Below the pieces are notes generated by a model that worked only from the letters and a program-made list of their open reading frames with translations, did not search any database and was not told the DNA's origin. A program made the position numbers and the translations under genes. Below are positions 1 to 45,584 of a stretch of 45,584 nt of DNA, in pieces. This DNA is from Hyphomicrobiaceae bacterium (GTDB lineage Bacteria > Pseudomonadota > Alphaproteobacteria > Rhizobiales > Xanthobacteraceae): assembly GCA_021324465.1 (NCBI GenBank), contig JAJPJB010000006.1:1-45584 (forward strand), written 5' to 3'. Each line of letters begins with the position of its first letter. The first letter of the stretch is position 1.

Positions 1-303
1 CGCGGGCACCGCCCTCCCGCTCCCCGCGCCGACATGCCTTCGGCGCAGGCCCTTTGGCGAGCGGGATTGGCGGCTCATGTAACGCAACCAGTGACCAATG
101 TCAACACTGCGGTGACATCACGATTGCGTGTATGGACGGTCCCCGTTAGGGGCTGTTGTCAGCTTCGGCATGACGTCTGGAGCAAGCCTTGTTCACACCG
201 GGTTTTGCAGGCGGCTGGCGAGCGCGCCCGCGGAACCGGAGCGCCTGGAACGAGACTCTGGCTGAACGATTAACCGTAGGCGCTGGATGTCGATTGAAGA
301 TCA
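1..303. other. Non-coding leader before the NepR-like gene
   Basis: No convincing gene was seen here on either strand; the open frames lack recognisable protein features. A GGAAC at 247-251 followed after 15 bases by CGAT loosely resembles an EcfG-type promoter (GGAAC, 16-18 bases, CGTT), but spacing and the -10 element are off. That promoter class would suit the downstream NepR-like gene, so the region is worth noting, without a firm call. Confidence 0.3.
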
Positions 304-513
304 ATGTCACGACACGCCAAGGCAGACACCGACCAACCGGTCACACTGCACCGGACCATCCAGATGATGCTGGGCGAGAAGCTGCGCGCCTATTATCGGC
401 GGCCGAAGAAACTTTCGCACGAACTGTTCGTGCTAATGATGCAGATGAAGGAACAGGAGCGGCGCGCTGCGGCCACACCAGGGGGCGGCAAGCCGCAGGC
501 AGCGGAAAGCTGA
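304..513 (+). CDS. NepR-like small protein (putative anti-sigma factor)
   Basis: A 69-residue protein. Its middle part, from about residue 18, reads IQMMLGEKLRAYYRRP and then KKLSHELFVLMMQM. This follows the NepR pattern of a first helix (I-x-x-x-[IL]-G-x-x-L-R-x-x-Y), a short linker with proline, and a second amphipathic helix (F-x-x-L/M-x-x-x). NepR proteins bind and inhibit the general stress ECF sigma factor EcfG in alphaproteobacteria and are released by the response regulator PhyR. The usual partners phyR and ecfG are not in this window, so this may be a stand-alone paralog or lie at the edge of such a locus. Assignment rests on short motif similarity only. Alternatively it is an uncharacterised small helical protein. 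The start is the first ATG of the frame. Confidence 0.5.
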   Translation: MSRHAKADTDQPVTLHRTIQMMLGEKLRAYYRRPKKLSHELFVLMMQMKEQERRAAATPGGGKPQAAES

Positions 514-615
514 CGGGCAGTCGGTCTCCTGCAGCGGTAGCTCAGCTGCGATGCGGACAGTCCTCTCCTCCGCGTGTCGCGCGGTCTCCTCCCCCGGCTA
601 TCGCGGAGAAGGGTG

Positions 616-717
616 ATCAGAGCATTTTCCGGAAGCGGATAGCGGTTTTCCGTCAAAAAATCGACAAAACAAAAACCTTGGAGCGTTTTTCCCATTCCAT
701 TGAACCGGAAAGCGCTT
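616..717. repeat. Interspersed imperfect palindromic repeat
   Basis: An AT-richer block with nested imperfect dyads. Two halves begin GAGCATTTTCCGG and GGAGCGTTTTTCCC, and the second ends in GAACCGGAAAGCGCT, partly complementary to its own start. From memory this resembles intergenic repeats frequent in Rhizobiales genomes. It fills the gap between the NepR-like gene and the end of the convergent propeller gene, where it could also act as a terminator. Confidence 0.5.
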
Positions 718-1668
718 TCAGAAAAATCCCAGCGACTCGCAGCCGGTACCGGCTTTGAAGCTGCCTTTGTGGCGCTTGTTCGCAACATCGACGATGTGCA
801 CCGAGCCGTCGCCCTGACACGCGACGAAGAGTTCGTCACCGCGGAAGGCCATATCCATCGGCTGCGAGCCGACTTTGATCGCGGTCTGCTCTTTAAAGGA
901 CGGCTCGACCAGGCTGACCGTGTCGCTGTTGAGGCTGGTCACGCCGATGATGCTGTTGTCCGGCGCATAGCGTGCGATCTGCGCGGCTTTCGGCACGTCC
1001 TTGAGCACGACCTCCTCGCGCACTTCGCCCTTTTCCGTATCGATCAGGAATAACGTCGGCTGCGCATCGTCGACCGCGACCACGGTACGCCCGTCGGGCG
1101 AAATGGCGATGCCGGCGAGCGGACGCGGCGTCTTGATCTTGCCGAGCAGTTTCCGCCCGGGCAGATCGATGACCGACACCGTGCCGTCTTCCTCGTTCTC
1201 GGTATAGAGGCGCTGCCCGTCCGGCGCGATAATCAAGCGATGGCCGTTGGTCGAGCCGGAATCGATCGCCGTGACGACCTTGTTGGCCTTGCGGTCGATC
1301 ACCGCGACGACGGCGGAGTTCTCGCAGGTGATGTAGATGAAACCGTCCGGCCCGAGCTTCAGCGTATGCGGCGCGACATAAGGATGAAGATCGATGGTCG
1401 CAACATGCGCGCGCTTATGCAGATCGAACACGCAGAGCTCGTGCTGCGGATTGGGATTGCGGCCGTGAATGCCGTCGCCGAAGATCGGCACATAGGCCAG
1501 CGGCGGCGCGCCGTCGGCTTCCGGCACGACCAGCAGTTCATGCACGGTACGCTTGAAGCCGTCGATAACGACTTCGGTTGCGTAGGTCTGCGGGTTGAGG
1601 AACAGAACTTTCGCGCCCATCTTGTCGACGGCGATTAGCCCGTTGGATTGGCTGTTGCTGTTGGCCAT
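718..1668 (-). CDS. YncE-like beta-propeller protein
   Basis: A 316-residue protein made of repeated propeller blades of the YVTN/YncE type. Recurrent blade motifs include LGPDGFIYITCEN, IAPDGQRLYTENEEDGTVSVID, ISPDGRTVVAVDD and FRGDELFVACQGDGSVHIVD. Each shows the pattern of hydrophobic strand, PDG turn, then x-V-x-V-I-D. No signal peptide is visible: the N-terminus MANSNSQSNG is polar, so a cytoplasmic location is likely. Such proteins bind ligands or act as scaffolds; no enzymatic role can be assigned. The gene is monocistronic here, and its 3' end abuts the repeat at 616-717. Confidence 0.8.
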   Translation of the reverse strand: MANSNSQSNGLIAVDKMGAKVLFLNPQTYATEVVIDGFKRTVHELLVVPEADGAPPLAYVPIFGDGIHGRNPNPQHELCVFDLHKRAHVATIDLHPYVAPHTLKLGPDGFIYITCENSAVVAVIDRKANKVVTAIDSGSTNGHRLIIAPDGQRLYTENEEDGTVSVIDLPGRKLLGKIKTPRPLAGIAISPDGRTVVAVDDAQPTLFLIDTEKGEVREEVVLKDVPKAAQIARYAPDNSIIGVTSLNSDTVSLVEPSFKEQTAIKVGSQPMDMAFRGDELFVACQGDGSVHIVDVANKRHKGSFKAGTGCESLGFF

Positions 1669-2042
1669 CGTTTTATCCTCGACCTTCTTGGATCGACGTT
1701 ACGCCGCAATACGCAGGCAAGCTGCCTTTGGCTTACATCCATGATTCGCCGACCGAGGCGGACCTGTCCATTGATTGTACGGCTACCATTTTGCCTGAGA
1801 GGAATTCGAACTCAAGGACGGCCAAACGCCACCGCCGAAGGCGGTGACCCATAGTCCGTTGCGCGCAAAGGGCTGTGGTCATCCATGACTTCGAATTCCT
1901 CTCAGGCACCGCGTAGCCGTGTAATCAATGAAGGCCTAGCGCTAACAGCGCTGTCCAAAATAGCTTCGAGACAAAGCAGCGATGAAGCGACCCGTACAGG
2001 CATCTTCAGAATTGGATGCTTCATTCTCAATGACTATGCCAG
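1669..2042. other. Intergenic region without a gene
   Basis: A gap of 374 bases between the starts of the propeller gene and the end of livF. It holds a long inverted repeat (1792-1908, listed separately). No RNA gene or convincing ORF was seen. The upstream region of the propeller gene (1669 onward on the minus strand) should contain its promoter, but no clear -35/-10 pair was recognised. Confidence 0.5.
1792..1908. repeat. Inverted-repeat element with 19 bp perfect arms
   Basis: The arm TGCCTGAGAGGAATTCGAA (1792-1810) is perfectly matched by its reverse complement TTCGAATTCCTCTCAGGCA (1890-1908), 79 bases apart. The interior contains a GC hairpin CACCGCCGAAGGCGGTG and the run TCAAGGACGG. 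The element at 23904-24044, read in reverse, shares TCAAGGACGG followed by CCAAA, a CCGCCGAAGG hairpin core and a GCATCC/CATCC-TGACT tail. The two appear to be members of one dispersed family whose outer arms differ. No transposase is encoded. Confidence 0.7.
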
Positions 2043-2790
<748 letters not shown>

Positions 2791-2792
<2 letters not shown>

Positions 2793-2969
2793 GATAGGAC
2801 CGCTCCGCTCATGATAGGCCCGCTCCGCTCATGGTAGGCCCGCTCCGCTCATGGTAGGCCCGCTCCGCTCATGGCAGGCCCGCTCCGCTCATGGTAGGCC
2901 CGCTCCGCTCATGGTAGGCCCGCTCCGCTCATGGCAGGCCCGCTCCGCTCATGGTAGGCCCGCTCCGCC
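2791..2969 (-). repeat. Tandem 20-bp repeat forming a chain of ATGA-overlapping micro-ORFs
   Basis: Nearly nine copies of a 20-base unit, on the minus strand ATGAGCGGAGCGGGCCTACC with small variations. Every unit starts an eight-codon micro-ORF (MSGAGLP-stop or close variant) whose TGA overlaps the next unit's ATG. Starts lie at 2952, 2932, 2912, 2892, 2872, 2852, 2832 and 2812, and the last stop overlaps the livF start at 2792. The stop of livMG (2949-2951) overlaps the first micro-ORF start in the same way, and the last residues of LivMG (GGAGLP) are encoded by a partial unit. Each unit offers GGAG about 10 bases before the next ATG. The likely origin is duplication of an ancestral livG-livF stop/start junction. 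Confidence 0.95.
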
Positions 2970-4793
2970 GAAATAGGCTTCCTTGACGCGCGGATCGCCG
3001 GAAATGTCCTTGACCGTGCCCTCGGCCAGCGTCCGGCCTTCCGTTAGCACCGTAATCCGCTCGGCAAGCGCGAAGACGGCGTCCATGTCGTGCTCGACCA
3101 GAATGATTGTGCGGCCCTTGCGCAGGCTGCGGATCAATTGCTTGACGCCTTCGCGCTCGGACGGGCTCAAGCCCGCGAGCGGCTCGTCCAGCAGCAGCAC
3201 CGAGGGGCGCGAGGCGAGCGCGAGGCCGATCTCGATGCGCCGCTTTTCGCCGTAAGCGAGCGTGTTCACCACCGCATCGGCACACGGCGTCAGAGCGAGC
3301 TCTTCGATCAGCGCCGCGACGATCGCTTCGACTTCGGCAAAGCCGTCAGCGGGGCGAAAGATATCGAGCCGCAGGCGGCCGCGGGCGCGGCCCAAGGCAC
3401 CGATGCGCAGATTCTGGCGCACCGTGAGATCGGGGAACAGCTGGTTGATCTGATAGCTCTTGGACAGGCCATTCTGATACGCCGCGGTGACATCGCTGCC
3501 GGTGACATCGGCGCCATGCAATAGAATCGTTCCCGAATCCGGCGTCTCTTCGCGCGCCAGGAGTTTCAGGAACGTGCTTTTGCCGGCGCCATTGGGCCCG
3601 ATAATGGCGTGCAGCGCGCCCTCCGGCAGGGCAAGCGAGACGCCGTCGACGGCGCGAATGCCGCCATAGGACTTTCTGATGTCGCGCGCATCGATCGCAA
3701 GCGGCGCGGTCGCCGAGGCCTGCGTGCCGTCGGCAACCGGCAATGGCGCGAGCAATCTGTCGCGCACCGCCGCCGCGACACGCGGCGCCGCAGCCGATGC
3801 CGCTTCGCTCTTCGGGGGGTGCGCGCGCGACCATAGCCGGATGATGGTGCCGACCACACCGTTTGGCATGAACGTCACCAGGATCACGAAGACCAAGCCG
3901 AGAATGAACTTCCAGAGATCGCCGATCGCCGGCAGAAGCTGCAGCAGATCGCGCAGCGTGAGCCAGATCGCCGCTCCGATGGTCGGCCCGATCAAGGTGC
4001 CGGCGCCGCCGATTATGGTCTGGATCACGAGCTGGCCCGAGGTTTCGAGCGTAAAGGCATCCGGCGGCATGTAGCTCTGAAAGATGCCGAGCAGCACGCC
4101 GCCGCCGCCGGCATAGGCCGCAGCCAGAACGAACACGGCAAGCTTGTAGGCCTGAACATCGTGGCCCAAAGCTGCGGTGCGCAGCGGATTCTGCCGGATC
4201 GCGGTGAGCACTGCGCCGACCGGCGAGCCGGTGACCAGCCGCGCGAACAGAAAGCCGAGGAAATAGCAGCCCGCGACCAGCTGGTAGCTCGGCCACGAGC
4301 CGGCGAAATGATAATCGAGCCCGGCAAGCGTGATACTCGGCGCGGTCACGCCGGGCAGGCCGTTCTCGCCGCCGGTCCATTTGGATAGCGGTGAATTCTC
4401 CAAAAAGAAGGACAACTCGCCAAATGCCAGCGTGATCATCGCGAAGTAAATGCCGATGCGCCGCAGCGCCAGATAGCCGACGATGACGCTGAACGCTGCG
4501 GCCGCCGCGACGCCGATCGCCATCGCGAGCCACACGCTGTGCAAGGTGCCGCTGGTCAACAGAAACGCGGTGACGAAGCCGCCGGTGCCGTAGAACGCGC
4601 CTTGGCCGAACGACAACAGGCCGGTGCGGCCGAACAACAGATCGAAGCCGATGCCGAACAGACCCCAGATCAGAATGCGTGTGAGCAGATCGACCGAGCC
4701 GAGCCAGCGGTCGAAAACAAAGGGCAGGATCGCGAGCGCGATCGCCATCGCGATCTCCGGCCACCAGCGACGGAGTCCGGTGACTGCCGGCAT
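2949..4793 (-). CDS. livMG: Fused branched-chain amino acid permease/ATPase LivM-LivG
   Basis: A 614-residue protein joining two usually separate subunits. Residues ~1-315 form the LivM-type permease with about nine hydrophobic segments and the LivM sequence GLLSFGQGAFYGTGGF. A linker rich in Ala and Pro (~320-365) follows. Residues ~370-614 form the LivG ATPase with Walker A GPNGAGKST (~398-406), signature LAYGEKRR (~513) and Walker B LLLLDEPLAGLSP (~533). LivG and LivF pair on the LivH-LivM membrane core to import branched-chain amino acids or related compounds. The start ATG overlaps the livH stop by one base (TGATG), so translation is coupled. The C-terminus GGAGLP is encoded by the edge of the 20-bp repeat. 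The fusion is continuous, with no stop or frameshift. Confidence 0.93.
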   Translation of the reverse strand: MPAVTGLRRWWPEIAMAIALAILPFVFDRWLGSVDLLTRILIWGLFGIGFDLLFGRTGLLSFGQGAFYGTGGFVTAFLLTSGTLHSVWLAMAIGVAAAAAFSVIVGYLALRRIGIYFAMITLAFGELSFFLENSPLSKWTGGENGLPGVTAPSITLAGLDYHFAGSWPSYQLVAGCYFLGFLFARLVTGSPVGAVLTAIRQNPLRTAALGHDVQAYKLAVFVLAAAYAGGGGVLLGIFQSYMPPDAFTLETSGQLVIQTIIGGAGTLIGPTIGAAIWLTLRDLLQLLPAIGDLWKFILGLVFVILVTFMPNGVVGTIIRLWSRAHPPKSEAASAAAPRVAAAVRDRLLAPLPVADGTQASATAPLAIDARDIRKSYGGIRAVDGVSLALPEGALHAIIGPNGAGKSTFLKLLAREETPDSGTILLHGADVTGSDVTAAYQNGLSKSYQINQLFPDLTVRQNLRIGALGRARGRLRLDIFRPADGFAEVEAIVAALIEELALTPCADAVVNTLAYGEKRRIEIGLALASRPSVLLLDEPLAGLSPSEREGVKQLIRSLRKGRTIILVEHDMDAVFALAERITVLTEGRTLAEGTVKDISGDPRVKEAYFGGAGLP

Positions 4794-5668
4794 CAGGCGC
4801 GCCCCAGCGTGCCGAAGAGGCCGCGCGGCCGCACGATCAGCACCAGCGTCATCACCGCATAGATCGCCGCCTGGGCATAGGCGGGATTAAACAGCGTGGT
4901 CAGCGAGAGAATCTCGCCGACCACAATGCCCCCGACCACGGCGCCTGGAAACGAGCCGAGACCGCCGATAACAATGACGACAAAGCACTCGACCAGGAAC
5001 GGCTCACCCATATTCGGGATCACGGATGACAGCGGCGCATAGATGACGCCGGCAATGCCGGCCGCCATGGCGCCGAGCGAAAACACGACCAAAAACATGC
5101 GCTGCACATTGGTGCCGAGGAGCTGCACCATGGTCGCATCCTCGATGCCGGCGCGCACGACGAGCCCGATGCGCGTGCGATACAGCAGAACGTAAAATGC
5201 GAGCAGCAGCACCGCGACCATGCCGATCACCTGGACGCGGTAGAGCGGATAGAGAAAGAAGCCGAAATTGACGATGCCCTGACCCCAGCCCGGCAGCGGC
5301 ACGCGCTGGCTGAGCGGACCGAAGATGTAACGCACCGCCTCCACCATCATGATGCCGAGACCGAAGGTGACCAGGATCTGATCCTCCGGCGGACGGCGGT
5401 AGTAGAAGCGGATCAGGCCGCGCTCGAGCGCAAAGCCGAGCGCAAGCAGCGCCAGCGCGCCCAGCGCCAAGGCCGCGCCGAACGATCCCCAGGCGCCGAG
5501 CGCGACAAAGGCGACATAGGCGCCGAGCATGAACATCGCGCCGTGCGCGAAATTCAGCACGCCCAAGGCGCCAAGAATGATGCTCAGCCCGCTCGCGATC
5601 AGCGCCAGCAGGCTGCCCAGCGCGATGCCGTTGAAGGCTTGCGAGAGAAATTGCGGAAGCGTCGGCAT
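4793..5668 (-). CDS. livH: Branched-chain amino acid ABC transporter permease LivH
   Basis: A 291-residue inner-membrane permease, normal length for LivH, with about eight hydrophobic helices. Characteristic sequence includes NGIALGSLLALIASGLSIILG near the N-terminus, LNFAHGAMFMLGAYVAF, and GGLGSFPGAVVGGIVVG near the C-terminus. It forms the translocation path with the LivM half of the downstream fusion. The stop codon overlaps the livMG start. Upstream, a strong hairpin separates it from the binding-protein gene, which would let the binding protein be made in excess. Confidence 0.94.
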   Translation of the reverse strand: MPTLPQFLSQAFNGIALGSLLALIASGLSIILGALGVLNFAHGAMFMLGAYVAFVALGAWGSFGAALALGALALLALGFALERGLIRFYYRRPPEDQILVTFGLGIMMVEAVRYIFGPLSQRVPLPGWGQGIVNFGFFLYPLYRVQVIGMVAVLLLAFYVLLYRTRIGLVVRAGIEDATMVQLLGTNVQRMFLVVFSLGAMAAGIAGVIYAPLSSVIPNMGEPFLVECFVVIVIGGLGSFPGAVVGGIVVGEILSLTTLFNPAYAQAAIYAVMTLVLIVRPRGLFGTLGRA

Positions 5669-5707
5669 GACGAGAGCCTACTGACAGAGCGGCACCGCAT
5701 TCGGTCC

Positions 5708-5810
5708 GTCATCCCGAGGTGCGCGCAGACGCGAGCCTCGAAGGATGAACGGCCGAGGCGCCGCGACTCACGCCCCTGACGGCTCGGCGCTTCGCGCTGA
5801 GCCGTCAGGG
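5708..5810. repeat. Intercistronic repeat with strong hairpin between binding protein and livH
   Basis: Starts with GTCATCCCGAGGTGCGCGC and contains GCCTCGAAGGATG, the same words as the elements at 41329-41430 and 43951-44090. It ends in a near-perfect hairpin at 5774-5810, with arms CCCTGACGGCTCGGCGC and GCGCTGAGCCGTCAGGG around TTC. It is transcribed between the binding-protein gene and livH. A stable structure here is expected to protect the upstream mRNA or partly terminate transcription, as intercistronic repeats do in other binding-protein operons. There is no T-tract on the minus strand, so mRNA protection seems likelier than full termination. Confidence 0.75.
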
Positions 5811-5842
5811 TTGACCGTGCGTGCGCGGCGCGTGCGCGCCGG

Positions 5843-7246
5843 CTACGCGTTGATGTCTGGCATCTTGCAGCCGGTCTCGGCGATCGGCGGCAGCACCTGT
5901 TCGCCCGGCACCAATTGCAGCACCTGGAAGAAGTCGTCCGGGCCTTTCATCTCGTTCGGCTTCTTGCCGACCATGACCGGCACCGGCCGGACCATCTGGT
6001 GGTCCGCGGCGCGATAATAGACGTCGCCATAGATCGACGGCACCTTCTGGCCGCTTTCCAGCGCCTTGATCACCTCGATCGGATAAAAGGTGCCGGCGCG
6101 CGCCACCGCGTCGGCCCAGACCATGAGCTGAATGTAGACTTCGCTTGCGCCCCATTCCGGCTTGTAATGGTTCTTCTGCTCGAACTCCTCGACGAAGAGC
6201 TTTGCCAGCGGATAGGTGTCCTCTTCGGTCCACCACCAGGCTTGAGTGCCGTAAGCGCCGCCCATGATGGAGGCGCCGAGCTCCTTTGCCTGGAACTGCG
6301 AAATATTCGGCACGACATATTTCATCTTCGAGAGCATGCCGAACTGCTCGGCCTGTTTGGTCGAGGCGGTCGCGTCGGCGCCGAAGGCGACATTGACGAA
6401 GACGTCGGCGCCGCTATTGGCGATGTTGAGAAGGTAAGAGCTGAAATCGGTGGTGCCGATCGGCGCCAACTGCTCGCTGGCCATGGTCCAGTTGCCGGCT
6501 TCGGCGGTGAACTGCTTCATCGAGTCGTAGACGCTGTGGCCGTAGGTGTAGTCCGGCACCAGGTAAGCGGCTTTCAGATTCTTGCCGAGCTCTTTCGCCA
6601 GCACCGGCGCCAACGCCTTGGCGGCCATATAAGCCGACGGCTGGGCGCGGAAGCCATAGCGCTGGCAATCCTTGCCGGTGGTGTCGTTGGAGCCGGAATT
6701 GCCGACCATGAAAATGACGTGCTCGCGCTGACCGAGCTTCATCATGGCTATGGACTCGGCGCTCGACACGCCGCCGGTCAGCATGATCGCTTTGTTGTCG
6801 CGGATGAAGCGGGTCGCCGCCTGCACGGCGGTGTCCGGCTTGGTCTCGGAATCGGCAAAGCCCGACTGAATCTTCTTGCCAAGCAGGCCGCCGCCTTTTT
6901 TCAAGGACGGAATCTGATCGGTGATGCGGCTGCCATTGTTGAGATGATCGATGGCGAGCTGAAAGCCGAGCTGCTCGTCCTTGCCCGAGGCCGCATAGGG
7001 CCCGGTGAGCGGGAACACGCCGCCGACGAAAATGCTGCTGCCGCTCACACCATCGGGATAGGTGCCAAGCGCCGGGTAATTTTGCGCCCAGACCGGGCGC
7101 GTGGTCTTGGTCAATATAAGACCGGCCGCGGCGGCGCCGAGGCCGGCCTGCATCAGGCCGCGCCGCGACAGCGAGCCGGACAGGCGGCGCGAAGCGGCGG
7201 ATTTTCCAACGCGATCGGAACGACGATCGGGGGAGGTCTTGGACAT
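5843..7246 (-). CDS. Branched-chain amino acid-type periplasmic binding protein, Tat-exported
   Basis: A 467-residue solute-binding protein of the LivK family (periplasmic binding fold type 1). It starts with a twin-arginine signal: SRRGLMQAGLGAAAAGL at ~27-43, ending near VWAQN. The mature domain begins IFVGGVFPLTGPYAASGKDE, the usual first strand and ligand loop, followed by AIDHLNNG. It captures the substrate in the periplasm for the LivHMGF complex encoded downstream. The protein is longer than classical LivK (~370) and exported folded, which sometimes reflects a different ligand such as amides. The start at 7246 was chosen over the upstream in-frame ATG (7315) because GGAG sits 9 bases before it and the signal peptide begins close by. 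First gene of the operon. Confidence 0.92.
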   Translation of the reverse strand: MSKTSPDRRSDRVGKSAASRRLSGSLSRRGLMQAGLGAAAAGLILTKTTRPVWAQNYPALGTYPDGVSGSSIFVGGVFPLTGPYAASGKDEQLGFQLAIDHLNNGSRITDQIPSLKKGGGLLGKKIQSGFADSETKPDTAVQAATRFIRDNKAIMLTGGVSSAESIAMMKLGQREHVIFMVGNSGSNDTTGKDCQRYGFRAQPSAYMAAKALAPVLAKELGKNLKAAYLVPDYTYGHSVYDSMKQFTAEAGNWTMASEQLAPIGTTDFSSYLLNIANSGADVFVNVAFGADATASTKQAEQFGMLSKMKYVVPNISQFQAKELGASIMGGAYGTQAWWWTEEDTYPLAKLFVEEFEQKNHYKPEWGASEVYIQLMVWADAVARAGTFYPIEVIKALESGQKVPSIYGDVYYRAADHQMVRPVPVMVGKKPNEMKGPDDFFQVLQLVPGEQVLPPIAETGCKMPDINA

Positions 7247-7616
7247 CGGATGTCTCCACGACTTGAGCGGTGCCGGGGGCGCGCGTTTGCAGGTCCCAAA
7301 ACAGCGGCGGGGCATGCATCCGCGGCTCTTTAGCTTGAGCTTGCCTTTTGCTTAGCCTTCCCCGCGAGTCTGCGCCAGTGGGAGGTGCCGGGCCGATGCC
7401 GGAGCGACCGCGGGTGATAGTGTCACAGCCTGCGAGCGGTGCGCTTATCCGAGCAGTATTCCGCAGCGCCGCGAAGCGGCGAGCCCGGAATCGATGACCC
7501 CTGCCTTGCAATCGAAATCCGGCGCCACCTTTAAGTCCGTCCACATTCGTGATTATGGATTTTAAGCCCGCGGGCTTCGCCCGTGTCCTGGAACGACCGT
7601 GGGGAGGACATTATCA
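7247..7616. promoter_or_regulatory. Divergent intergenic promoter region
   Basis: A 370-base gap between the divergently transcribed liv-type operon and the LVIVD protein gene; it must carry both promoters. A small hairpin CGGGC-TTC-GCCCG lies at about 7571-7583, just upstream of the plus-strand gene. No convincing sigma-70 boxes or known operator could be assigned by eye. Confidence 0.4.
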
Positions 7617-8849
7617 ATGGTCGCCGTCGCATCACATGCCGTCGCATCGCATAATGTCACGTTCTTAAGCCACAGCGACCAGGGCGGGCGCGGCGATGGC
7701 GTGCAACTCATGGTGCATCGCGGCTTCGCCTATATCGGCCACGGCTTCTCCAACGGCATCACCGTCATCGATGTGCGCGACAAGAAAAATCCAAAAACCG
7801 TGAACTTCCTGCCCTGCCCGCCGAATACGCGGGCGCACCATCTGCAGACCCACGGTGATCTCTTGCTCGCGGTCAACGGTCCGAGCGTGTGGACGATGCA
7901 GGTGACACAGGAGGCCTATTTCAGCGGCACCTCGGGCCAGCAGCTCGCCGGCCAGACATTCACTTCTGGCCTGCGGGTCTATGATCTCGCCAAGCCCGCA
8001 GCGCCGCGCGAGATCGCGTTTCTGCCGTTTGCCGGCTTGGGCCCGCATCGCATCTGGTATGTCGGCGAGCGCTATGCCTATGTCTCGGTGCATCTGCCTG
8101 AATTCTCCGACCACGTTCTGGTGATCGTCGCCATGAAAGAGCCGACGCGGCCTGTGCCGGTCGGCAAGTTCTGGCTGCCCGGCATGTGGACGGCGGGCGG
8201 CGAAATGCCGACCTGGCCCAAAGGCAAGCGCTATGCGCTGCACCATGCTTTGGTCGCCGGCAATCTCGCCTACAGCGCTTGGCGCGACGGCGGCCTGGCG
8301 GTGGTCGATGTCGGCGATCCGAGCAAGCCGACGATGCTGGCCTATCGCAACTGGGATCCGCCGTTTGGCGGCGGCACGCATTCGCCGCTGCCGCTGCCGG
8401 ACCGCAATTTGCTTGTGGTCGCCGACGAGGCCAATTTCGCCGACTGCAAATTGGGCCTGCGCTATATCTGGGTGTTCGACGTGCGCGAGCCGCGCAATCC
8501 GGTGAGCATTTCGACCATGCCGATCCCGCACGAAGCGGATTACTGCAAGAAAGGCGGCAATTTCGGCCCACACAATCTCTGGGAAAACCGGCCCGGCGCC
8601 TTTGTCTCTTCGCGCCATATTTTCGCGACCCTGCACAATGCCGGCGTGCGCGTCTACGACATCAAGAATCCGTTCGCACCGGTCGAGGTCGGCTATTTCG
8701 TGCCGCCGAATCCGCAGCGCATGTATGACCCGCGACCGAACCGGCCGCAGGTGATCCAGTCTTGCGACTGCTTCGTCGATGCGGAAGGCACGATGTTTGT
8801 GACGGATTCGAATGCCGGGCTCTATGTGCTCCAGTTCGAGGGGAAGTGA
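7617..8849 (+). CDS. LVIVD-repeat beta-propeller protein
   Basis: A 410-residue protein built of LVIVD-type repeats. Examples are ITVIDVRDKKNPKTV, GLRVYDLAKPAAPREI, LAVVDVGDPSKPTML, IWVFDVREPRNPVSI and VRVYDIKNPFAPVEVGYF. Each combines a strand ending V-x-D with the P-x-x-V/I turn, giving a propeller fold. His and Asp/Cys-rich loops (HHLQTHGD, HHALVAGN, FGPHNLW, QSCDCFVD) could bind metal, but this is speculation. No signal peptide is seen. The start at 7617 follows GGGGAGG by about 9 bases; an upstream GTG (7599) is part of that ribosome site region and is not favoured. The MFS transporter 236 bases downstream may be functionally linked. Confidence 0.82.
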   Translation: MVAVASHAVASHNVTFLSHSDQGGRGDGVQLMVHRGFAYIGHGFSNGITVIDVRDKKNPKTVNFLPCPPNTRAHHLQTHGDLLLAVNGPSVWTMQVTQEAYFSGTSGQQLAGQTFTSGLRVYDLAKPAAPREIAFLPFAGLGPHRIWYVGERYAYVSVHLPEFSDHVLVIVAMKEPTRPVPVGKFWLPGMWTAGGEMPTWPKGKRYALHHALVAGNLAYSAWRDGGLAVVDVGDPSKPTMLAYRNWDPPFGGGTHSPLPLPDRNLLVVADEANFADCKLGLRYIWVFDVREPRNPVSISTMPIPHEADYCKKGGNFGPHNLWENRPGAFVSSRHIFATLHNAGVRVYDIKNPFAPVEVGYFVPPNPQRMYDPRPNRPQVIQSCDCFVDAEGTMFVTDSNAGLYVLQFEGK

Positions 8850-9084
8850 AACGACGCATGTGCAGTCCGATGACCAGCCGGTGCAAAGAGTGCAAAGAGC
8901 CAGTACCTTGGCGCGCCGCGCAGTGTCCCCTTTTACGGCGAAGAAAATCTTGAAACGAGGTTTGGAAGGTGGTTTGTCAGGCACGCCCCCTCCGACCCTC
9001 ATTGACAGTGGGACCCCGCCCTTCCACACTCCCTCGTTGAAGAGCCGCTCAAGCGGCCGAACGGGGTAAACGGGGGAGGGCCAC

Positions 9085-10461
9085 ATGGCGACTGTCACGA
9101 CCGCGCAAATCGACGGCGCGCGCAGCGGACCGCAGACCATAGAAGGATTCGTCGGTACGGCGCTCGATGGCGCAAAGATTTCGCCGCTTCATATCAAGAT
9201 CATCTCGTTGATCGCCGCCGGCTACTTCTTCGACGTCATCGATTACATCGTGCAAGGCTCGCTGTTTCCCGACATGAAGGCGTCGGGCTTTGCCGACGCG
9301 CCGGGCTTTGCGCTGATCGTCAGTGCCACCACTTTGGGCATGTTCATCGGCACCACGCTGCAGGGCGAGTTCTCCGACCGCTTCGGGCGGCGCTTCGTCT
9401 ATCAGTTCAATCTTCTCTTGTTCGGCACCTTCACCGTGCTCGGCGCGCTGGCGCCGTCGTTGCCGCTTCTAGTCGCCTGCCGCTTCATCGCCGGCCTTGG
9501 GCTCGGCGCCGAGCAGCCGCTCTGCTTCGCCTATGCCGGCGAATATTCGCCGAAGGCGATCCGCGGACGCATTCTTGCGATCATTCATTTCGTCGGCGGC
9601 GCCTGCGTGTGGCCGATCTCGACGCTGTTCGTGCTCGCGTTCCGCGATCAGATCGGCTGGCGCGGCGTCTGGCTCTGCTTCGGCATCGGCGCGCTGATCG
9701 TGTGGGTGCTGCGATTTGCGCTGCCGGAATCGCCGCGTTACCTCTCGACGCACGGCCGCGGCAAGGAAGCGCTCGACGTACTGGCGCGGCTCGGCATTGC
9801 CGGCCCCAAGGAGCCGCTGACGACTGACGCGGCGAGCGACACCAAGAGCGATCCGTTCGCCGTCGTGTTCAGCAAATATCCCGGCCGCGTCATTGCCGGC
9901 ATGATCTGCTTCTCGGCCTTCTTCGGCGTCGCCATCGGGCTCGGCTCCTGGCTGCCCGGCATCATGACCGACAAGGGCTTCACCATCACCAAATCGCTGC
10001 AGTACACGCTGGTGATGAATCTCGCGGTGCCCTGCGCCAGCATCTGCATGATGTACACGCTCGACAAGTTTGGGCGGAAGATCACCTCGATCTGCGCCTT
10101 CATCGGCGCCGGCATCATGGCGATCGTGTTCGCCAATGCCGGCAGCGACCTGGAGCTGCTGATCGCCGGCTTTGTGATGATCTTCTTCATCCAGGTGGCC
10201 GGCAATGCGATGCATATCTTCGCGTCCGAAGTGTTCCCGACCAATGCGCGGGCCTCGGGCTTCGGCTGGGCCGCCGGCATCGGCCGCCTTGCCACCGCCG
10301 GCATCGTGCCGGGGATTCTCCTCATCCGCACCGCGTTCGGATTGACCGCGGTCTTCGCGGCGCTCGCCACGGTACTGGTGATCGCGGCGGTCGCGGTGAC
10401 CCAGCTTGGGCCGGAGGCACGGCAAAAGAGCCTCGACGAGATCGCGCCGCCGACCGGCTAG
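9085..10461 (+). CDS. MFS transporter, metabolite:H+ symporter type
   Basis: A 458-residue major facilitator with about twelve hydrophobic segments. The loop 2-3 signature is EFSDRFGRRFVYQ (~94-106), loop 4-5 has RFIAGLGLGAEQPLCFAYAGEYSP, and after helix 6 comes the sugar-porter type PESPRYLSTHGRGKEAL. The C-terminal half repeats a D-x-x-G-R-K motif (LDKFGRKI). These mark the family that takes up organic acids or sugars in symport with protons; the substrate cannot be told. A strong ribosome site (GGGGGAGGG) precedes the ATG. A hairpin terminator follows at 10492-10524. Confidence 0.88.
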   Translation: MATVTTAQIDGARSGPQTIEGFVGTALDGAKISPLHIKIISLIAAGYFFDVIDYIVQGSLFPDMKASGFADAPGFALIVSATTLGMFIGTTLQGEFSDRFGRRFVYQFNLLLFGTFTVLGALAPSLPLLVACRFIAGLGLGAEQPLCFAYAGEYSPKAIRGRILAIIHFVGGACVWPISTLFVLAFRDQIGWRGVWLCFGIGALIVWVLRFALPESPRYLSTHGRGKEALDVLARLGIAGPKEPLTTDAASDTKSDPFAVVFSKYPGRVIAGMICFSAFFGVAIGLGSWLPGIMTDKGFTITKSLQYTLVMNLAVPCASICMMYTLDKFGRKITSICAFIGAGIMAIVFANAGSDLELLIAGFVMIFFIQVAGNAMHIFASEVFPTNARASGFGWAAGIGRLATAGIVPGILLIRTAFGLTAVFAALATVLVIAAVAVTQLGPEARQKSLDEIAPPTG

Positions 10462-10491
10462 CAGCGCACCTCGTGCCGTCTGACGCAAATT

Positions 10492-10524
10492 AAGTGTCGC
10501 CGCCGCCCGCGACGACACTTTTTC
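10492..10524 (+). terminator. Rho-independent terminator after the MFS gene
   Basis: Stem AAGTGTCG (10492-10499) pairs with CGACACTT (10513-10520) around a GC-rich loop and is followed by a T-run. It lies 30 bases after the MFS stop codon and isolates it from the sulfate operon. Confidence 0.8.
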
Positions 10525-10574
10525 ATTTCAGGCCTCCTTTGCCGCATAAAACATTCCACGTTTCAGTCTAATTT

Positions 10575-10625
10575 TGGCGCGTTTTTATATATATATTATC
10601 TATAAAAAGAGTAATGATATATGCG
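10575..10625 (+). promoter_or_regulatory. AT-rich regulatory region upstream of the sulfate operon
   Basis: The stretch 10582-10621 is almost entirely A and T (TTTTTATATATATATTATC and following), in sharp contrast to the GC-rich surroundings. It ends about 60 bases before the binding-protein start. Such AT-rich tracts are typical of promoters with activator-dependent bending; sulfate operons are usually controlled by cysteine-metabolism regulators. No exact operator can be named. Confidence 0.5.
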
Positions 10626-10682
10626 GCTACGAGAGGCCCGGCGCGGCGAACAAACGATGATTCAAAAGCAACGGAGACGGTG

Positions 10683-11684
10683 ATGAAGAAGGTGCTCTTG
10701 GGAGTGACTGTGTCGGCGCTATTAATCGGCGCATCGTTTGCCGGTGCGGCGCGGGCTGCCGACATCAGCCTGCTGAACGCCTCCTACGATCCGACGCGCG
10801 AGCTCTACGCAAACCTCAACGACGTCTTTGCGACGAAATACAAGGCCGGCGCCGGCAAGAGCATCGAGGTCAAGACGTCGAACGGCGGCTCGGGCGCGCA
10901 GGCCCGCGCCGTGATCGACGGGCTCGAAGCCGACGTGGTGACGCTGGCGCTTTCCTATGACGTCGATGCCATCGCCGACCGTGGACTGATCGCGCCGGAC
11001 TGGCAGTCGCGCCTGCCCAACAATTCCTCGCCTTACACGTCGACCATCGTGTTCCTGGTTCGCAAGGGCAATCCCAAAGGCATCAAGGACTGGGACGATC
11101 TGGCGAAGCCCGGCGTGCAGGTGATTACGCCGAACCCAAAAACCTCCGGCGGCGCGCGCTGGAATTATCTCGCCGCCTGGGGCTATGCGCTGAAGAAATA
11201 CGGCAGCGAGGACAAGGCCCGCGAATTCGTCAAGGCCATCTACGCCAATGTGCCGGTGCTCGATTCCGGCGCGCGCGGCTCGACCGTTACCTTCGTCGAA
11301 CGCGGCGTCGGCGACGTGCTGCTGGCCTGGGAAAACGAGGCATTCCTCGCCGTCAACGAGCTCGGCAAGGACAAATTCGACATCGTGGTGCCGAGCCTGT
11401 CGATCCTCGCCGAGCCGCCGGTCGCGGTCGTCGACAAGGTCGTCGACCGCAAAGGTACGCGCGAGCCTGCGGAAGCATTCTTGAAATTCATCTATTCGGA
11501 ACAAGGTCAGACCATCGCCGCCAAGCACTATTATCGGCCGCGCGATTCAGACGTCGCAAAAGCGTTCGCAGACAAGTTTCCCAAGCTCGACCTGATGACG
11601 ATCGGAGATTTCGGCGGCTGGCGAAAGGCGCAGGCGACGCATTTCGCCGATCACGGCGTCTTTGACTCGATCTATCAGCAGTAA
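10683..11684 (+). CDS. sbp: Periplasmic sulfate-binding protein
   Basis: A 333-residue binding protein. The signal peptide [20 protein letters not shown] is cleaved near ARAAD. The mature part starts [19 protein letters not shown], with [28 protein letters not shown] and [20 protein letters not shown], all strongly typical of the Sbp/CysP family. These residues bind sulfate through main-chain amides and Ser/Trp side chains. It delivers sulfate (and possibly thiosulfate) to the CysTWA complex encoded directly downstream. GGAG lies just before the ATG; an upstream in-frame ATG at 10614 lies in the AT-rich leader and is rejected because the signal peptide begins here. The symbol could equally be cysP. 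Confidence 0.95.
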
Positions 11685-11697
11685 TGCCGAGGTGCGC

Positions 11698-12549
11698 GTG
11701 AGCACGGCAGCATTCCTGAGGCGGCGGACGCCAAGCGTCATTCCGGGTTTCGGATTGACGCTCGGCGTCACCCTGCTCTGGCTGTCGCTGATCGTGCTGA
11801 TCCCGCTTGCCGGCCTGTTCCTCAAGACGACCGAGCTGACCCTCGCGCAGTTTTGGACGGTGATCACGAGCCGCCGGGTCCTGCATGCCTTCGAACTGTC
11901 GTTCGGATTGTCGCTCGCGGCGGCGGCGGTCAATCTGGTGTTCGGCCCGGTCGTCGTGTGGGCCGTGGTGCGCTATCGCTTTCCCGGCCGTCGCCTGCTC
12001 GACGCCATTGTCGACATTCCCTTTGCTCTGCCGACCGCTGTCGCCGGCATCGCGTTGACCGCCCTTTACGCGCCGTCGGGCTGGATCGGCGGGCTATTGG
12101 CGCCGCTCGGCGTCAAGGTCGCCTTCACGCCGCTCGGCATTTTTATCGCCTTGATCTTCATCGGCCTGCCCTTCGTGGTACGCACGGTGCAGCCGGTGCT
12201 GGAAGACCTCGACAGCCAATATGAGGAAGCCGCTGCCTCGCTCGGCGCCGGACGCTGGACCACGGTGCGCCGCGTGGTGCTGCCGACAATCCTGCCGGCC
12301 TTGCTCACCGGCTTCGCCCTGGCGTTTGCCCGCGCAGTCGGCGAATACGGCTCCGTGATCTTCATCGCCGGAAATCTGCCGAACGTCTCGGAGATCGTGC
12401 CGCTTCTTATCGTTATCCGGCTCCAGGAGTTTCACTACGCCGATGCTACCGCGATCGGCGCAGTGATGCTGGTCGCCTCGTTCATTCTCTTGTTCCTGGT
12501 CAACGGGCTGCGGCGCTGGTCCGAGCTGCGCATCGGCAAACGGACTTGA
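11698..12549 (+). CDS. cysT: Sulfate ABC transporter permease CysT (CysU)
   Basis: A 283-residue permease with about six helices. The cytoplasmic EAA loop reads EEAAASLGAGRWTTVRRVVLPTILPALLTG, and the family region FALPTAVAGIALTALYAPSGWIG is clear. With CysW it forms the sulfate channel driven by CysA. A GTG start at 11698 is chosen because GAGG sits 5 bases upstream; this leaves 13 bases after the sbp stop. The longest frame would start inside sbp. Part of sbp-cysT-cysW-cysA. Confidence 0.93.
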   Translation: MSTAAFLRRRTPSVIPGFGLTLGVTLLWLSLIVLIPLAGLFLKTTELTLAQFWTVITSRRVLHAFELSFGLSLAAAAVNLVFGPVVVWAVVRYRFPGRRLLDAIVDIPFALPTAVAGIALTALYAPSGWIGGLLAPLGVKVAFTPLGIFIALIFIGLPFVVRTVQPVLEDLDSQYEEAAASLGAGRWTTVRRVVLPTILPALLTGFALAFARAVGEYGSVIFIAGNLPNVSEIVPLLIVIRLQEFHYADATAIGAVMLVASFILLFLVNGLRRWSELRIGKRT

Positions 12550-12555
12550 CGCCTC

Positions 12556-13497
12556 ATGTGCTCGGTTCAGGTCACGGCACCGATGAAGATCAATCCGAAA
12601 GCGCCGGGCATATCGGCGAGCTTACCGGCGCCAATTCCGGCCCAGCTTTCGACGCAGGCGGCCGCCGCGCCGCGGCACAGGGTCGACGCGCGCGAGGACG
12701 CGCCGTGGGTGCGTTTCATCGTGGTCGCGGTCGCGGTGGCCTTCATGGGCCTGTTCGTCGTGCTGCCGCTCGCTTGCGTCATGACCGAGGCATTCGCCAA
12801 GGGTGTTGCCGCTTATTTCGCCGCGCTGACCGATCCCGACACGCTTGCAGCGATCACGCTCACTTTGCTCGCCGCAGCGATCTCGGTCGTCGCCAATGTG
12901 GTTTTCGGCGTCATCGCCGCCTGGGCGATCGCCAAATTCGATTTCAGCGGCAAGAATCTTCTGATCGCGCTGATCGAACTGCCGTTCTCGGTCTCGCCGG
13001 TGATCGCCGGCCTGGTCTTCGTCCTGCTGTTCGGACTGCAAGGCTATTTCGGCGGCTGGCTTCTCGCCCATCATGTCAAGATCATCTTTGCGCTTCCTGC
13101 CATTGCGCTCGCGACAATCTTCGTCACCTTCCCTTTCGTGGTGCGCGAGCTCGTTCCGCTGATGCAGGAACAAGGCACCGAGGAAGAGGAAGCAGCGTTA
13201 TCGCTCGGCGCCTCGGGCCTCACCACGTTCTTTCGTGTCACGCTGCCGAACATCAAATGGGCGCTGCTTTACGGCGTCTTGCTGTGCAACGCGCGCGCCA
13301 TGGGCGAATTCGGCGCGGTCTCGGTGGTTTCGGGCCATATCCGCGGCCAGACGCTGACCATGCCGCTGCAAGTCGAGACGCTCTATGACGGCTATCAGAT
13401 CACAGCGGCTTTCGCCGTCGCCTCGCTGCTCGCGCAGCTCGCCATCGTGTCGCTCATCGTCAAGGTCGTGCTCGAAGCCCGCCTGGAACGGGATTGA
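12556..13497 (+). CDS. cysW: Sulfate ABC transporter permease CysW
   Basis: A 313-residue permease paired with CysT. The membrane region starts near residue 48 ([19 protein letters not shown]). The motif [21 protein letters not shown] and the EAA loop [32 protein letters not shown] are diagnostic. The first ~45 residues are polar and Ala/Pro-rich, slightly longer than usual. The start could be ATG 12556 or ATG 12583; neither has a strong ribosome site. The gene follows cysT by six bases, suggesting coupled translation. Confidence 0.92.
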
Positions 13498-13510
13498 CGG
13501 AGTTGAACGC

Positions 13511-14557
13511 ATGAAGATCTCGATAGCCGATGTCAGCAAGCGCTTCGGCGCTTTCGCTGCGCTCGACCGAGTCAATCTCGAAGTCCGCTCGGGCGAGCTC
13601 CTGGCGCTGCTCGGACCTTCGGGCTCCGGGAAGACGACGCTCCTTCGCATCATCGCCGGCCTCGATTGGCCCGACGAGGGCCAGGTCCTGTTCGACGGCG
13701 AGGATGCGCTCGCGCGTTCGGCCGGCGAACGCCATGTCGGCCTCGTCTTTCAGCATTACGCGCTGTTCCGCCACATGACGGTGTTCGAAAACATCGCCTT
13801 CGGCTTGCGCGTCAGGCCGCGGCGCGCCCGCCCAAGCGAGGCGGAAATTCGTGCCCGCGTGCAAAAGCTGCTGGGCCTGGTGCAGCTCGGCTGGCTTGCC
13901 GACCGCTATCCGAACCAGCTCTCCGGCGGCCAGCGGCAGCGCATTGCATTGGCGCGCGCGCTCGCCATCGGGCCGCGGCTTCTCCTGCTCGACGAGCCGT
14001 TCGGCGCGCTCGACGCCAAAGTGCGCAAGGAATTGCGGCGCTGGCTGCGCGACCTGCACAGCGAGATGCATGTCACCTCGATCTTCGTCACCCATGACCA
14101 GGAAGAGGCGATGGAAGTCGCCGACCGCGTCGTCGTCATGGACAAGGGCCGCATCGAGCAGGTCGGAATGCCGCAGCAGGTCTACGAGCAGCCGCGGACG
14201 CCCTTCGTGCACGAGTTCATCGGCGAGTCGATCATGCTGCCGGTGGTCGTCCTCAACAACACCGTGCATTTCGAGGGCCGCCCGATCGGCGTCGATGCGC
14301 AGGGCGCGCCTGATGGCGTCGCGACACTCTTCGCGCGCCCGTTCAACATGACGATCCTGCGGGACGCCGCATCCGACAGCCTTCACGGCGAGGTGCGCGG
14401 CATTCACGGCATCGGCCCGGCGCGTCGGATCGACGTCGCCCTTGGCGGCACCCAGACCGTCATCGAGATCGACGCGCCCCGCAGCCACAATTGCGCAATC
14501 GGTCAGTTGCTGTACCTGCGCCCGGCGCAATATCAGCTGTTTCCGAGCGAGTTTTAG
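13511..14557 (+). CDS. cysA: Sulfate ABC transporter ATPase CysA
   Basis: A 348-residue ATPase energising sulfate import. Walker A is GPSGSGKTT (~36-44), followed by Q-loop sequence [23 protein letters not shown], signature [15 protein letters not shown], Walker [13 protein letters not shown] and switch FVTHDQEEA. The C-terminal ~110 residues form a regulatory TOBE-like domain. The length fits CysA. GGAG (13499-13502) eight bases before the ATG marks the start; the gap to cysW is 13 bases. A GC hairpin right after the stop likely ends the operon. Confidence 0.95.
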
Positions 14558-14560
14558 TTT

Positions 14561-14730
14561 TTCCTCCCCCGTGAAAACGGGGGAGGGGACCGCCCGAAGG
14601 GGCGGGGAAGGGGGTGCGAGCGTCAATGCAATGCAAGTCGTGGACGTCATGCTCAACCGCGAGTCAGACGCCCCTTCCAACACGCGTTGCGTGGTCCCCC
14701 TCCCCCACTTTCGTGGGGAGGAAGATTTTA
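14561..14730. repeat. Long inverted repeat with hairpins between convergent genes
   Basis: The left end holds a perfect hairpin, CCTCCCCCGT (14563-14572) and ACGGGGGAGG (14577-14586) around GAAA. The right end, near 14700-14725, holds a similar hairpin around TTTC. The two ends are themselves reverse complements over about 30 bases with few mismatches, so the whole is a large palindrome. It lies exactly between the stops of cysA and the aminotransferase gene and probably terminates transcription from both sides. Poly-T runs flank it on both strands. Confidence 0.75.
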
Positions 14731-14731
14731 G

Positions 14732-15982
<1,251 letters not shown>

Positions 15983-16150
15983 CTAATCGTCGTGGCCTGC
16001 ACAGGCAAGGGCAAAACCCGCGATTCTCCCTCACATCTGCGGCATTCGTCGATTTTGCGCATGTCCTCATTTCCGGGACATGCTTCATGCGCAACAGTCC
16101 GTTAAGGCCGCCCTGGCCTAATGGCGCGATTGGCTCGTCAGGAAACCCTC

Positions 16151-17638
16151 ATGGAGCGGGCGCTCGAATTGCTGCGGAGCGGGGACTGGCTCACGCGCGA
16201 GCGCGTCCGGCTTGTCGCGATTGCGCTGCTGATCGCCTCGGCCGCGAGCCTTATTTATTTGGTGCTGACTGCGCACAATGGCATTGATCGGCAGGGGCGG
16301 CCGCTTGGCACCGATTTCTCCAACGTCTATGCGGCGGGCACCTATGTCGATGAGGGCAAGGCCGCGGCGTCGTTCGATCCGCAGCAGCAGTTTGCGCGCG
16401 AGCAGGCAATGTTCGGCGCCGACACGCAATTCTATGGCTGGCATTATCCGCCGTTCTTTCTGTTCGTCGCCGCGGCGCTGGCGCTGATACCCTACGGAGT
16501 TGCGCTCGCGGCCTGGCAGGCGGCCACGCTTGCGCTCTACGTGTTGACGATCGCAGCCATTGTTTCGTCATTCCGGGGCCCGCGCAGCCGAAACCCAGAA
16601 TGCATGATCCCGGTCAACGAAGAACAGGCACCAGCGGGGAAAGTAGAGGCCGGAAGACCGCGGCTGTGGATCCGCGCTCTCGCCCGCGATGCTGGCCCGG
16701 CCGGAATGACGAGTGACTGGCTTCTCCTCGCCCTCGCCTTTCCCGCCGTGCTGATCAATATCGGTCACGGGCAGAATGGGTTCCTCACCGCCGCGTTGCT
16801 CGGCGGCGCGCTGGTGATGCTCGACCGCCGCCCGATCCTCGCCGGCCTGCTGTTCGGCCTCCTGGTCTACAAGCCCCAATATGGTGTCATGATCCCGCTG
16901 GTGCTCGCGGTCAGCGGACGCTGGAAGTGTTTTGCCGCGGCAGCGGTCACGGTCGCGGTGCTGGCGCTCGCGGCCACGCTCGCGTTTGGCGCCGACATCT
17001 GGCGCGCCTTCTTGGCATCGACCGAGTTCACCCGCACCGTCGTGCTCGAGCAGGGCGATACCGGCTGGTACAAGATTCAGAGCGCGTTCGCCTGGGCGCG
17101 CATGTGGGGCGCGCCGATAGCGCTCGCTTATGCGGTGCAGGCCGCCGTGATCATCGCGATCGGCGCCGCGCTGATCTGGCTCTGGCGCAGCACCGTTCCC
17201 CATCCGCTCAAAGCCGCGGCCTTGTGCCTCTCGACCATTCTCGCCACGCCCTACAGCTTCGACTACGACATGATGGTGCTGGCGCCGGCCATCGCCTTCA
17301 TGGCTGCGGACGGTTTTGCCCGCGGTTTCGGTCCCTGCGAGAAAACCATGCTCGCTGCGTTGTGGCTCACGCCGCTTCTCGCCCGCAGCATCGCTCACAT
17401 CAGTCTAATTCCACTCGGCGTGCCGGCAATGCTGGTCGCGTTTGCAATCATATTGCGGCGCAGCGGATGGCCTTTAGCGATGGCATTCTCCGATGCCTCC
17501 ACTACAATGCACAGAAGCCCCGGTGGGACTTCGCGCAGTCACGATAGCGACCGACATCACGACCGAGTGAGCGATGGCGTTGGCTGCCCATTGCGCGGCA
17601 GCGACAAAGGCCACGACATCGCCGCCTTAAAGTCGTAA
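16151..17638 (+). CDS. GT87/DUF2029-family membrane glycosyltransferase with an in-frame repeat insertion
   Basis: A polytopic membrane protein of 495 residues resembling the polyprenyl-phosphate-dependent mannosyltransferase family. The first periplasmic loop has GTDFSNVYAAGTYV, with the candidate catalytic Asp, followed by WHYPPFFLF; later come GHGQNGFLTAALLGG and ILAGLLFGLLVYKPQYG. Two paralogs at 32773-33963 and 33950-35215 share these motifs. Residues ~141-188 (FRGPRSRNP through AGPAGMTS) have no counterpart in either and are encoded by a palindromic element (16565-16712). Without them, spacing to the GQNG motif equals that of the second paralog (35 residues). The last ~45 residues are polar and look like read-through past a lost stop. 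AGGA seven bases before 16151 favours this start over ATG 16121. Sugar donor and acceptor are unknown. Confidence 0.8.
   Translation: MERALELLRSGDWLTRERVRLVAIALLIASAASLIYLVLTAHNGIDRQGRPLGTDFSNVYAAGTYVDEGKAAASFDPQQQFAREQAMFGADTQFYGWHYPPFFLFVAAALALIPYGVALAAWQAATLALYVLTIAAIVSSFRGPRSRNPECMIPVNEEQAPAGKVEAGRPRLWIRALARDAGPAGMTSDWLLLALAFPAVLINIGHGQNGFLTAALLGGALVMLDRRPILAGLLFGLLVYKPQYGVMIPLVLAVSGRWKCFAAAAVTVAVLALAATLAFGADIWRAFLASTEFTRTVVLEQGDTGWYKIQSAFAWARMWGAPIALAYAVQAAVIIAIGAALIWLWRSTVPHPLKAAALCLSTILATPYSFDYDMMVLAPAIAFMAADGFARGFGPCEKTMLAALWLTPLLARSIAHISLIPLGVPAMLVAFAIILRRSGWPLAMAFSDASTTMHRSPGGTSRSHDSDRHHDRVSDGVGCPLRGSDKGHDIAALKS
16565..16712. repeat. Palindromic element inserted in frame in a GT87 gene
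   Basis: Terminal inverted repeats TCGTCATTCCGG (16565-16576) and CCGGAATGACGA (16701-16712) bound a 148-base segment. The general form, GTCATTCCGGGGC to CCGGAATGAC, resembles interspersed elements I recall from Bradyrhizobium-like genomes. A degenerate relative lies at 38137-38238. No transposase is encoded, so movement must have depended on another system. The element is read without a stop in the host frame. Confidence 0.8.
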
Positions 17639-17690
17639 GGCCGCAACACTCGCGCGCTACCGCGGCGCGGTGAATTTGGACGCGGTTTAC

Positions 17691-18320
17691 ATGTTCACGC
17701 TCTACTCGATGCAGCGTTCCGGCAACAGCTACAAGGCGCGGCTCGCCTTCGCGCAACTCGGCGTGCCCTATCGCCTGATCGAAGTCGACATCCTCAAGGG
17801 CGAGAGTCACACGCCGGAATTTCTGGCCAAGAATCCAAGCGGCCAGGTGCCGCTTCTGGAAGTTGCGCCCGGCCGCTTTCTCGCCGAATCGAACGCGATC
17901 CTCTGGTACATCGCCGGCGGCACGCCGCTCGCGCCGGAAGACCGCATCGACCGCGCCGAGATTCTGCAATGGATGTTCTTCGAGCAGCACAGCCTCGAGC
18001 CCAATCTCGGCGCCGCCTATTTCTGGCTGACGCTGGTCAAAGGCGGGCGCGAGCTGCAGCGGCATGCGCTGGAAGACTGGATGGAAGAAGGCAATCGCGC
18101 GCTGGGCGTGATGGAGAAACATCTCGCGCTGCACGATTTCTTCGCCGCCGATCGTTACACTATCGCCGACATCGCGCTCTACGCCTATACGCACGTCGCC
18201 GACCAATGCGATTTCGACTTGGCGCCGTTTCCGGCGATCCGCGCCTGGCTCGAGCGCGTGGCGAATGAGCCCGGTTATGTGCCAATGGATTATCGGCCGG
18301 AGAGCGCGATACCCGCGTGA
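17691..18320 (+). CDS. Glutathione S-transferase family protein
   Basis: A 209-residue cytosolic GST. The N-terminal thioredoxin-like domain reads FTLYSMQRSGNSYKARLAF and then PSGQVPLLEV with the cis-Pro, and ESNAILWYIA with the glutathione-binding E-S. The C-terminal helical domain contains YTIADIALYAYTHVA, the N-capping motif of GSTs. It would conjugate or reduce electrophiles with glutathione; the substrate is unknown. The start is placed at ATG 17691 because family members begin directly with the first strand. A GTG at 17670 would add seven residues. It stands alone after the GT87 gene. Confidence 0.88.
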   Translation: MFTLYSMQRSGNSYKARLAFAQLGVPYRLIEVDILKGESHTPEFLAKNPSGQVPLLEVAPGRFLAESNAILWYIAGGTPLAPEDRIDRAEILQWMFFEQHSLEPNLGAAYFWLTLVKGGRELQRHALEDWMEEGNRALGVMEKHLALHDFFAADRYTIADIALYAYTHVADQCDFDLAPFPAIRAWLERVANEPGYVPMDYRPESAIPA

Positions 18321-18652
18321 TTTTCCGAATCTGCATAGAGTGTCGTCGCCTCGTGAAACCGGGCGCCCATCATCCCTGCGCGAGCGGTTCTGCGCCGTTC
18401 GTGGTCATGGATTTCTCGCGGAAATGACTAGGCAACCGCAAAGCCACATGCGGAAAAAATTGCGGTGTTACGTTCCGCCGTTAACCAGTCATTAACCAAA
18501 ATCACGAATTCGCCTTTGTTCTTCAAACACTTCGCCAAAGTCCGGCCGGCCGCGTGCCGGCATTTCACAGCAATGTCACGGCAAGCCAAACTGATTCGCC
18601 CGCCGACCTTCTGAACGGAGAACTGGCGGCGACGCGACAAGGATTACCGCCT
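18321..18652. other. Intergenic region holding a CtrA-like site
   Basis: A gap of 332 bases after the GST gene. Apart from the TTAA-N7-TTAAC site at 18481-18496, the stretch 18440-18540 is AT-richer than its surroundings, which suits a promoter. No RNA gene or convincing ORF was found. Confidence 0.45.
18481..18496 (+). promoter_or_regulatory. Full CtrA-type binding site
   Basis: The sequence TTAACCAGTCATTAAC matches the CtrA consensus TTAA-N7-TTAAC exactly. CtrA is the master cell-cycle response regulator of alphaproteobacteria and usually binds near promoters of division, pilus and flagellar genes. The site lies about 160 bases upstream of a small membrane-protein gene and about 1.1 kb before mipZ. 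Binding is inferred from the match alone. Confidence 0.6.
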
Positions 18653-18847
18653 ATGACTGCACTACCGGCCAATGTCGGCTTCACGCCCCCGCCTTCCGAC
18701 ACAGCCAAAGCCACGCGGCGCCGCGCCGGCATCGAATTGTTCGCAACGGTCGCCCTGGCGATTTCGCTCGCCATTGCCGCGACCGCCGTATCGATGGGCA
18801 TGGCAAGCGCCCACGCGCCGCTGATGCAGATCCTCTACCGGACATGA
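18653..18847 (+). CDS. Small single-span membrane protein, unknown function
   Basis: A 64-residue protein with a polar N-terminus (MTALPANVGFTPPPSDTAKA), a basic patch ATRRRAG, one hydrophobic helix LFATVALAISLAIAATAVSM and a short tail. By the positive-inside rule the N-terminus is cytoplasmic. No family is recognised. The ATG at 18653 is preferred to an in-frame ATG at 18554, since the extra residues look non-conserved and the helix follows the second start naturally. The CtrA-like site upstream would make it a cell-cycle-controlled gene if functional. The reality of this gene rests on its composition and position only. Confidence 0.45.
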   Translation: MTALPANVGFTPPPSDTAKATRRRAGIELFATVALAISLAIAATAVSMGMASAHAPLMQILYRT

Positions 18848-18910
18848 TAAGGCGACTGCGGATCGCCGAACGCCGATCGAATTCCAAGAGGCTCTCGGCT
18901 CAGCGGGCGC

Positions 18911-19252
18911 TTATCGGCGCTGCGCCTGCAAATCCGGTGTGTCGGCGGCCGCGTTCCGCGCCCTGATCATGTCTTCGACAGCATCACTGCCGCGCCCGCG
19001 CCCCGGCAACGGCCGGGACAGTCGAAACGCCAGGGGCGAACCGGGTATCGGGTCGCCACCGCCGCGTTTGATCAGCCCGCGCGCGGTGAGCTCGCGCAAC
19101 GCCTTCACAAGCTCCTGCGCATTCACCGGCATACCGGTGTGCGCGGCCAAGCTCTGCAGCGTGATGGCGCGGCCGTCACGGCCGTAACGCACGAACACCG
19201 CGAGCAGTTTGCGTTCGAATTCTCCCAGGTTGCTCAAGGGCACATCGCTCAT
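18911..19252 (-). CDS. Small winged-helix-like protein, unknown function
   Basis: A 113-residue protein. Residues ~10-70 (FERKLLAVFVRYGRDGRAITLQSLAAHTGMPVNAQELVKALRELTARGLIKR, given here only as an outline of the helical pattern) look like a helix-turn-helix with a wing: helix, TLQSLAAHTG turn, recognition-like helix, then a GLIKRGGG hairpin. Such folds read DNA or mediate protein contacts. The C-terminal part is basic and probably disordered. ATG 19252 is chosen because AAGGAGGG lies six bases upstream; the GTG two codons earlier overlaps it. It is transcribed away from mipZ. Confidence 0.6.
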   Translation of the reverse strand: MSDVPLSNLGEFERKLLAVFVRYGRDGRAITLQSLAAHTGMPVNAQELVKALRELTARGLIKRGGGDPIPGSPLAFRLSRPLPGRGRGSDAVEDMIRARNAAADTPDLQAQRR

Positions 19253-19600
19253 GGCCACCCTCCTTCAACTCGTGGCGGCGCCGTCTCGTAGCGGGCGCCG
19301 TCCGCTGATTGCGGGCTGGGTGCGGGATCGCACACAGCCGCCGCGGCTCCGCCACGTTTCAGCGGCGAGCGATTTAGGGGAGGATCGACGATTTTCAAGA
19401 CCGCCCCGCAAGAGGCGAGAAAGAGGACCATGCAATCGTCCGGACCAGCACACACCGCGCCGCGCGGCGCGGACTTCAGCGCGGTGATCACCGACTAAAG
19501 CGACGTTCGGTCGCATCTTTGGCATCATTGCAGCGCCGGAACCGGGCGCCTCGACCCGCATTGAAATTTACGCCAGCATCAAATGGTTACGTGAATTGCA
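19253..19600. other. Divergent intergenic region before mipZ
   Basis: A gap of 348 bases between the divergent winged-helix-like gene and mipZ, presumably holding both promoters. A direct repeat GGCGCCGTC occurs twice near 19277-19303. I saw no CtrA-type site, hairpin terminator or RNA gene in it. Confidence 0.4.
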
Positions 19601-20509
19601 ATGCTGCACGCGGCACCGATCGCGGTACCGGGGTCGCCGCATGTGATCGTCGTCGGCAATGAGAAAGGCGGCTCCGGAAAGACGACAATCGCCATGCACG
19701 TGGCTGTTGCGCTTTTGCAGCAGGGACAGCGGGTCGGCACAATCGATCTCGACAGCAATCAGAAAGGCCTGACGCGATACATCGAAAATCGCCGCATCTG
19801 GGCCAATTATCGGCGCATCGAGCTTGCAGCGCCGCTGCATCGCGATATCCCGCGCGCCGAGGGCAAAAGGCTCGAGGACAACGAGGCCGAGGAATTGGCT
19901 GCCTTCGAGGCAGCCATCGCGAGCGTCAGCGAGAGCGTGGACTTTCTGGTGATCGATACGCCTTCGACCGACACTTATCTGATGCGGCTCGCCCATCTGA
20001 TTGCCGACACGCTGTTGACGCCGCTCACCGACAGTTTTCTTGATTTCGGCACGCTGGGCGCGATCGACCCGATCACCTGCGAGATCACCGCAATGGGCCA
20101 CTACGGCGCGATGGTGTGCGAGGCGCGCCGGCATCGACGGCAATTTGATCGCAGCCAGATCGACTGGGTGGTCATCCGCAACCGCTCCTCTTTGAGCCGC
20201 CTGGTGGAGCGCAGCCTCGGCCAGCTCGGAGGGCGCCTCGGGTTCAGACATCTCGAAGGCTGCGCCGAGCGGGTCGTCTATCGCCAGTTCTTCACCTCGG
20301 GCCTGACTGCGCTCGATCCACTCGACCAGGCTACTTTGGGCGACCGGGCAAACCGATCGCATCAAGCCGCGCAACAGGAGACGCGCGACCTGATCGAGCT
20401 TTTGCGCCTGCCGATCAACGATCGGGCTCGACGCCGCGCCGCCGCGCGCGCGGAGTGGTTCGCGTCGGCCAATGCGCCGCTGGCCGCGGACGACGTGCTG
20501 GCCGACTGA
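19601..20509 (+). CDS. mipZ: Division-plane positioning ATPase MipZ
   Basis: A 302-residue ParA/MinD-superfamily ATPase. MipZ forms a gradient from the cell poles by interacting with ParB and inhibits FtsZ polymerisation, which places the septum at mid-cell. The N-terminus reads VIVVGNEKGGSGKTTIAMH, a deviant Walker A with the signature lysine (~19-30). Then come IDLDSNQ (switch I region, ~48) and FLVIDTPSTDTYLMRLAH (Walker B). The family-specific LLTPLTDSFLDFGTLGAIDP and IDWVVIRNR distinguish MipZ from ParA. The length is close to the Caulobacter protein (~274), with a slightly longer C-terminus. The ATG at 19601 lacks an obvious ribosome site. Confidence 0.9.
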   Translation: MLHAAPIAVPGSPHVIVVGNEKGGSGKTTIAMHVAVALLQQGQRVGTIDLDSNQKGLTRYIENRRIWANYRRIELAAPLHRDIPRAEGKRLEDNEAEELAAFEAAIASVSESVDFLVIDTPSTDTYLMRLAHLIADTLLTPLTDSFLDFGTLGAIDPITCEITAMGHYGAMVCEARRHRRQFDRSQIDWVVIRNRSSLSRLVERSLGQLGGRLGFRHLEGCAERVVYRQFFTSGLTALDPLDQATLGDRANRSHQAAQQETRDLIELLRLPINDRARRRAAARAEWFASANAPLAADDVLAD

Positions 20510-20522
20510 CACCGCCGCGCCG

Positions 20523-21491
20523 CTACTCTGTCTTGATATCCGCGGCCTTGATGATCGGCCACCATTTGTCGATCTCCGCCTTGTGATAGGCGGCGAGCGC
20601 TTCCGGGTTCTGCTGCTCGCGCGGAAAGATGACCTGGCCGAGCTGTTCGAGATGCTGGCGGATGGCGGGATCGGCAAGCGCGGCTTGCACCGCCGCCACG
20701 AGCCGCGCCACGACTGGCTTCGGCGTGCCTTTGGTGGTCCACAGCGCGTGCCAGAACGAGATGCTCAATCCGGGAACGCCGGATTCGATCATGGTCGGCG
20801 TGTTCGGCGACGGCGGCCAGCGTTGCTCGTTGAGGATCGCGAAAGCCTTCATCTTGCCTGCGGTGACATAGGGCAGGGTCGAGGTCGCTTCGAGACACGC
20901 CAGGTCGATCTGGCCGGCGAGCAGATCCTGTATGGCCGGCCCGGCCCCGCGATACGGCACGAATTGCAAATTTGCCGCGGTCTTCTGCTGGAAATAGATG
21001 CCGCAGAGTTGCGCGGCGCTGCCGGTGCCGACCGTTCCGAACGTCGCCGGCGCCGTCGTCGATTTGACCCAGGAAATGAGCTCGGCCGCCGTATTGGGGG
21101 GAAGGCTCGCTTTGCCGAGGATCCACAGCGGCGAGGCCGCCAACAGTGAAATTGGTTGCAGATCTTTCACGCTGTCATAATCGAGCGCATAGAGCGCGGG
21201 CGCGCCGACATGGCTCGACCAATTGCCAATGCCGATCGTGTAACCGTCGGGATCGGCGTGAACCACGCGGCCAGCGGCAATCGTGCCCGCCGCGCCGCTC
21301 ACCGTCTCGACCACGACCGCTTGGCCCAGCGTGTTCTTCATGCCGTCAGCCAGAATGCGCGCCAGCGCATCAGTCGGCCCGCCGGGCGGAAAGCCGATGA
21401 TCATAGTGATCGGACGGGATGGAAAGTCGTGCGCGAAGGCAAGCACAGTGCTTGCCGCCAGCGCGGCGAGCGCGCCGATGATGCGTCTCAT
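20523..21491 (-). CDS. Tripartite tricarboxylate transporter binding protein (TctC/Bug family)
   Basis: A 322-residue extracytoplasmic binding protein. The signal peptide MRRIIGALAALAASTVLAFA ends at AHDFP. The mature N-terminus FPSRPITMIIGFPPGGPTD and the later GAAGTIAAGRVVHADPDGYT and VPYRGAGPAIQDLLAGQID are hallmark Bug sequences. These proteins capture carboxylates or related organic acids for TctAB permeases. No tctA or tctB is adjacent, so this is an orphan, as is common for the family. The start at 21491 follows GGGGAGAG and precedes the signal peptide; the longer frame adds an unlikely 153 residues. It converges on mipZ, with 13 bases between the stops. Confidence 0.9.
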   Translation of the reverse strand: MRRIIGALAALAASTVLAFAHDFPSRPITMIIGFPPGGPTDALARILADGMKNTLGQAVVVETVSGAAGTIAAGRVVHADPDGYTIGIGNWSSHVGAPALYALDYDSVKDLQPISLLAASPLWILGKASLPPNTAAELISWVKSTTAPATFGTVGTGSAAQLCGIYFQQKTAANLQFVPYRGAGPAIQDLLAGQIDLACLEATSTLPYVTAGKMKAFAILNEQRWPPSPNTPTMIESGVPGLSISFWHALWTTKGTPKPVVARLVAAVQAALADPAIRQHLEQLGQVIFPREQQNPEALAAYHKAEIDKWWPIIKAADIKTE

Positions 21492-21696
21492 TGCTCTCCC
21501 CACGCGTCTGCGCGCACCGCTCCGCCTGGCGGTGTTCGTTCTGCCACCGCAAGTCTGACACGAGCGCTCGCTCGCTAATAGGTCAGGACCGCTGCCGTGA
21601 CGCCAAGCGCGCCGAACTGGAAGACTCACAGGAGCGCCGCGCATCGTCCCTCCCGCTGATTGACGCCGCCTCCATGCAGCCTGTAACCATCCGCAA

Positions 21697-23547
21697 ATGT
21701 TCGCCCTTTTCGAACGAATCCTGAGGCCGACGGCACCGCCGGAACGGCCGGAACCGCCGGGGCGCCTGCTCGCTTTTCTGTGGCATTTCGCCCGCCAGGC
21801 AAAATGGCTGTTCGCGGCCTTGTTCGTGGTCGAGTGCTTGGTCGCGCTCGGCGACAGCGCGGTTCCTTGGTTCATGGGCCGCGTTGTCAGCATGGTCACC
21901 AACCTGCCGGCCGACCGATTCTTCGCCGCAGCCTGGCCATGGCTTGCCGCCATGGCGCTGGTGCTGCTGATGGTGCGCCCCGGCGTGACCTTGATGCGCT
22001 ATCTGATCAACAACCAGGCGCTGGCGGCGCCGTTCACCGGCCTGGTGCGCTGGCAGGCGCATTGGCATGTCGTGCGCCAGAGCTGGGCGTTCTTTCAGAA
22101 CGATTTTGCCGGCCGCATCTCCAATCGCGTGATGCAGACCGCCCCCTCGGTGCGCTCGACCCTGACCGCGACCATCACCACGGTCTGGTACATTATAGTA
22201 TACGGCGCCTCGGCAGTCGCCCTTACCGCCAGCGCCGACCGCTGGCTCGCCGTGCCGATCCTGCTGTGGTTTGCCGCCTATGCCGCGCTGCTCGTCTATT
22301 TCGTGCCGCGCATGCGCGACCGCTCCAAGGTGAGTTCGATCGCGCGCTCGGAACTCACCGGCCGCATTGTCGACAGCTACACCAATATCCTCACCGTCAA
22401 GCTGTTTGCTCGCACCCGCGAAGAAGATCAATATGTGCGCGACGCGGTCGACCGCCACGTCGACCTGTTCATCGCTTCGCAGCGGCTATTGACGATTTTC
22501 GGTACCCTGCTCGACGCGCTCAACGCGCTGTTGATCGCCGGCGCAGGCGGGCTGGCGCTTGCGCTCTGGCGTTTCGGCGCCATCGAGGTCGGCGCCATCG
22601 CCATGGTGCTGCCGCTGACCTTGCAGCTCACCAACATGTCGCGCCAGATCGCGATCCGCATCACCGATATTTTCGAAGATATCGGCGTGGTGCTGGAGGG
22701 CATGATGACCATCGCGCAACCGCTGCAGCTGGCCGATCCGGCCAATGCGCGGCCGCTCAAAGTGCGCGCCGGGCGCATCGATTTCAAGAATGTGAGTTTT
22801 GGTTACGGCCGCGAGACCGGCGTGCTGCAGAATTTCAATCTCACGGTGCATCCCGGCGAGAAGGTCGGCCTGGTCGGCCGCTCCGGCGCCGGCAAGTCGA
22901 CCGTGGTCAATCTGCTGTTGCGCTTCTTCAATCTCGAGAGCGGCGTTATCCTGATCGACGGCGAGGACATTTCGCATCTGACGCAGGAATCATTGCGCGC
23001 GCAGATTTCGGTGGTGACGCAGGACACATCGCTCCTGCACCGCTCGATTCGCGCCAATATCCGTTACGGCCGGCCGGAAGCCGGCGATGCGGAGATCGAG
23101 CGTGCGGCGCGCCTCGCGCATGCGCACGAATTCATCGCCGATCTCGAAGACTGGCAGGGCCGGCGCGGCTATGACGCCCATGTCGGCGAGCGCGGCATCA
23201 AGCTTTCCGGCGGCCAGCGGCAGCGCATCGCGATTGCACGCGTAATCCTCAAAGACGCGCCGATCCTGGTGTTCGATGAAGCGACCTCGGCGCTCGACAG
23301 CGAAGTCGAGGCGGCGATCCAGTCTTCGCTCGGCACCCTGATGCAGGGCAAGACGGTGATTGCCATCGCGCACCGGCTGTCGACCTTGGCGCAGATGGAT
23401 CGTCTGGTCGTGCTCGACCATGGTCGCATCATCGAGCAGGGCACCCACAGCGAACTGATCGCGCAGAACGGCCACTACGCCGCGCTGTGGCGCCGCCAGG
23501 CCGGCGGCTTCATCGATGCCGCAGAGACCATGCAGGCGGCGGAGTGA
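21697..23547 (+). CDS. ABC-type exporter, fused permease and ATPase
   Basis: A 616-residue half-transporter of the MsbA/multidrug exporter type that works as a homodimer in the inner membrane. Residues ~25-330 contain about six membrane helices. The nucleotide-binding domain follows: Walker A GRSGAGKST (~393-401), Q-loop VVTQDTSLLHRSI, signature [15 protein letters not shown], Walker B ILVFDEATSALD and switch IAHRLSTLAQMD. The substrate is unknown; lipids, peptides or drugs are possible. The start is the first ATG of the frame; no strong ribosome site is visible. The gene ends two bases before a convergent small membrane-protein gene. Confidence 0.92.
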   Translation: MFALFERILRPTAPPERPEPPGRLLAFLWHFARQAKWLFAALFVVECLVALGDSAVPWFMGRVVSMVTNLPADRFFAAAWPWLAAMALVLLMVRPGVTLMRYLINNQALAAPFTGLVRWQAHWHVVRQSWAFFQNDFAGRISNRVMQTAPSVRSTLTATITTVWYIIVYGASAVALTASADRWLAVPILLWFAAYAALLVYFVPRMRDRSKVSSIARSELTGRIVDSYTNILTVKLFARTREEDQYVRDAVDRHVDLFIASQRLLTIFGTLLDALNALLIAGAGGLALALWRFGAIEVGAIAMVLPLTLQLTNMSRQIAIRITDIFEDIGVVLEGMMTIAQPLQLADPANARPLKVRAGRIDFKNVSFGYGRETGVLQNFNLTVHPGEKVGLVGRSGAGKSTVVNLLLRFFNLESGVILIDGEDISHLTQESLRAQISVVTQDTSLLHRSIRANIRYGRPEAGDAEIERAARLAHAHEFIADLEDWQGRRGYDAHVGERGIKLSGGQRQRIAIARVILKDAPILVFDEATSALDSEVEAAIQSSLGTLMQGKTVIAIAHRLSTLAQMDRLVVLDHGRIIEQGTHSELIAQNGHYAALWRRQAGGFIDAAETMQAAE

Positions 23548-23548
23548 C

Positions 23549-23803
23549 TTAATAAATCCATTCGGAGATGAGTGTGGCGATCGATATGAGGAGCACCGAC
23601 AATCCGGTCAATGCTGCCGCCCATTGATTGCGCCTCGTCCCCATCCTGCATGCTTTAGCGAAGGGAGTATTGGGACTCGGTACAACACCGAAGAACGCTG
23701 CACCCGGCTCTCCAGGTTGCGGTGTTTTCCAGGCAGCGCAAAACCAAACGACTGCAGCGGCAAAGCCAACTAGACCGCCTCCCAAGTCGAGTGCAGCTTT
23801 CAC
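23549..23803 (-). CDS. Small two-helix membrane protein, unknown function
   Basis: From the GTG at 23803 the protein has 84 residues. It shows one helix LGGGLVGFAAAVVWFCAAW, a short loop PQPGEPGAAFF, and a second helix WAAALTGLSVLLISIATLI. The pattern of a W-F-C end on helix 1 and R-N-Q-W-A-A-x-L-T-G at helix 2 suggests a real small membrane-protein family, but I cannot name it. An alternative ATG at 23878 adds 25 basic residues. It is convergent with the ABC exporter, with one base between the stops. Confidence 0.5.
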   Translation of the reverse strand: MKAALDLGGGLVGFAAAVVWFCAAWKTPQPGEPGAAFFGVVPSPNTPFAKACRMGTRRNQWAAALTGLSVLLISIATLISEWIY

Positions 23804-23903
23804 GGTTAGGATCCGACGACGCAAGGGCCAACGAGCTTTAGCTACGGCTCTTCGATAACATATCGCCGGTGAGGACACATGCGATTGGTAATGACGCAGA
23901 TTT

Positions 23904-24044
23904 CCTCATTGATTGCTGGCCCACAGGCGCCGCGCAGGAATCCAAAGTCAAGGATGCGCGTCGCGCACCACCTTCGGCGGCCCTTTGGACCGTCCTTGAC
24001 TTTGGATGCCCTCGCGCAAAATGGCAGACAAGCAATCAATGAGG
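23904..24044. repeat. Nested palindromic element
   Basis: Outer arms CCTCATTGATTGCT (23904-23917) and AGCAATCAATGAGG (24031-24044) enclose inner arms ATCCAAAGTCAAGGA (23940-23954) and TCCTTGACTTTGGAT (23993-24007). Both pairs are perfect. The centre carries CCTTCGGCGG. The inner part resembles the element at 1792-1908 when read in reverse. It lies between a small membrane protein and the histidine kinase, so it may influence kinase expression or serve as a terminator. Confidence 0.75.
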
Positions 24045-24119
24045 ACGTGCTAATGAGGACGTGGCGCTGCACAGCGCTGTCGCAGATGCATCCGAGCCAG
24101 GACAGATAGGCCGTGCCAT

Positions 24120-25577
24120 ATGCGCTCACTGCGGACCAGACTGCTCGCGCTCTGGCTGATGCTCGCGCTCTCGGGCACGGTCAGCGGCCTGCTGCTGGTC
24201 GAGCTATACCGGCAATCGACCAACGCGCAGGTGGCACGTGCCGAAGATATGGTCGCGCGCGCCTGCCGCGAGCTTGCCGCCCGCTATCGATCCGTCGCAG
24301 CGGGGTGGCACGACGTCGGAGATGATGGGCGCAAAAGCGAGCTCGTCGCGGCGGTGCAAACAGCGCTCGGCCCATCGCCCGGCGTCGAAGGCGGCATCTG
24401 GCAAGCCGATACCGGTTCGCTGGCCTATGCGTTTCCGACCTATGAGGGCAGCGGACCGAAGACCGATTTGCCGGTCACCGAGCTTCCGACCATCAGGCGG
24501 GTCAATGCCGATGTGCTGCGCGAGGATCGCCCGGTGACGGTGCACATGGTCGGGCGGTCGCAGGTCGAGATCGTCCACGCCTGCCCGCTGCATGGGCCGG
24601 TTGCCGGCGCGACGGCATGGACCATGATGCGCGCCTTCACCGGCGCGAGCCGCGCCTACAATCAACTTCTGATCGGACTAGCCGTGCTGGCGGCCACGGT
24701 ATTCGGCTCAGCCGCCTGGCTCGGCGGCATTCTTTATCTCTGGTCGCGCCGGATCGGTCGGCTGGAATTCGAGCTGGCCGGACGCGATGCGGGCGCCGGC
24801 GATTTCCCCGCGCTGACGCGAACCGGAGAACGCGAGCTCGACCGGCTGGTGGATACGCTCAATGCCGCGGGCGCGCGGCTCGCGCATGAACGGCGTCGCG
24901 CCAGCGCGGCCGAGCGCCTGGCGGCCGTCGGACGGCTCGCCGCCGGCTTTGCGCATGAAATTCGCAACCCGATCGCCGCCATGCGGCTGAAGGCGGAAAA
25001 CGCACTGGCGATCGATGATGACGGACGCCGCGCCGCCGCCCTGCAGTTCATCTTGCAACAAGTGGGACGGCTCGACGGGTTGTTGCGCGATCTTTTGGCA
25101 ATGACCCAACAGCGCAAGCCAAAACCCGCGCCAATCGACCTTGCCGCGTTTCTGGAGAAGACCGTGCAGGCGCATCGCGAGCTCGCCGCCGGCAAGAACG
25201 TGAAGCTCGCGGTCGCACCGGCGCCGCCGGCAATGCCACCGCCTGAATTCGACGCCGAGCAGATGCATCGCGCTCTTGATAATCTCATCTTGAATGCGAT
25301 CGAGAATGCGCCTGCGGGAGGCTCGATAGCAGTAGCAGCACACTATAGCGTCGGCGCCTTGCACCTGCGCGTGCGCGACACCGGGCCGGGCGTTGCGGAT
25401 GACATTCGCGAGCGAGTGTTCGAGCCGTTTGTCACCGGACGCAGCGAGGGAACGGGTCTAGGCTTAGCGGTAGTGCGCGAAATTGCCCGCGCGCATGGCG
25501 GGGAAGCGCGGCTTCTGCCGACGGATCATGGCGCCGAATTCGAAATCGAGCTGCCACTATCGAGCTGGCATCACTGA
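24120..25577 (+). CDS. Sensor histidine kinase, NtrB/ZraS-like
   Basis: A 485-residue membrane kinase. Helix 1 (~8-28, LLALWLMLALSGTVSGLLL) and helix 2 (~183-207) frame a periplasmic sensor domain of about 150 residues. The H-box is GFAHEIRNPIAAMRL with phospho-acceptor His ~281. The ATPase part has N-box DNLILNAIENAP (~387), G1 DTGPGVADDIRE, F-box VFEPFVTGRSEGTG and G2 GTGLGLAVV (~444). It should phosphorylate the NtrC-type regulator encoded next. The signal is unknown; it may relate to the transporters downstream. The ATG follows CAT in GCCATATG without a strong ribosome site. A tandem repeat separates it from the regulator gene. Confidence 0.92.
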   Translation: MRSLRTRLLALWLMLALSGTVSGLLLVELYRQSTNAQVARAEDMVARACRELAARYRSVAAGWHDVGDDGRKSELVAAVQTALGPSPGVEGGIWQADTGSLAYAFPTYEGSGPKTDLPVTELPTIRRVNADVLREDRPVTVHMVGRSQVEIVHACPLHGPVAGATAWTMMRAFTGASRAYNQLLIGLAVLAATVFGSAAWLGGILYLWSRRIGRLEFELAGRDAGAGDFPALTRTGERELDRLVDTLNAAGARLAHERRRASAAERLAAVGRLAAGFAHEIRNPIAAMRLKAENALAIDDDGRRAAALQFILQQVGRLDGLLRDLLAMTQQRKPKPAPIDLAAFLEKTVQAHRELAAGKNVKLAVAPAPPAMPPPEFDAEQMHRALDNLILNAIENAPAGGSIAVAAHYSVGALHLRVRDTGPGVADDIRERVFEPFVTGRSEGTGLGLAVVREIARAHGGEARLLPTDHGAEFEIELPLSSWHH

Positions 25578-25590
25578 GGTCTGCGTCCCC

Positions 25591-25685
25591 ATCGAGGTTT
25601 CATGATCCAGGTTTCATGATCGAGGTTTCATGATCCAGGTTTCATGATCGAGGTTTCATGATCGAGGTTTCATGATCGAGGTTTC
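25591..25685 (+). repeat. Tandem 14-bp repeat forming a chain of ATGA-overlapping micro-ORFs
   Basis: Six full copies of ATGATCGAGGTTTC (25602, 25616, 25630, 25644, 25658, 25672; two read CCAGG for CGAGG) plus a partial copy at 25591-25601. Each unit begins a micro-ORF of five codons (MIEVS or MIQVS) whose TGA overlaps the next ATG as ATGA. Each also places GAGG four bases before the next ATG, ending with the true start of the response regulator at 25686. The last unit's frame runs on, since ATGG replaces ATGA, and stops at 25699-25701 inside the regulator gene. The layout parallels the unrelated repeat at 2791-2969. Confidence 0.95.
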
Positions 25686-27056
25686 ATGGCAAACGTCCTG
25701 ATTGTAGATGACGATGCGGCCTTGCGCGAGGGGCTCGCCGAGACCGTCGCTGATCTCGGGTATTCGCCGCGCCTTGCCGCGTCCGGTCGCGAGGCGCTCG
25801 CGGCGCTTTCGGCCGATGACATCGGCTGCGTGCTGCTCGATCTGCGCATGCCGGGCGGAATGGACGGCATGGAGGTGCTTCGCTGCATCCGGCAGCAGCG
25901 CGATGCCCCGCCGGTGATCGTGCTGACAGCCTTTGCGACCGCGGAGAACACGATCGAAGCGATGCGGCTTGGCGCCTTCGACCATCTGACAAAACCGATC
26001 GGTCGCCTCGAACTCGACGCCCTGCTGAAGCGGCTGCCGCAGCGTGGCACCGCACCTTCGGTGCAGGAGGGCGCAGAGAGCGGCACGCTGATCGGCGCAA
26101 GCGAAGCGATGCGCCGCGTGCAGAAGACGATCGGACTGGCGGCCGATAGCGACGCGACCGTGCTGATTCTGGGCGAGACGGGGACGGGCAAAGAAGTCGT
26201 TGCCCGCGCGCTGCACCAACACGGCGCCCGCAAAGCGAAGCCTTTCATTGCGGTCAACTGCGCCGCCATACCGGCGGAGCTTCTCGAGAGCGAGCTGTTC
26301 GGACATGTCAAAGGCTCCTTCACCGGTGCGACTGCCGACCGCGCCGGGGCGTTCCGTGCGGCAGCGGCCGGCACGCTGTTTCTCGACGAAATCGGCGACA
26401 TGCCGACGACGATGCAGAGCAAGATCCTGCGCGCCATCGAAGAGCGCCTCGTCACGCCGGTTGGCGGCAAGCCCTGCCGCTTCGACGCCCGTCTTGTCGC
26501 GGCGACGCACCGCGATCTGCCGAGCCTGGTCGCGAGCGGCGAGTTCCGCGAGGACCTCTACTATCGTCTCAACGTGGTGCCGATTGCGCTGCCGCCGCTG
26601 CGCGAGCGACGCGAAGATATCTTGCCGCTTGCGGAGCATTTTTTGCGCGTCGAGGCCCGGCACGGCGCGCCCAAGCGCCTCAGCGCGCCGGCCGCGGCTT
26701 TGCTTGAACAGCATTCTTGGCCCGGCAATATCCGCGAACTGCGCAATGTGATCGCGCGGGCCTGCGTCTTGGTGCGCGGCGACACGATCGCGGCGAGCGA
26801 TCTCGACATTGCCCGATCATCGGACGTTCCCTCGCGCGACGACCTTTTGCAAGGCGATTTGCCGTCCGCCGTCGCCAAGCTCGAAGCGGCCATGATCCGC
26901 AAGGCGCTCGCAGCCTGCGGCGGCAATCGCGCCGAAGCCGCGCGCCGCCTCAACATCAATCGGCAGCTGCTTTACGCCAAGATGCAACGCTACGGGATTG
27001 TCGAGCCCGCAGCGTCCGCAAAGCAGACACCGCCTGTCGGAAAAGCCGACGGCTGA
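25686..27056 (+). CDS. NtrC-family sigma-54-dependent response regulator
   Basis: A 456-residue enhancer-binding regulator with three domains. The receiver (~1-120) starts NVLIVDDDAALREG, has the phospho-acceptor Asp in LLDLRMPGG (~54) and the lysine in HLTKPIG. The AAA+ domain (~140-370) has Walker A GETGTGKE (~163-170), the sigma-54 contact loop GSFTGA (~210, with Ser for the usual Ala), Walker B TLFLDEIGDMP and the sensor region REDLYYRLNVVPI. The C-terminal Fis-type helix-turn-helix is NRAEAARRLNINRQLLYAKM. It should be phosphorylated by the kinase upstream and activate the sigma-54 promoter found 45 bases after its stop. Start supported by the GAGG in the repeat. Confidence 0.94.
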   Translation: MANVLIVDDDAALREGLAETVADLGYSPRLAASGREALAALSADDIGCVLLDLRMPGGMDGMEVLRCIRQQRDAPPVIVLTAFATAENTIEAMRLGAFDHLTKPIGRLELDALLKRLPQRGTAPSVQEGAESGTLIGASEAMRRVQKTIGLAADSDATVLILGETGTGKEVVARALHQHGARKAKPFIAVNCAAIPAELLESELFGHVKGSFTGATADRAGAFRAAAAGTLFLDEIGDMPTTMQSKILRAIEERLVTPVGGKPCRFDARLVAATHRDLPSLVASGEFREDLYYRLNVVPIALPPLRERREDILPLAEHFLRVEARHGAPKRLSAPAAALLEQHSWPGNIRELRNVIARACVLVRGDTIAASDLDIARSSDVPSRDDLLQGDLPSAVAKLEAAMIRKALAACGGNRAEAARRLNINRQLLYAKMQRYGIVEPAASAKQTPPVGKADG

Positions 27057-27361
27057 ACCAGTCCGTTCCGAAAAACCCTTCAATTTCAGTCGCAGAACGC
27101 TGGCACGCCGGTTGCTCAAGAGCCGACGAGCTTCTTTTTCGCGCTGCAAGCAGAGCATCATGCATTGGATTGATCCGAATTGCCTGCCCGAGAGCAGCCA
27201 CGGCGAGGTCGAAGGAGGTTGGGCCGGACCGCCACAGTCTGAAGCTCGTGCAGACGCCCAAGCACAAGGACCAGACCAGGCACACGACAAGCCCAAGCAG
27301 AAAAGGCATCACGAGGACGAATTCGCGCGGTCCGGCGCAGCGGATGCGTGATTGGGCTGCG
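27057..27361. other. Leader region between regulator and transporter operon
   Basis: A gap of 305 bases. It holds the sigma-54 promoter (27101-27115). If that promoter is used, the transcript has a leader of about 230 bases before the MFS gene. A 63-codon open frame (27160-27351) runs in the leader and is polar, rich in Gln, Ala and His, with no recognised family. On the opposite strand a frame starting at 27312 encodes a hydrophobic N-terminus, but it overlaps the regulator gene. Neither is called as a gene. Confidence 0.4.
27101..27115 (+). promoter_or_regulatory. Sigma-54 (RpoN) promoter
   Basis: TGGCACG, four bases, TTGC matches the sigma-54 consensus (-24 GG, -12 GC) without mismatch, preceded by C as in strong examples. 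It lies directly after a gene for a sigma-54 activator and before the MFS/permease pair, all in the same direction. I infer that the regulator drives the transporter operon from here. Confidence 0.75.
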
Positions 27362-28720
27362 ATGAGCGAAACGCAAAATTCAGTGCGATCATGGCGGGCC
27401 GACCGCGCTCTCGATGCGCTGAATTTCTTTCTGGCGGATGTGCGAGGGGGGCTTGGCCCCTACCTCGCCGTCTACCTGCTCACCGTCCGCAACTGGAATG
27501 AGGCCGCGATCGGCCTCGTGATGTCGATCAGCGCGATCGCTGGCATCCTGATGCAGGCCCCCGCCGGCGCCTTGATCGATGTGGTCAGCGCCAAGCGTGC
27601 CGCGGTGGTGTCGGCCGCGCTGGTCGTAACGCTGGGCTCGCTCGTAATTCCCTTGCTGTCGTCTTTCTTTGCAATGGCATTTTCGCAGGCCATCGTCAGT
27701 GCCGTCGGATCCGTTTTTGCTCCGGCAATCGCGGCGATTTCGCTCGGCGTCGTCGGCCACGCCCAATTCGCTCAACGCACCGGCCGCAATGAGGCATTCA
27801 ATCACGCCGGCAACGCTTTTGCCGCGACGCTCGCCGGCGCCGCCGCTTATGTGTGGGGACCGACCGCCGTTTTCTTTCTCATCGCGGCCATGGCGGTGAT
27901 CAGCGTGATCAGCGTGCTGATGCTGCCCGCCGCCGCCATCGATCACGACCTCGCCCGCGGCCTGCATCCCAATCCGCACGAGGCGAGTCGGGGGAGCGAC
28001 CACCCTTCCGGCTGGCAAGCGCTGCTGACCTGCCGCCCGCTGTTGATTTTCGCCGCGTGCACAATGCTGTTCCATCTTGCCAACGCGGCCATGCTGCCGC
28101 TCGTCGGTCAGAAGCTGGCGCTGCAGAACAAAGCCGCCGGCACGTCGCTGATGTCGGCCTGCATTGTCGCGGCACAGTTCATCATGGTGCCGATGGCAAT
28201 ATTGGTCGGACGCAAGGCGAATCTGTGGGGCCGAAAACCGCTGCTTCTCGCCGGATTCTTTATTCTCGCGATACGTGGCGCGCTTTACACCCTCTCCGAC
28301 GATCCGTATTGGCTTGTCGGCGTGCAATTGCTCGACGGCGTCGGCGCGGGCCTCTTTGGGGCGCTGCTCCCGCTGATCGTCGCGAATCTCATGGAAGGAA
28401 CGGGTCGCTTCAATGTCGCGCAAGGCGTGGTGATGACGGCGCAGGGAGTTGGCGCCTCGCTGTCGACGACGCTCGCCGGCGTGATTGCGGTCGAGTTCGG
28501 CTATTCCGCCGCATTTCTTGTGCTTGCCGCCGTCGCGGCTGCAGGCGCGGCGCTCTACTGGCTGGCCATGCCGGAGACGTGGGTGCCGGAGAGCTGGGTG
28601 CCGAAGACTTGGAGCCCGCAAACTCCGATCCAGAAAATCTCGATGCAGGCGACTGGGCGAACAGACAAAGAGCCCGAGGCGGAAAGCCAAAACCCCGTTC
28701 TTACACAGGCGGCCGAATGA
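27362..28720 (+). CDS. MFS transporter
   Basis: A 452-residue major facilitator with about twelve helices. It begins MSETQNSVRSWRADRALDALNFFLADVRGGLGPYLAVYLL (in outline: a polar head then helix 1 with the D-x-R-G-G-L-G-P-Y-L loop). A long central loop near residue 205 separates the halves. The substrate is unknown; resemblance is to drug- or organic-acid-type MFS. ATG 27362 is chosen because the longer frame runs back into the regulator gene. The stop overlaps the next start as ATGA, so the two transporter genes are coupled. The C-terminal tail carries a short W-V-P repeat. Confidence 0.88.
   Translation: MSETQNSVRSWRADRALDALNFFLADVRGGLGPYLAVYLLTVRNWNEAAIGLVMSISAIAGILMQAPAGALIDVVSAKRAAVVSAALVVTLGSLVIPLLSSFFAMAFSQAIVSAVGSVFAPAIAAISLGVVGHAQFAQRTGRNEAFNHAGNAFAATLAGAAAYVWGPTAVFFLIAAMAVISVISVLMLPAAAIDHDLARGLHPNPHEASRGSDHPSGWQALLTCRPLLIFAACTMLFHLANAAMLPLVGQKLALQNKAAGTSLMSACIVAAQFIMVPMAILVGRKANLWGRKPLLLAGFFILAIRGALYTLSDDPYWLVGVQLLDGVGAGLFGALLPLIVANLMEGTGRFNVAQGVVMTAQGVGASLSTTLAGVIAVEFGYSAAFLVLAAVAAAGAALYWLAMPETWVPESWVPKTWSPQTPIQKISMQATGRTDKEPEAESQNPVLTQAAE
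28574..28633 (+). repeat. Coding 15-bp tandem repeat in the MFS tail
   Basis: Three to four degenerate 15-base units (GAGACGTGGGTGCCG, GAGAGCTGGGTGCCG, AAGACTTGGAGCCCG, CAAACTCCGATCCAG) encode ETWVP, ESWVP, KTWSP and QTPIQ. The unit length keeps the reading frame. The repeats lie in the cytoplasmic tail after the last helix. Confidence 0.7.
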
Positions 28721-29949
28721 TGATCTCCGTTACATTCGCCACCGCAATCATATTCGTCTTCACTTATGTCGGCGTCGCCCTGGGCAGCATTCCCGGACTG
28801 CGTCTTGATCGCGCGGGCATCGCGTTGACCGGCGCGGCGCTGATGATGGCGGTCGGCGCGATCACCCCGGAAGAAGCTTATCGCGCCATCGACCTCGACA
28901 CGCTCGCGCTGCTGCTGGGCATGATGATCGTGGTGGCGCATCTGAAGCTGTCAGGCTTTTTTCGCCTGGTCTCCGGCTGGGCGCTGGCGCATGCCCATTC
29001 GCCGCTGCTGCTGCTCGCAACCGTGGCGGTCACAACCGGCATTCTGTCGGCTTTTCTTGTCAATGATACCGTGTGCCTGATCATGGCGCCGCTAGTCGTC
29101 GAAGTGACCCGCTCGCTGCGCCGCGACCCGATTCCCTATCTGCTCGCGGTCGCCATGGCATCGAATATCGGCAGCACGGCGACGATTACCGGCAATCCGC
29201 AGAACATGATCATCGGCATGATCTCGCGCATTCCCTATTCGGCCTTTGCCGCAGCCTTGACGCCGGTAGCGGCGGCGGGACTCGCGCTCGTGACTCTTTT
29301 GCTGGCCGTCCTGTTTTGGCGGGAATTCCGCCGTCCAGCGCAGCTCGTGGCCAAGCCGTCGCCGCCGCGCCTGCATCAGCCGCAGCTGATCAAGGCGGTG
29401 GTGGTCACACTGGGCGTGGTCGCCGCGTTCTTTGCCGGCGTCCCGGTCGCCAAGGCTGCGCTCCTCGGCGGCGCGCTGCTGCTGGTGACGCGTGCCATCA
29501 AGGCCCACAAGGTCTACCGCGAGATCGACGGCGCGTTGTTGCTGATGTTCGCCGGCCTCTTCGTCGTGGTCGCAGCGGCGGAAAAGACGCTTCTCACGCC
29601 GGAGACGATCGGCGCGGCGCAATCGCTCCATCTCGGCAATGTCTATGTTCTGACCACAGCAACTGCGCTGCTCTCCAACATCATCAGCAATGTGCCGGCG
29701 GTCTTGGCGCTAAAGCCATTCGTCCAGGGGCTTGCCGATCCGAATCGGATTTGGCTTGTGATTGCGATGAGCGCAACATTGGCCGGCAATCTCACTCTCG
29801 TCGGCTCCGTGGCGAATCTCATCGTCGCCGAGCGCGCCCGCGCCGCCGGCATTACCGTCTCGTTCTGGGCCTATTGCCGCGTCGGCATTCCGTTGACAGT
29901 CGGCACGCTTGCCATCGGCGCCTGGTGGCTGAGCAAGACCGTGGGCTGA
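28717..29949 (+). CDS. Ion-transporter-superfamily permease (SLC13/ArsB-like)
   Basis: A 410-residue permease with about ten to eleven helices. Diagnostic IT-superfamily features are LDTLALLLGMMIVVAHLKLSG, the first repeat hairpin ILSAFLVNDTVCLIMAPLV, STATITGNPQNMIIG, and the second-repeat counterparts LLSNIISNVPAVLALKP and AGNLTLVGSVANLIVAERA. Relatives move sodium with dicarboxylates, sulfate, arsenite or protons; the substrate here is not determined. The start ATG overlaps the MFS stop (ATGA). It is the last gene of the putative sigma-54-controlled unit. Confidence 0.88.
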   Translation: MMISVTFATAIIFVFTYVGVALGSIPGLRLDRAGIALTGAALMMAVGAITPEEAYRAIDLDTLALLLGMMIVVAHLKLSGFFRLVSGWALAHAHSPLLLLATVAVTTGILSAFLVNDTVCLIMAPLVVEVTRSLRRDPIPYLLAVAMASNIGSTATITGNPQNMIIGMISRIPYSAFAAALTPVAAAGLALVTLLLAVLFWREFRRPAQLVAKPSPPRLHQPQLIKAVVVTLGVVAAFFAGVPVAKAALLGGALLLVTRAIKAHKVYREIDGALLLMFAGLFVVVAAAEKTLLTPETIGAAQSLHLGNVYVLTTATALLSNIISNVPAVLALKPFVQGLADPNRIWLVIAMSATLAGNLTLVGSVANLIVAERARAAGITVSFWAYCRVGIPLTVGTLAIGAWWLSKTVG

Positions 29950-30119
29950 TGCGCAGCGCTGCCGTCGCGTTTAGGGCGCACTTGCGCGGTCCGGGACCGC
30001 AGCCGGAGGTGGTTGGCCGGGGGCTTGGGAACCGCCTGCCGCTGCGACATGCCGCCGCATGCCCGTCGCAATTGGCCGCTATCCCTCGGACGTTTGCACC
30101 GTTGAATCGGAGAATTTGA

Positions 30120-30911
30120 ATGCGCCGTCCGTTCATCGCCGCCGCGATTGTTTATGCCGTATTTGTTCTTCTTGCCCCGGCGAGCGTCGCACAGCAGGGG
30201 CTGCCCCTGCCTCCCGGCGGCTTCAAGCCGCCGCCGGCTGCTCCGGTCAAGCCCTATCAGACGGTCGCGGTGAGGCCGCCGGGGGCATTCAACGACCCCG
30301 GCTTCATCGCCTTCCGTAAGCAGCTCGCCGATATCGCCGCCAAGAAAGACCGCGCGGCGCTGGCCAAGATCGTCGCGCCGAATTTCTTCTGGATGCAGGA
30401 GAAGGACATGGCCGACAAAGGCAAGCCCGGCATCGACAATCTGGCCAAGGCGGTCGGCCTCGACGCACAGGACGGTTCGGGCTGGGACGCGCTGGCCGCC
30501 TATGCCAACGAGCCGACGGCAACCGAATTGCCGCAGCAGAAAGGCGTGTACTGCGCACCGGCCGATCCACAGATCGATCCGAAAGCTTTCGAAGCGCTCG
30601 GCAAGGCGACCGGCACCGATCCTTCCGAATGGGGCTACGCCGTCAAAGACGGCGTCGAGGTGCACGCCGGCGTGCAGCCGAATTCACCGGTGGTCGACAA
30701 GCTCGGCGTCTTTCTGGTGCGGGTGCTGCCCGACACCGGCCAGGGCTCCAATCCGAATGCCCCTTTGATGCTGCATGTGGCGACGCCGTCCGGCAAAACC
30801 GGCTATGTCGACGCACAGCAACTGGCGCCGCTCGGCAGCGATCAGATGTGCTATTCCAAGGATGGCGGAGGCTGGAAGATCGCCGGCTATTTCGGCGGCG
30901 CGTCGGATTGA
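30120..30911 (+). CDS. Exported protein with SH3-like C-terminal part, unknown function
   Basis: A 263-residue protein. A signal peptide (~1-24, FIAAAIVYAVFVLLAPASVA) ends at AQQG, followed by a Pro-rich stretch PLPPGGFKPPPAAPVKP. Residues ~60-150 are helical and include FRKQLADIAAKKDRAALAKIV. The last ~100 residues (GVEVHAGVQPNSPVVDKLG, FLVRVLP, GKTGYVDAQQLAPLGSDQMCYSKDGGGWKIAGYFGG) look like a bacterial SH3-like domain, often seen in periplasmic cell-wall-associated proteins. Two cysteines (~142 and ~247) could pair. An L,D-transpeptidase gene follows on the same strand, consistent with an envelope role. Confidence 0.7.
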   Translation: MRRPFIAAAIVYAVFVLLAPASVAQQGLPLPPGGFKPPPAAPVKPYQTVAVRPPGAFNDPGFIAFRKQLADIAAKKDRAALAKIVAPNFFWMQEKDMADKGKPGIDNLAKAVGLDAQDGSGWDALAAYANEPTATELPQQKGVYCAPADPQIDPKAFEALGKATGTDPSEWGYAVKDGVEVHAGVQPNSPVVDKLGVFLVRVLPDTGQGSNPNAPLMLHVATPSGKTGYVDAQQLAPLGSDQMCYSKDGGGWKIAGYFGGASD

Positions 30912-31039
30912 GGCGTCATATCCGGCGCTGGCACCATAATACTACCAGGCCTGGAGACCCGGCTTATGGCGGCTCCGCTTGCGCATGTTGAAGGGGCGAA
31001 ACATCCGCAGCACAATGCGGGGTCATGAGGGTGGGAGAA

Positions 31040-31651
31040 ATGACAGGCAGGCTGGCTCCGTGGATCGCGGCGGCGATCCTGTGCGTGTTGCCGATGCATG
31101 CGCCGGCGCAATTGGCGCATCAGCCGCCGATCTTTCAGTATCAAGTGACGGCGCCGGACGTTGATCCGGGCATCGATCACGGCAATTCCAGCGCCGGCCT
31201 GCCGGAGGAATTCCAGAAGCAACTGGTGTTCTATCGCTCGCAGCAGCCGCCCGGCACGATCATCATCGATACGCAGGAGCGTCATCTTTATTTGATCCAG
31301 GACTCGACGCATGCGTTGCGCTACGGCATCGGTGTCGGGCGCGACGGCTTCACCTGGCAGGGGCTGTTGCAGATCTCGCGCAAGGCGGAATGGCCGGACT
31401 GGCATCCGCCGCCTGAAATGATCGAGCGCCAGCCCTATCTGCCGCGCTTCATGGCCGGCGGTCCGGGCAATCCGCTCGGCGCGCGCGCCATGTATCTCGG
31501 CAACACGGTCTATCGCATTCACGGCACCAATGCGCCGGAGACGATCGGACAAGCGGTGTCGTCAGGCTGCTTTCGCCTCGTCAATGACGACGTGATCGAC
31601 CTCTACAATCGCGTGCAGGTCGGCACCAAAGTGATCGTTCGACAGGACTGA
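31040..31651 (+). CDS. L,D-transpeptidase (YkuD domain)
   Basis: A 203-residue exported enzyme. The signal peptide (~1-24) ends near MHAPAQ. The catalytic domain starts at GTIIIDTQERHLYLIQDSTHALRYGIGVG (outline of the strands) and ends with YRIHGTN, the His ~160, and AVSSGCFRLVNDDVIDLY, where Cys ~177 is the nucleophile and Arg ~179 completes the active site. Such enzymes make 3-3 cross-links in peptidoglycan or attach proteins to it. ATG 31040 is favoured over ATG 31025 since GGGAG lies just upstream of it. Confidence 0.93.
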   Translation: MTGRLAPWIAAAILCVLPMHAPAQLAHQPPIFQYQVTAPDVDPGIDHGNSSAGLPEEFQKQLVFYRSQQPPGTIIIDTQERHLYLIQDSTHALRYGIGVGRDGFTWQGLLQISRKAEWPDWHPPPEMIERQPYLPRFMAGGPGNPLGARAMYLGNTVYRIHGTNAPETIGQAVSSGCFRLVNDDVIDLYNRVQVGTKVIVRQD

Positions 31652-31743
31652 GAATCGACAATTGCAGCGCCGCGTAGCCCACCAACCCCGATCGGCCCCG
31701 ATCGGCGGGTTACGCCTTCGGCCAGTCCACCCTGCACTTCTTC

Positions 31744-32466
31744 TTACCGTGCCGACGCTGCAGCAGCAGCCACCGACTGCGCGGTCTGACCGAACAGAAT
31801 GGCGCGCTCCTCGGCGGTGCGGATGCCGCCCTGATTGGGATTGATCTTCGGCACCCATTCATAGGCCTTCACCACCGCCGGCCGCGCCTTGATCGCTTCG
31901 AGCCAGCGCTTGAGATGCGGGAAGTCGTTGATGTTCTGGCCCTGCCGCTCCCACGGCACCACCCAGGGATAACAGGCCATGTCGGCGATCGAGTACTCGT
32001 CGGCGAGATATTGATGATCGGCAAGTCGCTTGTTCATCACGCCGTAGAGGCGGTTCACCTCGTTGCGATAGCGATCCATCGCATATTGAATCTTGTCGAC
32101 CGCATAATTGCTGAAGTGATTGTTCTGGCCCGACATCGGGCCGAGGCCGCCCATCTGCCAGAACAGCCATTCCAAAGCCGCAGTGCGCCGGCGCAGATCT
32201 TTCGGAATGAATTTTCCGGTCTTGTCGGCGAGATAGAGCAGGATGGCGCCGGACTCGAACACCGAAATCGGCTTGCCGCCGTCGGCCGGCTGGTGGTCGA
32301 CAATGGCGGGAATGCGGTTGTTCGGCGAGATCGCCAAAAACCCGGCCTTGAACTGCTCGCCCTTGCCGATATTCACCGGAATGATTTTGTACTCCAAGCC
32401 GGCCTCTTCGAGGAAAATCGTGATCTTATGGCCGTTCGGCGTGGTCCAATAATGTACGTCGATCAT
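31744..32466 (-). CDS. yfcG: Nu-class glutathione S-transferase, YfcG-like
   Basis: A 240-residue GST closely matching the pattern of E. coli YfcG, a disulfide-bond reductase. Shared sequences include TPNGHKITIFLEEAGL, LGKG-like NIGKGEQF, ISPNNRIPAIVDHQPADGG, FESGAILLYLADKTG, WLFWQMGGLGPMSGQNNHF and YSIADMACYPWV. The active-site Thr/Asn pair of the nu class is in T-x-P-N-G-H. The C-terminal ~25 residues beyond the fold are Ala-rich. The gene is single and convergent with the L,D-transpeptidase gene. Confidence 0.93.
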   Translation of the reverse strand: MIDVHYWTTPNGHKITIFLEEAGLEYKIIPVNIGKGEQFKAGFLAISPNNRIPAIVDHQPADGGKPISVFESGAILLYLADKTGKFIPKDLRRRTAALEWLFWQMGGLGPMSGQNNHFSNYAVDKIQYAMDRYRNEVNRLYGVMNKRLADHQYLADEYSIADMACYPWVVPWERQGQNINDFPHLKRWLEAIKARPAVVKAYEWVPKINPNQGGIRTAEERAILFGQTAQSVAAAAASAR

Positions 32467-32772
32467 GATGCGCCCTTCGTGGTCTGCCCGGTCTGATCTG
32501 CCTTTGGGCTGGGGGATTGTTATTTGGCGGCTGAACTTTAGCGCTGCAAGGCTGCGCGCAGAAGCGCCGGACCGGGGGAGCAGATATGAACGTTGCGGCC
32601 CTCATGGGCGATTCGGCCCTTAGGAGCCGCCCGGTCGAACCGGTTACCCCAAACGCCTATCTGTCTGAGCCAGTAACAAAATGACAACCCTGCGGCGGCA
32701 TAGTCGCCGCCGATGTCCGCAGCCTCGTCTACGGCCGCCGCCTGCGCGCAGGCACGCACGCGCGGCGACCCC

Positions 32773-33963
32773 ATGCGCGTCCTGACCTTTGCCAGCCTGT
32801 TCTTCGCCGCGCTGACGGCGATCGCCTATATCGTGACGTTGTCGTGGGTCGCGCCGATCCCGCGCGATGCGACATCGCTCGTGGTCGGCCGGGATTTTCT
32901 GAATTTCTGTATGTATGGCCGTGCCGCCTGGGCGAGCGATCCGAGCCGCTTCTATGATCCGCGCCTCTATAATGAAGCGCTGCAGGCATTTCTGGGACCG
33001 CATTATCCCGGACAGAACTGGTCCTATCCGCCCAGTATCATGCTGCTCGCCGCCCCGTTCGGTCGCCTCGGCTATCTGCCGGCGCTTGCATGCTGGATGG
33101 CGGTCGGTCTCGGCAGCATCATCGGCGTGCTCCGCGGCCAATTCGCCGACAAGGGCGCGCTCGCTGCGATCCTCTGCTCGCCGGCCGCAATCTTCTGCCT
33201 GATATCCGGACAGAGCGCGTTCTTGACCGCAGCGGTACTGCTCACCGTCATCGCCTGGCTGGATCGCCGACCGGTGCTCGCCGGCCTGCTGCTCGGCCTG
33301 CTTACCGTGAAGCCGCAGCTCGGCCTGCTCTTTCCGATCATGCTCGCGGCCTCCGGCCGCTGGCGCGTCTTCTTTGTCGCCGCCGCGACCGCGCTGATAA
33401 TTATCGTCGCAACCACGGCCATCTTCGGTGCGCAAGTGTGGATTGACTATGTGCAGAAAGGCCTGCCGGTGCAAAACCTGGTGTTGGCCGACCCCGATCG
33501 CATCGGCACGCCCTATTATCCGACCATCTTCATGAATATGCGCGGCTTCGGCGCGAGCTACGCGACCGCTATGACCGTGCAGGCGTGCTTTTCGCTGTTT
33601 GCCGTCGGCGCGGTATATTTCGCTTACCGATGGCGCAGCGGAACTGATCCGCTGCTCCTTACGGCACTGCTTTTCGCCTGCTCGATCTGCGGCATTCCCT
33701 ACCTGCTGCTGTATGATACGCTTCCGATCACCTGCCTGGCCGTGATGCTGCTCGCTTTCGGCAAATGCGATGCGCTCGGCCAGGCTCTCACCAAGCTCGT
33801 GTTTTGGCTGCCGCTCGTTCAGGCCGCGCTCGGCCAGTTTCACATTCCCGGCGCGGCACTGATTCCGGTTGCTTTTGCGCTCTACGCGCTCAGCCGCCTG
33901 CAGCCGCGCGCTGACGCTGCCGCGGCGCCATCTACGGATTTGCTGCCGCTCAGCCGGGCTTGA
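32773..33963 (+). CDS. GT87/DUF2029-family membrane glycosyltransferase (paralog 2)
   Basis: A 396-residue polytopic membrane protein, paralogous to the proteins at 16151-17638 and 33950-35215. It has helix 1 right after the start, the loop VGRDFLNFCMYGRAAW with the conserved Asp, WSYPPSIMLL, LISGQSAFLTAAVLL and PVLAGLLLGLLTVKPQLG. About ten helices are seen. The family uses lipid-linked sugars at the periplasmic face. No insertion is present between the helices where the first paralog carries the repeat. ATG 32773 puts helix 1 close to the start; ATG 32713 is possible. Its 3' end overlaps the convergent third paralog by 14 bases. Confidence 0.85.
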   Translation: MRVLTFASLFFAALTAIAYIVTLSWVAPIPRDATSLVVGRDFLNFCMYGRAAWASDPSRFYDPRLYNEALQAFLGPHYPGQNWSYPPSIMLLAAPFGRLGYLPALACWMAVGLGSIIGVLRGQFADKGALAAILCSPAAIFCLISGQSAFLTAAVLLTVIAWLDRRPVLAGLLLGLLTVKPQLGLLFPIMLAASGRWRVFFVAAATALIIIVATTAIFGAQVWIDYVQKGLPVQNLVLADPDRIGTPYYPTIFMNMRGFGASYATAMTVQACFSLFAVGAVYFAYRWRSGTDPLLLTALLFACSICGIPYLLLYDTLPITCLAVMLLAFGKCDALGQALTKLVFWLPLVQAALGQFHIPGAALIPVAFALYALSRLQPRADAAAAPSTDLLPLSRA

Positions 33964-35215
33964 CGGCCGTCGGAGTCGCCATTCCGCGTTTCAGCGCAAT
34001 TGCGAAAAGCGGCACGACAAACAGCGGGCCGCAGGCGAAGCCCGTGGCGCGCGCCAGCACCGCGGCGGCCAGCGGCGCGACGAGTATGGCAGCCGAGGCC
34101 CAGAACAGAAACGCCGGCGAGGCCTCTGCACGTTCGGCGTCCCGCCACAGGCAGGCCACGGCCAGGGTACCGAACACGAGATCATAATCCTGCAAATAGG
34201 GTGTTGCGAGGCAGGTGCCGAGAATCAGCACGGCGTTTCTGCTGCCGCGCGACGCCGCATCGTGCCGCCACACGATGGCGACAGCGAGCGCCGCAGCCGC
34301 GCCGGCGACAGCCTGAACGAGATAGGCCGTCGTCACATCTGCGCCGAGGCGGCGCGCCGCGACGAACACCGACAGCATGCGATGCCATACGCCGCTGCCG
34401 TCTTCGAGAATCATGTGCCTGAGCACAGTCAGCTGCCGCACATAATCAGCATAAATATCGAGGCCGAACCACACGACGCTCACCGCCACCAGGACCACGA
34501 CGGTCGCGGCCGCTGCGGCAAAGGCGCGCCAGTGATGCCCGGCGATCAGCGCCACCGGCAGCAGGAGCCCAAGCTGCGGCTTGACCGCCAATAGCCCCAA
34601 CAAGCCGCCGGCCAGGATCGGCTGCCGCTCGAGCAGGCCGAGCCCGGCGCCGAACAGGGCGGCGCTCCAAGTCCCGTTCTGTCCGGCAACCGCATTGACG
34701 AAGACAGCCGGCGTTGCAAGCGCGAACAGCAGACCCCGGCCGCCCGGCAGGGCCAGCCGCAAGGCGCCGTACAACGCAGACCAGCCGAGGCCGATCCACA
34801 AAGCGAGCGCGGGAACATAAGCGACAAGCGCCAGCGGAGCGGTCACAACGAGCATCACCGGCGGATAGCTGTAATGAAAGGCGCCGAGATGGGGGCCGAC
34901 GACGCTCTGCTCAAAGGCATGAAAGGCGGCGCGGTCGTAAACGTCAGCGGCGCGGTGATGCAGCGCAAGGAAAGCGCCCGACCAAAAGTTGACAAAGTCA
35001 TCGCCAAACGGCCGGCCGGCGCCGTCGGTCAGAGCCTCACGGGTCTGCCGCAGGAGATCGATCAGATAAGCCGCAGCGGCGACCGCCACATAGCAGCGGA
35101 TAATTTTGTCCAGCAATGCCGGCGACGGAACGGCGGCCTGGCCGCACCATGCAGCACGGGCGGCGAATGACTTTTGGGCAGCCGCCGAATCCACGAGGAA
35201 AGACCGTCGTTGCAA
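33950..35215 (-). CDS. GT87/DUF2029-family membrane glycosyltransferase (paralog 3)
   Basis: A 421-residue polytopic membrane protein of the same family. Features are FGDDFVNFWSGAFLAL with the candidate catalytic Asp, FHYSYPPVMLV, AVAGQNGTWSAALFG and PILAGGLLGLLAVKPQLG. The 35-residue spacing from ALYGALRL to GQNG matches the first paralog once its insertion is removed. The N-terminal ~35 residues are less hydrophobic, so a later start is possible. Convergent with paralog 2, with overlapping stops. The two copies share motifs but differ clearly in sequence, so the duplication is old or one was acquired. Confidence 0.85.
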   Translation of the reverse strand: MQRRSFLVDSAAAQKSFAARAAWCGQAAVPSPALLDKIIRCYVAVAAAAYLIDLLRQTREALTDGAGRPFGDDFVNFWSGAFLALHHRAADVYDRAAFHAFEQSVVGPHLGAFHYSYPPVMLVVTAPLALVAYVPALALWIGLGWSALYGALRLALPGGRGLLFALATPAVFVNAVAGQNGTWSAALFGAGLGLLERQPILAGGLLGLLAVKPQLGLLLPVALIAGHHWRAFAAAAATVVVLVAVSVVWFGLDIYADYVRQLTVLRHMILEDGSGVWHRMLSVFVAARRLGADVTTAYLVQAVAGAAAALAVAIVWRHDAASRGSRNAVLILGTCLATPYLQDYDLVFGTLAVACLWRDAERAEASPAFLFWASAAILVAPLAAAVLARATGFACGPLFVVPLFAIALKRGMATPTAVKPG

Positions 35216-35341
35216 GAGACCGGCCGATCAGAAACGATTTCCCTTGCCAATCGGTAAATGCCGCCGCGTTGCTTCATTGCAGCAGCAATCGTGCTAGGTT
35301 GCGGCCAGCCGAACGAGCCGAGCAACTGCAAGGGAGGAAGC

Positions 35342-35641
35342 ATGATTACCGAAGTCGCCCAGATCGACGTCAAGCCCGGAATGGAAAGCGAATTCGAGGC
35401 CGGCGTGAAAAAGGCCGCGCCGATCTTCCAGCGCGCCAAGGGCTGCCGCGGCATGGAATTGCGGCGCTCGATCGAGAAGCCGTCGCGCTATCGGCTGTTC
35501 ATCAACTGGGAGACGGTGGAGAATCACACGGTCGATTTCCGCGGCTCGGCGGATTTTCAGGAATGGCGCAAGCTCGTCGGTCACTGCTTTGCGTCGCCGC
35601 CCGAAGTCGAGCACGTGACGCAGGTGATGCGCGGATTCTGA
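35342..35641 (+). CDS. Antibiotic biosynthesis monooxygenase (ABM) domain protein
   Basis: A 99-residue ferredoxin-like fold protein. The pattern MITEVAQIDVKPGMESEFEAG, then GCRGMELRRS, then RYRLFINWETVENHTVDFRGS and FQEWRK is typical of the dimeric alpha+beta barrel ABM family. Members oxidise quinols or small aromatics without cofactor, or degrade haem; this one's substrate is unknown. The ATG follows GGGAGGAAGC, a strong ribosome site. Convergent with the enolase-superfamily gene, possibly part of the same catabolic locus. Confidence 0.88.
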   Translation: MITEVAQIDVKPGMESEFEAGVKKAAPIFQRAKGCRGMELRRSIEKPSRYRLFINWETVENHTVDFRGSADFQEWRKLVGHCFASPPEVEHVTQVMRGF

Positions 35642-35657
35642 CAGCGGCCAGCGCGAT

Positions 35658-36761
35658 TTATTCGGCGCGGTAGCGCGCCACGGCCGCATCATCCCAGACC
35701 AGTCCATTGCCCGGCTGATCGGATGCGAGCGCACAGCCGTCGACCATGCGCAAGGGCTGCTGGACGATTGCATCGGCCCAGTCGACATATTCGAGGTAAT
35801 GACAGGTCGGCGTTGCGGCGAGCAGGTGTGCGCTCACTTCGGGAAACAGGTGCGACGACATCTCGACACCATGCGCGGCGGCGAGCGCGGCGGCGCGCAG
35901 CCAGCCCGTCACCCCGCCGATGCGTTCCAGATCCGGCATCACATAATCGCTGGCGCGCGCCGCAAGCGCCGTCGCCATCGCCGTGACCTCGGAGAAGTTC
36001 TCGCCGATCTGCACCGGCGTCGCGAGCGCGCGCGCCAAGCGCGCGTTGCCGACATAGTCGTCGTGGCGGATCGGCTCTTCCACCCAGACGACATTTTCGG
36101 CGTCAAGCATGCGGCCGCGCTCCAGCGCCTGGGCGACGCTCAGCGCCTGATTGTAATCGACCATCACGTCGACGCCGTCGCCGAGGCGCTTGCGGACCGC
36201 GTCCAATGCGGCGTGATCCTGCCGCAGCGTGGGGTAGCCAAGCCGCAGCTTGATGGCGCGAAAACCGCCGGCGAGCAGCTTTTCCGCCTCGTCGGCGACC
36301 GCCTCCGGGTTGTCCATCAGGCCGAGTCCGCAACTGTTATACGCCGGAACGGGCTTCGGCGCGGCGCCGATGAAACGCGCAAGCGGGAGCCCCGCGGCAA
36401 TGGCAAGCGCATCCCAGGCCGCCGTGTCCAACCCGGCCAGCGCCATGCGCACGATCCCTTGCACGCCGATCAGCGCAAAGCGCTTGGCAAGCTTGCGCCA
36501 GAGATCGAGCGGTACCACGGATTCGCCCTGCACCGCCCGCTCCACCTCTTCGAGAATTTTTATGATGGCCGGCGCTGCGGCAGGCAGATAGCAGAACAGA
36601 TAGGAGCGGCCGGTCACGCCCTCCTCGGTAAGGAGATCGATCAGCAGAAGCGGTGCAGTGGTGATGCGCTGGCGGCTGGTACCGAGCGCATAAGTCATCG
36701 GCACATTCACCGCCGTCGCCTTGATGGCGCGGATCTTGAGAACGGGCGCCAAGCTGCTCAT
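35658..36761 (-). CDS. Mandelate racemase/muconate lactonizing enzyme family protein
   Basis: A 367-residue enolase-superfamily enzyme. The N-terminal capping domain (~1-130) has YALGTSRQRITTAPLLLIDL. The barrel has the base motif AIKLRLG (~167-173), metal ligands in VDYNQ (Asp ~199), WVEEPI (Glu ~227) and IGENF (Glu ~253), DLERIGGVTGWL, and EMSSHLFPE with the His (~302) expected of the mandelate racemase subgroup. It abstracts an alpha-proton from a carboxylate substrate for racemisation or dehydration; the substrate is unknown. The start overlaps the stop of the upstream reductase gene as ATGA. Confidence 0.9.
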   Translation of the reverse strand: MSSLAPVLKIRAIKATAVNVPMTYALGTSRQRITTAPLLLIDLLTEEGVTGRSYLFCYLPAAAPAIIKILEEVERAVQGESVVPLDLWRKLAKRFALIGVQGIVRMALAGLDTAAWDALAIAAGLPLARFIGAAPKPVPAYNSCGLGLMDNPEAVADEAEKLLAGGFRAIKLRLGYPTLRQDHAALDAVRKRLGDGVDVMVDYNQALSVAQALERGRMLDAENVVWVEEPIRHDDYVGNARLARALATPVQIGENFSEVTAMATALAARASDYVMPDLERIGGVTGWLRAAALAAAHGVEMSSHLFPEVSAHLLAATPTCHYLEYVDWADAIVQQPLRMVDGCALASDQPGNGLVWDDAAVARYRAE

Positions 36762-37708
36762 TGGCTTGTGATTGTCGCGCCGCCAGGGCGGCCGTTTTCA
36801 TAGAGCGCCAGCACGTCGTGAACCGCGCGATTGGCCGGCGTCGGCACCCCGAGCGCGGCGCCCATTTCGGCGACGCCGCCGCTGAGCCAGCGCACTTCGA
36901 GCGGCCGCCCGCGTTCGAGATCGTGATGCATCGATGATGTCATGTCAGCCGGCAGCCCGTCGATGAAAGCGAGCCGCTGCTCGGCAAAATCGCCCGGCAG
37001 CGCGACGCCCCGGGCGTGGCCGACCGCGACGGTCTCACGCATCAGATCAAGCAGGAATTGCCGCGTGCGCGGATTGCTGCGGATGGGTCCGAGCGGCAGA
37101 CGGATGCTGGTCGTGCTGCCCGACAACCCGACAAGAAAACAGAATTTCTCCCAGATCGCGCGGCGGATATCGTCGCTGATCTCCGCATTAATGCCGCCGG
37201 CCTTGGCCGCGGCGAGCAGCGCTTCGGCGCGCGGCGAACGGCTGCCGTCATATTCGCCGAACACCATGCGCTGCATGGTGCCGGTCTGCGCGATGACGCC
37301 GGGGCGCGCAATGGTCGTGGCCATGTAGGCAACGCCGCCCATCACGGCGGCCGCGCCGAAAATCTGCCGCAGCATGTCGTCCTTCTGCACGCCGTTCTGG
37401 AAGGAAATGATGCCGGTCTGCGGGCCCATGATCGGCAGCAGCGATCGGGCGGCGGTTTCGGTGTCCCACAGCTTGACGCTGAACAGCACGATATCCACCG
37501 GACCGATCGTGCGCGGATCGTCGGTGACATTCACCTTGGGCAGGTGCAACGGCTCGTGCGCGCCCTCGATGGCGAGGCCGTCGGCGCGCATCGCGTTAAG
37601 ATGGGCGCCGCGCGCGATGAAGGCGACGTCGGCGCCGGCCTTCGCCAGCCGCGCGCCGAAATAGCCGCCGACGCCGCCCGATCCCATGATGGCGATACGC
37701 ATGGACAT
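36758..37708 (-). CDS. 2-dehydropantoate 2-reductase family protein (PanE/ApbA)
   Basis: A 316-residue NADPH-dependent reductase. The Rossmann motif IAIMGSGGVGGYFGARLAKAG stands at the N-terminus, followed by FIARGAHLNAMRADGL. The middle FSVKLWDTETAARSLLP, FQNGVQKDDML and the C-terminal MTSSMHHDLERGRPLEVRWLSGG are typical of the family, with the catalytic Lys/Glu region present. PanE converts ketopantoate to pantoate for vitamin B5, but many paralogs reduce other 2-oxoacids. Coupling to an enolase-superfamily gene suggests a catabolic role rather than pantothenate synthesis. The start may be ATG 37708 or ATG 37702. Confidence 0.87.
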   Translation of the reverse strand: MSMRIAIMGSGGVGGYFGARLAKAGADVAFIARGAHLNAMRADGLAIEGAHEPLHLPKVNVTDDPRTIGPVDIVLFSVKLWDTETAARSLLPIMGPQTGIISFQNGVQKDDMLRQIFGAAAVMGGVAYMATTIARPGVIAQTGTMQRMVFGEYDGSRSPRAEALLAAAKAGGINAEISDDIRRAIWEKFCFLVGLSGSTTSIRLPLGPIRSNPRTRQFLLDLMRETVAVGHARGVALPGDFAEQRLAFIDGLPADMTSSMHHDLERGRPLEVRWLSGGVAEMGAALGVPTPANRAVHDVLALYENGRPGGATITSQ

Positions 37709-37749
37709 TTTCCGTTGGAGCTCCGTTGCCGCCAATTATGCGCCGATTC

Positions 37750-37969
37750 TCATCTCAGGGCGCGCTGTACATTGGCAATGCGCGCCGGCGCACCGAATTC
37801 GCGGCGGCAGACTGCGGCGAGCGTGGCGATGCCGGCGCCAATCGCCGCGTGCGACGGATCGGCGAACCACGGCCGCGCGCGTGGCTCGTATTTGGCAAGG
37901 CCGTTCCATTTCGCCGCCGGCGGCGGCAGGCCGGGCGCCAAATAACGGCGCGAAGTCGAACGAGCTCAT
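37750..37969 (-). pseudogene. Frameshifted ORF remnant
   Basis: One minus-strand frame from 37969 begins MSSFDFAPLFGA. A second frame, shifted by one base, continues PGLPPPAAKWNGLAKYEP and then PSHAAIGAGIATLAAVCRREFGAP to a stop at 37750. Both halves have protein-like composition, and joining them gives a sensible sequence, which suggests a decayed or truncated gene. I do not recognise the family with certainty. It lies 41 bases upstream of the panE-like gene on the same strand. Confidence 0.3.
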
Positions 37970-38136
37970 AAAGGCGTTTCCTATCCCCTATCATCCGCTG
38001 ATCTCCGCGCAAGCGCGCGCAAGCGGGAATGTCCGGAGAAATTCTAGTTGGGCCGAGACAGACGGCCAAGTCGCCGATATCCTTCGCGTCGTATTGCAAT
38101 TCGGTGATGCGCCTTCTGCAGCTGATCGCCCTGCTT

Positions 38137-38238
38137 GCCATTTCGGGGCGTCGCGCTCACGGTCGAACCTGGAATCCATAATCCTTGCGCCGGCAGTATG
38201 CTTTGCGGGCTCCTTGTCTTGCTCGGCCCCGCAATGAC
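38137..38238. repeat. Degenerate palindromic element
   Basis: Left end GCCATTTCGGGGC and right end GCCCCGCAATGAC are imperfect inverted repeats (GTCATTGCGGGGC when reversed). The centre has GGAATCCA. The form is that of the element at 16565-16712. It overlaps the 5' extension of the uvrB frame. Confidence 0.5.
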
Positions 38239-38314
38239 GGCGGCGGCCGCCCGCCGACTGCAGCGCGCGCGAACCCCGCTTTCCTCGCTTGAAGACTCGA
38301 CCCATATTGTGACG

Positions 38315-41317
<3,003 letters not shown>

Positions 41318-41328
41318 TGAGAGAATTC

Positions 41329-41430
41329 GTCATCCTGAAGGTGGCCGCGCAGCGGCCCTCGAAGGATGCGCGGCGGAAGCGCCGGGGCAGTCGCTCTTCG
41401 AGGCTCGCTTCGCTCGCACCGCAGGATGAC
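41329..41430. repeat. Palindromic repeat between convergent genes
   Basis: Ends GTCATCCTG (41329-41337) and CAGGATGAC (41422-41430) are perfect inverted repeats. The interior has GGCCGCGCAGCGGCC, CCTCGAAGGATG and CTTCGAGGCTCGCTTCG. The same words occur at 43951-44090 and partly at 5708-5810. It fits exactly between the stops of uvrB and the next gene, where it could terminate both transcripts. Confidence 0.8.
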
Positions 41431-41433
41431 GGT

Positions 41434-42612
41434 TCACTTGACCGCTGGCGCCGCGTCGGCCGTCTCGAAGCTGATGCCCCAGCGGCGCGAGCAGGCGCGC
41501 AGCCAAGGCACGACGCCGGGCACCACCGGAAATTCCAGCGTCTCCACTTTCACCGCATCGAATTTCGCCGTAGCGCCGTCGCCGAGCGCCGCCGCCAAGG
41601 CGGCGCCGTGCTCGGGAAAGATCATGATCTCGTCGTTGCCTTCCACTTGCGCCGAGAAACCCGAGAACGGCCTGCCGTCGATGATCAGCGCGGCATCGAC
41701 CGCTGCGCCGCCCGGCAGGTTCAAGAACGAATCCTTGAGCAGCAGGGTCAGTCCCTTGTTGCGGCTGACGATCAGGAACGTGCCGATGCGGTGTGCATTC
41801 GCGCCGCCCGTCGCGTAGTGCTGCCGAATCATGCAGGCGAGCACCCGGCCGTCGTCGCCGCGCAATTCGGACGCGTCCCAACCGGCGATCTTCTGCCTGT
41901 CCTCGATGCCGGGCGGCCCGGCGGGCGTGGGCACCGCGGAAGCGACTTCCGGCGAGCGCGGCCGCGGCACCGGCAAGGGCGGCGCTTGCGGATCGGTCGG
42001 CTTGTCGAGCGCGATCTTGAATTGCGTGCCACACTGCTTGAGCCAGGCATAGGCGTCGCCGGGCAGGCCGAGCTTGATCGGGCCGGTGTCGAGGCCGCCG
42101 CCATCGGTCCGCAGTTGCACCGTGCCCGTCGTGGCCAATGCGGCAAACACCGCGGCGGCATCGCCCGGATGAAAGGCAAGCTTGTTGCCGCCGGCCACCG
42201 TGAAGCCGACTGCCGGAAATGACTTGCCGTCGAGAATGACCTCGGCTTCATCGTCCAGGATCGCCTCGGACGGCAGCTTGTCGTCGTCCAGCCCGAAGGC
42301 AAGGCCGGCGCCGGCGCTGATGTCGACGCTGAGCGCGGTGTCGATCGTGCCGCGCGCGCCGGCGCGCGGCCGCTGCGCAACCATCACGCATTGGCGCACC
42401 TTGCCGTTCGGGCCGATTTGCGGCAGCGCGCTCCAGGCGCCGTTTGCGGAGGCGCCGCTTGCAGAGGTGCCGTCCGCAAAGTGCACCTGCTTGCCGGCGA
42501 CCGGTTTTGGCATCTCGGCGCCATAGGCCGCAATCGCCATGCCGGCAGCGGCGTAGAGAAATACGACCGCGCCGAACATCAACAGGCGAACCAAAATCTT
42601 GTTGCTCGACAT
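41434..42612 (-). CDS. Exported protein with duplicated domain, unknown function
   Basis: A 392-residue protein. A hydrophobic N-terminal segment (LVRLLMFGAVVFLYAAAGMAIA) ends at AYGAE and is a signal peptide or anchor. Two halves (~60-200 and ~260-385) appear to be copies. Each starts with a Cys (CVMVAQ / CMIRQH) and runs through a strand-rich region with ILDGKSFPAVGF / IIDGRPFSGFSA. Each then has AFHPGDAAAVFAAL / MIFPEHGAALAAAL, and ends in W-L-x-x-C (AWLKQCG / PWLRACS). The paired cysteines suggest one disulfide per domain. A Pro-rich linker (~205-250) joins them. No known family is identified; it recalls exported two-disulfide proteins such as the invasion-locus type, weakly. ATG 42612 follows AGGGCG. 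Confidence 0.7.
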   Translation of the reverse strand: MSSNKILVRLLMFGAVVFLYAAAGMAIAAYGAEMPKPVAGKQVHFADGTSASGASANGAWSALPQIGPNGKVRQCVMVAQRPRAGARGTIDTALSVDISAGAGLAFGLDDDKLPSEAILDDEAEVILDGKSFPAVGFTVAGGNKLAFHPGDAAAVFAALATTGTVQLRTDGGGLDTGPIKLGLPGDAYAWLKQCGTQFKIALDKPTDPQAPPLPVPRPRSPEVASAVPTPAGPPGIEDRQKIAGWDASELRGDDGRVLACMIRQHYATGGANAHRIGTFLIVSRNKGLTLLLKDSFLNLPGGAAVDAALIIDGRPFSGFSAQVEGNDEIMIFPEHGAALAAALGDGATAKFDAVKVETLEFPVVPGVVPWLRACSRRWGISFETADAAPAVK

Positions 42613-43063
42613 CGCCCTGCCCCACTGTTGCCGACACGTGAATTTGCGGGAGGAGCCGGCGCTGTTTCGGGGTTCAGCGCCGGCCTTCAACCCTGTTAGA
42701 CGTCATGATCGGCCGCCACGTTCACGGCGTTCTTCACGCAGGCTGCAATGATCGGTTTTTCCGCGAGAAATCGCCGCGGCTTATGTTGCCTGCATACGCA
42801 AGGGCGGCCGATCCGGATTTCTTCCCAGCCTTCACGACTGCGTGATGCCGCAGGTGATGATCGGACGTCGCGGCGGGGAGCTGATTTCGAGGCCGGATCG
42901 CGGCCAACCAATTTTTCGGCCACGCAGAGATAAACGCCCGACGCCGCGGAACTGTGCGGCGCCGGGCTTTCACGCGCCCGCCAGGGAGGCGGATCGGGGC
43001 GCGCTTGACGAAGTCACACGACAGAAACGCGGCGCGGCACGGGGCTGTTTCGTTACTTCGCGT
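42613..43063. other. Intergenic region with terminator-like hairpin
   Basis: A gap of 451 bases. A hairpin at 42936-42967 has arms GCCCGACGCCGC and GCGGCGCCGGGC with one mismatch. On the minus strand it is followed by GTTTATC, so it probably ends the methyltransferase transcript. Short open frames in the rest (for example 42696-42923 minus) lack recognisable features and are not called. Confidence 0.5.
42936..42967 (-). terminator. Probable terminator after the MT-A70 gene
   Basis: Twelve-base GC-rich stem with one mismatch and an eight-base loop, followed on the minus strand by a short T-containing run. It sits about 100 bases after the stop of the MT-A70 gene. The T-run is weak, so efficiency is uncertain. 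Confidence 0.5.
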
Positions 43064-43957
43064 TCATGTTCCGCGACCGGGCGTCGCGGCGCGTGCATCA
43101 GCGGCGAGGTCCTCGGCGCGCGCCGGGCTGATGCGGCGGGATGCGGGCGTGGTGGCGTCGCTTGAGAGCCCGTGGAGCTGAGGCTGAACGCCACCATGGT
43201 CACGCCGTTCAGGCCGATAATTGCATTCGTAGAGCTCTTGCTTACCCGTGCTGCCCTTTTCGGCACGGGAATGATTCGGATATGTCTTCCACTTCGGATG
43301 ATAATTGTCATCCGCTTCATGACCCCACATTGTCCAATTCTTTCGCGTTCCCCGAGCAAACAATTCAAGAAATGGTCCGGGGCCGCACGCTTTAATAATT
43401 TCGTACTGTTCATCTGGCTTGCGCGAGTGCTCGCGCTTGCGCGTCGCCAGTAAGTTCACTTGCCGCCGACCGGGCGCAAGCGTGCGGGCGTTTTTCCCTC
43501 GCCCGCCGAATAAAATTAATTCGGTGACATTGCGAAAATAAAATCCGACGCCGCGGCCATCGGAGCCGCCATCCTTCCGAATCTTGTGCCAAACGATGTT
43601 TGATTTGTAAGTGAAGCCCCACGCCTTCATCACCGCGAGGCCTTCGGGCAGTAGAGCGTTTGGGCACCAAAGATAAAGGTGCGCTCTTTCCGCCGCGATA
43701 CTTGCGACGGGCAAAGCCATAATTTCTTCGAAGGTGAGCGTGCGATAACGTGACAGACGCCGGTGCTCTGGCGCGACTTTGCCGGTCTTATTGGTGAATT
43801 GCCATGGCCGGTCCGCGAGAATGGTCGCAAACCTGCGGTCACCCACAAATCCGAGGAGGTTGATGCCTGCGGCGTCGATAGAGTCAGAAAGCATCGGCAA
43901 AAACTGCATCCCCTGCCGCGGCGGCATGCGCGCTGAAGGCGGCTGTTGTTTCGTCAT
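43064..43957 (-). CDS. MT-A70 family adenine methyltransferase with DRPW motif
   Basis: A 297-residue protein of the MT-A70 family, which transfers methyl groups from S-adenosylmethionine to N6 of adenine in DNA or RNA. Family sequences are HRRLSRYRTLTFEEI, AHLYLWCPNALLPEGLAVMKAWGF, YKSNIVWHKIRKDGG, GRGVGFYFRNVTELILFG, RQVNLLATRKREHSRKPDEQY and FLELFARGTRKNW. The catalytic motif, normally DPPW, reads DRPW (~49-52); a single C-to-G change in the second Pro codon position would explain it. Activity may be lost or altered. No restriction gene is adjacent, so it is an orphan. Local base composition is AT-richer than its neighbours, suggesting transfer, perhaps from a phage. The start codon lies inside the palindromic repeat; starts at 43927 or 43909 are possible. 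Confidence 0.85.
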   Translation of the reverse strand: MTKQQPPSARMPPRQGMQFLPMLSDSIDAAGINLLGFVGDRRFATILADRPWQFTNKTGKVAPEHRRLSRYRTLTFEEIMALPVASIAAERAHLYLWCPNALLPEGLAVMKAWGFTYKSNIVWHKIRKDGGSDGRGVGFYFRNVTELILFGGRGKNARTLAPGRRQVNLLATRKREHSRKPDEQYEIIKACGPGPFLELFARGTRKNWTMWGHEADDNYHPKWKTYPNHSRAEKGSTGKQELYECNYRPERRDHGGVQPQLHGLSSDATTPASRRISPARAEDLAADARAATPGRGT

Positions 43958-44090
43958 CCTGAGGTGGCCGCCATCAGCGCGTTTACGCGCGTCTTCGACG
44001 CGCTATGGCGGCCCTCGAAGGATGCGGCCCGGGCGGTGCAGCCGTCGCCCTTCGAGGCTCGGCGCTCCGCGCCGAGCGCCTCAGGGTGAC
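43951..44090. repeat. Palindromic repeat overlapping the methyltransferase start
   Basis: Ends GTCATCCTGAGG (43951-43962) and CCTCAGGGTGAC (44079-44090) pair with one mismatch. Inside, GGCCGCCAT pairs with ATGGCGGCC across GCGCG repeats, and TCGGCGC pairs with GCGCCGA. It belongs with 41329-41430. The ATG of the methyltransferase frame (43955-43957) falls in the left terminal repeat. Confidence 0.8.
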
Positions 44091-44099
44091 GGTACAGGG

Positions 44100-44660
44100 T
44101 CACATCCCGGGCTTGGCGAGCGTGTCGGTGGCGGCTTTGGCGATCTGGCCGTCCTGCGCCGAGAGCGCGCCGGAGACGCCGATGGCGCCGACGATGGTGC
44201 CGTTGATCACGATCGGCAGGCCGCCTTCGAGCGGGGTGATGTCTTTCAGCGCCAGGAGCCGCAGGCCGCCGCCGCCGGCGGCGATGGCGTCGTCGAGCGC
44301 CTTGCTCGGCCGCTTGAACTGCAGCGCGGTGCGCGCCTTGCCTTGCGCGGCTTCGGCGGCGGAGAGCTGCGTGTTGTCGATCTTGTGGAACATCACCAGG
44401 TTGCCGCCGGAATCAAGAATGGCGATGGCGACCTGCCAGGAATTCTTCATCGCTTCGAGCTCGGCCGCGGCCATCGCGCGCTTGGCCTGGTCAAGCGTGA
44501 TCGGCGGGCCATAGGGCATGGTCGCGGTGGGCGGCTGGGCCGGCGGCGTTGCGGGCGCGGCGCCCTGTTGCTGCTGCGCCAGCGCAGGCGCGGCCGCCGC
44601 CACAGCGCCGAGGACCAGCGCGCTTGCCAAGACACAGGCGGACACAAAGAAGCGGGACAT
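44100..44660 (-). CDS. GlcG/HbpS-family haem-binding-like exported protein
   Basis: A 186-residue protein. The signal peptide (~1-28, FFVSACVLASALVLGAVAAAAPA) ends at LAQQQQG, followed by a Pro-rich linker. The domain starts ITLDQAKRAMAAAELEAMKNSW and continues VAIAILDSGGNLVMFHKIDN, SAAEAAQGKARTALQF and GGLPIVINGTIVGAIGVSGAL, the hallmark of the GlcG/HbpS (DUF336) fold. Members bind haem or small ligands; their role is poorly defined. ATG 44660 follows GGGAGG by nine bases, and the signal peptide begins there. The palindromic repeat lies nine bases after the stop. Confidence 0.9.
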   Translation of the reverse strand: MSRFFVSACVLASALVLGAVAAAAPALAQQQQGAAPATPPAQPPTATMPYGPPITLDQAKRAMAAAELEAMKNSWQVAIAILDSGGNLVMFHKIDNTQLSAAEAAQGKARTALQFKRPSKALDDAIAAGGGGLRLLALKDITPLEGGLPIVINGTIVGAIGVSGALSAQDGQIAKAATDTLAKPGM

Positions 44661-45012
44661 CGGCAGAGCCTCCCAATTGCGCCGAATCGAGGAACGGCGC
44701 GCACAATAGGGGGCAAAAGCGGCGGGGAAAAGGACGGGAAGGAGGCTTTGACGCCGTTGATCTGACGCCCACGTCCTCATGGGCGGAATAATCCTTGCAT
44801 TGCACGGTCGCACGAGAGCGGTTGACCGTGCAATGTATGGATTGGTGGCTGCTCAAAGCCAGCCACTTCACCCTCATCTCACCCTTATCGCGCGGACACC
44901 GTCCGCTGTCGTCTGCGCAATCGTGATCGCCGCGCCGGCTGCCCATCGCGCGCGGCAATGCCTATATTTCGCTTGCCGCTCATGCCAGCCGGTCCGCGCA
45001 GGAGACGCCGTC
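44661..45012. promoter_or_regulatory. Divergent intergenic region before msrA
   Basis: A 352-base gap between the divergent GlcG-like gene and msrA, presumably with both promoters. It carries the perfect inverted repeat at 44798-44835. No other structure was recognised. Confidence 0.4.
44798..44835. repeat. Perfect 12-bp inverted repeat in a divergent promoter region
   Basis: CATTGCACGGTC (44798-44809) and GACCGTGCAATG (44824-44835) pair perfectly around 14 bases. There is no T-run, so it looks more like an operator or a mobile palindromic unit than a terminator. Confidence 0.6.
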
Positions 45013-45584
45013 ATGTTCTCATTCCGCAAAAAGCTCGAAATGCCGTCGCCCGCCGAGGCCTTGCCCGGCCGCGCAACGCCGATCCCGACCGCGCGCACGC
45101 ATTTCGTCAACGGCCGGCCGCTCAAAGGGCCTTATCCCGACGGCCTGGAAATGGCGATGTTCGGGCTCGGCTGCTTCTGGGGCGCGGAGCGCAAATTCTG
45201 GGAGCTCGGCGACGGCGTCTATGTGACCGCGGTCGGCTATGCCGGCGGCTTCACACCCAACCCGACCTACGAGGAAGTGTGCACCGGCGCGACCGGGCAC
45301 AATGAGGTCGTGCTCGTGGTCTACGATCCGAAGAGGATTTCCTACGAGCGTCTGCTCAAGACATTCTGGGAGAATCACGATCCGACGCAGGGCATGCGGC
45401 AGGGCAACGATATCGGCACGCAATATCGCTCCGGCATCTACGTATTTTCGCCGGCGCAGCGGGTTGCGGCCGAAGCCTCCAAGGCCGCCTATGCCAAGGC
45501 GCTCGCCGGCGCGCGAATGGGCCCGATCACGACCGAGATCCTCGACGCGCCGCCGTTCTACTTCGCCGAGGACTACCACCAGCA
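45013..45584 (+). CDS. msrA: Peptide-methionine (S)-S-oxide reductase MsrA (partial, runs off the window)
   Basis: The first 190 residues of MsrA. It reduces methionine S-sulfoxide in proteins, using a catalytic cysteine regenerated by thioredoxin. The catalytic motif [16 protein letters not shown] (Cys ~54) and the family sequences [50 protein letters not shown] and FYFAEDYHQ are present (given as outline). The N-terminal extension of ~45 residues ([15 protein letters not shown]) is typical of longer MsrA forms. AGGAGA about ten bases before the ATG supports the start. The frame is open to the end of the window. Confidence 0.95.

Follow-up and report, generated by a model that had tools for sequence, protein, structure and literature searches.

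Tandem micro-ORFs between a histidine kinase gene and an NtrC-type regulator gene, and the recurrence of their unit-length rule in arrays ending on gene starts in related genomes

In this study, we analyzed the junction between a sensor histidine kinase gene and an NtrC-type response regulator gene in a window of 45,584 nt (the whole stretch of DNA considered here) and determined that the tandem array lying at that junction is real, partly as first described, and more general than could be read from a single window. The rule that it follows, an ATGA in each unit and a unit length of 2 mod 3, holds for arrays that end on gene starts across the 258 genomes of the family that were surveyed, and does not extend to repeats, or to upstream ATGs, at large. 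Our main reading, to which we assign a probability of roughly 0.6, is that the array would be a serial termination-reinitiation relay that originated by tandem duplication of an old kinase/regulator overlap and tolerates changes in copy number. The features on which this reading is based are as follows.

24120..25577, + strand: sensor histidine kinase gene with HisKA and HATPase_c domains (ORF call; Pfam)
25545..25572, + strand: the 14-nt unit in two older, degenerate copies, in phase, within the 3' end of the kinase gene (unit similarity)
25591..25688, + strand: tandem array of seven 14-nt units, ATCGAGGTTTCATG (TRF)
25602..25619, + strand: micro-ORF 1, MIQVS and stop
25616..25633, + strand: micro-ORF 2, MIEVS and stop
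25630..25647, + strand: micro-ORF 3, MIQVS and stop
25644..25661, + strand: micro-ORF 4, MIEVS and stop
25658..25675, + strand: micro-ORF 5, MIEVS and stop
25672..25701, + strand: micro-ORF 6, MIEVSWQTS and stop, with a 16-nt overlap into the regulator like that of the kinase in the relative G138
25686..27056, + strand: NtrC-type response regulator gene with receiver, sigma-54 interaction and Fis-type HTH domains (ORF call; Pfam)
2789..2968, − strand: liv-junction array of 9 x 20 nt with eight micro-ORFs (MSGAGLP, MSGAGLS or MSGAVLS, each followed by a stop), unrelated in sequence and the same in architecture

The array at the kinase/regulator junction has a 14-bp unit in 7.0 copies with 95% matches (TRF score 182), the last copy leading into the start of the regulator, and a search of the whole 4.57-Mb genome with this stretch returned a single match, namely itself. 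A preliminary description of this DNA had counted six units, two of them with CCAGG; the array and the two variants (ATCCAGG..., units 2 and 4) are confirmed, whereas the number of copies is seven. There are six micro-starts (25602, 25616, 25630, 25644, 25658 and 25672) ahead of the regulator ATG at 25686. The description of each unit as encoding MIEVS or MIQVS, with a TGA overlapping the next ATG, is accurate for micro-ORFs 1–5, whose TGA shares an ATGA with the following start (5 of 6 links), and fails for the sixth, which has its stop at 25701, 16 nt inside the regulator, so that the last link is without an ATGA. Similarly, the GAGG that had been placed four bases before each ATG is found there for five of the seven ATGs, and CAGG occupies this position at the other two. 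The kinase stop ends at 25577 and the first micro-ATG is 24 nt downstream, and because of that gap entry from the kinase is not an overlap. The 4-nt stop/start overlap of ATGA coupling is thus present at five of six micro-ORF ends here and at all eight in the liv array, and absent at both the kinase entry and the regulator exit.

In having tandem units the array agrees with a minisatellite (VNTR). It is not a phase-variable repeat, in which gain or loss of units switches the frame of a gene: the number of units leaves the frame of the regulator unchanged, because the regulator ATG is located past the array and, with ATGA overlaps and 14-nt steps, every internal start terminates at the following one.

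In the second array of the window, which opens livF, all eight micro-ORFs end on the following ATG and the first ATG lies at −4 on the upstream stop. Its origin looks similar to that of the kinase/regulator array: the closest liv pair in each of 13 congeners simply has the common ATGA, but these pairs may be paralogs since the closest LivF in the 13 congeners is only 61–66% identical and the window's own genome has a second pair that is equally close (L362). The earlier view that the two arrays are independent and have no sequence in common was borne out, each array resembling its own local junction.

To follow the architecture through the family, the 258 genomes were surveyed for four exact ATGAs at one fixed spacing of 13, 14, 15, 16, 17 or 20 nt, a pattern whose chance expectation is ~1.5e-4 per 4.6-Mb genome at any one spacing. 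It matched 7, 25, 61, 5, 11 and 3 genomes, respectively. Arrays are thus rare (25 of 258 genomes at 14 nt). Every array at 13, 14, 16 and 17 nt was then read (7, 32, 6 and 12 arrays) and scored as gene-opening if its last, or next in-register, ATG was a predicted gene start, or if its last ATG opened an ORF of at least 100 codons with a coding score; gene starts were taken from our own hexamer predictor trained on the genome of the window. One 16-nt array (L306) was scored as gene-opening with the start one unit past its last ATGA, and the same rule was applied to the array of the window.

The gene-opening arrays numbered 1 of 7 at 13 nt, 25 of 32 at 14 nt, 1 of 6 at 16 nt and 8 of 12 at 17 nt, whereas the non-opening arrays were about evenly spread over these lengths (6, 7, 5 and 4). 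The lengths of 2 mod 3 therefore differ clearly from those of 1 mod 3 (33/44 versus 2/13, Fisher p = 1.8e-4). The difference persisted in a stricter count of predicted starts only (26/44 versus 1/13, p = 1.2e-3), as well as after three orthologous g65 arrays were reduced to one and a contig-end repeat (L230) was removed (31/41 versus 2/13, p = 1.8e-4). In addition, the first ATG lies at −4 on the stop of an upstream gene in 13 of the 44 arrays at 14 and 17 nt, 12 of these 13 being gene-opening as well, compared with 0 of 13 at 13 and 16 nt. The common rule put forward in the preliminary description, of an ATGA per unit, a length of 2 mod 3 and a gene start, thus recurs far beyond chance. Ten of the 33 gene-opening arrays at 14 and 17 nt have no close upstream co-directional predicted gene and for that reason cannot couple two genes.

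Lengths of 15 nt were left out as a control as 26 of the 30 arrays read overlap predicted coding sequence. The three 20-nt arrays are the window's liv array, one that opens a 327-codon ORF on one strand and one from which no ORF of 100 codons starts. Of the 224 other genomes of the class, beyond the family, 10 carry 14-nt arrays, and an ORF of at least 100 codons is opened at 5 of the 15 loci read. L249 is an exception to the frame rule: alone among the 13-nt arrays, it has a long ORF (435 codons) starting at its last ATG. Two 15-nt ATGA arrays, L258 and L281, start at −4 on the upstream gene and run in frame toward the downstream gene, which is the outcome for 0 mod 3, a repeated N-terminal stretch.

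A mirror pattern, AGTA, matched 3, 13, 7, 4, 0 and 0 genomes at 13, 14, 15, 16, 17 and 20 nt (counted by eye). Since it matches 13 genomes at 14 nt, against 25 for ATGA, tandem arrays as such are common, and we took the position of an array, not its presence, as the evidence. The scan of the genome and its relatives that had been proposed as a check gave a divided answer, favorable for arrays that end on starts and unfavorable for repeats in general. Within a 1.79-Mb sample of the window's own genome, tandem repeats outside predicted genes have no excess of remainder 2 over remainder 1 (104, 51 and 55 for remainders 0, 1 and 2), and a unit-length rule for intergenic repeats at large was abandoned. 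Single upstream ATGAs before 430 genes that start with ATGA likewise have no frame excess (23, 26 and 28 for remainders 0, 1 and 2). Three equally spaced ATGAs at 8–60 nt gave 31 rows in the own-genome sample, and the gene-opening ones numbered 3, 2 and 1 for remainders 2, 1 and 0; the two remainder-1 rows are the window's own arrays, read at twice their unit length.

Several other repeats were observed in the own genome. Two strong 13-nt intergenic arrays of 7 and 8.5 copies (L179:1555-1645 on C49 and L181:674-784 on C51) do not end on a gene start. A 15/29-nt array, CGGCACATGGGCGGG, at L118:4201-4290 (C7) extends up to the start predicted for a long gene on the minus strand, whose product it would lengthen at the N terminus if read in frame. 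Perfect 5-nt repeats at contig ends (CACCT at L181:1-71, AAGCT at L196:1-45 and AGCTT at L198:1-45) are probably assembly ends.

The position statistics of the family survey suggest that ribosomes re-initiate on the micro-starts. We regard this as the best explanation because a duplicated ATGA junction leaves both genes whole at any unit length, yet the arrays opening genes are almost exclusively of 2 mod 3. In the proposed relay, a ribosome terminating at one TGA would re-initiate on the overlapping ATG, make five residues and terminate again, and the chain would bring it to the gene whatever the copy number. With a unit of 2 mod 3, every re-initiating ribosome would terminate on the next start, making the number of units irrelevant to the frame; a unit of 1 mod 3 would make it skip alternate starts, and one of 0 mod 3 would let it continue in frame. 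Arrays of such other lengths, with ribosomes out of frame or skipping starts, would presumably be removed by selection. At the kinase/regulator junction, ribosomes probably enter either by initiating afresh at the GAGG of unit 1 or through weak coupling over the 24-nt gap, and exit is probably by a short backward re-initiation into the regulator, as in the ancestral 16-nt overlap. The entry gap, the last link without an ATGA and the two of seven starts without GAGG count against the reading at this array. In the available text of earlier work, 13 of 14 tested overlapping pairs were strictly coupled (PMC6728339), the last 15 nt of the upstream gene sufficed for coupling, and distances of ~20 nt almost abolished it in six tested pairs (PMC10666635).

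A further step, which we offer tentatively and consider rather doubtful, is that tandem micro-ORF relays would be an evolvable translational rheostat by which the ratio of operon partners, such as kinase and regulator, is tuned in small steps through copy number. Slippage would then add or remove whole links without breaking the frame, and each link would lose (or add) a share of the ribosomes. For this locus, the relay may set the kinase-to-regulator ratio, as the preliminary description proposed, and copy number may tune regulator output in either direction.

It is unlikely, in our estimation, that the micro-ORFs are untranslated and the array is an ordinary minisatellite, produced by replication slippage and tolerated at an ATGA junction, where duplications would persist since both genes remain intact; the 2-mod-3 pattern would then come from the mode of duplication or from the gene-start calls. 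Tandem repeats of many lengths do occur outside genes in the own genome, the alternation of G and C variants over units 1–4 is what slippage by 28 nt would produce, and the AGTA pattern finds arrays too. However, the equal frequency of non-opening arrays at 13, 14, 16 and 17 nt indicates that slippage has no length bias, and, as a duplication spares both genes at any length, gene-opening arrays of 13 and 16 nt should without translation be as common as the others, and not be distributed as 1, 25, 1 and 8.

A row of Shine-Dalgarno sites that holds or concentrates 30S subunits close to where the regulator begins, with peptides and overlaps as mere by-products, seems to us very unlikely. It would fit the GAGG before five of the seven ATGs in the window, and across the survey SD-like motifs are somewhat more common in gene-opening than in non-opening arrays (on average 60% versus 41% of units for a 3-letter motif and 28% versus 17% for a 4-letter motif). 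These averages also indicate that a ribosome site inside each unit, as first proposed, is not a constant feature. Many gene-opening arrays are without SD-like motifs, and landing sites would require neither an ATGA nor a fixed frame. Least probable of all is control of the regulator by a regulatory element in the DNA or RNA, such as protein-binding sites, a promoter or an RNA structure. The location between kinase and regulator would suit one, as would the separate expression of regX3 that mycobacterial interspersed repeats between senX3 and regX3 are described as driving in the available text of PMC4213456, but in scans of the junction neither promoter-like nor terminator-like sites were found, folding was not in excess (z = 0.83) and there was no Rfam match above the gathering score, and arrays in other species have only the ATGA and the length in common, not their sequence.

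The origin of the array was traced through the relative G138, the sole kinase match at E <= 1e-60 in a protein search of 118 other family genomes (66% identical). Its junction is without an array: the kinase ends ATC GAG CTG CCA TGG CGA CCA TCC TGA, with the regulator ATG inside and an overlap of 16 nt, an overlap that is retained in the window by micro-ORF 6 and the regulator. The 14-nt unit resembles the kinase codons for IELP and the regulator start codon of G138, and is identical to that junction, ATCGAGCTGCCATG, at 11 of 14 positions; no 14-mer of the window outside the array scores 11/14 against it. The degenerate copies at 25545-25572 match the unit at 9 and 10 of 14 positions and the G138 junction at 12 of 14 each, and no adjacent pair like them was found elsewhere in the window. 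Because the unit is 11/14 of the ancestral kinase-end/regulator-start junction, the array appears to have arisen by local tandem duplication of that junction. No array precedes the regulator in its three nearest named relatives (Methylobacterium, 63–65% identical), and when the kinase-regulator pair was used as a DNA query against 60 relatives, only partial matches were listed, nearly all within the conserved regulator domain.

Variation in copy number was seen at one g65 junction, sought by flank similarity in 14 genomes and found whole in five. The unit is present three times in three species and once in two, all 16 ATGAs are intact, and unit positions 6, 9 and 11–14 vary. The two one-unit species are free of the selection imposed by our survey pattern, since one unit cannot match it. 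Spacers were more diverged in gene-opening 2-mod-3 arrays than in non-opening arrays (median identity 0.74 versus 0.92, 31 versus 21 arrays, p = 0.016), both groups having been picked by four intact ATGAs; two of the three orthologous g65 arrays and L230 were omitted, and gene-opening 13- and 16-nt arrays are in neither group. Spacer identity was below 0.6 in 4 of the 31 and 3 of the 21 arrays, respectively.

Among known systems, the mycobacterial interspersed repetitive units (MIRUs) are the closest to the array of the window, as those at senX3-regX3 are also short tandem repeats between a histidine kinase and a regulator (PMC4213456). As far as the available text goes, MIRUs insert at start codons and carry an ORF with −4 coupling to the gene that follows (PMC12548453), and by our computation their reported unit lengths of 77 and 53 bp (PMC4213456) are both 2 mod 3. 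Coupling at −4 is seen between units here and in the liv array, while neither outer end of the window's array is at −4 and family-wide 13 of the 44 arrays at 14 and 17 nt start at −4. MIRUs, however, appear mobile and lie at many places, whereas the window's unit is 14 bp, derived locally and different at every junction, with dispersed homologous copies lacking from its own genome, where its single match is itself.

The ATGA-overlapping pairs of E. coli and Haloferax have the same −4 overlap as each link of an array (PMC6728339, PMC10666635), but theirs is one link between two genes, and the arrays chain up to nine starts via peptides of five to seven codons. The minigene mg2 upstream of the txe toxin gene resembles the arrays in being a tiny cis-acting ORF for which reading frame and distance matter; unlike them, it is of two codons and in single copy, and the available text proposes an action via mRNA stability (PMC8708949). 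Synthetic bicistronic-design leaders embody the idea of a short leader ORF delivering a ribosome to a gene (PMC12548453, as far as its text was available), whereas the arrays are natural, in series and variable in copy number. Lastly, the intergenic TAACTGA direct repeats of Beggiatoaceae are short, tandem and just 5' of start codons, with a possible translational role (PMC4679880), but in the text available are one fixed 7-nt sequence with no start codon and no chain of ORFs. We found no report of locally derived tandem micro-ORF chains in the open-licence literature, which is weak evidence of absence.

The frame-restricted arrays would be evidence, drawn from sequence only, that ribosomes can re-initiate several times running through ORFs of about five codons. 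With their one to eight links, they provide natural series in which re-initiation could be measured link by link, they let one ask whether copy number tunes protein ratios, and they illustrate how a spacer may grow inside an operon without uncoupling its genes.

The genes opened by arrays are unrelated to one another, based on Pfam analysis of 18 (the window's regulator excluded, and one being without a match). They include those for a prephenate dehydratase, UbiA, a CDP-alcohol phosphatidyltransferase, a DNA polymerase III alpha-type protein, SfsA, AMP-binding enzymes, an MFS transporter, an ABC permease, a Smr-domain protein and a glycosyltransferase, among others, and the arrays of other species have no common sequence, only the ATGA and the length. 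An independent parallel to the kinase/regulator array of the window is present in another genus (L375:2088-2147 in G083), where four 14-nt units, linked at −4 on either side, stand between a KdpD-like kinase gene (Usp, DUF4118 and GAF domains) and a response regulator gene behind it, a KdpD/KdpE-like pair.

Seventeen array genes were sought in the own-genome sample, and six were matched near the N terminus. One match (L164:5468-5538, C34) has two 35-nt ATGA steps of unrelated sequence before the gene, while three identical 14-nt units are found at the relative of this gene in G001 (72% identical), and the match to the UbiA-type gene (L145) is preceded by an 11-nt ATGA step; no ATGA steps were seen before the other four. 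Two more 14-nt arrays were observed in the own genome. At L134:12614-12669 (C1), four copies of AGGAAATGACTTGC end with a micro-ORF, MTCASGRATCASDWTVQ and stop, in GTGA, which could start a 512-codon ORF and make this a possible relay with a GTG start, our own predictor placing the gene start further in. At L372 (C32:26300-30400), on the minus strand, three units of the ATGAGCAAGCGG type end on the start of a FAD-binding oxidoreductase gene and make up a further putative relay.
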